Positions 1-34,398 of a stretch of DNA of 34,398 nucleotides are shown here, one piece after another. The position numbers and the translations under genes were made by a program. The stretch lies in assembly GCA_030951025.1 (NCBI GenBank), contig JAUZQK010000106.1:1-34398 (forward strand), written 5' to 3'. Numbering within the stretch: the first letter of the stretch is position 1; each line of letters starts with the position of its first letter. The DNA is from Mariprofundus sp. (GTDB taxonomy: Bacteria > Pseudomonadota > Zetaproteobacteria > Mariprofundales > Mariprofundaceae). Below the pieces are notes generated by a model. It was given only the letters and a program-made list of their open reading frames with translations. It ran no database searches and was not told the origin of the DNA.

Positions 1-744
1 GGTCTGGTTGGACTCCTGCCCATAAATGGTGATGTCCTGAATATTGCCCTGATGCTCTTCGACAAACTACTCACTCATCACAAACATGCCGCCACTACCA
101 CAAGCAGGGTCATAAACTCTGCCTTTGTATGGCTCAATCATCTCAACCATGAGTTTTACGATAGATTTCGGTGTGTAGAACTGACCACCTTTTTTGCCTT
201 CAGCATTGGCAAACTCACCAAGGAAATATTCATACACACGACCAAGTAAATCAGAAGCAGCCCCTAAATCCCCTAAAGGGGACTTTTTGTTTCCTCCCCC
301 TTCAGGGGGTCGGGGGGCGGCTTTAAGCTCAATATCAGAAATCACATCAATAAGCTGGCCAAGGGAGGTTTTATCAAGGTTGGGTTTGCCATACACCAAT
401 GGCAGTACATTTTTTAATTCAGGGTTTTCCTTTTCAATGGCTGCCATAGCATCATCAAGGGCAATGCCAATCTCAGGCAATTTAGCTTTGGCTTGCAGAC
501 TCTTCCAACGAGCGACTTCAGGCACAAAGAAGCAGTTCTCAGCGATATACTCATCCCTGTCTTCAGGGTCGGAATATTCATCTTCCTCTAAACGCTCATA
601 AAGCTCTTGGAATGAATCAGAAATATATTTGAGAAAGATGAGACCCAGCACCACATTCTTATACTCTGCTGCATCAATGTTCTTTCTCAGTTTATCTGCT
701 GTTTTAAATAGTGCTGCTTCAAAATTATTGTTGTCGCTTGCCAT
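1..744 (-). pseudogene. hsdM: Type I restriction-modification DNA methyltransferase (HsdM), 5' part, interrupted by an in-frame amber codon
   Basis: This is the start of a type I restriction methyltransferase, which adds methyl groups to adenine in the specificity subunit's target. The N-terminal helical domain spans roughly residues 5-135. It is followed by the family signature [14 protein letters not shown] and [10 protein letters not shown], and then by SAM-binding motif I, DPACGSGG, at residues 212-219. A TAG codon at 67-69 ends the frame after residue 225. The same frame continues past it to the window edge as FVEEHQGNIQDITIYGQESN, which is normal HsdM sequence. The gene is therefore broken by one codon, probably a former Lys (AAG) or Gln (CAG), before the NPPF catalytic motif, which would lie outside the window. 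The start at 744 has a GGGGA ribosome site 4 bases upstream. Residues about 141-162 are an extra palindromic insert. hsdS and hsdR would lie to the left. Confidence 0.85.
257..323. repeat. Palindrome-rich in-frame insert within hsdM
   Basis: Two perfect-arm palindromes lie close together: CCCCTAAAGGGG at 270-281 and a CCCCCT/AGGGGG hairpin with a TC centre at 296-309. On the minus strand the stretch encodes a Pro/Gly-rich peptide including RPPEGGG and KSPLGDLGA. It sits where HsdM proteins normally have a short linker between the N-terminal domain and the LLGRVYEYF motif. The frame is kept. Similar peptide-coding palindromes are known to me as dispersed repeats in other bacterial genomes, so I infer a small mobile or repeat element. 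No second copy is in this window. Confidence 0.55.
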
Positions 745-903
745 TCAGTCCCCATCCCTCTCTTAATCTATGGTACAAGCATAAACTTTTACAATGCATA
801 AGGTAAATAACAATCACAATCATTGATCTCATGAATAATGTGGGCAAACAAATGTAGCTTCCCCATAGCTTGCTCTGAAACACGGTGTTCAGTCGGGAGC
901 AGC

Positions 904-1296
904 TTAAATCGTCGGGCTTTTTTCTCCACGCCAATAACGCAGTACATCCATACTATCAATCAATAAGGAAACCGCATTGCACAACAGCAATAGCGTAAAC
1001 CACAACATGAAACCCGAACCCATACCCACATCATGACCCTGTGCCCATAACCAAAGCAGCATTGGAATCCAATAGATATGCCCCAAACCAAGCAGGCGCA
1101 CAAAACCATAACGTTGAAAAATAAGCATCTGCGTGATTGCCGCCAGCATAAAAGTGCCTACAACCGCCTGAGCCTCCAGCATCGCCATAAAGAATAAGGG
1201 AATAATGGCATTTAATGCCATCAACACACCTACCCAGACACGCCAAAACCAGGGCATGCGCCACATGGCTTGAAAAAAACCAGTCATAAGATTCAT
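904..1296 (-). CDS. Small integral membrane protein of unknown function
   Basis: A 130-residue hydrophobic protein with about four predicted membrane segments: near residues 18-37 (VWVGVLMALNAIIPLFFMAM), 43-60, 68-85 and 94-112. A short charged tail (RYWRGEKSPTI) follows. I do not recognise a family. A tryptophan- and methionine-rich N-terminus and the lack of a cleavable signal suggest an inner-membrane protein. The start is supported by AGGAG six bases upstream of the ATG. It stands alone between the hsdM gene and an HDOD gene on the same strand, with gaps of about 160 and 80 bases, so no operon partner is evident. Confidence 0.6.
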   Translation of the reverse strand: MNLMTGFFQAMWRMPWFWRVWVGVLMALNAIIPLFFMAMLEAQAVVGTFMLAAITQMLIFQRYGFVRLLGLGHIYWIPMLLWLWAQGHDVGMGSGFMLWFTLLLLCNAVSLLIDSMDVLRYWRGEKSPTI

Positions 1297-1377
1297 TGCA
1301 ACTCCTGATGATTTAAAAAAACCATAGTCGTCAGTATTATGAAATCATTTCACCCTTTACGAATTAAACAGTTGTCA

Positions 1378-2349
1378 TTAAAACTCAACCGTTTGAATCA
1401 GCGCCAGTTCAGCCGCAACTCTTTTATCCTTGGCTATCTCGGCCAATGTGGTTTCGGGTAACATCGTCGCAAAGCTTGCATCGGGCAAAATCATTCCCGG
1501 ATTACCGCCACCACAACCGCCACGCACAGCCAGCAAATCGGCCAGATAAACAGCCAGAACTTCAGCCCTTATCGCAGCAGGGATTTCACTGGCATCGGCA
1601 TAGGCCGGATGATGATGGTAGTGAATACCCTGAATAATTTTCTCCGGCAACTGCCAGTGCTGCGCCAGAATTTCACCCATTTCAATGTGGGTACATCCAA
1701 AACGCTCGTGTTCGTAAATCAGATGACCTTTCGCCGCATCACGTTGCGCCGGCTGCATGAACTCCGTGATCAAATTAAATCCCATTCGGCCAACATCATG
1801 AAACAAACCCAGCGTGCCCGCCTCATCGGCATTGCAACCAGGAATATGACGCGCAACCACTTCAGCCAGAGCTGAAACTGCCATACCGTGCCGCCAAAGC
1901 ATGGGCAAATCATACTCTTTGGCCGCATATGAACTGCCGGATGAAAAGGAATGGCGTGCGACAACGCTGCGCACCATGGAGTGACCAAGGCGGGCAATCG
2001 CCCTGCCTACATCATTGACCGGTGCACGCATGATGATGCCGGCAGTATTGGCTGCACGTAAAATAGAAGCGGACAACACAGCATCACCCTTGAGAATCTC
2101 CCCCAGTTGTTGGCTTGATGCATCGGCGCGGCAAGCACGCTGAAAAGCATCCCATAAAGCCGATGGCAACGGCAAAGAACTGATACTGTGTTGATACACC
2201 GCCAGACGGCCTGTGCTGCAACTGGCTGGCAATAGCTGCGTATAAGCTATCGCATCTACGCTCAAGTCGATTTCAAATTGAACATGGCCGCGAAGCAAGG
2301 CCGGTGAAGCATCGCTATCGACACGCGTTTGAATCAAATTCTTTGGCAT
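1378..2349 (-). CDS. HDOD domain signalling protein
   Basis: A 323-residue soluble protein with an HDOD domain, a non-catalytic relative of HD phosphohydrolases found in bacterial signal-transduction proteins. The domain covers about residues 65-260 and begins at the SISSLPLPSALWDAF stretch. It includes the helix with ILRAANTAG, the RLGHSMVRSVV segment and a partial HD site, GLFHDVGRMG. The first 60 residues carry no recognisable domain and may be a degenerate sensory or PilZ-like part. No EAL or GGDEF module is attached. I chose the ATG at 2349 because a GGGGGTG ribosome site precedes it; an upstream in-frame start would add 12 residues. Partners cannot be deduced, but two diguanylate cyclases lie elsewhere in the window. 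Confidence 0.8.
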   Translation of the reverse strand: MPKNLIQTRVDSDASPALLRGHVQFEIDLSVDAIAYTQLLPASCSTGRLAVYQHSISSLPLPSALWDAFQRACRADASSQQLGEILKGDAVLSASILRAANTAGIIMRAPVNDVGRAIARLGHSMVRSVVARHSFSSGSSYAAKEYDLPMLWRHGMAVSALAEVVARHIPGCNADEAGTLGLFHDVGRMGFNLITEFMQPAQRDAAKGHLIYEHERFGCTHIEMGEILAQHWQLPEKIIQGIHYHHHPAYADASEIPAAIRAEVLAVYLADLLAVRGGCGGGNPGMILPDASFATMLPETTLAEIAKDKRVAAELALIQTVEF

Positions 2350-2413
2350 AAGACACCCCCATAAACCTGCCTTCAAGAGAAGCAATTAGCAGGCCAAAAT
2401 AATTTCAATCACA

Positions 2414-2446
2414 TAAAAAAAGGGAGCGACTAACGTCACTCCCTTT
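2414..2446 (-). terminator. Rho-independent terminator downstream of tpiA-secG
   Basis: Read on the minus strand, AAAGGGAG-T-GAC pairs with GTC-G-CTCCCTTT around a GTTA loop. A run of T residues follows (A-run at 2415-2421 on the plus strand). It lies about 85 bases after the secG stop codon. The intervening sequence holds an imperfect tandem repeat of a TTTGTTCTAATTC unit around 2444-2480. Confidence 0.8.
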
Positions 2447-2530
2447 GTTCTAATTCATTTGTTCTAATTCGTTTGTTTTAATAGATCATTGCATAGATCA
2501 GCTTAAATCACTCGCTTTCAAGCCATAAAG

Positions 2531-2902
2531 CTATTCTGCTCCGGGCAGACCATCTGCGGTTGGTACATCACTCTTTAAGCTGGCTGGGTCGAATCCTGCC
2601 GGTGCTTGTGATTCGCCAGCTTGTTCAACCGGAGCCTGGCTAGCAATCGAACGATCCACGATGGAACCGGTCTGCTGCTGTGAGAAAAAAGCCAGTGTTA
2701 AGCTGGTCAACATGAACGTTGCTGCCAAACCACCGGTTAATTTACCCAGGAATGAGCCGGACCCACGGCTGCCGAACAGCGTTTGTGCACCACCGCCGCC
2801 AAATGAAGCACCCATATCGGCACCTTGGCCACGCTGCACCAGCACTACGCCAATCAACGTCAGTGCAACCAGCACGTGTGCAATAATTAATACTGTAGTC
2901 AT
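2531..2902 (-). CDS. secG: Protein translocase subunit SecG
   Basis: SecG is the small non-essential subunit of the SecYEG inner-membrane channel and assists SecA-driven protein export. The 123-residue product has a first membrane helix at about residues 3-21. It is followed by the family signature VQRGQGADMGASFGGGGAQTLFGSRGSGSFLGK (given here only to place it: residues about 22-54), and a second helix at about 57-75. The C-terminal 45 residues are polar, Ala/Pro-rich and probably disordered; tails of this kind are common and variable. It lies 14 bases downstream of tpiA, a conserved tpiA-secG arrangement, and an apparent terminator closes the pair. The tRNA-Leu gene that follows secG in some proteobacteria is absent. 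Confidence 0.95.
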   Translation of the reverse strand: MTTVLIIAHVLVALTLIGVVLVQRGQGADMGASFGGGGAQTLFGSRGSGSFLGKLTGGLAATFMLTSLTLAFFSQQQTGSIVDRSIASQAPVEQAGESQAPAGFDPASLKSDVPTADGLPGAE

Positions 2903-2916
2903 CTTTTAAACTCTCC

Positions 2917-3666
2917 TTAGCTCACTGCTTTGACAGTGGCATTGACAATATCCATAAACGATTCGGCTTTCAGGCTTGCGCCACCTACCAATGCGCCTTC
3001 AACACCGGGGCAGGCCATCAATTCTTCTGCATTACCCGGATTAACACTGCCGCCGTACAACACACGACAATCATGCCCCAAACGCTGCAATTCCTGATGT
3101 ACAAAAGCATGCGTTTCAACCACTTGCTCAACCGTGGCTGTCTTGCCCGTACCAATCGCCCATACCGGCTCATAAGCCACCGTCAAGGCTGCGCCTTTCG
3201 GTGCGCCTTTAAGGATTGCCAGCTGTTCAGCCAATACAACATTGGTCACACCGTTCTCACGCTGTTCCAGTGTTTCACCAATGCACAAGATAGGTTCCAG
3301 GCCATGCAACCATGACGCATTCATCTTGGAACGAATCTTGGCATTGCTTTCACCTATAATACTACGCCGCTCAGAATGACCGAGAATCACATAATGGCAT
3401 CCTGCATCACGCAACATCATCGGACAGATCGAGCCGGTGAACGCACCTTTATCTTCATTGTATACATTCTGGGCACCCAGTATTAAACCCGATGCAGCCA
3501 TACGCTCGGACATCGAATGCAATAAAGTAAACGGTGGCATCAAGGCAATTTCAACATGATCCGGTGCTGGATTTTCACCGAAAGCATCCAGAAAACTGGT
3601 CGCTTCTTGCAGTGCCCCGTTCATCTTCCAGTTACCTGCAATCAAATGACGTTTTTCATTGCTCAT
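2917..3666 (-). CDS. tpiA: Triosephosphate isomerase
   Basis: Catalyses the reversible conversion of dihydroxyacetone phosphate and glyceraldehyde 3-phosphate in glycolysis and gluconeogenesis (cytoplasm). The 249-residue product is of normal length. Catalytic residues are visible: Lys in GNWKMNG near the N-terminus, His in VILGHSERR, and Glu in AYEPVWAIGTGK. The phosphate-binding end LYGGSVNPGNAEEL and VGGASL is also intact. The start at 3666 is preferred over longer in-frame options because GGGAGA lies about eight bases upstream and the protein then begins just before the conserved LIAGNWKMNG. It is the first gene of a tpiA-secG unit. The 5' untranslated region contains a short ACCCT/AGGGT hairpin at 3701-3714. 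Confidence 0.97.
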   Translation of the reverse strand: MSNEKRHLIAGNWKMNGALQEATSFLDAFGENPAPDHVEIALMPPFTLLHSMSERMAASGLILGAQNVYNEDKGAFTGSICPMMLRDAGCHYVILGHSERRSIIGESNAKIRSKMNASWLHGLEPILCIGETLEQRENGVTNVVLAEQLAILKGAPKGAALTVAYEPVWAIGTGKTATVEQVVETHAFVHQELQRLGHDCRVLYGGSVNPGNAEELMACPGVEGALVGGASLKAESFMDIVNATVKAVS

Positions 3667-3976
3667 GTTTAAATCTCCCAGAAAGTATTTTCGCCCAATA
3701 ACCCTAAAAAGGGTCGCGGATTCTAGGAACAATGCTTTATAAGGCAAGAAGCAATAAAAATGCACTGCAAAGCGCTGGTATTTTCAGCTTTTCAGCTCAT
3801 ATTAGCACCAAAAAAACATCAACCTTATCAACAAAAAACACAGCGTTTTTTGAGCTTGTAAAAAAAAACCAGCATTTAGCACTTGCTTAATCACCGACTC
3901 GGCGCTAGAAATCGCGCCCCTTTCAAGGGCTTGGTGCTACCTCGCTCCTGATTGCTTAAGAAGAAATAACGGAGAA
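3667..3976. other. Divergent intergenic region between tpiA and rpmE
   Basis: A 310-base non-coding stretch, AT-rich in its middle with several long A runs near 3811-3870. It must hold the promoters of tpiA (minus) and rpmE (plus), but no pair of good -35/-10 boxes stands out. The rpmE-proximal part can fold (see the leader element at 3892-3936). No open frame of convincing composition was seen. Confidence 0.6.
3892..3936 (+). promoter_or_regulatory. Potential structured leader RNA upstream of rpmE
   Basis: The plus strand can form a compact three-way fold. An outer helix CACCGA (3892-3897) pairs with TTGGTG (3931-3936). Inside it, GGCGC (3901-3905) pairs with GCGCC (3914-3918), and a small CCT/AGG hairpin lies at 3919-3928. 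It ends 40 bases before the rpmE start. Leader RNAs that bind L31 and repress its own mRNA have been described in other bacteria; this assignment is inference from position and pairing only. Confidence 0.35.
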
Positions 3977-4195
3977 ATGACGTTGAAAGCTGACATTCAT
4001 CCAGAATATATCGCATCCAAGGTAACTTGTTCATGCGGAAATACATTTGAGACTCGCTCTACTACAGGCAACATTCGTGTTGAAATCTGTTCAGCCTGCC
4101 ACCCTTTTTACACTGGCAAGCAGAAGATTGTCGATACTGAAGGCCGCGTTGAGCGCTTCTATAAGAAATACGGCAAGCCTGCGAAAGCAGCGTAA
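3977..4195 (+). CDS. rpmE: 50S ribosomal protein L31 (zinc-binding type)
   Basis: A 72-residue component of the large ribosomal subunit. It is the C+ form: cysteines in TCSCGNTF and in [15 protein letters not shown] provide the zinc site, and the C-terminal [11 protein letters not shown] is typical. The ribosome site CGGAG lies directly upstream of the ATG. It is followed 14 bases later by rplU, so rpmE, rplU and rpmA probably form one ribosomal-protein operon. Zinc-binding L31 usually serves in zinc-replete cells and is often exchanged for a cysteine-free paralogue under zinc shortage; no paralogue is in this window. Confidence 0.96.
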
Positions 4196-4209
4196 GCACG
4201 GAGAATATT

Positions 4210-4533
4210 ATGTACGCTGTAATTAAAACAGGTGGTAAACAGTATCGTGTGCAAGAAGGTGATATCCTTCGCATCGAAAAGCTGGACGCTGAAAAAGGCA
4301 ACGAAATAACATTTGATGATGTTCTGATGATTGGCGAAGGCGCTGATATCAAAGCAGGCAGCGATGCTGCCAGCGCATCAGTTACTGGCACAGTAACTGA
4401 TGGTGGTCGCGGTCAGAAAATTGTGGTGTTCAAGAAACGTCGCCGTAAAAACTATCGTTTGACCCAAGGTCATCGCCAGAGTTTCACCTCTGTGCGCATC
4501 GAAAAAATATCGACATCAGTTGGCAAGGAGTAA
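4210..4533 (+). CDS. rplU: 50S ribosomal protein L21
   Basis: A 107-residue large-subunit protein that binds 23S rRNA. Family features are the start [18 protein letters not shown], the central [10 protein letters not shown], and the C-terminal basic motif [18 protein letters not shown] with the final VRIEKI strand. A CACGGAG ribosome site precedes the ATG. It lies 14 bases after rpmE and 3 bases before rpmA, the normal L21-L27 pair. Confidence 0.97.
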
Positions 4534-4536
4534 ACC

Positions 4537-4785
4537 ATGGCACATAAAAAAGCAGGTGGTTCCAGTCGTAACGGACGCGATTCCAATTCGAAACGTCTCG
4601 GCGTGAAAAAATTTGGTGGTGAAGCAGTCATCGCCGGTAATATCATTGTACGTCAGCGCGGTACGAAGATCCGTCCGGGTAACAATGTCGGCTGTGGCCG
4701 TGACTACACTCTCTTTGCCTTGACCGATGGCAAAGTTGAATTTTACAAAAGCGCTGGTCGCACAACTGTTCGCATCGCCGAATAA
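4537..4785 (+). CDS. rpmA: 50S ribosomal protein L27
   Basis: An 82-residue large-subunit protein whose N-terminus reaches toward the peptidyl transferase centre. The sequence [20 protein letters not shown] is canonical and, starting directly with MAHKK, lacks the cleavable N-terminal extension seen in Firmicutes. The conserved [15 protein letters not shown] and DYTLFAL segments are present. Translation follows rplU after 3 bases, with AAGGAG just upstream. The obgE gene that often follows rpmA is missing; a strong terminator stands there instead. Confidence 0.97.
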
Positions 4786-4809
4786 GGTTGTCAGAGCTTT
4801 GAATTTCTA

Positions 4810-4838
4810 AGGGGTGCGGCTTGCCGCACCCCTTTTTT
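4810..4838 (+). terminator. Rho-independent terminator after rpmA
   Basis: A 10-bp perfect GC-rich stem, AGGGGTGCGG pairing with CCGCACCCCT, has a CTTG loop and is followed by a T run. It lies 25 bases past the rpmA stop. The opposite strand lacks a T run, so it probably acts only on the plus strand. Confidence 0.92.
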
Positions 4839-4938
4839 GTGCGCGCTTCTGAACAGTGATGTCAAAAGCATGCATCGCAGAGCAAATCCTTTATAGTTAT
4901 TAAATAGTGCCCTGCGCTAAGTCGCATGGCAGACTGTT

Positions 4939-5814
4939 TTACAGCAGGTCGGCCAGTTGATTGCGGATAGCGATGGTCGCGGCTGATTTGTTCAGGGTAT
5001 AAAAATGCAGGCCGGGAGCGCCAGCTTGCAGCAGTTCACGACATTGTTTGGCTGCCAGCTCAATACCGAGTGCCTGTACAGCCTGTAAATCATCTTTGAT
5101 CGGCTGCATTTGCTGTTTCATCCAGTCTGGAATCGATGCGCCGCACATGGCGGAAAAGCGCACGATTTGATCAAAATTACCTACCGGCATAATGCCCGGA
5201 ATAACAGGGATCGTAATACCTGCTTTTTCAGTCGCATCACGAAACCTGAAGAAGGTTTCATTGTCGAAAAAATACTGGGTAACAGCACAATCGGCACCAT
5301 TATCCTGTTTCATTTTCAGATAACGAATATCATCGGCAACCCCGCCCTTGGATTCGGGGTGACCTTCCGGATAGGTGGCACAGGCAATGGAGAAATCACC
5401 CTGAGTGCGTAAAAACGCGATTAAATCAGTGGCATAGGAAAAGCCACCTTCGGTGGCTTCAAAACAATCCATGCCGGCGGGTGCATCACCGCGTAAAGCC
5501 AATATGTTTTCAATGCCGGCAGCACGGTATTCGGCCAACAACTCCGCCAATTCAGATTTACTGGCTCCAACACAGGTTAGGTGGGCAACAGGCGATAAAC
5601 CTGTTTCTTCTTTGATGCGCGTGACAATGCCCTTGGTGCGCCCCTGAGTGGTGCCGCCAGCGCCATAGGTGACTGAAATATAGGCTGGATCAATGCTGCG
5701 TAATTCATCCAGACAGTTCCACAAATTGGTTTCACCCTTATCTGTTTTGGGCGGAAAAAACTCACAGGAAATTAATGGTTTTTTTGCATCGGCTAAAATA
5801 TCGGAGAGTTTCAT
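4939..5814 (-). CDS. metF: 5,10-methylenetetrahydrofolate reductase
   Basis: Reduces methylenetetrahydrofolate to 5-methyltetrahydrofolate using FAD and a reduced nicotinamide, supplying methyl groups for methionine synthesis in the cytoplasm. The 291-residue length matches the bacterial family. Visible signatures are CEFFPPKTDKGE at the N-terminus, SVTYGAGGTT, HLTCVG, ILALRGD, the CAVTQYFFDN barrel strand and PVIPGIMPV. The C-terminus contains the GLHFYTLNKS strand typical of the family. It begins 2 bases after the dcd stop codon, so the two are co-transcribed and probably translationally coupled; GAGG inside the dcd end may serve as ribosome site. Confidence 0.96.
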   Translation of the reverse strand: MKLSDILADAKKPLISCEFFPPKTDKGETNLWNCLDELRSIDPAYISVTYGAGGTTQGRTKGIVTRIKEETGLSPVAHLTCVGASKSELAELLAEYRAAGIENILALRGDAPAGMDCFEATEGGFSYATDLIAFLRTQGDFSIACATYPEGHPESKGGVADDIRYLKMKQDNGADCAVTQYFFDNETFFRFRDATEKAGITIPVIPGIMPVGNFDQIVRFSAMCGASIPDWMKQQMQPIKDDLQAVQALGIELAAKQCRELLQAGAPGLHFYTLNKSAATIAIRNQLADLL

Positions 5815-5816
5815 CT

Positions 5817-6386
5817 TTATAGCCTCGGCACAGTTACGCCGGTCTGCCCCTGATATTTACCGGCTTTATCTTTATACGATGTTTCACACTCTTCATCCGA
5901 TTCAAAAAACAAAAACTGAGCTACGCCTTCACCGGCATAGATTTTGGCGGGTAATGGCGTGGTATTGGAGAACTCCAACGTCACATGGCCTTCCCATTCC
6001 GGCTCCAACGGTGTGACATTGACGATAATACCGCAGCGCGCATAAGTCGATTTGCCTAAGCAGATGGTCAAGACAGAACGGGGAATGCGCATGAATTCAA
6101 CGGTTCTTGCGAGCGCGAATGAGTTGGGCGGAATAATGCAGACATCGGATTGAATATCGACAAAAGAGCTGGGGCAAAAGTTTTTGGGATCGACCACGGC
6201 CGAATTGATATTGGTGAAAATCTTGAACTCATCGGCACAGCGCACATCATAACCATAAGAAGACAGACCATAAGAAACGATGCCCGTACCATCGTCTTTC
6301 TGTTTGACCTGACCATCGACAAAGGGCTCGATCATACCTTGTTGCTGCGCCATTTTGCGAATCCACTTATCTGATTTGATGGACAT
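5817..6386 (-). CDS. dcd: dCTP deaminase
   Basis: Deaminates dCTP to dUTP, the first step toward dTMP in many Gram-negative bacteria. The 189-residue protein carries the conserved start [13 protein letters not shown], the [13 protein letters not shown] segment, FALARTVE with the catalytic Glu, the glycine-rich [10 protein letters not shown], and the C-terminal [13 protein letters not shown] tail that closes over the nucleotide. The start at 6386 has an excellent GGAGG ribosome site; longer in-frame starts extend into unrelated sequence. It heads a dcd-metF unit and is divergent from leuC. Confidence 0.96.
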
Positions 6387-6507
6387 ATTGCCTCCTCTCA
6401 CCTGTGATGGCGCAGCATAACTATGCCGCCTCCAAAAGCAATTCAACGGCGCTTGCAATGAGCCAATGATCCGCCTCATCACGCCATTCATGCTGCATCC
6501 AATGCTA

Positions 6508-6535
6508 TGGACTGCTTTATGATCTGTTCTATAAA
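6508..6535 (+). promoter_or_regulatory. Candidate promoter of leuCD
   Basis: TGGACT at 6508-6513 and TATAAA at 6530-6535 are separated by 16 bases and match four and five positions of the sigma-70 consensus. They lie about 65 bases upstream of the leuC start. No leucine-rich leader peptide or attenuator was seen between them and the gene. Confidence 0.35.
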
Positions 6536-6599
6536 CTCGCTTGATACGGCCAAGATAGCTACACTGCCCACTTTTGATAGGCAAAAGCGGGAGACTAAG

Positions 6600-8003
6600 A
6601 TGGCAAAAACGTTGTTTGAAAAAGTGTGGGATCAACATGTCGTGACTAAAAACGATGATGGTTCTGTGCTGCTTTATATCGATCGCCAGCTGGTGCATGA
6701 AGTGACCAGCCCGCAAGCTTTTGAAGGTTTACGATTGGCTGGCCGCAAGCCGTGGCGTGTGAATGCATCGGTGGCTACACCGGACCATAATGTGCCAACG
6801 AATAATCGTGACCAGGGTATTACTGATCCGGTATCGCGGGCGCAGGTTGAGGCGCTTGATGCCAATTGTGCTGAATTTGGTATCACAGAATTCGGTCTTG
6901 GCGATATTCGACAGGGTGTTGTGCATGTGATGGGGCCTGAACAGGGTTTGATTTTACCTGGCATGACCGTGGTTTGTGGTGATTCTCACACCTCCACCCA
7001 CGGTGCCTTTGGAGCCATTGCCATGGGTATTGGTACCTCCGAAGTGGAGCACGTGCTGGCCAGTCAATGTCTGATTCAGAAACAACCGAAAAGCATGCGC
7101 ATTCGTGTTGAGGGCACATTGCCCGCCGGCATGACAGGTAAAGATGTGGCATTATATATCATTGGTAAAATCGGCACGGCCGGTGGTACTGGTTACGCCA
7201 TTGAATTTGCCGGCAGTGCGATTCGTGCGTTGTCGATGGAAGGGCGTATGAGCTTGTGCAATATGACCATCGAAGCCGGGGCGCGTTGCGGTATGATTGC
7301 AGTCGATGATGTCACGATCGCCTATGTTAAAGGTCGTCCTTATGCGCCGGCAGGAGATGCATGGTTGCAAGCCCGAGAAGCATGGGTTGACTTGCATTCC
7401 GATGCCGATGCCGTTTTTGATAAAGAACTGCAGTTCAATGCTGAAGATATTGCGCCGCAAGTCAGTTGGGGCACGAGCCCTGAGATGGTATTGCCAATCA
7501 CTGCATCGGTACCTGATCCACAGCATGCGCGTGATGATGTGCAGTCTGATGGCTGGAGTCGGGCATTGGTTTATATGGATTTGAAAGCTGGCACACCGCT
7601 GCAGGAAATCACCATTGATAAAGTGTTTATCGGCTCCTGCACCAATGGTCGCATCGAAGATTTCCGTGAAGCGGCAGCCATGGTGAAAGGTAAATCTGTG
7701 GCTGGAAATATTAAACTGGCCATGGCCGTGCCGGGTTCTGGGTTGGTCAAGCAACAGGCTGAAGCGGAAGGGCTGGATGAAGTGTTCAGGCAGGCCGGTT
7801 TTGAATGGCGTGATCCGGGCTGTTCGATGTGTTTGGCCATGAATGCGGATCGGCTAGAGCCGGGTGAGCGTTGCGCATCGACTTCGAACCGTAATTTTGA
7901 AGGTCGCCAGGGTATGGGCGGACGCACCCACCTGGTCAGTCCGGCCATGGCCGCAGCAGCAGCGATTGCCGGTCACTTTGTTGATATCAGGGATTGGAGT
8001 TAA
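6600..8003 (+). CDS. leuC: 3-isopropylmalate dehydratase, large subunit
   Basis: Together with LeuD it isomerises 2-isopropylmalate to 3-isopropylmalate in leucine biosynthesis, using a [4Fe-4S] cluster. The 467-residue product matches the enterobacterial LeuC closely. Cluster ligands are Cys347 in [11 protein letters not shown] and Cys408/Cys411 in [11 protein letters not shown]. Substrate-site signatures [14 protein letters not shown] and [12 protein letters not shown] are intact. The ATG at 6600 is preceded by GGGAG at a normal distance. leuD starts 2 bases after its stop. Confidence 0.97.
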
Positions 8004-8005
8004 TC

Positions 8006-8641
8006 ATGCAGGCATTCACAACATTAAAGGCTTTGGTGGCACCGATGGATCGCGCCAATATCGATACTGATGCAATCATTCCAAAACAGTTTTTGAAATC
8101 AATCAAACGTACCGGTTATGGGCCGTTTTTGTTTGATGAATGGCGTTATGAAGATCATGGTGAGCCGGGCATGGATTGCAGCAATCGCCCGAAACGCGCC
8201 GACTTTGTGCTTAATCAAAAACGCTTTCAGGCTGCGCAGATTTTAATTACACGCGAAAATTTCGGTTGTGGCTCCTCTCGTGAACATGCCCCGTGGGCGA
8301 TTCTCGATGCTGGTTTTAGTTGTGTGATTGCGCCGAGTTTTGCTGATATTTTTTACAACAACTGTTTTAAAAATGGTATTTTACCGATTGTGCTGGACGA
8401 TGCCGCGATGGATGTGTTGTTTGATGCCTGTGCGGCCAATGACGGCTTTACATTGCAGATTGATTTGGCGGCGCAAACGGTGAGTCTGGCATCAGGTGTC
8501 GTGTTTACATTTGAGGTGGACGATTTCCGCAAACATTGTTTGTTGAATGGTTTGGATGATATTGCTTTAACCTTGGCTCAGACCGATAGTATTCGCAGTT
8601 ATGAACAGGAGCATAAACGCCAAGCCCCTTGGTTGTTTTAA
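8006..8641 (+). CDS. leuD: 3-isopropylmalate dehydratase, small subunit
   Basis: The small, swivelling subunit that completes the LeuCD isomerase. The 211-residue protein begins [22 protein letters not shown], with the LeuD signatures [29 protein letters not shown] and [16 protein letters not shown]. The ribosome site GGAG lies inside the end of leuC. The stop codon TAA shares its last base with the ATG of the following diguanylate cyclase gene. leuB, which normally accompanies leuCD, is not present in the window. Confidence 0.97.
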
Positions 8642-9618
8642 TGCCTGAGTTTCATTCGACAGTCTTGCTGGTGGATGATCAGAACTCCATACATTTGGCC
8701 TTGAAGAAGATGCTCGCACCGGCTGATGATATCCAGCTGCATTTTTGCAAACAAGCCAGACAGGCACTCGATATGGCCGTGGCCTTGCAGCCGACAGTGA
8801 TTTTGCAGGATCTTAATATGCCGGAGATCGATGGTCTGGATCTGCTGCACAGCTACAAACGCTGTGAAGCCATTGCCGATGTACCTGTGTTGATACTTTC
8901 AGGCACCGATAGCGTTGAAACCAAAGCGGAAGCATTTCGTCAGGGAGCGGATGATTATCTGGTGAAAATGCCACATGAAATCGAGTTATTGGCTCGCCTG
9001 CGCCATCACACCAAAGCCTTTGTCGAGCATCAGGAACGTGTTATTGCCATGCGCCAGTTGGAGCAGGAAAAGAAGAAGCTGGCAGTGGCCTATCTGGAGC
9101 TGGAGCGGCTGGCATCGATAGACGGGCTGACCAATATCGCCAATCGCCGACATTTCGATGAATCGTTTGCCAAGGAATGGAGCCGGGCGATGCGTGAAAC
9201 TGAATCGCTATCGCTGTTGATGATCGATATTGATTGTTTTAAACAATACAATGATAGCTATGGGCATTTGGCCGGTGATGAATGTTTAAAACTGGTGGCG
9301 GCATCGTTGAAACAGCATTTGCAGCGTCCGACAGATTTACTGGCGCGTTATGGCGGTGAGGAGTTTGTTGTGTTGTTACCCGGCACCCATGCGCGTGGCG
9401 CGATCAAGGTGGCTGAGCGCTTGCGCAAAGAGGTTTTAGCCTTGCAGTTGCCACATGAAAACTCTGTTGCACATGATTATGTGAGCATCAGTTTGGGATC
9501 AGCAACCGTTGCGCCGATGCTTAAACACCAGGCTTTGGAGTTGTTGCAATTGGCCGATAAGGCGCTCTATGAAGCCAAAGATGGCGGTCGTAATCAGGTA
9601 ATTTGCGCTGGCATGTAG
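8641..9618 (+). CDS. WspR-like response regulator with diguanylate cyclase domain
   Basis: A 325-residue cytoplasmic two-domain protein resembling Pseudomonas WspR along its length. The receiver domain (residues about 6-125) has acidic residues D12/D13, the phospho-acceptor Asp57 in ILQDLNMPEIDG and Lys109. A helical linker (about 126-155) leads to a GGDEF domain with an intact active site GGEEF at 238-242. The product inhibition site RxxD is also present (R229-D232), so it should make cyclic-di-GMP under feedback control. No Wsp chemoreceptor or histidine kinase gene is nearby. It is coupled to leuD by a TAATG overlap and has no clear ribosome site of its own. An in-frame TTG 12 bases upstream is a less likely start. 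Confidence 0.92.
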   Translation: MPEFHSTVLLVDDQNSIHLALKKMLAPADDIQLHFCKQARQALDMAVALQPTVILQDLNMPEIDGLDLLHSYKRCEAIADVPVLILSGTDSVETKAEAFRQGADDYLVKMPHEIELLARLRHHTKAFVEHQERVIAMRQLEQEKKKLAVAYLELERLASIDGLTNIANRRHFDESFAKEWSRAMRETESLSLLMIDIDCFKQYNDSYGHLAGDECLKLVAASLKQHLQRPTDLLARYGGEEFVVLLPGTHARGAIKVAERLRKEVLALQLPHENSVAHDYVSISLGSATVAPMLKHQALELLQLADKALYEAKDGGRNQVICAGM

Positions 9619-9648
9619 CCGGATAAAAACATTACCGATGCTGTGAAT

Positions 9649-10176
9649 TCAGCTGGAGACCCTGAACATACCTGAGCCTGAAATAATATCCTGCAATGCG
9701 GCGCGTTCTTTACTCAATAACATCACAATCAGACTCACCGCCGGAATGGTGGCGGCGATAAAAAACAGGAAATGCCCCGTATCGTTGCTGCGGATATACC
9801 ACAATGTCATCGCCAGTGTCAGCCAGGTGGTCATCATGATGGCGAAACGTACCGATGCTACCGTCCAGGTGAGTGGATCACCGGTACCATTCATGGCGAC
9901 CATCAATTTCCATGGACGCATGCCAGTGGTTGCGCCCCCCTTAACCCAGAAGCCGACAAAGTAGGCATAGGCCACACTCATAAATAATAAATACTGTAGC
10001 CATTTCGGCGGTGTGGCACCGAGCACTTCAATGCTCAGCGTAATAGGCAGGCCGACCAGTAAGATGGCAATGCCGAGCAAAATAATGCCATCGTAGAGGC
10101 TGGCCAGAATACGAATGCCAATGCCGGCGATGCTGCCCTGACGACGTTGTTGGGCGGGTTGATGGTTATCAGACAT
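9649..10176 (-). CDS. RDD family membrane protein
   Basis: A 175-residue inner-membrane protein with about four membrane segments (near residues 20-45, 55-75, 105-125 and 130-150). RDD-family landmarks are recognisable: an Arg-Asp helix (GIRILASLYDGIIL), the loop GGATTGMRPWKLMV, and the C-terminal LQDIISGSGMF, which corresponds to the usual LHDLLAGT. The function of most members is unknown; some affect ion transport. I chose the ATG at 10176 because AAGGAAA precedes it and the longer frame begins inside the upstream gene. It lies 32 bases after the metal-importer permease gene and is probably the last gene of that operon. Confidence 0.8.
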   Translation of the reverse strand: MSDNHQPAQQRRQGSIAGIGIRILASLYDGIILLGIAILLVGLPITLSIEVLGATPPKWLQYLLFMSVAYAYFVGFWVKGGATTGMRPWKLMVAMNGTGDPLTWTVASVRFAIMMTTWLTLAMTLWYIRSNDTGHFLFFIAATIPAVSLIVMLLSKERAALQDIISGSGMFRVSS

Positions 10177-10208
10177 GGTAATGGTTTCCTTTAATATTCC
10201 TTTTAATA

Positions 10209-11051
10209 TTAAGATGTCGTTATCCGGTGTTTGAGCCAGTTCAGGCTCCAGCTGATCAGGAAGAAGAGACACAGGGTTAGTACTACGGTAGCTCCGGCCG
10301 GCCATTCATAGGCGTATGACCAGATCAAGCCGAGCAGGGTTCCGATCAACGAAAAGGCAATCGATAAGGCCGCCAAAGTAAACAACGAGCGACCCCACAG
10401 CCAAGCGCAGGCGGCAGGTAAAATCATCAAGCCGGCAGTCAATACAATGCCTGCGAGTTTAACACATAAAATCACCGTTAAGCCGACCATGCCATAGAGT
10501 AATAGTTTCAGACTGCCCACAGGCAGGCCTGATGCTTCGGCAGTCACGGCATCAAAAGCAATGCTCCACCAAGCCCTGCCGGCCAATAATAGCACCGTCA
10601 AAATCAAGCCACTCAATATATTCAACCAATTCAAATCATTGGCCGAAATGGTCAGGATATTGCCAAACAGCAGGCCAAACAAATCGACTTGGGCTGAGCC
10701 GGCTGTGGATATTAATAAAATGCCGAGTGCCATGCTGCCTGCGAACAATATGCCGGTGCTGGCATCTTCAGAAATGCCTTTTTTCTTGGGCATCAAGGCC
10801 AATAACAAGGCAATCAATACGGCAAAGACGGTGGCTGTGGGCAATAAGGGTAGAGCCAGTGTGACTGCGATGCCGAGGCCTGCCAATGAGGCATGTGAAA
10901 CACCGACGGTGAGAAACGATAAACGATGCGCCATCACCATGACCGACATGGTAGCTGTTACCAGCGCAATCAATAAGGCTGGAGCCAGTGCTTCGCGCAT
11001 CACCGGGCTAGCCCAAAAATCAGTCAGCAAATGCATGGATGCATCAATCAT
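10209..11051 (-). CDS. znuB: Metal (zinc/manganese-type) ABC transporter permease
   Basis: The membrane subunit of an ABC-3 family importer (ZnuB/MntB type) that takes up zinc or manganese. The 280-residue product contains about eight hydrophobic segments. Family hallmarks are HRLSFLTVGVSHASLAGLG near the N-terminus, SEDASTGILFAGSMALGI in the middle, and the coupling-helix stretch FDAVTAEASGLPV. The start at 11051 overlaps the end of the ATPase gene by 8 bases; a second ATG 15 bases downstream is possible. Gene order substrate-binding protein, ATPase, permease is standard. Which metal is carried cannot be told from the permease alone. Confidence 0.88.
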   Translation of the reverse strand: MIDASMHLLTDFWASPVMREALAPALLIALVTATMSVMVMAHRLSFLTVGVSHASLAGLGIAVTLALPLLPTATVFAVLIALLLALMPKKKGISEDASTGILFAGSMALGILLISTAGSAQVDLFGLLFGNILTISANDLNWLNILSGLILTVLLLAGRAWWSIAFDAVTAEASGLPVGSLKLLLYGMVGLTVILCVKLAGIVLTAGLMILPAACAWLWGRSLFTLAALSIAFSLIGTLLGLIWSYAYEWPAGATVVLTLCLFFLISWSLNWLKHRITTS

Positions 11052-11865
11052 GCTGATGGCCTGAGCGATGATGTTGCACCGGCTTCTGATCAGCAGGGCC
11101 GCAGCCGATGCAGGCGGCATCATGCGCCATAATATGAATATGCTCGCCATACATCGCAGACCAGATTTCTTCGGGAATCCCCTCCCCTTTCATAGCATGG
11201 TGATGGATTTTTCGGTTCAAACAGGCCACAGAATCGACATGCGAACTGATGGCTGCAATATCATGCTCTACCATGATGACACTCATGCCGGTCTCATCAC
11301 AGAGCTTTCTTAACAGCTGAAATAGTTTTTCCTGGCGTACGCTATCGAGAGCTGCTGAAGGCTCATCGAGCAACAATAAACGCGGCTGACGCACCAGCGC
11401 ACGCGCCAAGCGGGCACGCTGACGCTGTCCGCCGGATAACAAGCGAAAATCAGCATCGGCCAAATCCTGCATGTCCAGCAATGCCAAGGCCTGCATGATG
11501 GCTTCACGATGATCAGCGCGTTTCCAGGGCATGGCATAATCGGCCAGCCCCATGGCCACTACATCACGCACATACATGGGTAAACGCGGTTGGTGATCAT
11601 GCAATTGATGCAAAAAACCAATGTCTTTGAGCAAGCGATGCCGATTGAAGCGGTTTAAACATTGGCCAAATAAATCGATATGGCCACTGGAGGGTTGGGT
11701 GAGTCCAGCCAGTATATTTAATAAGGTGCTTTTACCGGCTCCATTGGGGCCGACGATGCCGAGAAAGTGGCCAGCCTCCAGTTCCAGATTGATACCATCC
11801 AATATCGGCTTTTTGGCGGGGCCAAAATGCAAATGGCTGATTTGTACGACAGCTGCGTTAGTCAT
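11044..11865 (-). CDS. znuC: Metal ABC transporter ATP-binding protein with a His/Cys-rich tail
   Basis: The ATPase that powers the importer. Within 273 residues the Walker A motif GPNGAGKST, the Q-loop region, the LSGGQRQRARLARAL signature, Walker B LLLLDEPSAALD and the switch His in MVEHD are all intact. After about residue 215 the protein carries an unusual tail rich in metal-binding residues: IHHHAM, HIHIMAH, CIGC and a terminal HHRSGHQHD. A His-rich end is seen in some ZnuC proteins and supports zinc as the substrate or as a sensed ligand. It overlaps both neighbours by 8 bases, implying tight translational coupling. Confidence 0.92.
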   Translation of the reverse strand: MTNAAVVQISHLHFGPAKKPILDGINLELEAGHFLGIVGPNGAGKSTLLNILAGLTQPSSGHIDLFGQCLNRFNRHRLLKDIGFLHQLHDHQPRLPMYVRDVVAMGLADYAMPWKRADHREAIMQALALLDMQDLADADFRLLSGGQRQRARLARALVRQPRLLLLDEPSAALDSVRQEKLFQLLRKLCDETGMSVIMVEHDIAAISSHVDSVACLNRKIHHHAMKGEGIPEEIWSAMYGEHIHIMAHDAACIGCGPADQKPVQHHRSGHQHD

Positions 11866-12742
11866 TGTGTTTGCTGCCGGCCATTGATTTTATTAAGTTT
11901 TTTTGATTCGGTTTGATGGGATTGAGGTTGATTTGATCGAGGTTGATTTGATTGAGATTATAGCGCATCAAATCAGCCCATGATTGTGTGCAGTTGCCCA
12001 AGCCGTTCAAGCTGATGCGCTGTGTTTGATGTGAGGCATGTTGTTGCAGCCAGTCGAGTGCGCGGTTGTTGTGGCCATGCTCAGCAATCATCCATGCTTG
12101 CGGTCGTGCATTGAGTGTTTTTAAGGCATGTTCCAGTTGGCGCGGGCCGTATTCATGGCCGTGCTGGCCGGATTCAAGTACGTCGAGCACAGGCACGCCC
12201 ATGCTCAACATCAAGCCTCGCCATGATGGGTGCTGCATCAATACACCGGCCTGTTGAACCGGTTTGAGTGCCTTGCGCCAGGCTTTTTCGATGCTGTCTG
12301 TCTGGTCTAAGGCATCTTGCAAGGCTGCTTCGATGGCGGCTTGGCGTTGAGGATGCAGCTTGATCAGTGTCTGGCTGAGTCTCGGCAACACCTGACGCAC
12401 TATGGCTGGATTCAGCCAGCCATGGTCGATGTCCGGCCAGAGGTCGAGTTCATGCGCATGATGCGGTGGCAGCGGCCAGCCAGCATCATCTTTTGAAGCC
12501 CGAATTAATAACTCGCTTTGCATCATGGCTTCGATTTTTCGTGGTGTGAGCTGAAAATGATGCGGATCGGAACCATTGCCAAGCAGGCATAAGATCTCTG
12601 CTTTTGTATCCAGCATGGTGATCAAGCCGGCCAGAGGCGGTAAAGTCACAGCGATTGCTGCACTCAGCGTAAGCTGTGGCGTAAATAACAACAACAGCAT
12701 GGCACCGGGCAGTAGTTTAAATGTACGGAGGAAATAACCCAT
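11858..12742 (-). CDS. znuA: Metal ABC transporter periplasmic substrate-binding protein
   Basis: Captures the metal in the periplasm and delivers it to the permease. A signal peptide covers about residues 1-29 (hydrophobic core MLLLLFTPQLTLSAAIA). Cluster A-I binding-protein landmarks are GNGSDPHHFQLTPRKIEAM, HGWLNPAIV, the HEYGPRQLEHAL helix and MIAEHGHNN. Probable metal ligands are the histidines in DPHHF, DHGW and the HGHE segment. It has no long internal His-rich loop of the kind seen in some ZnuA proteins. The last 30 residues are a repetitive Asn/Ile/Leu tail made by a DNA tandem repeat. No strong ribosome site precedes the ATG at 12742. It is the first gene of the znuACB-RDD operon; no convincing Zur box was found in the 75-base divergent promoter region. 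Confidence 0.85.
   Translation of the reverse strand: MGYFLRTFKLLPGAMLLLLFTPQLTLSAAIAVTLPPLAGLITMLDTKAEILCLLGNGSDPHHFQLTPRKIEAMMQSELLIRASKDDAGWPLPPHHAHELDLWPDIDHGWLNPAIVRQVLPRLSQTLIKLHPQRQAAIEAALQDALDQTDSIEKAWRKALKPVQQAGVLMQHPSWRGLMLSMGVPVLDVLESGQHGHEYGPRQLEHALKTLNARPQAWMIAEHGHNNRALDWLQQHASHQTQRISLNGLGNCTQSWADLMRYNLNQINLDQINLNPIKPNQKNLIKSMAGSKHND
11924..11953. repeat. 15-bp tandem repeat in the 3' end of znuA
   Basis: Two head-to-tail copies of GAGGTTGATTTGATY lie here, with partial degenerate copies on both sides (about 11903-11960). Each unit encodes five residues of an N-x-x-Q/P-I type repeat on the minus strand, so copy number can change without breaking the frame. Confidence 0.75.
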
Positions 12743-12817
12743 GCGCGCTATGCTAGCAGTTTGGCGTAAAAGTCCATCCCTTGATTAAGCATGCCCTTAT
12801 GGAGACACTACCAGTCT

Positions 12818-15082
12818 ATGATTTCACCTGATTACTTTTCCTTCCGCTGGAGCTGGTACCGGCCTATTCTAAATCGCCAAGAGCAGCCGGCACATCGCTG
12901 TGCGGTTGATGTGCGGCGTTTACCGATTCGTTTGTCCGGCGAAGATGCGCGCGAATATATCCCCTTTGTGCTGCACCCGAAGATCGCTCAAACCATTTCC
13001 ACATCGTTGCATCGTTTGCAGGATTATACGCTGCGTTATGTGGTACGTGGTGAAAAAATATCAGCCCATAAGCTGCCGAATATGGATGAGAAAGTACGTC
13101 ATATGGTGGCTTATTTGCGTAAACAAAATCCGCATTTATCACGTGACTTGCTGCATCATTGGTGTGCTGACCCGGAAGGTGCGAATGCCTTATTACAGGT
13201 TTGTGAGGTGATGTGGGAACAAGGCTGGAAACAGGATCAAGCTGATGCAGCGCCCTGGGTGCCGGCGATTAATGTGTTGTTGTTAAAGTTTATTCGCGAG
13301 GGCATTGCCAGCCTGTCCAGCGAACATGCCGACCAAACCAATCATGTGTTGCTCTGTGTGATTGGTGGTTTGTATGTCTGGGCCTTGCAGCGCTTTTTGA
13401 AACGTTATCTTGAAGGGGTGGTCGAAGTGACTCGAATCTCGACCTATGAATCGATGATGTTGCCGGCCACGCCGATGGCCTTTTTACAATATCAGCCGGA
13501 TGTCTCCTTGCTGGCTGATGATAGCCGGGTGATCCGTGCTTATGGGCTGGAGCCTGAAATTGTGCCGCGCATGCGGCTTTTGCGCGCTAAAGTTGGCATG
13601 CATAACGAAGGTGGCATGTTGCAGCTGTTGGCCAAAGATAAGTTGGGGGCGCATTTGCAGCGTCGCTGCTGGGCGCGATTGTCCTTGTGGAAATTGGCGA
13701 TGGATAGCGGTTTTGGTGGCTGGATGCGTTATGTGCTGAATGCCAAACGTCTGGATCAATTGCTAGCCGGTCAAATTCAGCCGGATGCAGCGGCAATTGA
13801 AAATTTAAAAGCCAATCAGCAGGCACCTGTGGCCAAATGGTTGCTGGCCTGGATGCAAGGTGGTCGAGCGGCCAAAGCGGTGGCTGAGCCGTGGCTGGAA
13901 GATAATATTACCCTGATGGCATTCAGGGTGTTTGATGAAGATGTGAAAATCGAAGTGGCACGCCGTATGTCCGAGACGTTATGGCTGGATAGAAAAGACA
14001 GTCTTGCGGGTGCGGTGAAAAAGACTGCTGGAGGACGATCTGCCGGTGGACGGTCTGCCGGTGGACAGGCGACCAGTGGCCTGCGCAGTGCGGGTGGTTT
14101 GCGCACAGGTATTAGCGCTGGATCAGCCAGAGATGCATCGGGCTTGCTGGATAAAGCTTGGCGCGATGGTGATTTGGTGTTGATTCAGCCGGATGTCAGC
14201 AAAGCATTGCACAGTGGTCGTGCACTATCACAGCGTCAGGGCTGTTTGCGTATCGAATGGGTAGAATATCTGGCTGGTCTGCATGCCCGGCATGGTGTGG
14301 ATGCGGGTAATTATATGGCAAGTGTGTTTCTGCCGGGTGTGTTGTCCTTATTGCATGGTCGTGACGGGGTGTTCCTGGATGCCTGCTCGGCTTCCGGCTG
14401 TGCCCTACGCGGTTCGGTGTTGCATTTGACCGAAGCGGGCATTGCTTTGCGGCAGCAATTAAAACAATGGTTTGCGAGCTCATCGCATCAGCAGCAGCAT
14501 GATGATGGCGTGTCCATGCCGCCGGTTGCAATGTGCTTAGACATGACTGGAGAATGGAGCTTTTCGGAACTTGAGTATCCGGGCTTGGGACATTATCGCA
14601 TGGCTTTTTCCCTGGCCGTGCCTCAAGTTGAGGCTGGTTTAAGGCGCGATAGCATGATTGGCAGTTTGATGCATCAGCGTGATGCCAAAGACAAGCTGAA
14701 AAGCATTGGCGGTGTGCATGTTGAGGTATTGAAAACGGTGGAAGGCGAAGCCATGCCAACGTTACATAATGCCGGCTTTGCCTTGACGGCTTCGGCGATG
14801 ACAGAGCTAGCGGCGTTGGCGGGGCAGAAAACAGGTTTGAAGAGTGTTCGTTTGAAGCCGTCGCAAGTGAAGGGTGTGCTTGATGGTTATCGTTTGCCGT
14901 TGGGGTATTTGGAATTATTGATCATTCAACCGTTTTCATCCGAGCATCAGTCACCCTGGGTATTGATGAAGGCGGGTAAGCCGAATCTCGCCGGTGTTGA
15001 GCTGGATATGTTTGAATTGCTGGATCCAGATGCGCCAGCCACCAAACAGATTGTCGAACATGGTTTGATGCGCTGGTTATGA
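12818..15082 (+). CDS. Unrecognised 754-residue protein upstream of tilS
   Basis: I do not recognise this protein with confidence. It has no signal peptide and no clear membrane helix, so it is probably cytoplasmic. Residues about 1-400 are mostly helical. Residues 406-440 form a Gly/Arg/Ser/Ala-rich repeat linker. Residues about 445-754 form a second domain. This second domain contains DGVFLDACSASGCALRGSV, a strand with MCLDMTGEW and a LHNAGFALTASAM segment. Their order resembles a degenerate class III nucleotide cyclase fold, but the catalytic Asp pair and transition-state residues are not evident, so this is a guess. The ATG at 12818 (beginning MISPDYFSFRW) has GGAGA 13 bases upstream; an ATG 27 bases earlier is possible. 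Its stop overlaps the tilS start (ATGA), so it is co-translated with the tRNA-modifying enzyme. Confidence 0.6.
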   Translation: MISPDYFSFRWSWYRPILNRQEQPAHRCAVDVRRLPIRLSGEDAREYIPFVLHPKIAQTISTSLHRLQDYTLRYVVRGEKISAHKLPNMDEKVRHMVAYLRKQNPHLSRDLLHHWCADPEGANALLQVCEVMWEQGWKQDQADAAPWVPAINVLLLKFIREGIASLSSEHADQTNHVLLCVIGGLYVWALQRFLKRYLEGVVEVTRISTYESMMLPATPMAFLQYQPDVSLLADDSRVIRAYGLEPEIVPRMRLLRAKVGMHNEGGMLQLLAKDKLGAHLQRRCWARLSLWKLAMDSGFGGWMRYVLNAKRLDQLLAGQIQPDAAAIENLKANQQAPVAKWLLAWMQGGRAAKAVAEPWLEDNITLMAFRVFDEDVKIEVARRMSETLWLDRKDSLAGAVKKTAGGRSAGGRSAGGQATSGLRSAGGLRTGISAGSARDASGLLDKAWRDGDLVLIQPDVSKALHSGRALSQRQGCLRIEWVEYLAGLHARHGVDAGNYMASVFLPGVLSLLHGRDGVFLDACSASGCALRGSVLHLTEAGIALRQQLKQWFASSSHQQQHDDGVSMPPVAMCLDMTGEWSFSELEYPGLGHYRMAFSLAVPQVEAGLRRDSMIGSLMHQRDAKDKLKSIGGVHVEVLKTVEGEAMPTLHNAGFALTASAMTELAALAGQKTGLKSVRLKPSQVKGVLDGYRLPLGYLELLIIQPFSSEHQSPWVLMKAGKPNLAGVELDMFELLDPDAPATKQIVEHGLMRWL
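14033..14095. repeat. 15-bp tandem repeats encoding a Gly-rich linker
   Basis: Two almost identical 15-bp units (14033-14047 and 14048-14062, GGACGRTCTGCCGGT) encode G-R-S-A-G, and two more diverged units follow. They form the flexible joint between the two halves of the 754-residue protein. The periodicity is a multiple of three, so gain or loss of units is tolerated. Confidence 0.8.
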
Positions 15083-16101
15083 AACCGGCAGCTCAGGCTG
15101 GGTTTGTCAGCCTGGATATCGTTGTGTCTCGATATTGGCTGGCGCATGCCGATGTGCCCGAACTGCCTCACCGGCTGGCGGTTGGCTGGTCGGGCGGAGC
15201 GGATTCAACGGCGCTGTTGCTGGCTTTAAAGCAACTAGGGCATGATGTGCAGGCTTGGCATGTGGATCACGCTTGGCGGGATTCATCTGAGCAGGAGGCT
15301 GAAAGCCTGTCTGAAAAGGCATCAGCATGGGCTATTCCGTTTCTTTCAGCCCGGCTTCAAATGCCATCAGGTAAAAACCGGGAAGCGGAAGCACGTAAAG
15401 GTCGTTTGGCGCAATTTCAGAACTGGCAGCGGCAGGGCGGTATTACTACATTATGTTTGGGGCAACATCGGCAGGATCAGGCCGAAACGGTATGCATGCG
15501 GTTGTTGCAGGGAGCTGGTGCTGGCGGTTGTCGGGGCATGTCGCATCAGCGCCAGTTTGGTGATTTACGTATTGTCCGGCCATTGCTGCATGTCTCTGTA
15601 CAGGATTTAAAACAGGCGCTGCTAAAAGCAGGCATCGAATGGTTTGAAGATCCAAGCAATAGTGATCTGAGTATTTGGCGCAATCGTATCCGGCATCAGC
15701 TCTTTCCTGCCATGCAGCAAGTCGGCATTGCACCAGATGATTTGTTTCTGCGCTGGCAACGGCAGGCCGATGTATTGATGCAACGCATTGATGATCTGGT
15801 GAATGACCTGTGGCGGCGAAAGGTTGAATGTGATCATGGCCGCATTACATTGCCCTGGTCAGTTTGGCTGGCTTGTTCTGCACCTGTGCGGGCACGATTA
15901 TTGCAGCGAATGGTGAATTGCTTGCATGGTGGAGCAGCAACTCCCGGACGCAGGCATATTGAGTTGGTTGAGCTTTGGACACAGAAAAATGCTCGTGGGG
16001 GGCTTGATTTGTCGCGTTGCCGTCTCTACAGGCGGAAAGGCAGCTTGCATCTGCAATCGACACGGGCAGCTTTGGCAGGCTGTGATAGCTCGGTTATTTA
16101 G
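15079..16101 (+). CDS. tilS: tRNA(Ile)-lysidine synthetase
   Basis: Attaches lysine to cytidine 34 of the CAU-anticodon tRNA-Ile so that it reads AUA codons; essential in most bacteria. The 340-residue protein carries the ATP pyrophosphatase P-loop SGGADST starting at residue 38. Further family signatures are WHVDHAWRDSS, the GQHRQDQAETVCMRLLQGAG helix, VRPLL and the FEDPSNSD-x4-RNRIRHQLFP segment. It is shorter than the roughly 430-residue enterobacterial form and has only a partial C-terminal domain. The ATG overlaps the previous stop codon, so expression probably depends on translation of the upstream gene. Confidence 0.93.
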   Translation: MKPAAQAGFVSLDIVVSRYWLAHADVPELPHRLAVGWSGGADSTALLLALKQLGHDVQAWHVDHAWRDSSEQEAESLSEKASAWAIPFLSARLQMPSGKNREAEARKGRLAQFQNWQRQGGITTLCLGQHRQDQAETVCMRLLQGAGAGGCRGMSHQRQFGDLRIVRPLLHVSVQDLKQALLKAGIEWFEDPSNSDLSIWRNRIRHQLFPAMQQVGIAPDDLFLRWQRQADVLMQRIDDLVNDLWRRKVECDHGRITLPWSVWLACSAPVRARLLQRMVNCLHGGAATPGRRHIELVELWTQKNARGGLDLSRCRLYRRKGSLHLQSTRAALAGCDSSVI

Positions 16102-16142
16102 CTGTGTTTTTTTTACGATGGTGCTTGATGTGACCGGATTTA

Positions 16143-16202
16143 GATACGGTCTGAATTAGATACGACCTGAATTGATACGACCTAATGCGATCTGGGTTTA
16201 AT
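16143..16202. repeat. Degenerate tandem repeat between tilS and ftsH
   Basis: About four imperfect copies of a 13-16 base unit, GATACGACCTGAATT and variants, lie head to tail. They fill part of the 171-base spacer that separates tilS from ftsH. Nothing else recognisable was seen in the spacer apart from the ftsH ribosome site. Confidence 0.65.
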
Positions 16203-16272
16203 TGGATATTCACACATATACGACATGCTGGCGCATTGAAGCATGATACGAAAGAAAAAGAGGAATGAGTTT

Positions 16273-18204
16273 ATGGGTAAGAATTTACTGCTCTGGTTGG
16301 TGATCGGACTGACCATGATGAGCCTGTTCAATATGTTTTCGCCACCAGCGCAGAAGGCGGATAAAATGGCCTACTCCACCTTTGTGGATAAAGTGGATGG
16401 TGGTTTGGTGGAAACAGCCACCATCAAAGATAATCAGGTTTCCGGCCAATACCGTGACAATGCAGGCGAGCTGAAAACATTCAAAGTTACCGTGCCTAGC
16501 AATGATGTGACCTTGTCACAGCGTTTGCTGGATCAGCATGTGGTGGTGGATGTAAAAGCACCGGATGAAGTGCCGTTTTTATTATCAATTTTGATTTCAT
16601 GGTTCCCGATGTTGTTGTTGATCGCGGTCTGGGTGTTTTTTATGCGTCAGATGCAGGGCGGCGGCAAGGGTGGCGCGATGGGCTTTGGCAAGAGTAAAGC
16701 CAAGCTACTGAATGAAAACACAGCCCGTATTACATTTGAAGAAGTGGCCGGCTGTGATGAAGCCAAACAGGAAGTCACTGAAGTGATTGAATTTTTGCGT
16801 GAGCCATCCAAATTCACGCGACTCGGTGGTAAAATCCCCAAGGGCGTGTTGTTGGTTGGCGCTCCGGGTACGGGTAAAACCCTGCTGGCGCGTGCGATTG
16901 CCGGTGAAGCAGATGTGCCGTTCTTCTCGATTTCCGGTTCTGATTTTGTCGAAATGTTTGTTGGTGTCGGCGCATCGCGTGTGCGAGATATGTTTGAGCA
17001 GGCCAAAAAACATGCACCATGTATTATTTTTGTTGATGAAATCGATGCTATGGGTCGCCATCGTGGTGCAGGCATTGGCGGCGGCAACGATGAACGCGAG
17101 CAAACACTGAATCAGTTGCTGGTTGAAATGGATGGTTTTGAGTCCAATGAAGGCGTGATTTTGGTGGCGGCCACCAACCGCCCTGATGTGCTTGATCCTG
17201 CTTTGTTGCGTCCGGGTCGATTTGATCGACAGGTGGTTGTACCTCAGCCTGACTTGTTGGGGCGTGAACAAATCCTAAAAGTCCACATGCGTAAAGTACC
17301 GTTGGCAGCTGATGTGAATGGTAAAGAGCTGGCACGCGGCACGCCTGGTTTCTCCGGTGCTGATCTGGCCAATCTGGTCAATGAAGCAGCCCTGAATGCG
17401 GCACGTTATGATCGTGATAAAGTCATGCGGGCTGATTTTGAAACAGCTAAAGATAAGGTCATGATGGGTACAGAGCGGCGCTCGATGATTATCTCTGAGG
17501 ATCAGAAAAAGACCACCGCCTACCATGAAGCAGGCCATACGCTGGTTGCCAAACATCTGAAAAATGCTGATCCGGTACATAAGGTGAGCATCATTCCGCG
17601 TGGGCAGGCACTCGGCATCACCATGCAAATGCCGGAAGAAGATCGCTTTAATCATGATAAGGAATATCTGCTCGATCAGATTTCAATTATGATGGGTGGC
17701 CGCTTGGGCGAAGAACTGGTGCTGGGCCAGATGACCACTGGCGCATCCAATGATTTTGAGCGTGCAACCCAGTTGGCGCGCAATATGGTAACCCAATGGG
17801 GTATGTCTGAGCTTGGCCCTATGGTGTATGGTGAACGTGAACATGAACCGTTTTTGGGCCGTGAAATCACCCGCCAGACCAATATTTCTGAAGAAACAGC
17901 CCGCAAAATTGATGCTGTGGTGCGTAAGTTGATTGAAGATAATTATGATCGCGCCAAGGCGATCCTTGAAAAACACATGGATCAGTTGCACCTGTTGGCC
18001 AAGGCGTTGATTAAATATGAAACGCTGGATACCACGGATATTGATCGGGTGATGAAGGGTAAAAAACCGATCCTCATCAAAGAGGAAGAGCCTCTACCAT
18101 CATCCAAACAAAATACACCACCGGAACAGCCTGACAGTAAAGTTGACATGGGTGATGATGGTGAAAAGAAAGCCTCGGGTGATGAAGCCGGTCAAGCCAG
18201 CTAA
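16273..18204 (+). CDS. ftsH: ATP-dependent zinc metalloprotease FtsH
   Basis: A membrane-anchored AAA+ protease that degrades damaged membrane proteins and selected regulators. The 643-residue product has a first membrane helix at about residues 4-22, a periplasmic domain, and a second helix at about 100-120. The AAA domain has Walker A GAPGTGKT near residue 196, the pore loop [10 protein letters not shown], Walker B IIFVDEID and the SRH segment [19 protein letters not shown]. The zinc site HEAGH begins at about residue 418. The last 40 residues are acidic and disordered. The ATG at 16273 has AGGA about 12 bases upstream; the frame is open 30 bases further. folP follows after 14 bases. Confidence 0.97.
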
Positions 18205-18218
18205 GACTTTCTAAACCC

Positions 18219-19106
18219 ATGAAATCACGCTGGTTGCGCCCTGAGTCTACTGCAGATCAACGGGGCGATGTCTGGATAATGGGGGTGCTGAATTGCACCC
18301 CCGATTCGTTTTCGGATGGCGGCAACTTTATTCATGCAGGGCAGGCTGTGGATGTGCAGCAGGCCGTAGATCATGGCCTGCGCATGTTTGAACAGGGTGC
18401 GGCGATCATCGATGTGGGTGGTGAATCGACCCGGCCGGATGCCGAGCCTGTATCTCTGCAACAAGAACTGGAGCGGGTGATTCCTGTCATTAAGGCACTG
18501 ACAGAGCAGCAGTGTCCTGTTTCTATCGATAGCATGAAAGCTGAAGTCATGGCTCAGGCCATTGAAGCTGGCGCATGTTTGGTCAACGATGTCAGTGCGC
18601 TGGCTTACGATGCAGCCAGCTTGCCGCTATTGGCTGAAACAGGCGTGGATGTCTGTCTCATGCATATGCAGGGCTCGCCCCAAACCATGCAGCAGCAGCC
18701 GGGATATGGTGATGTGGTTGAGGCAGTCAGCGCTTTTTTTCAGCAGCGTATCGATGCCTGTTTACAGGCTGGCATCAAAGCATCGGCCATTGTGCTGGAT
18801 CCGGGCATTGGTTTCGGTAAACGCTTGCAGGATAATCTGGCTTTGATTCAGGCTATCCCACAGTTCAAAAAGACATTCGATATGCCTGTATTGCTGGGTC
18901 TGTCGCGCAAATCATTTCTGGGTCACATCACGGGTAGTGTTGTGGAGGATCGTGAAATAGAAACGGCTGCGGCAGGTAGTATGGCCATTGCTTATGGAGC
19001 CGATATATTGCGCGTACATGATGTGCCAACACAAAAACGAGCCATTCAAGTGGCCTCGGCTTTATCTGCCAGAGCTGATTTTAAGCTTGCAAGCCTTAAC
19101 AATTAA
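18219..19106 (+). CDS. folP: Dihydropteroate synthase
   Basis: Joins p-aminobenzoate to dihydropterin pyrophosphate in folate biosynthesis and is the sulfonamide target. The 295-residue protein shows the pterin and phosphate binding signatures IMGVLNCTPDSFSDGG, IIDVGGESTRPDA, SIDSMKAEV, LVNDVSAL, LMHMQGSPQTMQ, VLDPGIGFGK and LLGLSRKSFLG. The usual ftsH-folP junction is kept. The ribosome site is weak. A 73-base gap separates it from cdaA. Confidence 0.97.
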   Translation: MKSRWLRPESTADQRGDVWIMGVLNCTPDSFSDGGNFIHAGQAVDVQQAVDHGLRMFEQGAAIIDVGGESTRPDAEPVSLQQELERVIPVIKALTEQQCPVSIDSMKAEVMAQAIEAGACLVNDVSALAYDAASLPLLAETGVDVCLMHMQGSPQTMQQQPGYGDVVEAVSAFFQQRIDACLQAGIKASAIVLDPGIGFGKRLQDNLALIQAIPQFKKTFDMPVLLGLSRKSFLGHITGSVVEDREIETAAAGSMAIAYGADILRVHDVPTQKRAIQVASALSARADFKLASLNN

Positions 19107-19179
19107 ACTATGCTCAGTCTGATTTTCATCAAGCGCTCTCCTGGCATTCTAATTTTTCATATCGGGGTATATCAGATTC

Positions 19180-19974
19180 ATGGTTGATTGGCAGTTTAGC
19201 ATCACAGATGCAGTAGATATCATGGTGGTTGCCGTGGTGGTCTATTTTTTCTTACGCCTGATTCAAGGCACACGCGCTGTACAGATGTTGATTGGTGTGG
19301 CCATGGTAGTGGTGACCTACCAACTGGCGCAAGTCTTTGGCCTGTTTACGGTTGAGTGGATGTTTGGCCATTTTTTCTCGGCCTTTATGGTGATTTTGGT
19401 GGTGTTGTTTCAGCAGGAAATCAGGCGCGCCTTGATGCGTGTGGCGATTAATCCGCTGGCTGGCAATGCAGGGCCTGTCGAAGGCATGGTTGAGTCGATG
19501 GTGGAATCTGCATTTGCATTGGTAGATCGAGGTTGGGGTGGTTTGATTGTGATTGAGCGTGATACCGGTTTAAAACATCTGTTTGAATCCGGTGTGGTGA
19601 TGGATGCGCCATTGCGGCCGGATGTAATCCAGGCCTTGTTTTGTCCGAATGCACCGATGCATGATGGTGCTGTGATGGTGGATCGTGATGAACGCGGTGG
19701 TCGTGTATTGGCTGCGCGCGTGTTGTTGCCGTTGGCGCAATCAAATACGCTAGCTGGTCGTTATGGCACACGCCATCGTGCTGCAGTGGGCTTGTCTGAA
19801 GAAACTGATGCGCTGGTGATTGTTATATCTGAAGAAACCGGTGATGTGCATTTGGTTGAGGGTGGTCAAATGGGTGATGCACTCGATAGCAGTAGCCTGC
19901 ATGCGGCTCTGGAAGAGCGTTTGTTTGCCATGCATGTGTCGCATCATAAAATATCGGCAGCAGGTACGCGCTGA
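19180..19974 (+). CDS. cdaA: Membrane diadenylate cyclase CdaA (DisA-N domain)
   Basis: Makes cyclic-di-AMP from two ATP at the inner membrane. The 264-residue protein has three N-terminal hydrophobic segments (about residues 12-30, 34-52 and 62-80). The DAC domain follows, with the catalytic motifs DGA at residues 162-164 (in PMHDGAVMV) and RHR at 198-200 (in YGTRHRAAVG). Both motifs are intact, so it should be active. Its stop codon overlaps the cdaR start (TGATG). In Firmicutes the partners CdaR and GlmM bind and modulate CdaA, and the same trio is adjacent here. The ribosome site is modest. Confidence 0.95.
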   Translation: MVDWQFSITDAVDIMVVAVVVYFFLRLIQGTRAVQMLIGVAMVVVTYQLAQVFGLFTVEWMFGHFFSAFMVILVVLFQQEIRRALMRVAINPLAGNAGPVEGMVESMVESAFALVDRGWGGLIVIERDTGLKHLFESGVVMDAPLRPDVIQALFCPNAPMHDGAVMVDRDERGGRVLAARVLLPLAQSNTLAGRYGTRHRAAVGLSEETDALVIVISEETGDVHLVEGGQMGDALDSSSLHAALEERLFAMHVSHHKISAAGTR

Positions 19975-20672
19975 TGGGGCAGCCTCTGGCATTGTTTCGA
20001 CGTTATAATCTGCAATTCTGGGCGCTGACCATTGCGATTGCTTTGTGGTTGCAGGTGCATGGTCAGGGAGAAGGTTCGGTGAGCATGGATGTGCCATTGC
20101 AGGTGCATGGTTTGCCGGCCAATATGGTGATTATAAATGATTTTCCGGATCATGTGCGCCTCACCATCAATGGTTTGCAATCGCGTTTAAAAGACTTGCG
20201 CCAGCTTAATTTCTCTGTGCCCATTGATGCTTCTGATTTAACCACGCCGGGGGTGGTTGAACGCGCACCACAGCTTTCATCGGTATCGTTGCCGGTGGGT
20301 CTGCATATTGAAAAAGTGCAACCGGATCGGCTTGAATTGCAAGTGGATCGCTTGGTCAGTCGCTCTATTCCGATTCGAGCCAGTTTTGAGCTGCCTGAAG
20401 GTTGGCATGTGACAGAGATCCAAATTAAACCGCGTCAGGTTAAACTCACAGGGCCTGAAGTGTGGCTGGAAGCGTTGCGTGAAGTGGGCACGACTCCCAT
20501 TCGGTTGACGTTAAAGGATGGCGCTTTTAAAACCCGAACAGGCATTGAAAGCCCATCGGGTAAAGCCATTCGACTGACTGAAAGCAATGCCGATATCGTT
20601 ATTGAAGGCATACTGCTGCAACAGAAACGAGCACGCCCGGTGGATACCGCCGAGTCGACAGGAGAACCATAA
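19974..20672 (+). CDS. cdaR: CdaR/YbbR-domain protein, partner of CdaA
   Basis: A 232-residue protein with an N-terminal membrane anchor (about residues 12-29, LQFWALTIAIALWLQV) and an exported part containing YbbR-like beta-barrel repeats. Landmarks are VPLQVHGLPANMVI, PDHVRLTINGLQSRLKDL, and later RSIPIRASFELPEGWHVTEI with QVKLTGPEVWLEAL. YbbR proteins regulate the adjacent diadenylate cyclase. Only about two repeats are present, fewer than in Firmicutes. It overlaps cdaA upstream and glmM downstream by one or a few bases, indicating coupled translation. Confidence 0.88.
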   Translation: MGQPLALFRRYNLQFWALTIAIALWLQVHGQGEGSVSMDVPLQVHGLPANMVIINDFPDHVRLTINGLQSRLKDLRQLNFSVPIDASDLTTPGVVERAPQLSSVSLPVGLHIEKVQPDRLELQVDRLVSRSIPIRASFELPEGWHVTEIQIKPRQVKLTGPEVWLEALREVGTTPIRLTLKDGAFKTRTGIESPSGKAIRLTESNADIVIEGILLQQKRARPVDTAESTGEP

Positions 20673-22015
20673 TGAGACGTTATTTTGGCACCGATGGTGT
20701 GCGTGGGACAGTGAATAAAACACCCATGACGGCTGAATTTGCTTTAACACTTGGCCGGGCAGCAGGACATGTGCTTACCCGCCATTTGCAGCATAAACCA
20801 CATATTCTTATTGGCAAAGATACGCGTCTTTCCGGTTATATGATTGAATCAGCCCTGTGTGCAGGGCTGACTGCGCAAGGCATGAATGTCTTGCTGGTCG
20901 GTCCCATACCAACGCCTGCGGTGGCCTATTTAACCCGTAGTCTGCGGGCTGATGCCGGTGTGATGCTGTCGGCATCGCATAATCCGGCTGGTGATAACGG
21001 CATTAAATTCTTTGCCGCTGATGGTTTTAAGTTGCCCGATGCAACTGAACTTGCCATTGAAACATGTATTGATGATTTGCCGCCCTTGCCGCCAGCACTC
21101 GAGATCGGCAAGGCTTTTCGTATCGATGATGCACGTGGGCGTTATATCGAGTTTTTGAAAGGATCGTTACCCAAGCGTATGCGTTTTGATGGTATTAAAG
21201 TGGTCATCGATTCTGCCAATGGTGCTGCTTATGATGTGGCACCACGCCTTTTGCGTGAGCTCGGTTGTGAAGTCATACGCATGTATGATGAACCCAACGG
21301 ATACAATATAAACCACGAGTGCGGTTCGACGTATCCGGAACATATGATGCAAAAAGTGATCGAGACCGGTGCTGATATCGGCTTGGCGCTCGATGGTGAT
21401 GCGGATCGTTTGATTGCATGCGATGGCAATGGGCAGTTAGTGGATGGTGATCGGGTGATTGCGATTCTGGCTGAACATGCCCAGCGCAGCGGCGTATTGT
21501 CCGGTGGCGCTGTGGTGACCACATTGATGAGCAATATGGGCTTGGAGCGTTATCTCGCTGATCGTGATCTGGTCATGCACCGCGCTGCTGTGGGTGATCG
21601 TTATGTGCTCGAAATGATGCGTGAAAAAGGTTGTAATATTGGTGGCGAACAATCCGGCCACATGATTTTGCTCGATCACAATACCACTGGTGATGGTTTG
21701 ATGACTGCATTGCAATTGCTCTCTGCCATGAGTGAACAGGCCAAACCGCTGGCAGACATGGCCAGCGATATGGTGTTGTTTCCGCAAAAATTGTGGAATA
21801 TCGTGATGTCTGAACGCAAAGATGTATTGGCTGATAAGCAGGTGCAGGGGCTCATTGCCGAAGCAGAAGCGCGTTTGCAAGGTAATGGGCGTATCAATGT
21901 GCGCATGTCCGGCACAGAGCCAAAACTGCGTATTATGGTAGAAGCGGCAGATGAGTCTCTCATGCTGGATGTCGGTGAACCACTGACCCAAGCCATTAGC
22001 GCACATATTTGTTGA
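20672..22015 (+). CDS. glmM: Phosphoglucosamine mutase
   Basis: Converts glucosamine 6-phosphate to glucosamine 1-phosphate, the route to UDP-N-acetylglucosamine for peptidoglycan and lipopolysaccharide. The 447-residue protein has the start RRYFGTDGVRGTVN, the phosphoserine Ser102 in MLSASHNPAGDNGIKFF, the Mg-binding loop LALDGDADR, the sugar-binding GGEQSGH and the phosphate-binding RMSGTEPKLRIM. AGGAGA precedes the ATG, which overlaps the cdaR stop (TAATG). It is the last gene of the ftsH-to-glmM run and is followed by a terminator. Confidence 0.97.
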   Translation: MRRYFGTDGVRGTVNKTPMTAEFALTLGRAAGHVLTRHLQHKPHILIGKDTRLSGYMIESALCAGLTAQGMNVLLVGPIPTPAVAYLTRSLRADAGVMLSASHNPAGDNGIKFFAADGFKLPDATELAIETCIDDLPPLPPALEIGKAFRIDDARGRYIEFLKGSLPKRMRFDGIKVVIDSANGAAYDVAPRLLRELGCEVIRMYDEPNGYNINHECGSTYPEHMMQKVIETGADIGLALDGDADRLIACDGNGQLVDGDRVIAILAEHAQRSGVLSGGAVVTTLMSNMGLERYLADRDLVMHRAAVGDRYVLEMMREKGCNIGGEQSGHMILLDHNTTGDGLMTALQLLSAMSEQAKPLADMASDMVLFPQKLWNIVMSERKDVLADKQVQGLIAEAEARLQGNGRINVRMSGTEPKLRIMVEAADESLMLDVGEPLTQAISAHIC

Positions 22016-22104
22016 GACTGATGTAATGCTTGTCGATGATTTCAAGAGCAAGGCGGCATAAGAAGGAAAGAGACATTCAACGATCAGATCAGCTGTGTAG
22101 AAAC

Positions 22105-22138
22105 AAGAAGGCTCGCCATTGGCGAGCCTTCTTTGTTT
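22105..22138 (+). terminator. Rho-independent terminator after glmM
   Basis: AAGAAGGCTCGCC pairs with GGCGAGCCTTCTT around an ATT loop and is followed by TGTTTTA. It lies 90 bases past the glmM stop. The opposite side is moderately A-rich, so weak action on the minus strand is possible. Confidence 0.85.
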
Positions 22139-22266
22139 TAACCTATGCCGATTAATCAATCATCAGATGTATCTGATTCAGCGAAACAGTCACAGCTGTC
22201 GCATAGCCATTGATGATCAGCTCGGCAGTTAATGAAGTCACTCCAAGATACACCACCCCCAATCTG

Positions 22267-22425
22267 TCAACACAGCTTTTTTTCTAGCCATTCCTTTTCG
22301 ATGGTCATCTTGCCTACTGTTTTTGTAAGCATTTCATTTTCTTCCTGCACGGCCTTTGATGGTTCCATCGCAATTTCGATATTCTCCAGAAAGGTCTTTT
22401 TCCAGTTCTGCAGGTTCTTGGGGTA
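22267..22425 (-). pseudogene. IS3-family transposase OrfA remnant (C-terminal end)
   Basis: In one minus-strand frame the sequence reads YPKNLQNWKKTFLENI, then a polar stretch, then MLTKTVGKMTIEKEWLEKKL before a TGA stop at 22267-22269. This is the characteristic end of IS3-family OrfA: the tail of the helix-turn-helix, then the leucine-zipper helix. The A7G string at the end is where OrfA/OrfB frameshifting occurs in intact elements. The N-terminal part of OrfA and all of OrfB are missing; the -1 frame closes after about a dozen codons. The remnant begins 12 bases past the xerC stop codon. Confidence 0.7.
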
Positions 22426-22436
22426 TTATATTGCAT

Positions 22437-23345
22437 TTAATGTTGCTTTTTGGCGCGTGGGTGGGTTTGATCGTAAATCTCGGTGAGCTTGCTAATTTCG
22501 AGATGGGTATAACGTTCAGTGGTGGATAACGAGGCATGGCCGAGTAAATCCTGAATGGCGCGCAGATCAACGCCGCCAGCCAGCAAATGGGTGGCAAAAG
22601 AATGGCGTAAACGGTGCGGTGTGACCGATACATCTGCACCGCTTAGCAGGGCACGTGTTTTAAGCATGCGTTGTACGCTGCGGGCAGATAAACGGCGCTG
22701 GTATTTGTTTAGAAAGACTGGTCTATCCGCATCAGTGTTGATGGCAGCCTGCTCATGCAAATAAGATTGTACATATTCAGCCGCACCCACTGGCAATGGC
22801 ACAATGCGCTCTTTGCGACCCTTACCGAGCACTCGCAATTCGTGCTGCTGCAGATCAATATCTTGCACATTCAAAGCCACAGTCTCGGATACACGCAGGC
22901 CACAGCCATACATCACGGCCAGCAAAGCCAAGTCACGGACATCGTTTTGGCTGTCTGTGCTTTGCATCAGGGCTGCAGTTTGCTCTGCTGGCAGGTTGCG
23001 CGGCAAGCGTTTGGCTTGTTTGGGTGGGCGAATGCCGGAGGCAATATTGTTGTTGCACAGGTCTGCTTGCACTGATGCATCAAAAAAACTGGTCACCGCC
23101 GATAAACGTCGTGCCAGGGTAGAAGCTGCCAAGCCGCTGCTATGCGATGCCACCAGCCAGTCTTGCACCTGCAAACGGGTGATATTGTTCAATGGGGTGT
23201 CGGGCTTACAAAAGGCGCTAAAGGTGTGCAAATCGCGTCGGTAGGCAGCCACGGTATGTACCGACGCCAGCCGCACATCGGCCAGCTCGATTAAAAAAAA
23301 CGCAATGGCCTCCTGGAGGCTGGTTTTAGCTTGCATCTCCATCAT
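22437..23345 (-). CDS. xerC: Tyrosine recombinase XerC
   Basis: Resolves chromosome dimers at the dif site together with XerD. The protein (about 302 residues) has an N-terminal SAM-like core-binding domain (about residues 10-95) and a catalytic domain. Active-site residues are visible: Arg in YGCGLRVSE, Lys in the LGKGRKERIVPL hairpin, HRLRHSFATHLL, the GHASLSTTERYTHL segment with His and the nucleophile Tyr. The placing directly after a DUF484-domain gene matches gammaproteobacterial xerC and favours XerC over XerD. The exact start is uncertain (23345, 23342 or 23336); all overlap the end of the upstream gene, implying coupled translation. Confidence 0.88.
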   Translation of the reverse strand: MMEMQAKTSLQEAIAFFLIELADVRLASVHTVAAYRRDLHTFSAFCKPDTPLNNITRLQVQDWLVASHSSGLAASTLARRLSAVTSFFDASVQADLCNNNIASGIRPPKQAKRLPRNLPAEQTAALMQSTDSQNDVRDLALLAVMYGCGLRVSETVALNVQDIDLQQHELRVLGKGRKERIVPLPVGAAEYVQSYLHEQAAINTDADRPVFLNKYQRRLSARSVQRMLKTRALLSGADVSVTPHRLRHSFATHLLAGGVDLRAIQDLLGHASLSTTERYTHLEISKLTEIYDQTHPRAKKQH

Positions 23346-24489
23346 CGTTGGCGACTGTTTTAATGCTGTCCGCCATTTCAAAACGGTTGCCACCGAGCGC
23401 CTTGGCGACGTACATGGCTTGATCGGCTTCGGAAATTAAAGCTTTTACAGCGATGTCTTTATGCACTGATGAGCAGGCCACACCGATGCTGATGCTGATG
23501 TGTTGCCCATCGGCAAGCATCAGACCTGCAACATTTTCCACGATAGACTGGGCAATCATGCTGGCTTTGCGTTCGCTGCAACCGGCCATTAGCAATACAA
23601 ATTCATCGCCGCCCATGCGAATTAATGGATCATTGGCACGCACATCCTGTCGCATGATATCGCTGACCTGATGCAGCACTGCATCGCCATTCCCCTGGCC
23701 AATGCTATCGTTCAACGCTTTGAACTGATCGATATCGGCATACAAGCAGATGACCTGCGTATCCTTGCCAAACCACTGTGATAGTGGCTGATGGCTATGC
23801 GGCTGTAAAAAACGGCGGTTATGGCTGCCGGTTAAAGGATCGGTGATCGATAGTCTGGCCAAGTGTTCGCGTGCGACAGCATGTTCGAGAGTCAAACCGA
23901 CAACTTGCGATAAATGCTGCAAAAAGTCGCTGCTTTGATTGGGTGCAAAGCGGTCGCGATCCAAAGCTCCAACACCGAGTATGCCAAAGGGTTTATCCAG
24001 ATCACCGAGTGTGAGCAGTGCAATCGAACCCAGATGGCTATCCTTTTCAGTCAGCCAGTCAAAGCTGTGTTTGTTTGACAGTTGAACCAGCCAGGTGCGT
24101 TTGCGCGCCAAACCCATTTGTTTGATTTCACCCTCTTCAATCCACACCAGATCACGTTCGGATAAGGCATCGAGTTGGTGGCCACCAATAAAACTGGAAC
24201 GATCAAACCAGAAGCGCACAAAATCCAGATCGAAGCCGGTGCGCAAGCCGCGCAGCAGGGTGAAACATAGATCTTCAGGGTCGGTTGATTTTAATACTTC
24301 GGATTCAAGCTCGAACATACGTGAAAATAGACGTTCGTTTTGACGCAGCCGTTGCATGACTTCGGCCACATAGGATTTTAACTCGCGATTTTCATCGGCC
24401 AGTTGCTGAAAGCGGCGGGTCGATAGATCACCGACTGTGCTACTTTTGTTGTTTGATTTGTTGTTCTTGTTGTCGCCCTTGATTGTCAT
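23326..24489 (-). CDS. DUF484 (GAF-like) domain fused to a diguanylate cyclase domain
   Basis: A 387-residue cytoplasmic protein. After a polar Lys/Asn-rich start, a coiled-coil (about residues 26-50) leads into a DUF484/GAF-like sensory domain (about 50-205). The closest signature is GILGVGALDRDRFAPNQSSDFLQHL, which is the family's C-terminal block (here about residues 170-194). The GGDEF domain (about 213-370) has DPLTG, an intact GGDEF active site in IRMGGDEFVLLM, and an RxxD product-inhibition site (RAND) five residues before it. It should make cyclic-di-GMP in response to an unknown ligand. Stand-alone DUF484 genes precede xerC in Gammaproteobacteria; a fused cyclase at that position is unusual. 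Start overlaps the L,D-transpeptidase stop (ATGA). Confidence 0.88.
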   Translation of the reverse strand: MTIKGDNKNNKSNNKSSTVGDLSTRRFQQLADENRELKSYVAEVMQRLRQNERLFSRMFELESEVLKSTDPEDLCFTLLRGLRTGFDLDFVRFWFDRSSFIGGHQLDALSERDLVWIEEGEIKQMGLARKRTWLVQLSNKHSFDWLTEKDSHLGSIALLTLGDLDKPFGILGVGALDRDRFAPNQSSDFLQHLSQVVGLTLEHAVAREHLARLSITDPLTGSHNRRFLQPHSHQPLSQWFGKDTQVICLYADIDQFKALNDSIGQGNGDAVLHQVSDIMRQDVRANDPLIRMGGDEFVLLMAGCSERKASMIAQSIVENVAGLMLADGQHISISIGVACSSVHKDIAVKALISEADQAMYVAKALGGNRFEMADSIKTVANDDGDAS

Positions 24490-25763
24490 TGGGGCAATGA
24501 CTCTTCAAGCAGAATCTGCCAGGCCTGATTGGCGTTGGCGCGCGCCAGATACAGGCGCTTGCGACCCTCATCGGCATAATTGCTGGAACGATAATGTTGC
24601 TCGAATTCAGCCACCACCACATCACCTTCCGGCCACGTGTTAGGATCGTGAATGAGGGTCATGCTGGTGAAATTAACATCAATAAAACGCTTGCCGCTAT
24701 TGACGCGGGTTTTGTAACGCTTCCAGGCTGCCAGATCACGTTTACCGGAACGGAACTGTGCATGGTAATGTGATAAATAAGCTTTGCTGTCCAGCGAAAT
24801 CCAATCTTTACGCCAGGCTTCAATATCACGCTGCACAGATGTTAACAGCTGTTGTTTTTGTTCATTGTTATCAAAGATAAAATTTTCACCCACAATCACC
24901 CAGCTACGGTGCAGACGCACATGTTTGGCCATGCTGACAAGGCGCGTATTATTGAGGGAAAAACAACCGCGAGTATCTTGCGGTGGCCTGCGGCTGACAT
25001 CCATTGGGTAACCATGCAACCAGATGCCACTGCCATTTTTTTTGTGCAATGCATCGAGTTCATTGGGATAATCAATGGGAAATGCAACCGGCCCATAACG
25101 TGATTCCAGTTGTTTACCCTGTAGTTTTTTAATGAAGTGATAAATGCCGTGCGGGGTTTTACCATCTCCTTCACGTTTTTTATCGCCTTGAATGGAGCCC
25201 GTCACAACATATTCATCGGTGATCTTTTTGAGTTGGCCGGAGGCTGTGGGTTGAAAGACAAACAAACGATTCAGTGCTTTATCAAACATGAACACATTGG
25301 CCATATCATCACCTGCCAATAGTACATCGACCGGTTCGCCGCTGCTGCTGCGCAGATTGGAGACAAAAGCATTGAGGCGCGCTTCAGCCTCACCGAGGCC
25401 ATTATTGAGATCGGCTGATTGTAGCATACGTTCCTGTTGATCCATGTCGCCAGCGCCGGATTCGCGCATGGCCTGAATAGCCTGCTGGCGATAGGCCTCA
25501 GCTTCCAACAGATCAACCAGCGGGTCTTTGGCTTGCTTGGCTTGCAATAACAATGCGATGGCGGCATTCGGTTTATCTGACTTGAGTGCAATCGTGGCCA
25601 ATAGAATGGTGCGTTCCTGATCAGATAAGCGCTTGCTGGCATGATCAGTGCGGGCGTTGATTTCCTTGCTGACCCAATCCCATTCGCCGGCTACAAGGTT
25701 GCTTGTGTATGCAAATGAGAGAAAAACAAACAGGCCAACACAGGCTTTACATAGATGCTTCAT
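24486..25763 (-). CDS. L,D-transpeptidase with C-terminal NTF2-like domain
   Basis: A secreted peptidoglycan-modifying enzyme of 425 residues. A signal peptide (about 1-25, core LFVFLSFAYTSNLVA) leads into a helical, TPR-like region. The YkuD catalytic domain follows (about 145-285). Its key stretch holds IWLHGYP and RGCFSLNN with the nucleophilic Cys, and YVVTGSIQGDKKREGDGKTP marks the fold's start. The C-terminal 115 residues match an NTF2/SnoaL-like domain (IEAWRKDWISLD, then WKRYKTRVN), found attached to some L,D-transpeptidases. Such enzymes make 3-3 crosslinks or attach lipoproteins. The start at 25763 is chosen for its signal peptide and TGGA-type ribosome site. It overlaps the upstream gene by 17 bases. 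Confidence 0.88.
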   Translation of the reverse strand: MKHLCKACVGLFVFLSFAYTSNLVAGEWDWVSKEINARTDHASKRLSDQERTILLATIALKSDKPNAAIALLLQAKQAKDPLVDLLEAEAYRQQAIQAMRESGAGDMDQQERMLQSADLNNGLGEAEARLNAFVSNLRSSSGEPVDVLLAGDDMANVFMFDKALNRLFVFQPTASGQLKKITDEYVVTGSIQGDKKREGDGKTPHGIYHFIKKLQGKQLESRYGPVAFPIDYPNELDALHKKNGSGIWLHGYPMDVSRRPPQDTRGCFSLNNTRLVSMAKHVRLHRSWVIVGENFIFDNNEQKQQLLTSVQRDIEAWRKDWISLDSKAYLSHYHAQFRSGKRDLAAWKRYKTRVNSGKRFIDVNFTSMTLIHDPNTWPEGDVVVAEFEQHYRSSNYADEGRKRLYLARANANQAWQILLEESLPQ

Positions 25764-26769
25764 AAATAATTTTCCACCCATTGGAGGTCTTTTTGAATAA
25801 CATTTCCTTGTGATCATCACTGTTGAACGAGTCTGACCTGAAATGCTGCAAAAAGGTCAGTTTAATACGTGTTGGACTGATGACGGTGGTCACGAGCTGT
25901 TCAATATTGATCTTGATGAAACGGCGCTTTTGTATCGCCCATGTTTTATAAGCCCGCCACTTTTTCAGAGATGCATAACTTGCGCCATACTGAAAATCAT
26001 CACTGTAGGCGGAAAAATAAGTCGTAGTGTTTTTGTTGCTCCATGCCATACGCCATGCCTCAAAGGCTTTTAAAACGAGCTGCTGTGGTGTGTCTGTTAC
26101 GGCAGATGGTGCAGGAGTCTGAATGTGAGCAATAATGTTTTTAGGCTCAGTGATGCTAACCGGCTTTTCTGTTGTAGATGCCGGAGGCAGCGCAATCTTT
26201 TTTGCTGCTGCAACAATAGTGGGGGGAGTCTTAGCTGTTGTTATCGCACTTGCACTGCTAGCGGCATTGGAAGGAAGCTCTAACAACCGTTGATAACGCC
26301 GTTGCAAGGCTGGGTTATTGCTGCGCTCCAATACCTTTTGATAGGCATCGGCAGCCAGTTTAACATACAGATCCCCGAGGTTTTCCTGGGCGGTTACATA
26401 ACCTGGCTTTAAAACCAGAGAGGCTTCCAGCTCATTGACGGCAGCTCTGATGTTGCCCATTTCATCATAAATCACGGCCAGATTGTTATGCGGTTCTGCC
26501 AGTTTGGGTTGCAAGGCAACGACCTGATGAAAGGCATGAATGGCGGCATCAAACTGTTGTTGTTCAGCCTGGGTTACACCGAGTAAAAACCATGCCTGAT
26601 AGTTTTCCGGCTCTGCCTTGAGCAAGTCTTGCAGGCTGCTAAGCGCTGCCGTGCTGTTATTTTGCTGGATTAAATGTTGAATGTCAGCCAGGGATGTTGT
26701 GCTGTTTTGTACTGCATAGGCCTGATGACTGGTGAGTAACAAACATAAAAATAAGATATTTTTCAGCAT
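25747..26769 (-). CDS. Secreted TPR protein with C-terminal NTF2-like domain
   Basis: A 340-residue exported protein. Residues 1-19 are a signal peptide (MLKNILFLCLLLTSHQAYA). Three to four tetratricopeptide repeats follow (about residues 30-165), with recognisable AWFLLGVTQAEQQQFDAAI and PHNNLAVIYDEMGNIRAAV. A Pro/Ala/Thr-rich linker (about 170-225) leads to an NTF2/SnoaL-like domain (about 228-340: VLKAFEAWRMAWSNKNTTT, WRAYKTWAIQKRRF). That domain is paralogous to the end of the L,D-transpeptidase encoded next. The pair probably works together in the periplasm, with the TPR protein as scaffold; this is inferred from the shared domain and the 17-base gene overlap. It is the first gene of the xerC operon. 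Confidence 0.82.
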   Translation of the reverse strand: MLKNILFLCLLLTSHQAYAVQNSTTSLADIQHLIQQNNSTAALSSLQDLLKAEPENYQAWFLLGVTQAEQQQFDAAIHAFHQVVALQPKLAEPHNNLAVIYDEMGNIRAAVNELEASLVLKPGYVTAQENLGDLYVKLAADAYQKVLERSNNPALQRRYQRLLELPSNAASSASAITTAKTPPTIVAAAKKIALPPASTTEKPVSITEPKNIIAHIQTPAPSAVTDTPQQLVLKAFEAWRMAWSNKNTTTYFSAYSDDFQYGASYASLKKWRAYKTWAIQKRRFIKINIEQLVTTVISPTRIKLTFLQHFRSDSFNSDDHKEMLFKKTSNGWKIIYEASM

Positions 26770-26879
26770 GTGAGCATCGTAACGACATTATTCAAAGGAA
26801 CAAGCAATTCCGCTGATATAAATGGGTATAGCCAAAGACCATTATCGCAGAGGCTGCGCAGTGCGCAGTAAAAGCAGTA

Positions 26880-27488
26880 TTATTTCTCCTTATCCTTGAG
26901 TGCTGTTACAGCTCCTCCGGAAAGTAATAGTTTCATGCCTTCTTCTACGCTGATATCGAGATGTTGCAGTTCGGATTCTTCGACAAATAATAACCAGCCA
27001 GTGGTTGGAAGCGGTGTGGACGGCACAAAAACCGATACACTTTTTGCACTGCCTGCCATTGCGGCTAAGGGACTGTCGCCGGTGACAAAGCCCATCACCA
27101 TGCAGCCCTTATGCGGGAACGGCACCATAACAACCTCTTTAAATGCCTTGGAGCCATCTCCGAATATGGCATCCAGAAACTGGCGCGTGGCGTTGTAAAC
27201 ATTGCGTATCAGAGGGATGCGACCCATGACCTTATCAACCAGACGCATGACATGGCGACCGATAAAATGTCTGGCCAAGGCTCCGACCATGATAATGAAA
27301 AGCAACGCCAGAATGATACCGAGCCCCGGTATATGGATGCCGAACAGGTTTTCAGGGCGAAATTCAGGCGGCAATAAGGCGATTGTTTGATCCGAGACTT
27401 CAATCAGCCAGTTGATCAGCGCCACAACCACCAGCAATGGCACCAGCGTGACAACACCTGCGAATAAATATTTCCTGAGTGCTATCAT
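26880..27488 (-). CDS. DUF502 family membrane protein
   Basis: A 202-residue inner-membrane protein with two membrane helices (about residues 9-29 and 50-72). The DUF502 signatures are present: YLFAGVVTLVPLLVVVALINW, then IPGLGIILALLFIIMVGALAR, RIPLIRNVYNATRQ, and the soluble segment with VPFPHKGCMVMGFVTG and VFVPSTPLPTTGWLLFV. Function is unknown across the family. Its start overlaps the stop of the preceding deacetylase gene (ATGA), so the two are made together. It is the last gene of the nadD-to-DUF502 run. Confidence 0.88.
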   Translation of the reverse strand: MIALRKYLFAGVVTLVPLLVVVALINWLIEVSDQTIALLPPEFRPENLFGIHIPGLGIILALLFIIMVGALARHFIGRHVMRLVDKVMGRIPLIRNVYNATRQFLDAIFGDGSKAFKEVVMVPFPHKGCMVMGFVTGDSPLAAMAGSAKSVSVFVPSTPLPTTGWLLFVEESELQHLDISVEEGMKLLLSGGAVTALKDKEK

Positions 27489-28474
27489 GGGGTGTTGTTC
27501 TGGCTAATCAAGGCTGTGTTAGCGCCTGTGTTGGGGTGCAATAATTGTTTGATCGATACCATATTTTTGGCATCGGCCTTGGTTAAGTAATTCTCCAGAA
27601 AGGCTACAGTTTTCCCTCTCGGATGTGCAATGATAATGCAACCGCGTTGTTTGGCAGCGCAGTTTCGGGCTTGCTGCCAGGCCTTTTGCATGGCCTCTAG
27701 AGTCATTTCATGATCAAGAAAAATCCGACGACTGGCCCAGGCAATGCCGGAGTCTCTGGCTACCTTGGCTGCGACACTGCGAGAGCTGGTTTTGGAATCG
27801 AGAAAAAACAGGCCTTGCTCACGACAGAGTTGCATCACCCATTGCATGGGTGAATCCAGCTGGGTCAATTTTGAACCCATGTGGTTATTGGTGCCTTCGG
27901 CATAAGGTACTTTTTTTAAATCACGTAAAAAAGTTTGTCGTATATCGTGTTGATCCATATTGGCACGCAAAAAATCATCCCCCATTTGCAAGGAAGGATC
28001 TTGCGGTTGCATCGGCAGATGCAGCATCACCACTTGCCCGGCCTGCTGGCTGAGTGTGGCGGCCTGGTGCGCAAACGGCGCATCAGGCAATACCGAGATG
28101 GCGACAGGTACCGAGAGCTTTAAAATGCGTTTCAGCGCCATTAAATCATAACCGACATCATCAATCACAAGTGCAATGCCATGTCCGCTTGGCAGCATTG
28201 AAGCTGAGGTGGCGGCACTTGTCGTACGCGCCCCTGCCCTGACAGGCTCAATGCGCTGGTGTGTGTTTGGCGTGCTTTTGTGTGCGATCTGTTTTTGTTG
28301 AAACGAATCTCTTGGTGGCGTTGTTATTTGGTTGGACGGCTGTTTACTCGGTGCTGCTGCCTTGTGATTACTTGTTTCATGTTGCGGTGCAACGACAATC
28401 AGAATGAGCAAGATGCCCAATAGCATACCCAGCAGCGCACTGAGCCAAAATGGCATACTTTTTTTCTTTGCCAT
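27485..28474 (-). CDS. Divergent polysaccharide deacetylase family protein (YibQ-like)
   Basis: A 329-residue membrane-anchored periplasmic protein. An N-terminal helix (about residues 9-28) is followed by a Ser/Thr/Gln-rich linker to about residue 95. A polysaccharide-deacetylase-like barrel begins at IALVIDDVGYDLMAL. Other landmarks are VAISVLPDAPFAH, VMLHLPMQP, NNHMGSKLT, FFLDSKTSSRSVA and IIIAHPRGKTV. The family (formerly DUF610) keeps the fold and several acidic and His residues of metal-dependent deacetylases; its substrate is uncertain. In many proteobacteria it lies next to EnvC and CtpA genes, as here, which points to the septal cell wall. Confidence 0.9.
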   Translation of the reverse strand: MAKKKSMPFWLSALLGMLLGILLILIVVAPQHETSNHKAAAPSKQPSNQITTPPRDSFQQKQIAHKSTPNTHQRIEPVRAGARTTSAATSASMLPSGHGIALVIDDVGYDLMALKRILKLSVPVAISVLPDAPFAHQAATLSQQAGQVVMLHLPMQPQDPSLQMGDDFLRANMDQHDIRQTFLRDLKKVPYAEGTNNHMGSKLTQLDSPMQWVMQLCREQGLFFLDSKTSSRSVAAKVARDSGIAWASRRIFLDHEMTLEAMQKAWQQARNCAAKQRGCIIIAHPRGKTVAFLENYLTKADAKNMVSIKQLLHPNTGANTALISQNNTP

Positions 28475-28519
28475 GCTTATATGGTGTTACGATTGAATGC
28501 CAATAAAACATGGCTCCTT

Positions 28520-29854
28520 TTAACTTTCAAGCGCATGCAATCCTTTCAGTAAATCCAGCGCACGTTGGAGTTGGGTGTCCAGCTTCAGACGCTGTTGCAT
28601 TTGATCGCTGGCATGGTTGCTGGGGGATTTTTTGACAGTCTTTCTCGCTGATTTTTTACCGTTTCCGTTGGACAAATGGCCTTTTAAATCGCGTTCGGAG
28701 ACAGATAAGCCGGAATTTAGTGCTTTCTCGGATTTGATGACCAGCTGTTCAACTTCAATATCAGGATCGATGCCGGTGGCCTGAATGGAGCGTCCACTCG
28801 GTGTATAATATAACGCAGTGGTGACTTTAATGGCTGTGCCGTCACCTAATGGAACCACCGATTGAACAGAGCCTTTACCAAAGCTCTTGATGCCGACCAG
28901 TACCGCGCGGTGATGATCCTGCAGGGCTCCTGCGACAATTTCAGACGCGGAAGCCGAGCCGTTATTGATCAATACAATCAGCGGTAAACCGTTTAACGCA
29001 TCACCACGGCTGGCATCGAAAGAGAGGTTTTTACCAGCTCTGGATTTGGTGGAAACAATATTACCTTTATTCAGGAACAAATCAGACACTTCGATAGCCT
29101 GATTCAGCAGGCCGCCCGGATTATTGCGTAAATCCAGCACTGCACCGGTCAAATGGCCATCGGCGCGTTTGCGTAATGCTTTCAGCTGTTTTTTCAACAG
29201 GCTGCCCGTGCGCTCTTGAAACTGGGTAATGCGCAGATAAGCATAACCTGGTGCCAGTAGATCACTCTTGACCGATTTCACCTTGATGATGGCGCGTACG
29301 ATTTTTATTTCCAGCGGAGCATTTGTACCCTTACGGAAGATGGTCAGCACAATGCTGGTCTTTGGTTTGCCGCGCATCAGTTTTACCGCTTCTGGCAGGC
29401 TCATATCGCGGGCCAGGGCTTCATTGATCTTAATAATCAAATCGCCAGCTTTCACTCCGGCCTTGTCAGCGGGTGTATCCTCAATCGGTGATACAATGCG
29501 AATGCCGCCTTCAGCCGCAGATATTTCAATGCCGAGACCACCAAATTCACCCTTGGTGTCGACTGTCATCTGCTTGTACATTTCTTTATCCATATACGTT
29601 GAATGCGGATCCAGACTCGACAACATGCCACTTAAAGCACCATCAATCAGCTTTTCGTCGTTCACATTTTCAACATAGGCTCGGCGTACCATCTCCATGA
29701 CACGGGAGAATTTTTGCAGCTGTTCATAATCGGTTGCAGCATCTGCCTGCAGGAAACCGGTGCCGGGACTCCATACCATTGCAGCAAGTGCAAGCATCAG
29801 TGCTGCCGTTGTGCCCAATAATAGATTACGTAATTTCGTGGATATTTTTTTCAT
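28520..29854 (-). CDS. ctpA: Carboxyl-terminal processing protease (S41 family)
   Basis: A periplasmic serine protease that trims the C-termini of exported proteins and can control cell-wall hydrolases. The 444-residue precursor has a signal or anchor at residues about 9-28. An N-terminal helical part (SRVMEMVRRAYVENVND, SSLDPHSTYM) is followed by a PDZ domain (about 90-170, GGLGIEIS and KAGVKAGDLIIKINE). The catalytic core has LRNNPGGLL, the Ser in NNGSASASEIVAGAL and the Lys in GIKSFGKGSVQ. The catalytic Ser-Lys dyad is therefore intact. A Lys/Ser-rich linker near residues 380-410 leads to a C-terminal helix. It lies between envC and the deacetylase gene, with gaps of 138 and 45 bases. Confidence 0.95.
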   Translation of the reverse strand: MKKISTKLRNLLLGTTAALMLALAAMVWSPGTGFLQADAATDYEQLQKFSRVMEMVRRAYVENVNDEKLIDGALSGMLSSLDPHSTYMDKEMYKQMTVDTKGEFGGLGIEISAAEGGIRIVSPIEDTPADKAGVKAGDLIIKINEALARDMSLPEAVKLMRGKPKTSIVLTIFRKGTNAPLEIKIVRAIIKVKSVKSDLLAPGYAYLRITQFQERTGSLLKKQLKALRKRADGHLTGAVLDLRNNPGGLLNQAIEVSDLFLNKGNIVSTKSRAGKNLSFDASRGDALNGLPLIVLINNGSASASEIVAGALQDHHRAVLVGIKSFGKGSVQSVVPLGDGTAIKVTTALYYTPSGRSIQATGIDPDIEVEQLVIKSEKALNSGLSVSERDLKGHLSNGNGKKSARKTVKKSPSNHASDQMQQRLKLDTQLQRALDLLKGLHALES

Positions 29855-29992
29855 TGTGATCCCAACTCCATCTCAATCATTTGAACCGCTGTCGTTTATT
29901 TTTAACTGTGCTGAATAATTACTGATAATGCTACAAACTGCCAGTGTTACGAATTCAATGCTGCGAATTGACGTTCTTGCACGGCCAATGCA

Positions 29993-31210
29993 TCAACGAC
30001 GACACCAGCGTTTCGGGTTCACCGCTTTGCCACGATCCCTGACTTCAAAATAAAGTGTCACCCGACTTACCCAGCCTGTGCTACCCGCATCGGCGATGAT
30101 TTCGCCTTCATCTACCCAGTCGCCCAGTTGTTTATACAGTGCGTTGTTATGGGCATACACACCAAGTACACCTTCACAATACTCGACTATGGTCATCAGG
30201 CCATAACCGCCAAACCAGTCGGCATAACGTATTTGTCCTGCCGCCATGGCTTGCACAGCCTTGTGCCGTGCTGTTGGTCTGAAGCGAACGCCTTGCAAGC
30301 GTGGCATGGCAGCTTTGGGGCGTGAATGATAGCTGGCCGTAATGCGGCCTCGAACAGGCCATTTTAAGCGCCCTTTACGTTTGCGAATGCTTTTGCGCTC
30401 AGCCTGCTGCTTGTCGATGGAGAGCAAATCCTGGCTCATGTTATCCAATAGGCGCATCAAAGCACGTTCTTCGCGAGCCAAACGCTGATCTTTTTGCTGT
30501 TTGGCTTTGACATTGCGCCGTACCCGGTTAATGACCTTGCGTTTGGCTTTGACTTGCGCGCTGAGTTGCTTGGCGGTCTGGCGTTTTAGCTGCTGTTGTT
30601 TGTGCTGCTGTACACGCTGGATTTGCAGATCGGAAGTGATTTGTGCCATTTCAGCGACTGATGCTTTAAATACACGCCGGTTATCTTCTTCGGAACGCAT
30701 CACATCGGTCAATAAAAAACGCCGATGTGGAATGTCACTGACCGGCACGCCGGTCAAGATACCCATCCATGCCGAGGCGTGGGTGCTGCGCTGCCAGGCT
30801 GCGGATGCTTGCTTGAGCATGGTCTGTTTTAAAGCCTCGATTTTTTGCTTTAATTGCTTGGCCTGACGTTGCAGGGCAACCATTTTTTTATCTGTGGCTA
30901 AGACTTTGGCGCGTGCTTCGCGACTGGCTTGCCGGGCTGAGATCAGGCTGGCATCGAGCTGGCGCAATTCTTTACCGATGCTGCCGAGCTGCTTCTCCAG
31001 CTTCTTCTTGACCTTGGCCAGGCGTTGGCGTTCATGTTTGATACGTTTGATCTGACTCTGGGTGTCTGTAGCAGCCCAGGCGTTGTTTATGCCGAGGCTT
31101 GTTGATCCGGTTGTGGTCAGGAACAGTGCTGTAAACAGCATCAGGGAAAACACGAACGATTTTGTCACCAACGGCTTTATTACAAACGGTTTCATCACAA
31201 AGCACCTCAT
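29993..31210 (-). CDS. envC: EnvC-like murein hydrolase activator (degenerate LytM domain)
   Basis: A 405-residue exported coiled-coil protein with an M23/LytM domain. A signal peptide ends near residue 47 (NNAWAA). Long coiled coils occupy about residues 50-135 and 185-285. The LytM domain covers about 290-400 and includes GRITASYHSR, GGYGLMTIVEYCEGVLGVYAHNN and VTLYFEVRDRGKAVNPKRW. The zinc-binding residues of active peptidases are missing: the HxH motif reads TLY and the first His-Asp site is altered. EnvC of E. coli has the same losses and acts by activating amidases, so I infer an activator. The start overlaps the rlmH stop (ATGA). The N-terminal 15 residues are an imperfect K-P/S-F-V repeat. 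Confidence 0.88.
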   Translation of the reverse strand: MRCFVMKPFVIKPLVTKSFVFSLMLFTALFLTTTGSTSLGINNAWAATDTQSQIKRIKHERQRLAKVKKKLEKQLGSIGKELRQLDASLISARQASREARAKVLATDKKMVALQRQAKQLKQKIEALKQTMLKQASAAWQRSTHASAWMGILTGVPVSDIPHRRFLLTDVMRSEEDNRRVFKASVAEMAQITSDLQIQRVQQHKQQQLKRQTAKQLSAQVKAKRKVINRVRRNVKAKQQKDQRLAREERALMRLLDNMSQDLLSIDKQQAERKSIRKRKGRLKWPVRGRITASYHSRPKAAMPRLQGVRFRPTARHKAVQAMAAGQIRYADWFGGYGLMTIVEYCEGVLGVYAHNNALYKQLGDWVDEGEIIADAGSTGWVSRVTLYFEVRDRGKAVNPKRWCRR

Positions 31211-31656
31211 ACGCGGTGGTAGGGGTGTCCCTGAATAATGGTAAAAGCTCGGTACAATTGCTCCAAGACTACGGCGCGAACCAGTTGGTGCGGCAGGGTG
31301 AGTTTGGATAAGCTCCAGCAGGCAGCTGCTTTTTCACGCACACTATCGTTCAAGCCATCTGCACCACCTATGACAAAATCCTGCTGCGCATCACCAGTTA
31401 ATCGACCCAGATAATCAGCCCAGCGGGTGCTGCCATGCATTGCCCCGTGTTCATCAAAGATAATAAAGCCCTGCCGCGCCTGTTGCAAAATGTGTTTACC
31501 TTCTTGCTGTTTGCGCTGTGAAACCTGTTTGCCACGGCCTTCAGGCAATTCAATCACCTGGCAGGCGGCAAAGGGTTTAAGGCGCTCGATAAAGCGCGCC
31601 TCAAAATCAGACAATTCTTTTGATCCCCGCCCAACCACGAGCAAACGCAGTTTCAC
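31207..31656 (-). CDS. rlmH: 23S rRNA (pseudouridine1915-N3)-methyltransferase RlmH
   Basis: Methylates pseudouridine 1915 in helix 69 of 23S rRNA. The 149-residue SPOUT-family protein has the start KLRLLVVGRG, the central FIIFDEHGAMHGS, the SAM-binding knot FVIGGADGLNDSVRE and the C-terminal LYRAFTIIQGHPYHR. I chose the GTG at 31656 because it overlaps the preceding stop codon as GTGA and places KLRLLVVG at the N-terminus, as in relatives; a start further upstream would add unrelated residues. It is coupled to rsfS upstream, a conserved rsfS-rlmH pair, and to envC downstream. Confidence 0.95.
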   Translation of the reverse strand: MKLRLLVVGRGSKELSDFEARFIERLKPFAACQVIELPEGRGKQVSQRKQQEGKHILQQARQGFIIFDEHGAMHGSTRWADYLGRLTGDAQQDFVIGGADGLNDSVREKAAACWSLSKLTLPHQLVRAVVLEQLYRAFTIIQGHPYHRV

Positions 31657-32663
31657 GATGTCTCGGTATTGCCATGTGGTGCAGACCATAAACGTTCAAG
31701 TTGAAAACTTTCGCGGGCATCTGGCAGAAACAAGTGCACAATCACATCACCCAAATCAACCAATAGCCATTCGGCCGCTTCCAAGCCTTCTACTTTGGCT
31801 GGCATTTCAAAGCGGTGTGCCACTTCACTGACTGATTTGGCCATGGCTTTGAGCTGGCGATTGCTGCGTCCACTGGCCAAAATAAAGCGGTCGGCAAAGT
31901 CGCAGCGGCCACGTACATCAATGACCAATATATCCTGTGCTTTGATATCTTCCAACGCTTCAACGAGTTGGCCGGTGAATATTTCATTTTTTTCTACTGT
32001 TGTCATGTTCCGTTCCTCTGTTCTATACTGTTTTTCAATATCCGATTGCAGCACTTTAGGCACTAAATCTGCGAAAGACAGCCCCAGTGCAGCATGCTTG
32101 CGAATCATTGTTGCCGAAATGTCCGGCAATGTCACCGCTAGCTCGCAACAATGGCCTGCTGTGATGCAAGATTTCCAATGCTGTAATGTGGTGCTTTTCC
32201 AACCCTCAAGCGCTTGCTGAGCATGTCTGGCGCTATAGTCCTGGCGTGCAAATACAGCAATATTGCATAGCTCTTGATGGGCTGGATATTCCTGCCAGGA
32301 TGTTAAACCATCCCAGGCATCGCTGCCCAACATCAGCCATGGCACGGTATCCGGAAAGCGTGTTTTGAATTGACGCAAGGTATCCACCATCGCGGTGGCT
32401 TGCTCTTGTTGCACTTCCCAATCTAGTACTCTTACCCTGCTTTGATGCTGAAAGACTCGCTCCATCCAGTCTAAACGCATCGCACCATCAGCATTGCCGG
32501 AAAGCACCCGATGCACAGGCATGGCTGGTATCACCCACACCTCATCCAGCCCCATAATATCGAGCCCAGCCTGCACCAAAGCCAGATGTCCAAGGTGCGG
32601 AGGATCAAAAGAGCCGCCAAACAAACCAATGCGGCGCGTGGATCTGATCTGCATGGTATTCAT
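31653..32663 (-). CDS. nadD-rsfS: NadD-RsfS fused reading frame: nicotinate-mononucleotide adenylyltransferase and ribosomal silencing factor
   Basis: One uninterrupted frame of 336 codons covers two normally separate genes. Residues about 1-210 are NadD, which adenylates nicotinic acid mononucleotide in NAD synthesis. The nucleotidyltransferase motif GSFDPPHLGH and the second motif ISATMIRKHA are intact. Residues about 220-336 are RsfS, which binds L14 and keeps ribosomal subunits apart during starvation; landmarks are FADRFILASGRSNRQLKAMA and WLLVDLGDVIVHLFLPDARESFQLERLW. No stop codon separates them, but a good internal ribosome site and ATG at 32006 could also produce RsfS alone. The ATG at 32663 is taken as start with AAGGAG 12 bases upstream. 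Its end overlaps the rlmH GTG. Confidence 0.88.
   Translation of the reverse strand: MNTMQIRSTRRIGLFGGSFDPPHLGHLALVQAGLDIMGLDEVWVIPAMPVHRVLSGNADGAMRLDWMERVFQHQSRVRVLDWEVQQEQATAMVDTLRQFKTRFPDTVPWLMLGSDAWDGLTSWQEYPAHQELCNIAVFARQDYSARHAQQALEGWKSTTLQHWKSCITAGHCCELAVTLPDISATMIRKHAALGLSFADLVPKVLQSDIEKQYRTEERNMTTVEKNEIFTGQLVEALEDIKAQDILVIDVRGRCDFADRFILASGRSNRQLKAMAKSVSEVAHRFEMPAKVEGLEAAEWLLVDLGDVIVHLFLPDARESFQLERLWSAPHGNTETS
32004..32019 (-). promoter_or_regulatory. Internal ribosome-binding site and start codon for a separate RsfS
   Basis: On the minus strand AGAGGA (32014-32019) lies seven bases before an ATG (32004-32006) in the fused nadD-rsfS frame. Initiation there would give a 117-residue RsfS of normal family length. 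This decides whether the fusion is obligatory or optional. Confidence 0.6.
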
Positions 32664-32810
32664 ATCGGCATGCTGCTCCTTAAAAGCAGCCACTCTATCG
32701 ATCAACAGCGGTGGAGCAATTTTGTTTTTGCCTGCTGTTCAAGAAGCAGTAGCTCCAGAATGAGGCGACCTGGACACGAAAGCCCTCTCCTACAGTTGAG
32801 GGAAAATAGT

Positions 32811-32848
32811 CACCCTATCATCAAGTTATAAAAGCCTGGTAGCGTTTA
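32811..32848. repeat. Diverged copy of part of the right-end repeat, at the 3' end of hepT
   Basis: These 38 bases match 33931-33968 with about five differences, including the shared core ATCAAGTTAT and AAAGCCTGG. They include the hepT stop codon and its last seven codons. The homology joins the end of hepT to the end of one direct-repeat copy 1.1 kb away. Confidence 0.7.
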
Positions 32849-33242
32849 TTACTGCATCTGTAAACAGCAGCAAATCATCCAGACCCGATTCGATAACAGC
32901 CTGAATGACAGCAACTTCAATATCCTGATGCTGATGAATCACAATGTTTCGAAAGCCAACCATGCGTTGCAGATTCTCAGACAAGCTGTCTGAAATCAGC
33001 CCTGCTTTTGCGAGCAGGGCAAAAGATTCCCGACTTTCATTAGGTATTCCCAGCTTACGGGTTTTAATCACCACATTGGCAAGATCAATGGCTTGTTCAC
33101 AAGCGCGGGTAATATTCAGGATTGCTGCATCCTGTCGGCTAAAGTCTTGGGAGAAGTTATCCCCTGCCAGTTGAAATTCTTCCTTAGCACGCTTGATACA
33201 GCGCTGGATGCTTTGAATTTTATTGATCATGACATCGTTCAT
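32826..33242 (-). CDS. hepT: HepT-like ribonuclease toxin (HEPN domain) with altered HxY motif
   Basis: The toxin of a type VII HepT-MntA toxin-antitoxin pair, an all-helical HEPN RNase that cleaves RNA when free. The 138-residue length is normal. The catalytic motif of the family is RX4HxY; here it reads R98-N-I-V-I-H103-Q-H105. Arg and His of the nuclease site are kept, but the tyrosine is His (codon CAT at 32928-32930). In characterised pairs that tyrosine is the one the antitoxin AMPylates to silence the toxin. The start overlaps the mntA stop (ATGA). Its last codons are shared with a repeat further right. Confidence 0.88.
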   Translation of the reverse strand: MNDVMINKIQSIQRCIKRAKEEFQLAGDNFSQDFSRQDAAILNITRACEQAIDLANVVIKTRKLGIPNESRESFALLAKAGLISDSLSENLQRMVGFRNIVIHQHQDIEVAVIQAVIESGLDDLLLFTDAVINATRLL

Positions 33243-33667
33243 ATTCGGATGGCTCGCCCGCTTGCATAAAAGGATTGTAAAATATCGGCACGCTCCTCAT
33301 TAAGCTTTTGATAGTAGGATATGGTCAACATTTCAAACTCATCGGCAGCATTATTATCTGCACAATAAATGCGCTGCTCAGCACTGATCACTTCTTTTTG
33401 CAATACAGTCGAGACCTGACGCAGATTAATCAGATCGATGTTTTTAGAGAACAGCTTTTCAAGCGCTTGATGCAAAGGCGTGGTATAAAGACCACTCAGT
33501 TTCCGGGCTTCCTGAACTGGAAAAAGTAAAGCGATATCAATATCGCTTGATGCTTTCTCATCAACTGTAGCCCATGAACCAAATAAATAGATCGCTTGGA
33601 TGAAGGGCAAATGAGCCAGGCAGGTTTGAATCAGCTGTTGCTTTTCATGGTTAACTACAAAGCCCAT
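33239..33667 (-). CDS. mntA: MntA-like nucleotidyltransferase antitoxin
   Basis: The antitoxin of the pair: a minimal nucleotidyltransferase that, in studied systems, transfers AMP from ATP onto HepT. The 142-residue protein has the GSX10DXD motif complete, G30-S31 to D42-I43-D44 in LFGSW and SDIDIALLF, and a third Asp candidate in KNIDLINLRQ. The enzyme should therefore be active. The ATG at 33667 is preferred because AGGAG lies eight bases upstream; a GTG nine bases earlier overlaps that site. It precedes hepT with an ATGA overlap, the usual antitoxin-first order. Confidence 0.9.
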   Translation of the reverse strand: MGFVVNHEKQQLIQTCLAHLPFIQAIYLFGSWATVDEKASSDIDIALLFPVQEARKLSGLYTTPLHQALEKLFSKNIDLINLRQVSTVLQKEVISAEQRIYCADNNAADEFEMLTISYYQKLNEERADILQSFYASGRAIRI

Positions 33668-33701
33668 CGAATCCACTCCTCTTGTATTATTTCAATATTT
33701 A

Positions 33702-33749
33702 ACAAGGAATAAGCAAAAGCCCGTATATTCCCTTGTATCACTCATTATA
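33702..33749 (-). promoter_or_regulatory. Candidate promoter and operator of mntA-hepT
   Basis: On the minus strand a perfect TATAAT (33744-33749) is followed by an imperfect inverted repeat: ACAAGGGAATA (33726-33736) and TATTCCTTGT (33702-33711). The arms would lie just past the expected transcription start, a usual place for an operator or for an RNA hairpin. No matching -35 box is evident 17 bases upstream. Confidence 0.45.
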
Positions 33750-34011
33750 TCCAAACACTGCGCCTTTTATTTCAGGATTAACATCGCGGAATCAATTCCC
33801 AAGTGCAACTCCAGCGAGTTGAGTTTTGGTGCTGAAGAACACTTCATGGGTCGTTCCGGGAAACCCCGCTCGCAGCTTTTTTGCTGCTGCTTTAAACCCA
33901 CCACCAGCCTCCCCAGCCCAAAATATAATCATCCTATTATCAAGTTATGAAAGCCTGGCACCGTTTACAGTTATTTTAAACAACTCAACAACTCATGCCA
34001 GACCCCATCAT
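33750..34011. other. Non-coding stretch left of the transposase remnant
   Basis: It contains a small hairpin, CAACTC-CAGC-GAGTTG, at 33806-33821 followed by a short T run, the first copy of the 69-bp direct repeat, and a diverged relative of the hepT 3' end at about 33931-33985. An open frame starting at 33826 reads through all of it but has no protein-like composition before the transposase part. Confidence 0.6.
33878..33946. repeat. 69-bp direct repeat, copy 1
   Basis: Identical over 69 bases to 34221-34289, in the same orientation. It begins TTTTTGCTGCTGCTTTAAAC and ends with TATTATCAAGTT. The two copies flank the transposase remnant at a start-to-start distance of 343 bases. Confidence 0.95.
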
Positions 34012-34209
34012 ATGAATAAGCCTCGGTGGGTCGCCATGTATTTGTCGCAAGAAATGGGCAGTAAAACGCTGAGCGAAATCGCCAAAGGTTTCGGTTTGAA
34101 AAGAACGGGCAGCATCCCAACAACAGTTGCTAAATTGAGGGGACTGATGAAAGAGGATTTGAATTTAATGGAGAAGCTAAACCGGGTAAAGCGTGTATTT
34201 GACACTTGA
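34012..34209 (+). pseudogene. REP-associated tyrosine transposase (RAYT) remnant, C-terminal helix-turn-helix part
   Basis: Sixty-five codons from ATG match the C-terminal extension of IS200-like REP-associated transposases, which resembles the DnaA C-terminal DNA-binding domain. Landmarks are NKPRWVAMYLSQEM, LSEIAKGFGLKRTGSI and a terminal helix rich in Leu and Lys. The catalytic Y1 domain that should precede it (HUH motif and Tyr) is absent; the upstream sequence is a direct-repeat copy and non-coding DNA. It is therefore a truncated relic, unless the small DNA-binding part has been kept for another use. A clear ribosome site is missing before the ATG. Confidence 0.65.
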
Positions 34210-34220
34210 CCCCTTTGATC

Positions 34221-34289
34221 TTTTTGCTGCTGCTTTAAACCCACCACCAGCCTCCCCAGCCCAAAATATAATCATCCTATTATCAAGTT
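34221..34289. repeat. 69-bp direct repeat, copy 2
   Basis: Perfect second copy of 33878-33946, starting 12 bases after the transposase remnant's stop codon. After TATCAAGTT the sequences of the two copies diverge completely. Confidence 0.95.
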
Positions 34290-34398
34290 CAGGGCAATCG
34301 CATTAAAACATCCTGAGTTTTATTATGTTTTCAGCTATTCCAATTATAATCGGGCATGTTCCAATCTTTAATAATTTTTTTCTGATTGGCTTTGTACC
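34290..34398. other. AT-rich window end without a recognised feature
   Basis: No gene or repeat was recognised. Two minus-strand frames are open from the right edge for 20-30 codons and could be the end of a gene outside the window, but neither shows a known family. Confidence 0.4.

Follow-up and report, generated by a model that had tools for sequence, protein, structure and literature searches.

The window, by which we mean the whole 34,398-base stretch of DNA analysed, is one complete contig from a 2.2-Mb draft genome (163 contigs, 92% completeness). An mntA-hepT module was found approximately 0.7 kb from the contig end (Table 1). Both frames were intact and overlapped by ATGA; a GTG at 33676 was also open as an alternative start of mntA. 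By sequence, the two proteins belong to the HepT and MntA families. HepT scored 139 bits against the NF047751 HepT_toxin profile (cut-off 60) and 85.9 bits against PF01934 (cut-off 23.5), and MntA scored 97.7 bits against NF047752 (cut-off 60). NF047751 and NF047752 are the curated NCBIfam equivalog models for the type VII toxin and antitoxin.

Table 1. Features of the mntA-hepT module and its flanks (positions in the window)
Feature	Position	Strand	Remark
hepT, HEPN ribonuclease toxin	32826..33242	minus	138 aa, no tyrosine
mntA, MNT adenylyltransferase antitoxin	33239..33667	minus	ATG start
Codon CAT = His105	32928..32930	minus (plus-strand atg)	position of the AMPylated tyrosine
RX4H RNase motif, R98-N-I-V-I-H103	32934..32951	minus	intact; sequence and alignment
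MntA catalytic motif GSWATVDEKASSDID (GSx10DxD)	33536..33580	minus	intact
46-nt repeat copy covering last hepT codons and stop	32803..32848		second copy 33922-33967 (85%)
Upstream flank with 69-nt perfect direct repeat	33878..34289		copies 33878-33946 and 34221-34289
ORF with DnaA-type C-terminal helix-turn-helix	33826-34289	plus	match in C-terminal part

The module lay upstream of nadD-rsfS. Relatives for which this upstream region was read had other genes in it, and the most closely homologous modules were located at different places in their genomes, indicating that the module moves. In the window nadD and rsfS formed one uninterrupted open frame of 350 aa (31653-32705, minus strand). In most relatives of the genus the two were divided by a stop or lay in separate frames, and one (G002) also lacked the stop. 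The 46-nt repeat flanked the module on both sides, its inner copy supplying the hepT stop, as if the module had been joined to or inserted into a repeat element. The 69-nt repeat of the upstream flank occurred within the genome at its two listed places only. The ORF in this region is presumably the tail of a REP-associated transposase, and the flank looks like a mobile-element relic. A promoter search upstream of the module gave nothing above chance.

The acceptor position and the rest of the two proteins

The motif stretch MVGFRNIVIHQHQDI within the hepT ORF (33242-32826, minus strand) placed HQH at HepT residues 103-105. When HepT was aligned along its length with the PDB entries 5yep/6m6u (124 bits), H105 fell under Y104 of SO_3166, confirming the claim of a preliminary description of this DNA that the toxin lacks the tyrosine modified by MntA. 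Codon 105 was TAT, TAT and TAC in the three nearest homologues and CAT in the window, showing that one T-to-C transition accounts for the change of Tyr105 to His. The two closest homologues (72% identity) each had one tyrosine, that of the motif; HepT in the window had none, so that Tyr-AMPylation is impossible anywhere on the protein. A second tyrosine as substitute acceptor was thus ruled out. The idea that neutralisation proceeds through another residue was left with residues other than tyrosine, and the Ser/Thr closest to position 105 in sequence were S88 (17 residues off) and S119 (14 residues off). Since the acceptor tyrosine of RX4HxY was absent, the sequence alone does not justify classing the pair as a functioning type VII system.

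The same reading would arise if the true codon were TAT and one base had been miscalled in sequencing or assembly, or came from a minority variant. The difference was a single base in one draft assembly, and the module lay near a repeat-rich contig end. However, the rest of both frames was clean, and codon 104 was also privately different from relatives (Q for E), so the stretch differed at more than one base. Single substitutions of such a kind are also rare in assembled contigs, and we regard an error at this base as very improbable.

The remaining functional residues were retained. R98 (codon 32951-32949) and H103 (codon 32936-32934) were read in both the hepT ORF and the alignment, and the MntA active site was complete with G33-S34, D45, D47 and the third Asp, D81, in agreement with what had been stated earlier for both proteins. 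The C-terminal region of MntA, including the alpha-4 helix, was also conserved. All HepT columns with at least 75% conservation were kept except at the acceptor Y105, at position 57, where Val replaced His, and at positions 101, 102, 112 and 116, where the swaps were conservative; V57 and I102 were also present in the closest homologues. R71, the counterpart of the Shewanella residue R70 that contacts the first AMP, was kept. An AlphaFold2 model of HepT reached a pLDDT of 92.9 and a pTM of 0.87, and its best PDB matches were 6m6u, 7bxo, 5yep and 6m6w (rmsd 1.2-2.3 A), the last being a Y104A mutant. The overall pN of hepT to the nearest homologues was 0.17-0.21 against a saturated pS, indicating purifying selection on hepT in general. 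The dN/dS ratio was rejected for dating the Tyr-to-His change because synonymous sites were saturated, and with no homologue closer than 72% identity the change cannot be dated. No second lesion that would mark hepT or mntA as dead was found in the two genes.

Occurrence of the substitution among HepT proteins

A survey for HxH variants had been proposed, and it returned none: the DNA pattern VG[FL]RNx[AV][IVM]HxH, which covers the VG[FL]RN context only, had 4 matches in 84,980 species genomes, and no HepT was among them. The same pattern with Tyr had 46 matches in 398 genomes of the window's phylum, and the reversed control pattern had 0. When a looser pattern accepting Tyr or His was applied to 369 genomes of the gammaproteobacterial-type class of genome G139 (a class name that we inferred), all 34 matches carried Tyr. 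For the Tyr pattern, the denominator over the whole collection was extrapolated, at several percent of genomes and hence in the thousands. A recurrent HxH subfamily was also sought in genome and viral contigs and rejected, as the 13 pattern matches were all chance or unrelated frames. Virus-borne relatives were found neither by the Tyr pattern nor by alignment.

The motif was read residue by residue in 91 distinct collected HepTs, a set outside which stand 48 plasmid records of relatives. Tyr was kept in 81 of the 82 distinct HepTs encoded beside a GSx10DxD MntA (54 of 55 before a second, pattern-based sample joined), the window being the sole exception. His at the acceptor position occurred among the 91 only in the window and in L115, an unpaired copy in which the entire HepT motif was lost. 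Besides the window, three HepTs were tyrosine-less (L012, L109 and L115), and all were without a complete MntA, indicating that the tyrosine goes when MntA goes, the window excepted. In L109 the acceptor position was Cys and the catalytic Arg was lost too. L012 (1483-1938, genome G095) was an orphan HepT, intact except that Asp had taken the acceptor position (HxD); its mntA was deleted to a short tail (REGTIHGR) upstream, whereas mntA is complete in the window. As far as these sequences go, a tyrosine-less HepT beside a complete MntA is not ordinary family variation. The Tyr-to-His substitution is apparently private to one genome or lineage and looks like a private loss, not a new class.

These counts bear on the proposal that MntA AMPylates His105 through a phosphoramidate link, so that covalent control would be kept via a new acceptor. 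Such a reaction would fit the retained catalytic motif of MntA and an acceptor position whose residue is nucleophilic, unlike Ala or Phe. However, HxH was neither common to relatives nor recurrent in any HepT of the collection, which counts against His AMPylation as an established strategy and left histidine modification, one of the mechanisms suggested at the outset, unsupported by recurrence. Judging by side-chain size, the reach of His would also be shorter than that of Tyr, and no paper on histidine AMPylation was found in the library searched. We therefore consider modification of His105, although conceivable as chemistry, improbable.

Characterized pairs and the likely state of the module

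The Shewanella oneidensis pair SO_3166/SO_3165 (5yep, 6m6u, 6m6v, 6m6w, 7bxo; PMC7641770) shared families, gene order and fold with the pair in the window; RX4H and GSx10DxD were intact, and the HepT proteins were about 46% identical. In Shewanella, however, the acceptor is Y104, which receives three AMPs (PMC7641770), whereas it is His105 here, and the nearest laboratory equivalent of the window's toxin is the engineered Y104A (6m6w). The Y104A toxin was toxic, was not AMPylated and was neutralised less well, yet it still complexed with MntA, and binding was found to be insufficient for neutralisation (PMC7641770). The Legionella pneumophila HEPN-MNT pair (8xdj, 8xeh) likewise has the HEPN fold, with an RX4HxY toxin that is AMPylated at Y105 by MNT and is not modified when mutated to Y105A (PMC11586414). 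It differs from the pair in the window in its remote sequence, in the presence of the Tyr, in its RNase site, which has been placed at Q44/E47 with Mg2+, and in an MNT without the alpha-4 helix, which MntA has here. A third HEPN/MNT pair (7ae2-7ae9) also has an AMPylated toxin of the same fold (TM-score about 0.83) at 18% identity. Its entries are listed as di-AMPylated HEPN(R102A), mono-AMPylated HEPN(R46E) and HEPN(H107A-Y109F) with MNT; the natural HEPN has the acceptor Tyr, unlike HepT here.

The locus is probably best explained as an ordinary module of the type VII family in which a private T-to-C change of Tyr105 to His ended Tyr-polyAMPylation, leaving MntA to act by binding only, with the module tolerated and probably in early degeneration. 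A single transition from TAT to CAT in one lineage would have left HepT without a tyrosine, and MntA would then be unable to silence it by Tyr-polyAMPylation. HepT may keep its RNase fold and potential activity, and MntA may still use its conserved C-terminal (alpha-4) region to bind the toxin, restraining it non-covalently and more weakly than a covalent modification would. Control by binding alone, which the preliminary description had listed as an option, is plausible in view of the Shewanella Y104A toxin, which remains toxic and in complex with MntA, with reduced neutralisation. As binding was insufficient in Shewanella, selection should work against a toxic HepT that escapes AMPylation. 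The favoured explanation would therefore need a toxin that is weak, silent or unusually well bound. The pair would persist because its toxin is bound by MntA, of low activity or expressed at a low level, and decay would be its likely future.

If the pair were functional, with MntA either modifying the histidine or purely binding despite its intact nucleotidyltransferase site, one substitution would have naturally switched the chemistry of neutralisation; we think this unlikely. Since Tyr was kept in every other HepT beside a complete MntA, the window offers a natural Y-to-H experiment that could show cleanly whether coexistence requires AMPylation or binding suffices. Automatic 'type VII toxin' calls, such as the one obtained here at 139 bits, do not consider the mechanism-defining residue. 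The case concerns one private mutation in a draft genome and as such is a curiosity, not a new system.

About a quarter of the other hepT copies in the same bacterial family were visibly damaged. In L005 (1495-2273, genome G013, same genus) a TAG directly followed the acceptor Tyr codon of hepT and a deletion ran through DxD of mntA, so that the module was doubly broken. A TGA interrupted hepT in L020, hepT was truncated in L028, and the catalytic His was lost in L014 and L015. Such frequent damage to hepT or mntA is consistent with a toxin in the window that was already harmless (inactive or not expressed), so that control by MntA was unselected and the acceptor Tyr drifted away, leaving a young pseudogene pair. 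The adjoining mobile-element relics, the repeat copy over the hepT stop and the failure to find an upstream promoter above chance point the same way. Against this stand the intact frames with their ATGA overlap, the intact RX4H and GSx10DxD motifs and the lack of a second HepT lesion at a conserved residue, and we hold such a pseudogene pair to be possible but doubtful. The earlier suggestion of a defective toxin thus drew support from the decay common in the family and none from other lesions in hepT itself.

No other PF01934 gene was present in the genome as a second HepT target of MntA, and a search of the genome with PF08780 gave no match. At the end of one contig (G000:C134:4-72), a stretch of 23 residues matched PF05168 (HEPN) and is possibly a piece of another HEPN gene, and a second MNT-type gene (G000:C162:5615-5863) is possibly a piece of another HEPN/MNT gene.

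Follow-up and report, generated by a model that had tools for sequence, protein, structure and literature searches.

A 69-bp direct repeat beside RAYT/TIRYT-type termini: a probable tandem duplication cut by a MITE-like element

Results

The window analysed here, a stretch of 34,398 bp, is one entire contig (C9) of a genome assembly that comprises 163 contigs and 2.2 Mb and is 92% complete. Read along the plus strand, its right end holds the minus-strand toxin and antitoxin genes hepT (32826-33242) and mntA (33239-33676), an IS30-family 3'-end relic (33784-33856, minus strand) whose frame, THEVFFSTKTQLAGVALGN*, resembles the C-terminal end of the L057 IS30 ORF, the first copy of a 69-bp repeat (33878-33946, plus strand), two RAYT/TIRYT-type termini designated A and B, a 65-aa DnaA-C-like fragment together with a putative third terminus (C), the heptamer TTTGATC, the second copy of the repeat (34221-34289, plus strand), and a MITE-like sequence of 109 bp, with copy 2 ending 109 bp short of the contig end. 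To the left of these features, nadD and rsfS form a single frame of 350 aa (31653-32705, minus strand) with matches to CTP_transf_like and RsfS; in most near relatives the two are separated by a stop or appear as two separate matches, and relative G002, like the window, keeps the frame open, here over 344 aa. In relative G001 proA lies directly before nadD, and the close relatives L187 and L188 carry an additional frame, some 327 codons long from stop to stop, between the end of proA and nadD, which suggests that the stretch before nadD is probably an insertion hot spot at which elements have arrived recurrently.

A reading of the window from its letters alone (the sequence-only reading) had described two identical 69-bp copies enclosing the DnaA-like C-terminal part of a REP-associated transposase. 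Self-comparison at an offset of 343 confirmed the pair, which matches perfectly (69/69) over 33878-33946 with no matching run before it and a start-to-start distance of 343, and the enclosed DnaA-like part is equally real, with a Bac_DnaA_C match at 34012-34206. The pair is the sole exact direct repeat of at least 20 bp within the window and lies far beyond chance. Copy 1 continues through a RAYT-type terminus and copy 2 is broken by the MITE-like end, and the arrangement is best described by a tandem-duplication unit of 343 bp (33878-34220, plus strand) which we infer to end 7 nt outside a GACCCC tip, those 7 nt being the flanking TTTGATC (34214-34220, plus strand) that separates the tip from the duplication junction.

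We next asked where else the 69-mer occurs. A search of its own genome returned just the two known copies. A search of 150 genomes, the window's own included, with a 719-bp region as query and at most three candidates per genome scored, yielded nothing that covers the 69-mer in any of the 149 others, a weak negative, and elsewhere the neighbourhood of the two copies matched only in its terminus-A part and its MITE part. An exact 23-mer core of the repeat was absent from a collection of genome contigs and the 69-mer was not found in plasmids or phages; one exact 20-mer match in a viral contig was dropped as chance, as similarity was not evident beyond the 20 bases. The continuation of the duplicated unit occurs once in the assembly of its own genome, so the rest of copy 2 either lies in the unassembled part or has been lost. 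Predicted DNA folding of the 69-mer was no better than that of shuffled sequences (z -0.4), scans for promoters and terminators stayed near chance level, and Rfam at gathering thresholds returned nothing for six loci, the window end among them.

Three RAYT/TIRYT-type terminal motifs, all in one orientation, lie within the duplicated segment. Terminus A (33922-33967, plus strand; CAAGTTATGAAAGCCTGGCACCG) is like the ends of the intact elements L137 and L139, and terminus B (33978-34006, plus strand; AACTCATGCCAGACCCC) is like the right ends of the intact elements L135 and L141. Putative terminus C (34196-34213, plus strand; TATTTGACACTTGACCCC) is present in a single copy in its own genome with no partner end there, and 159 other genomes gave two matches with two mismatches versus eight for the reversed control. 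The tip that follows the 65-aa fragment, GGGGTCAA, is one letter off the consensus GGGG[AT][CG]A[CG], and intact RAYT-type genes of the same family in relatives have inverted repeats at both ends. A further A-like terminus, sharing 85% identity with 33922-33967, lies at 32803-32848 (plus strand) and overlaps the 3' end of hepT, whose stop codon falls within it; the two A-like sequences point the same way, with hepT-mntA and the IS30 relic between them. An alternative reading of 33922-33967 as a relic of the hepT 3' end, based on its resemblance to 32803-32848, was dropped because the motif is also found at RAYT ends.

The 65-aa DnaA-C-like fragment (34012-34209, plus strand) is probably the C-terminus of a DnaA_C-type RAYT (TIRYT) and has its TGA stop inside TGACCCC. 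Pfam Bac_DnaA_C matches it with an E-value of 2e-5 and 24.9 bits, under the curated cut-off of 31.5. When scored on profiles, the fragment reached 41.7 bits on DnaA domain IV and 25.8 bits on the C-termini of relatives' RAYTs, a profile on which all 32 DnaA sequences tested (27.6-47.4 bits) outscore it. On the DnaA profile, from which 14 of 46 DnaA-hit loci had been excluded with GGRDHTT undetected by motif search, relatives' RAYTs scored 7-39 bits and true DnaAs 143-167 bits, and by this last measure the fragment is no ordinary DnaA. With only 65 aa, it has neither the GGRDHTT-type motif nor the AAA+ domain of a bona fide DnaA, and an intact dnaA ORF of 448 aa lies on contig C99. Among 59 RAYT-type ORFs found in relatives, the stop matched TGACCC in 18 and TGACC or TGACA in 22; this set includes three secondary ORFs (in L161, L162 and L178).

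Y1_Tnp gave no match in the fragment or in its 127-aa frame, so the locus holds a TIRYT/RAYT relic at most. An intact DnaA_C-type RAYT did not turn up in the window's own genome either: its single Y1_Tnp match is a 149-aa ORF on C99, away from the locus. Among the matches listed for the fragment in relatives and 398 genomes of the phylum, those outside the window lie in ORFs of 320-604 aa, which we read as DnaA; of nine plasmid matches, both annotated ones are dnaA. Peptide patterns derived from the fragment found nothing in the collection of genome contigs, and blastp against 17 RAYTs of relatives gave weak matches to five, the best two at 29-30% identity. The RAYT label therefore draws on the anatomy of the locus and not on a close homologue. 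The label given by the sequence-only reading is thus likely, in that the fragment lacks the DnaA signature GGRDHTT and stops inside TGACCCC, and it is unproven, in that the fragment fits the DnaA profile better; we treat it as a probable RAYT remnant.

A feature absent from the sequence-only reading is that copy 2 directly abuts a terminal inverted repeat (CAGGGCAATCGCATTAAAA) of dispersed occurrence, whose first base is 34290. A MITE-like element begins there, interrupting copy 2 and running to the contig end (34290-34398, plus strand). At two mismatches or fewer the inverted repeat has 11 matches in its own genome, the window's included, and the reversed control pattern none; the upstream flanks of the other copies are unrelated. 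One two-ended copy of 223 bp with both inverted repeats lies at C152:1034-1256, and no target duplication is visible there. In relatives, identical 10-bp flanks were present on both sides of three of five two-ended copies (L253, L254 and L261, not L255 and L260), from which TTATCAAGTT (34280-34289, plus strand) is the predicted 10-bp target duplication of the window's element, the other side being unassembled. The element is thus short and non-coding, has terminal inverted repeats and several copies, and shows target duplication in relatives, as a MITE does. No transposase was identified for the CAGGGCAATCGC element. The sequence ATGCATGCCAT flanks two copies of this element, L061 (C46) and L062 (C152), on opposite sides, which could reflect a target preference or a short motif that recurs. 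The break of copy 2 at the element border is explained by insertion into a longer second copy. The alternative, that the 69-mer and the MITE-like end form one unit, was suggested by relatives' matches crossing 34289/34290 and was dropped, as the upstream flanks differ in 13 loci; the nearest to the window's flank is that of L250 (19 of 27 bases, AT-rich), a likeness which we read as chance.

To place the window's repeat among RAYT loci, direct repeats were counted at the ends of 56 RAYT-type ORFs of relatives (17 regions of long ORFs and 39 new regions), a non-random sample picked from one list of matches, of which L130 and L141 were also met in the 719-bp search; the secondary ORFs in L161, L162 and L178 were left out of the repeat counts. 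Among five long proteins, those of L129, L134, L135 and L140 carry Y1_Tnp and Bac_DnaA_C above the Pfam cut-offs, and the fifth, L178, carries Y1_Tnp, only its HTH matches being weak. Of 52 upstream windows, 21 contained an exact direct repeat of at least 12 bp, and so did 11 of 52 windows downstream. The controls gave one case in 56 gene middles, seven in 77 far flanks and two in 87 windows at dnaA loci; Fisher's test of 32/104 versus 10/220 gives p 3e-10, a value that is overstated, as copies within arrays are not independent. Two of the positive upstream windows, L137 and L168, resemble CRISPR arrays, with regularly spaced 37-bp repeats adjoining the RAYT genes upstream, and those of L143 and L158 are probably chance 12-mers. 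In a motif-matched control a repeat spans 89 of 194 tip motifs near ends versus 9 of 70 far ones, the motif being short and G-rich.

Tip-spanning direct repeats were carried by 26 of 89 ends with a tip motif (22 loci). These repeats reach a median of 7.5 nt beyond the tip; for 20 of the 26 the extension is 4-9 nt, for the remaining six it is 0, 0, 3, 11, 13 and 16 nt, and for the window's unit it is 7 nt. Many of the relatives' repeats are short, with periods of 12-30 bp. Full tandem cases that repeat part of the RAYT gene have periods of 283 bp in L178, 199 bp in L156 and 178-186 bp in L130; L178 lies within a contig of 423,649 bp and L130 within one of 268,846 bp. Judged by eye, homology is slight or absent at the junctions of the window and of these three long tandems. 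The 26 ends include L149, with a 13-bp repeat at a spacing of 339, and outside the 56-ORF sample L040 has a 41-bp repeat at a spacing of 169 around a stretch that looks by eye like a RAYT 5' fragment, a repeat spaced like the window's and no full tandem. A further set outside the family, comprising 14 loci with 13 ORFs that fit the profile and nearly all from more distant genomes, gave tip-spanning repeats in 3 of the 13 ORFs (L218, L219 and L220).

Discussion

The region is a graveyard of mobile-element remains, a small piece of genome decay in line with what is found at related transposon ends, and the locus taken alone is a modest result: a hot spot of mobile elements, now decayed, that lies upstream of nadD. 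Within it, we regard the 69-bp repeat as probably the visible part of a 343-bp tandem duplication beside RAYT/TIRYT termini, in which a transposase probably had a role and which a MITE-like element later cut. The perfect identity of the copies fits the recent duplication proposed in the sequence-only reading. Segment 33878-34220 would have been duplicated head to tail in one event, bringing with it the three termini and the probable C-terminal RAYT fragment, and the two 69-mers would be what is still visible of it; the MITE-like element would then have inserted 69 bp into copy 2, leaving 69 bp of repeat before the contig end. We infer this order of events, the former full length of copy 2 and the transposase's part; the repeat, its boundaries, their coincidence with the MITE-like end, the tip motif and the like anatomy at relatives' RAYT ends were observed. 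Beyond the MITE-like element, the 10-bp duplication TTATCAAGTT followed by ATGAAAGCCTGGCACCG would be expected. Several findings speak against this reading: the rest of the second unit was not found in a genome that is 92% complete, an active DnaA_C-type RAYT was not seen there, terminus C has no partner in that genome, the fragment fits the DnaA profile better than the RAYT profile, the two-ended MITE copy at C152 shows no target duplication, six of the 26 tip-spanning repeats fall outside 4-9 nt, and the far flanks used as a control also contain repeats (7 of 77).

As for mechanism, a Y1 (HUH) transposase of the RAYT/TIRYT type would most likely set the outer boundary, by cleaving or transferring a strand a few nucleotides beyond the terminal repeat. 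This outer site would be linked to an inner site that is arbitrary, the exchange probably taking place between the sister strands of a replication fork, with truncated elements as the reciprocal product. Cutting a few nucleotides outside the tip fits the clustered outer edge, the variable inner edge and the junctions with little or no homology. We offer, as a tentative generalization that may well prove wrong, that head-to-tail duplications of 12 bp to over 300 bp at RAYT ends, with the outer edge mostly 4-9 nt outside the tip and an arbitrary inner edge, are scars of transposase strand transfer between sister strands, a process that would yield truncated RAYTs in return. The 69-bp repeat would be one such scar, shortened by a MITE-like insertion.

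The same anatomy could have arisen with no transposase at all, through replication slippage or a RecA-independent rearrangement in a repeat-rich region, RAYT ends attracting such events as short repeats. The short periods (12-30 bp) of many relatives' repeats agree with this, the ordinary folding of the 69-mer (z -0.4) calls for nothing special, and no intact DnaA_C-type RAYT is visible in the window's own genome; yet the scarce homology at the window junction and in the long tandem cases, as judged by eye, and the clustering of the outer boundary 4-9 nt beyond the tip (20/26) with a varying inner boundary make slippage, in our judgement, the less likely account, though a serious rival. We give still less weight to an artefact of assembly, or a mixture of strains, in which variants with and without the MITE-like insertion were joined through the common 69-mer. 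The copies do lie near a contig end, the genome (163 contigs) is 92% complete, and an assembly from short reads could be misled by a perfect repeat of this modest length, but an assembly loop would still require reads joining both GATC and GCAGCT to the 69-mer, and similar anatomy is found inside the long contigs of L178 and L130, which renders an artefact improbable.

The sequence-only reading had also considered a mobile unit with long ends, here one of about 412 bp bounded by 69-bp direct repeats, as two perfect copies around a piece of a probable transposase gene might suggest. This idea has found no support: the 69 bp are not element ends, as copy 1 continues through a RAYT-type terminus and copy 2 is broken by a MITE-like end. 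Searches gave no further copy of the 69-mer, and so no second location such as a transposon with long direct-repeat ends would have, in its own genome, the 149 others (up to three candidates scored per genome), genome contigs, phages or plasmids. The right edge of the supposed unit is the insertion point of another element, and its interior holds ends of different RAYT types, all of which makes such a unit very improbable.

The way in which RAYT transposases disperse their termini is poorly understood, and a fixed duplication boundary outside the tips, if true, would be a readable trace of the enzyme's site of action that could be tested in any strain whose DnaA_C-type RAYT is intact. A limited literature search found no published rule placing the outer edge 4-9 nt beyond the tip.

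The Y1 HUH transposase superfamily includes the IS200/IS605 TnpA, which cleaves single strands near sub-terminal structures; the window's locus, unlike these systems, has no intact element or catalytic domain. Another close system is the TIRYT/TnpA_REP subclass 2.1, described as having ends that share GGGG[AT][CG]A[CG] and a Bac_DnaA_C domain (PMC6006769, PMC3733652), with TIRs of the TIRtrons/TIRYTs often occurring as dimers or clusters (PMC3733652). The relatives' proteins with Y1_Tnp and Bac_DnaA_C fit this subclass, and the window would resemble it in its putative GGGG[AT][CG]A[CG]-type termini and in a candidate DnaA-C-like HTH at the C-terminus, and differs from it in holding a C-terminal fragment and single termini only, with no Y1 domain (PMC3733652, PMC6006769). 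Arrangements of this kind are already known, since tandem REPIN clusters with flanking sequence have been described in Pseudomonas fluorescens SBW25, where three such clusters adjoin RAYT genes in that account (PMC3116915). As described there, the SBW25 clusters share with the window RAYT-linked termini repeated head to tail with flanking DNA, one flank being shorter; the SBW25 unit is a REP doublet, whereas the unit here consists of GACCCC termini of the TIRYT type plus a portion of a probable transposase gene, and its second copy, unlike the SBW25 clusters as described, is interrupted by the MITE-like element (PMC3116915).
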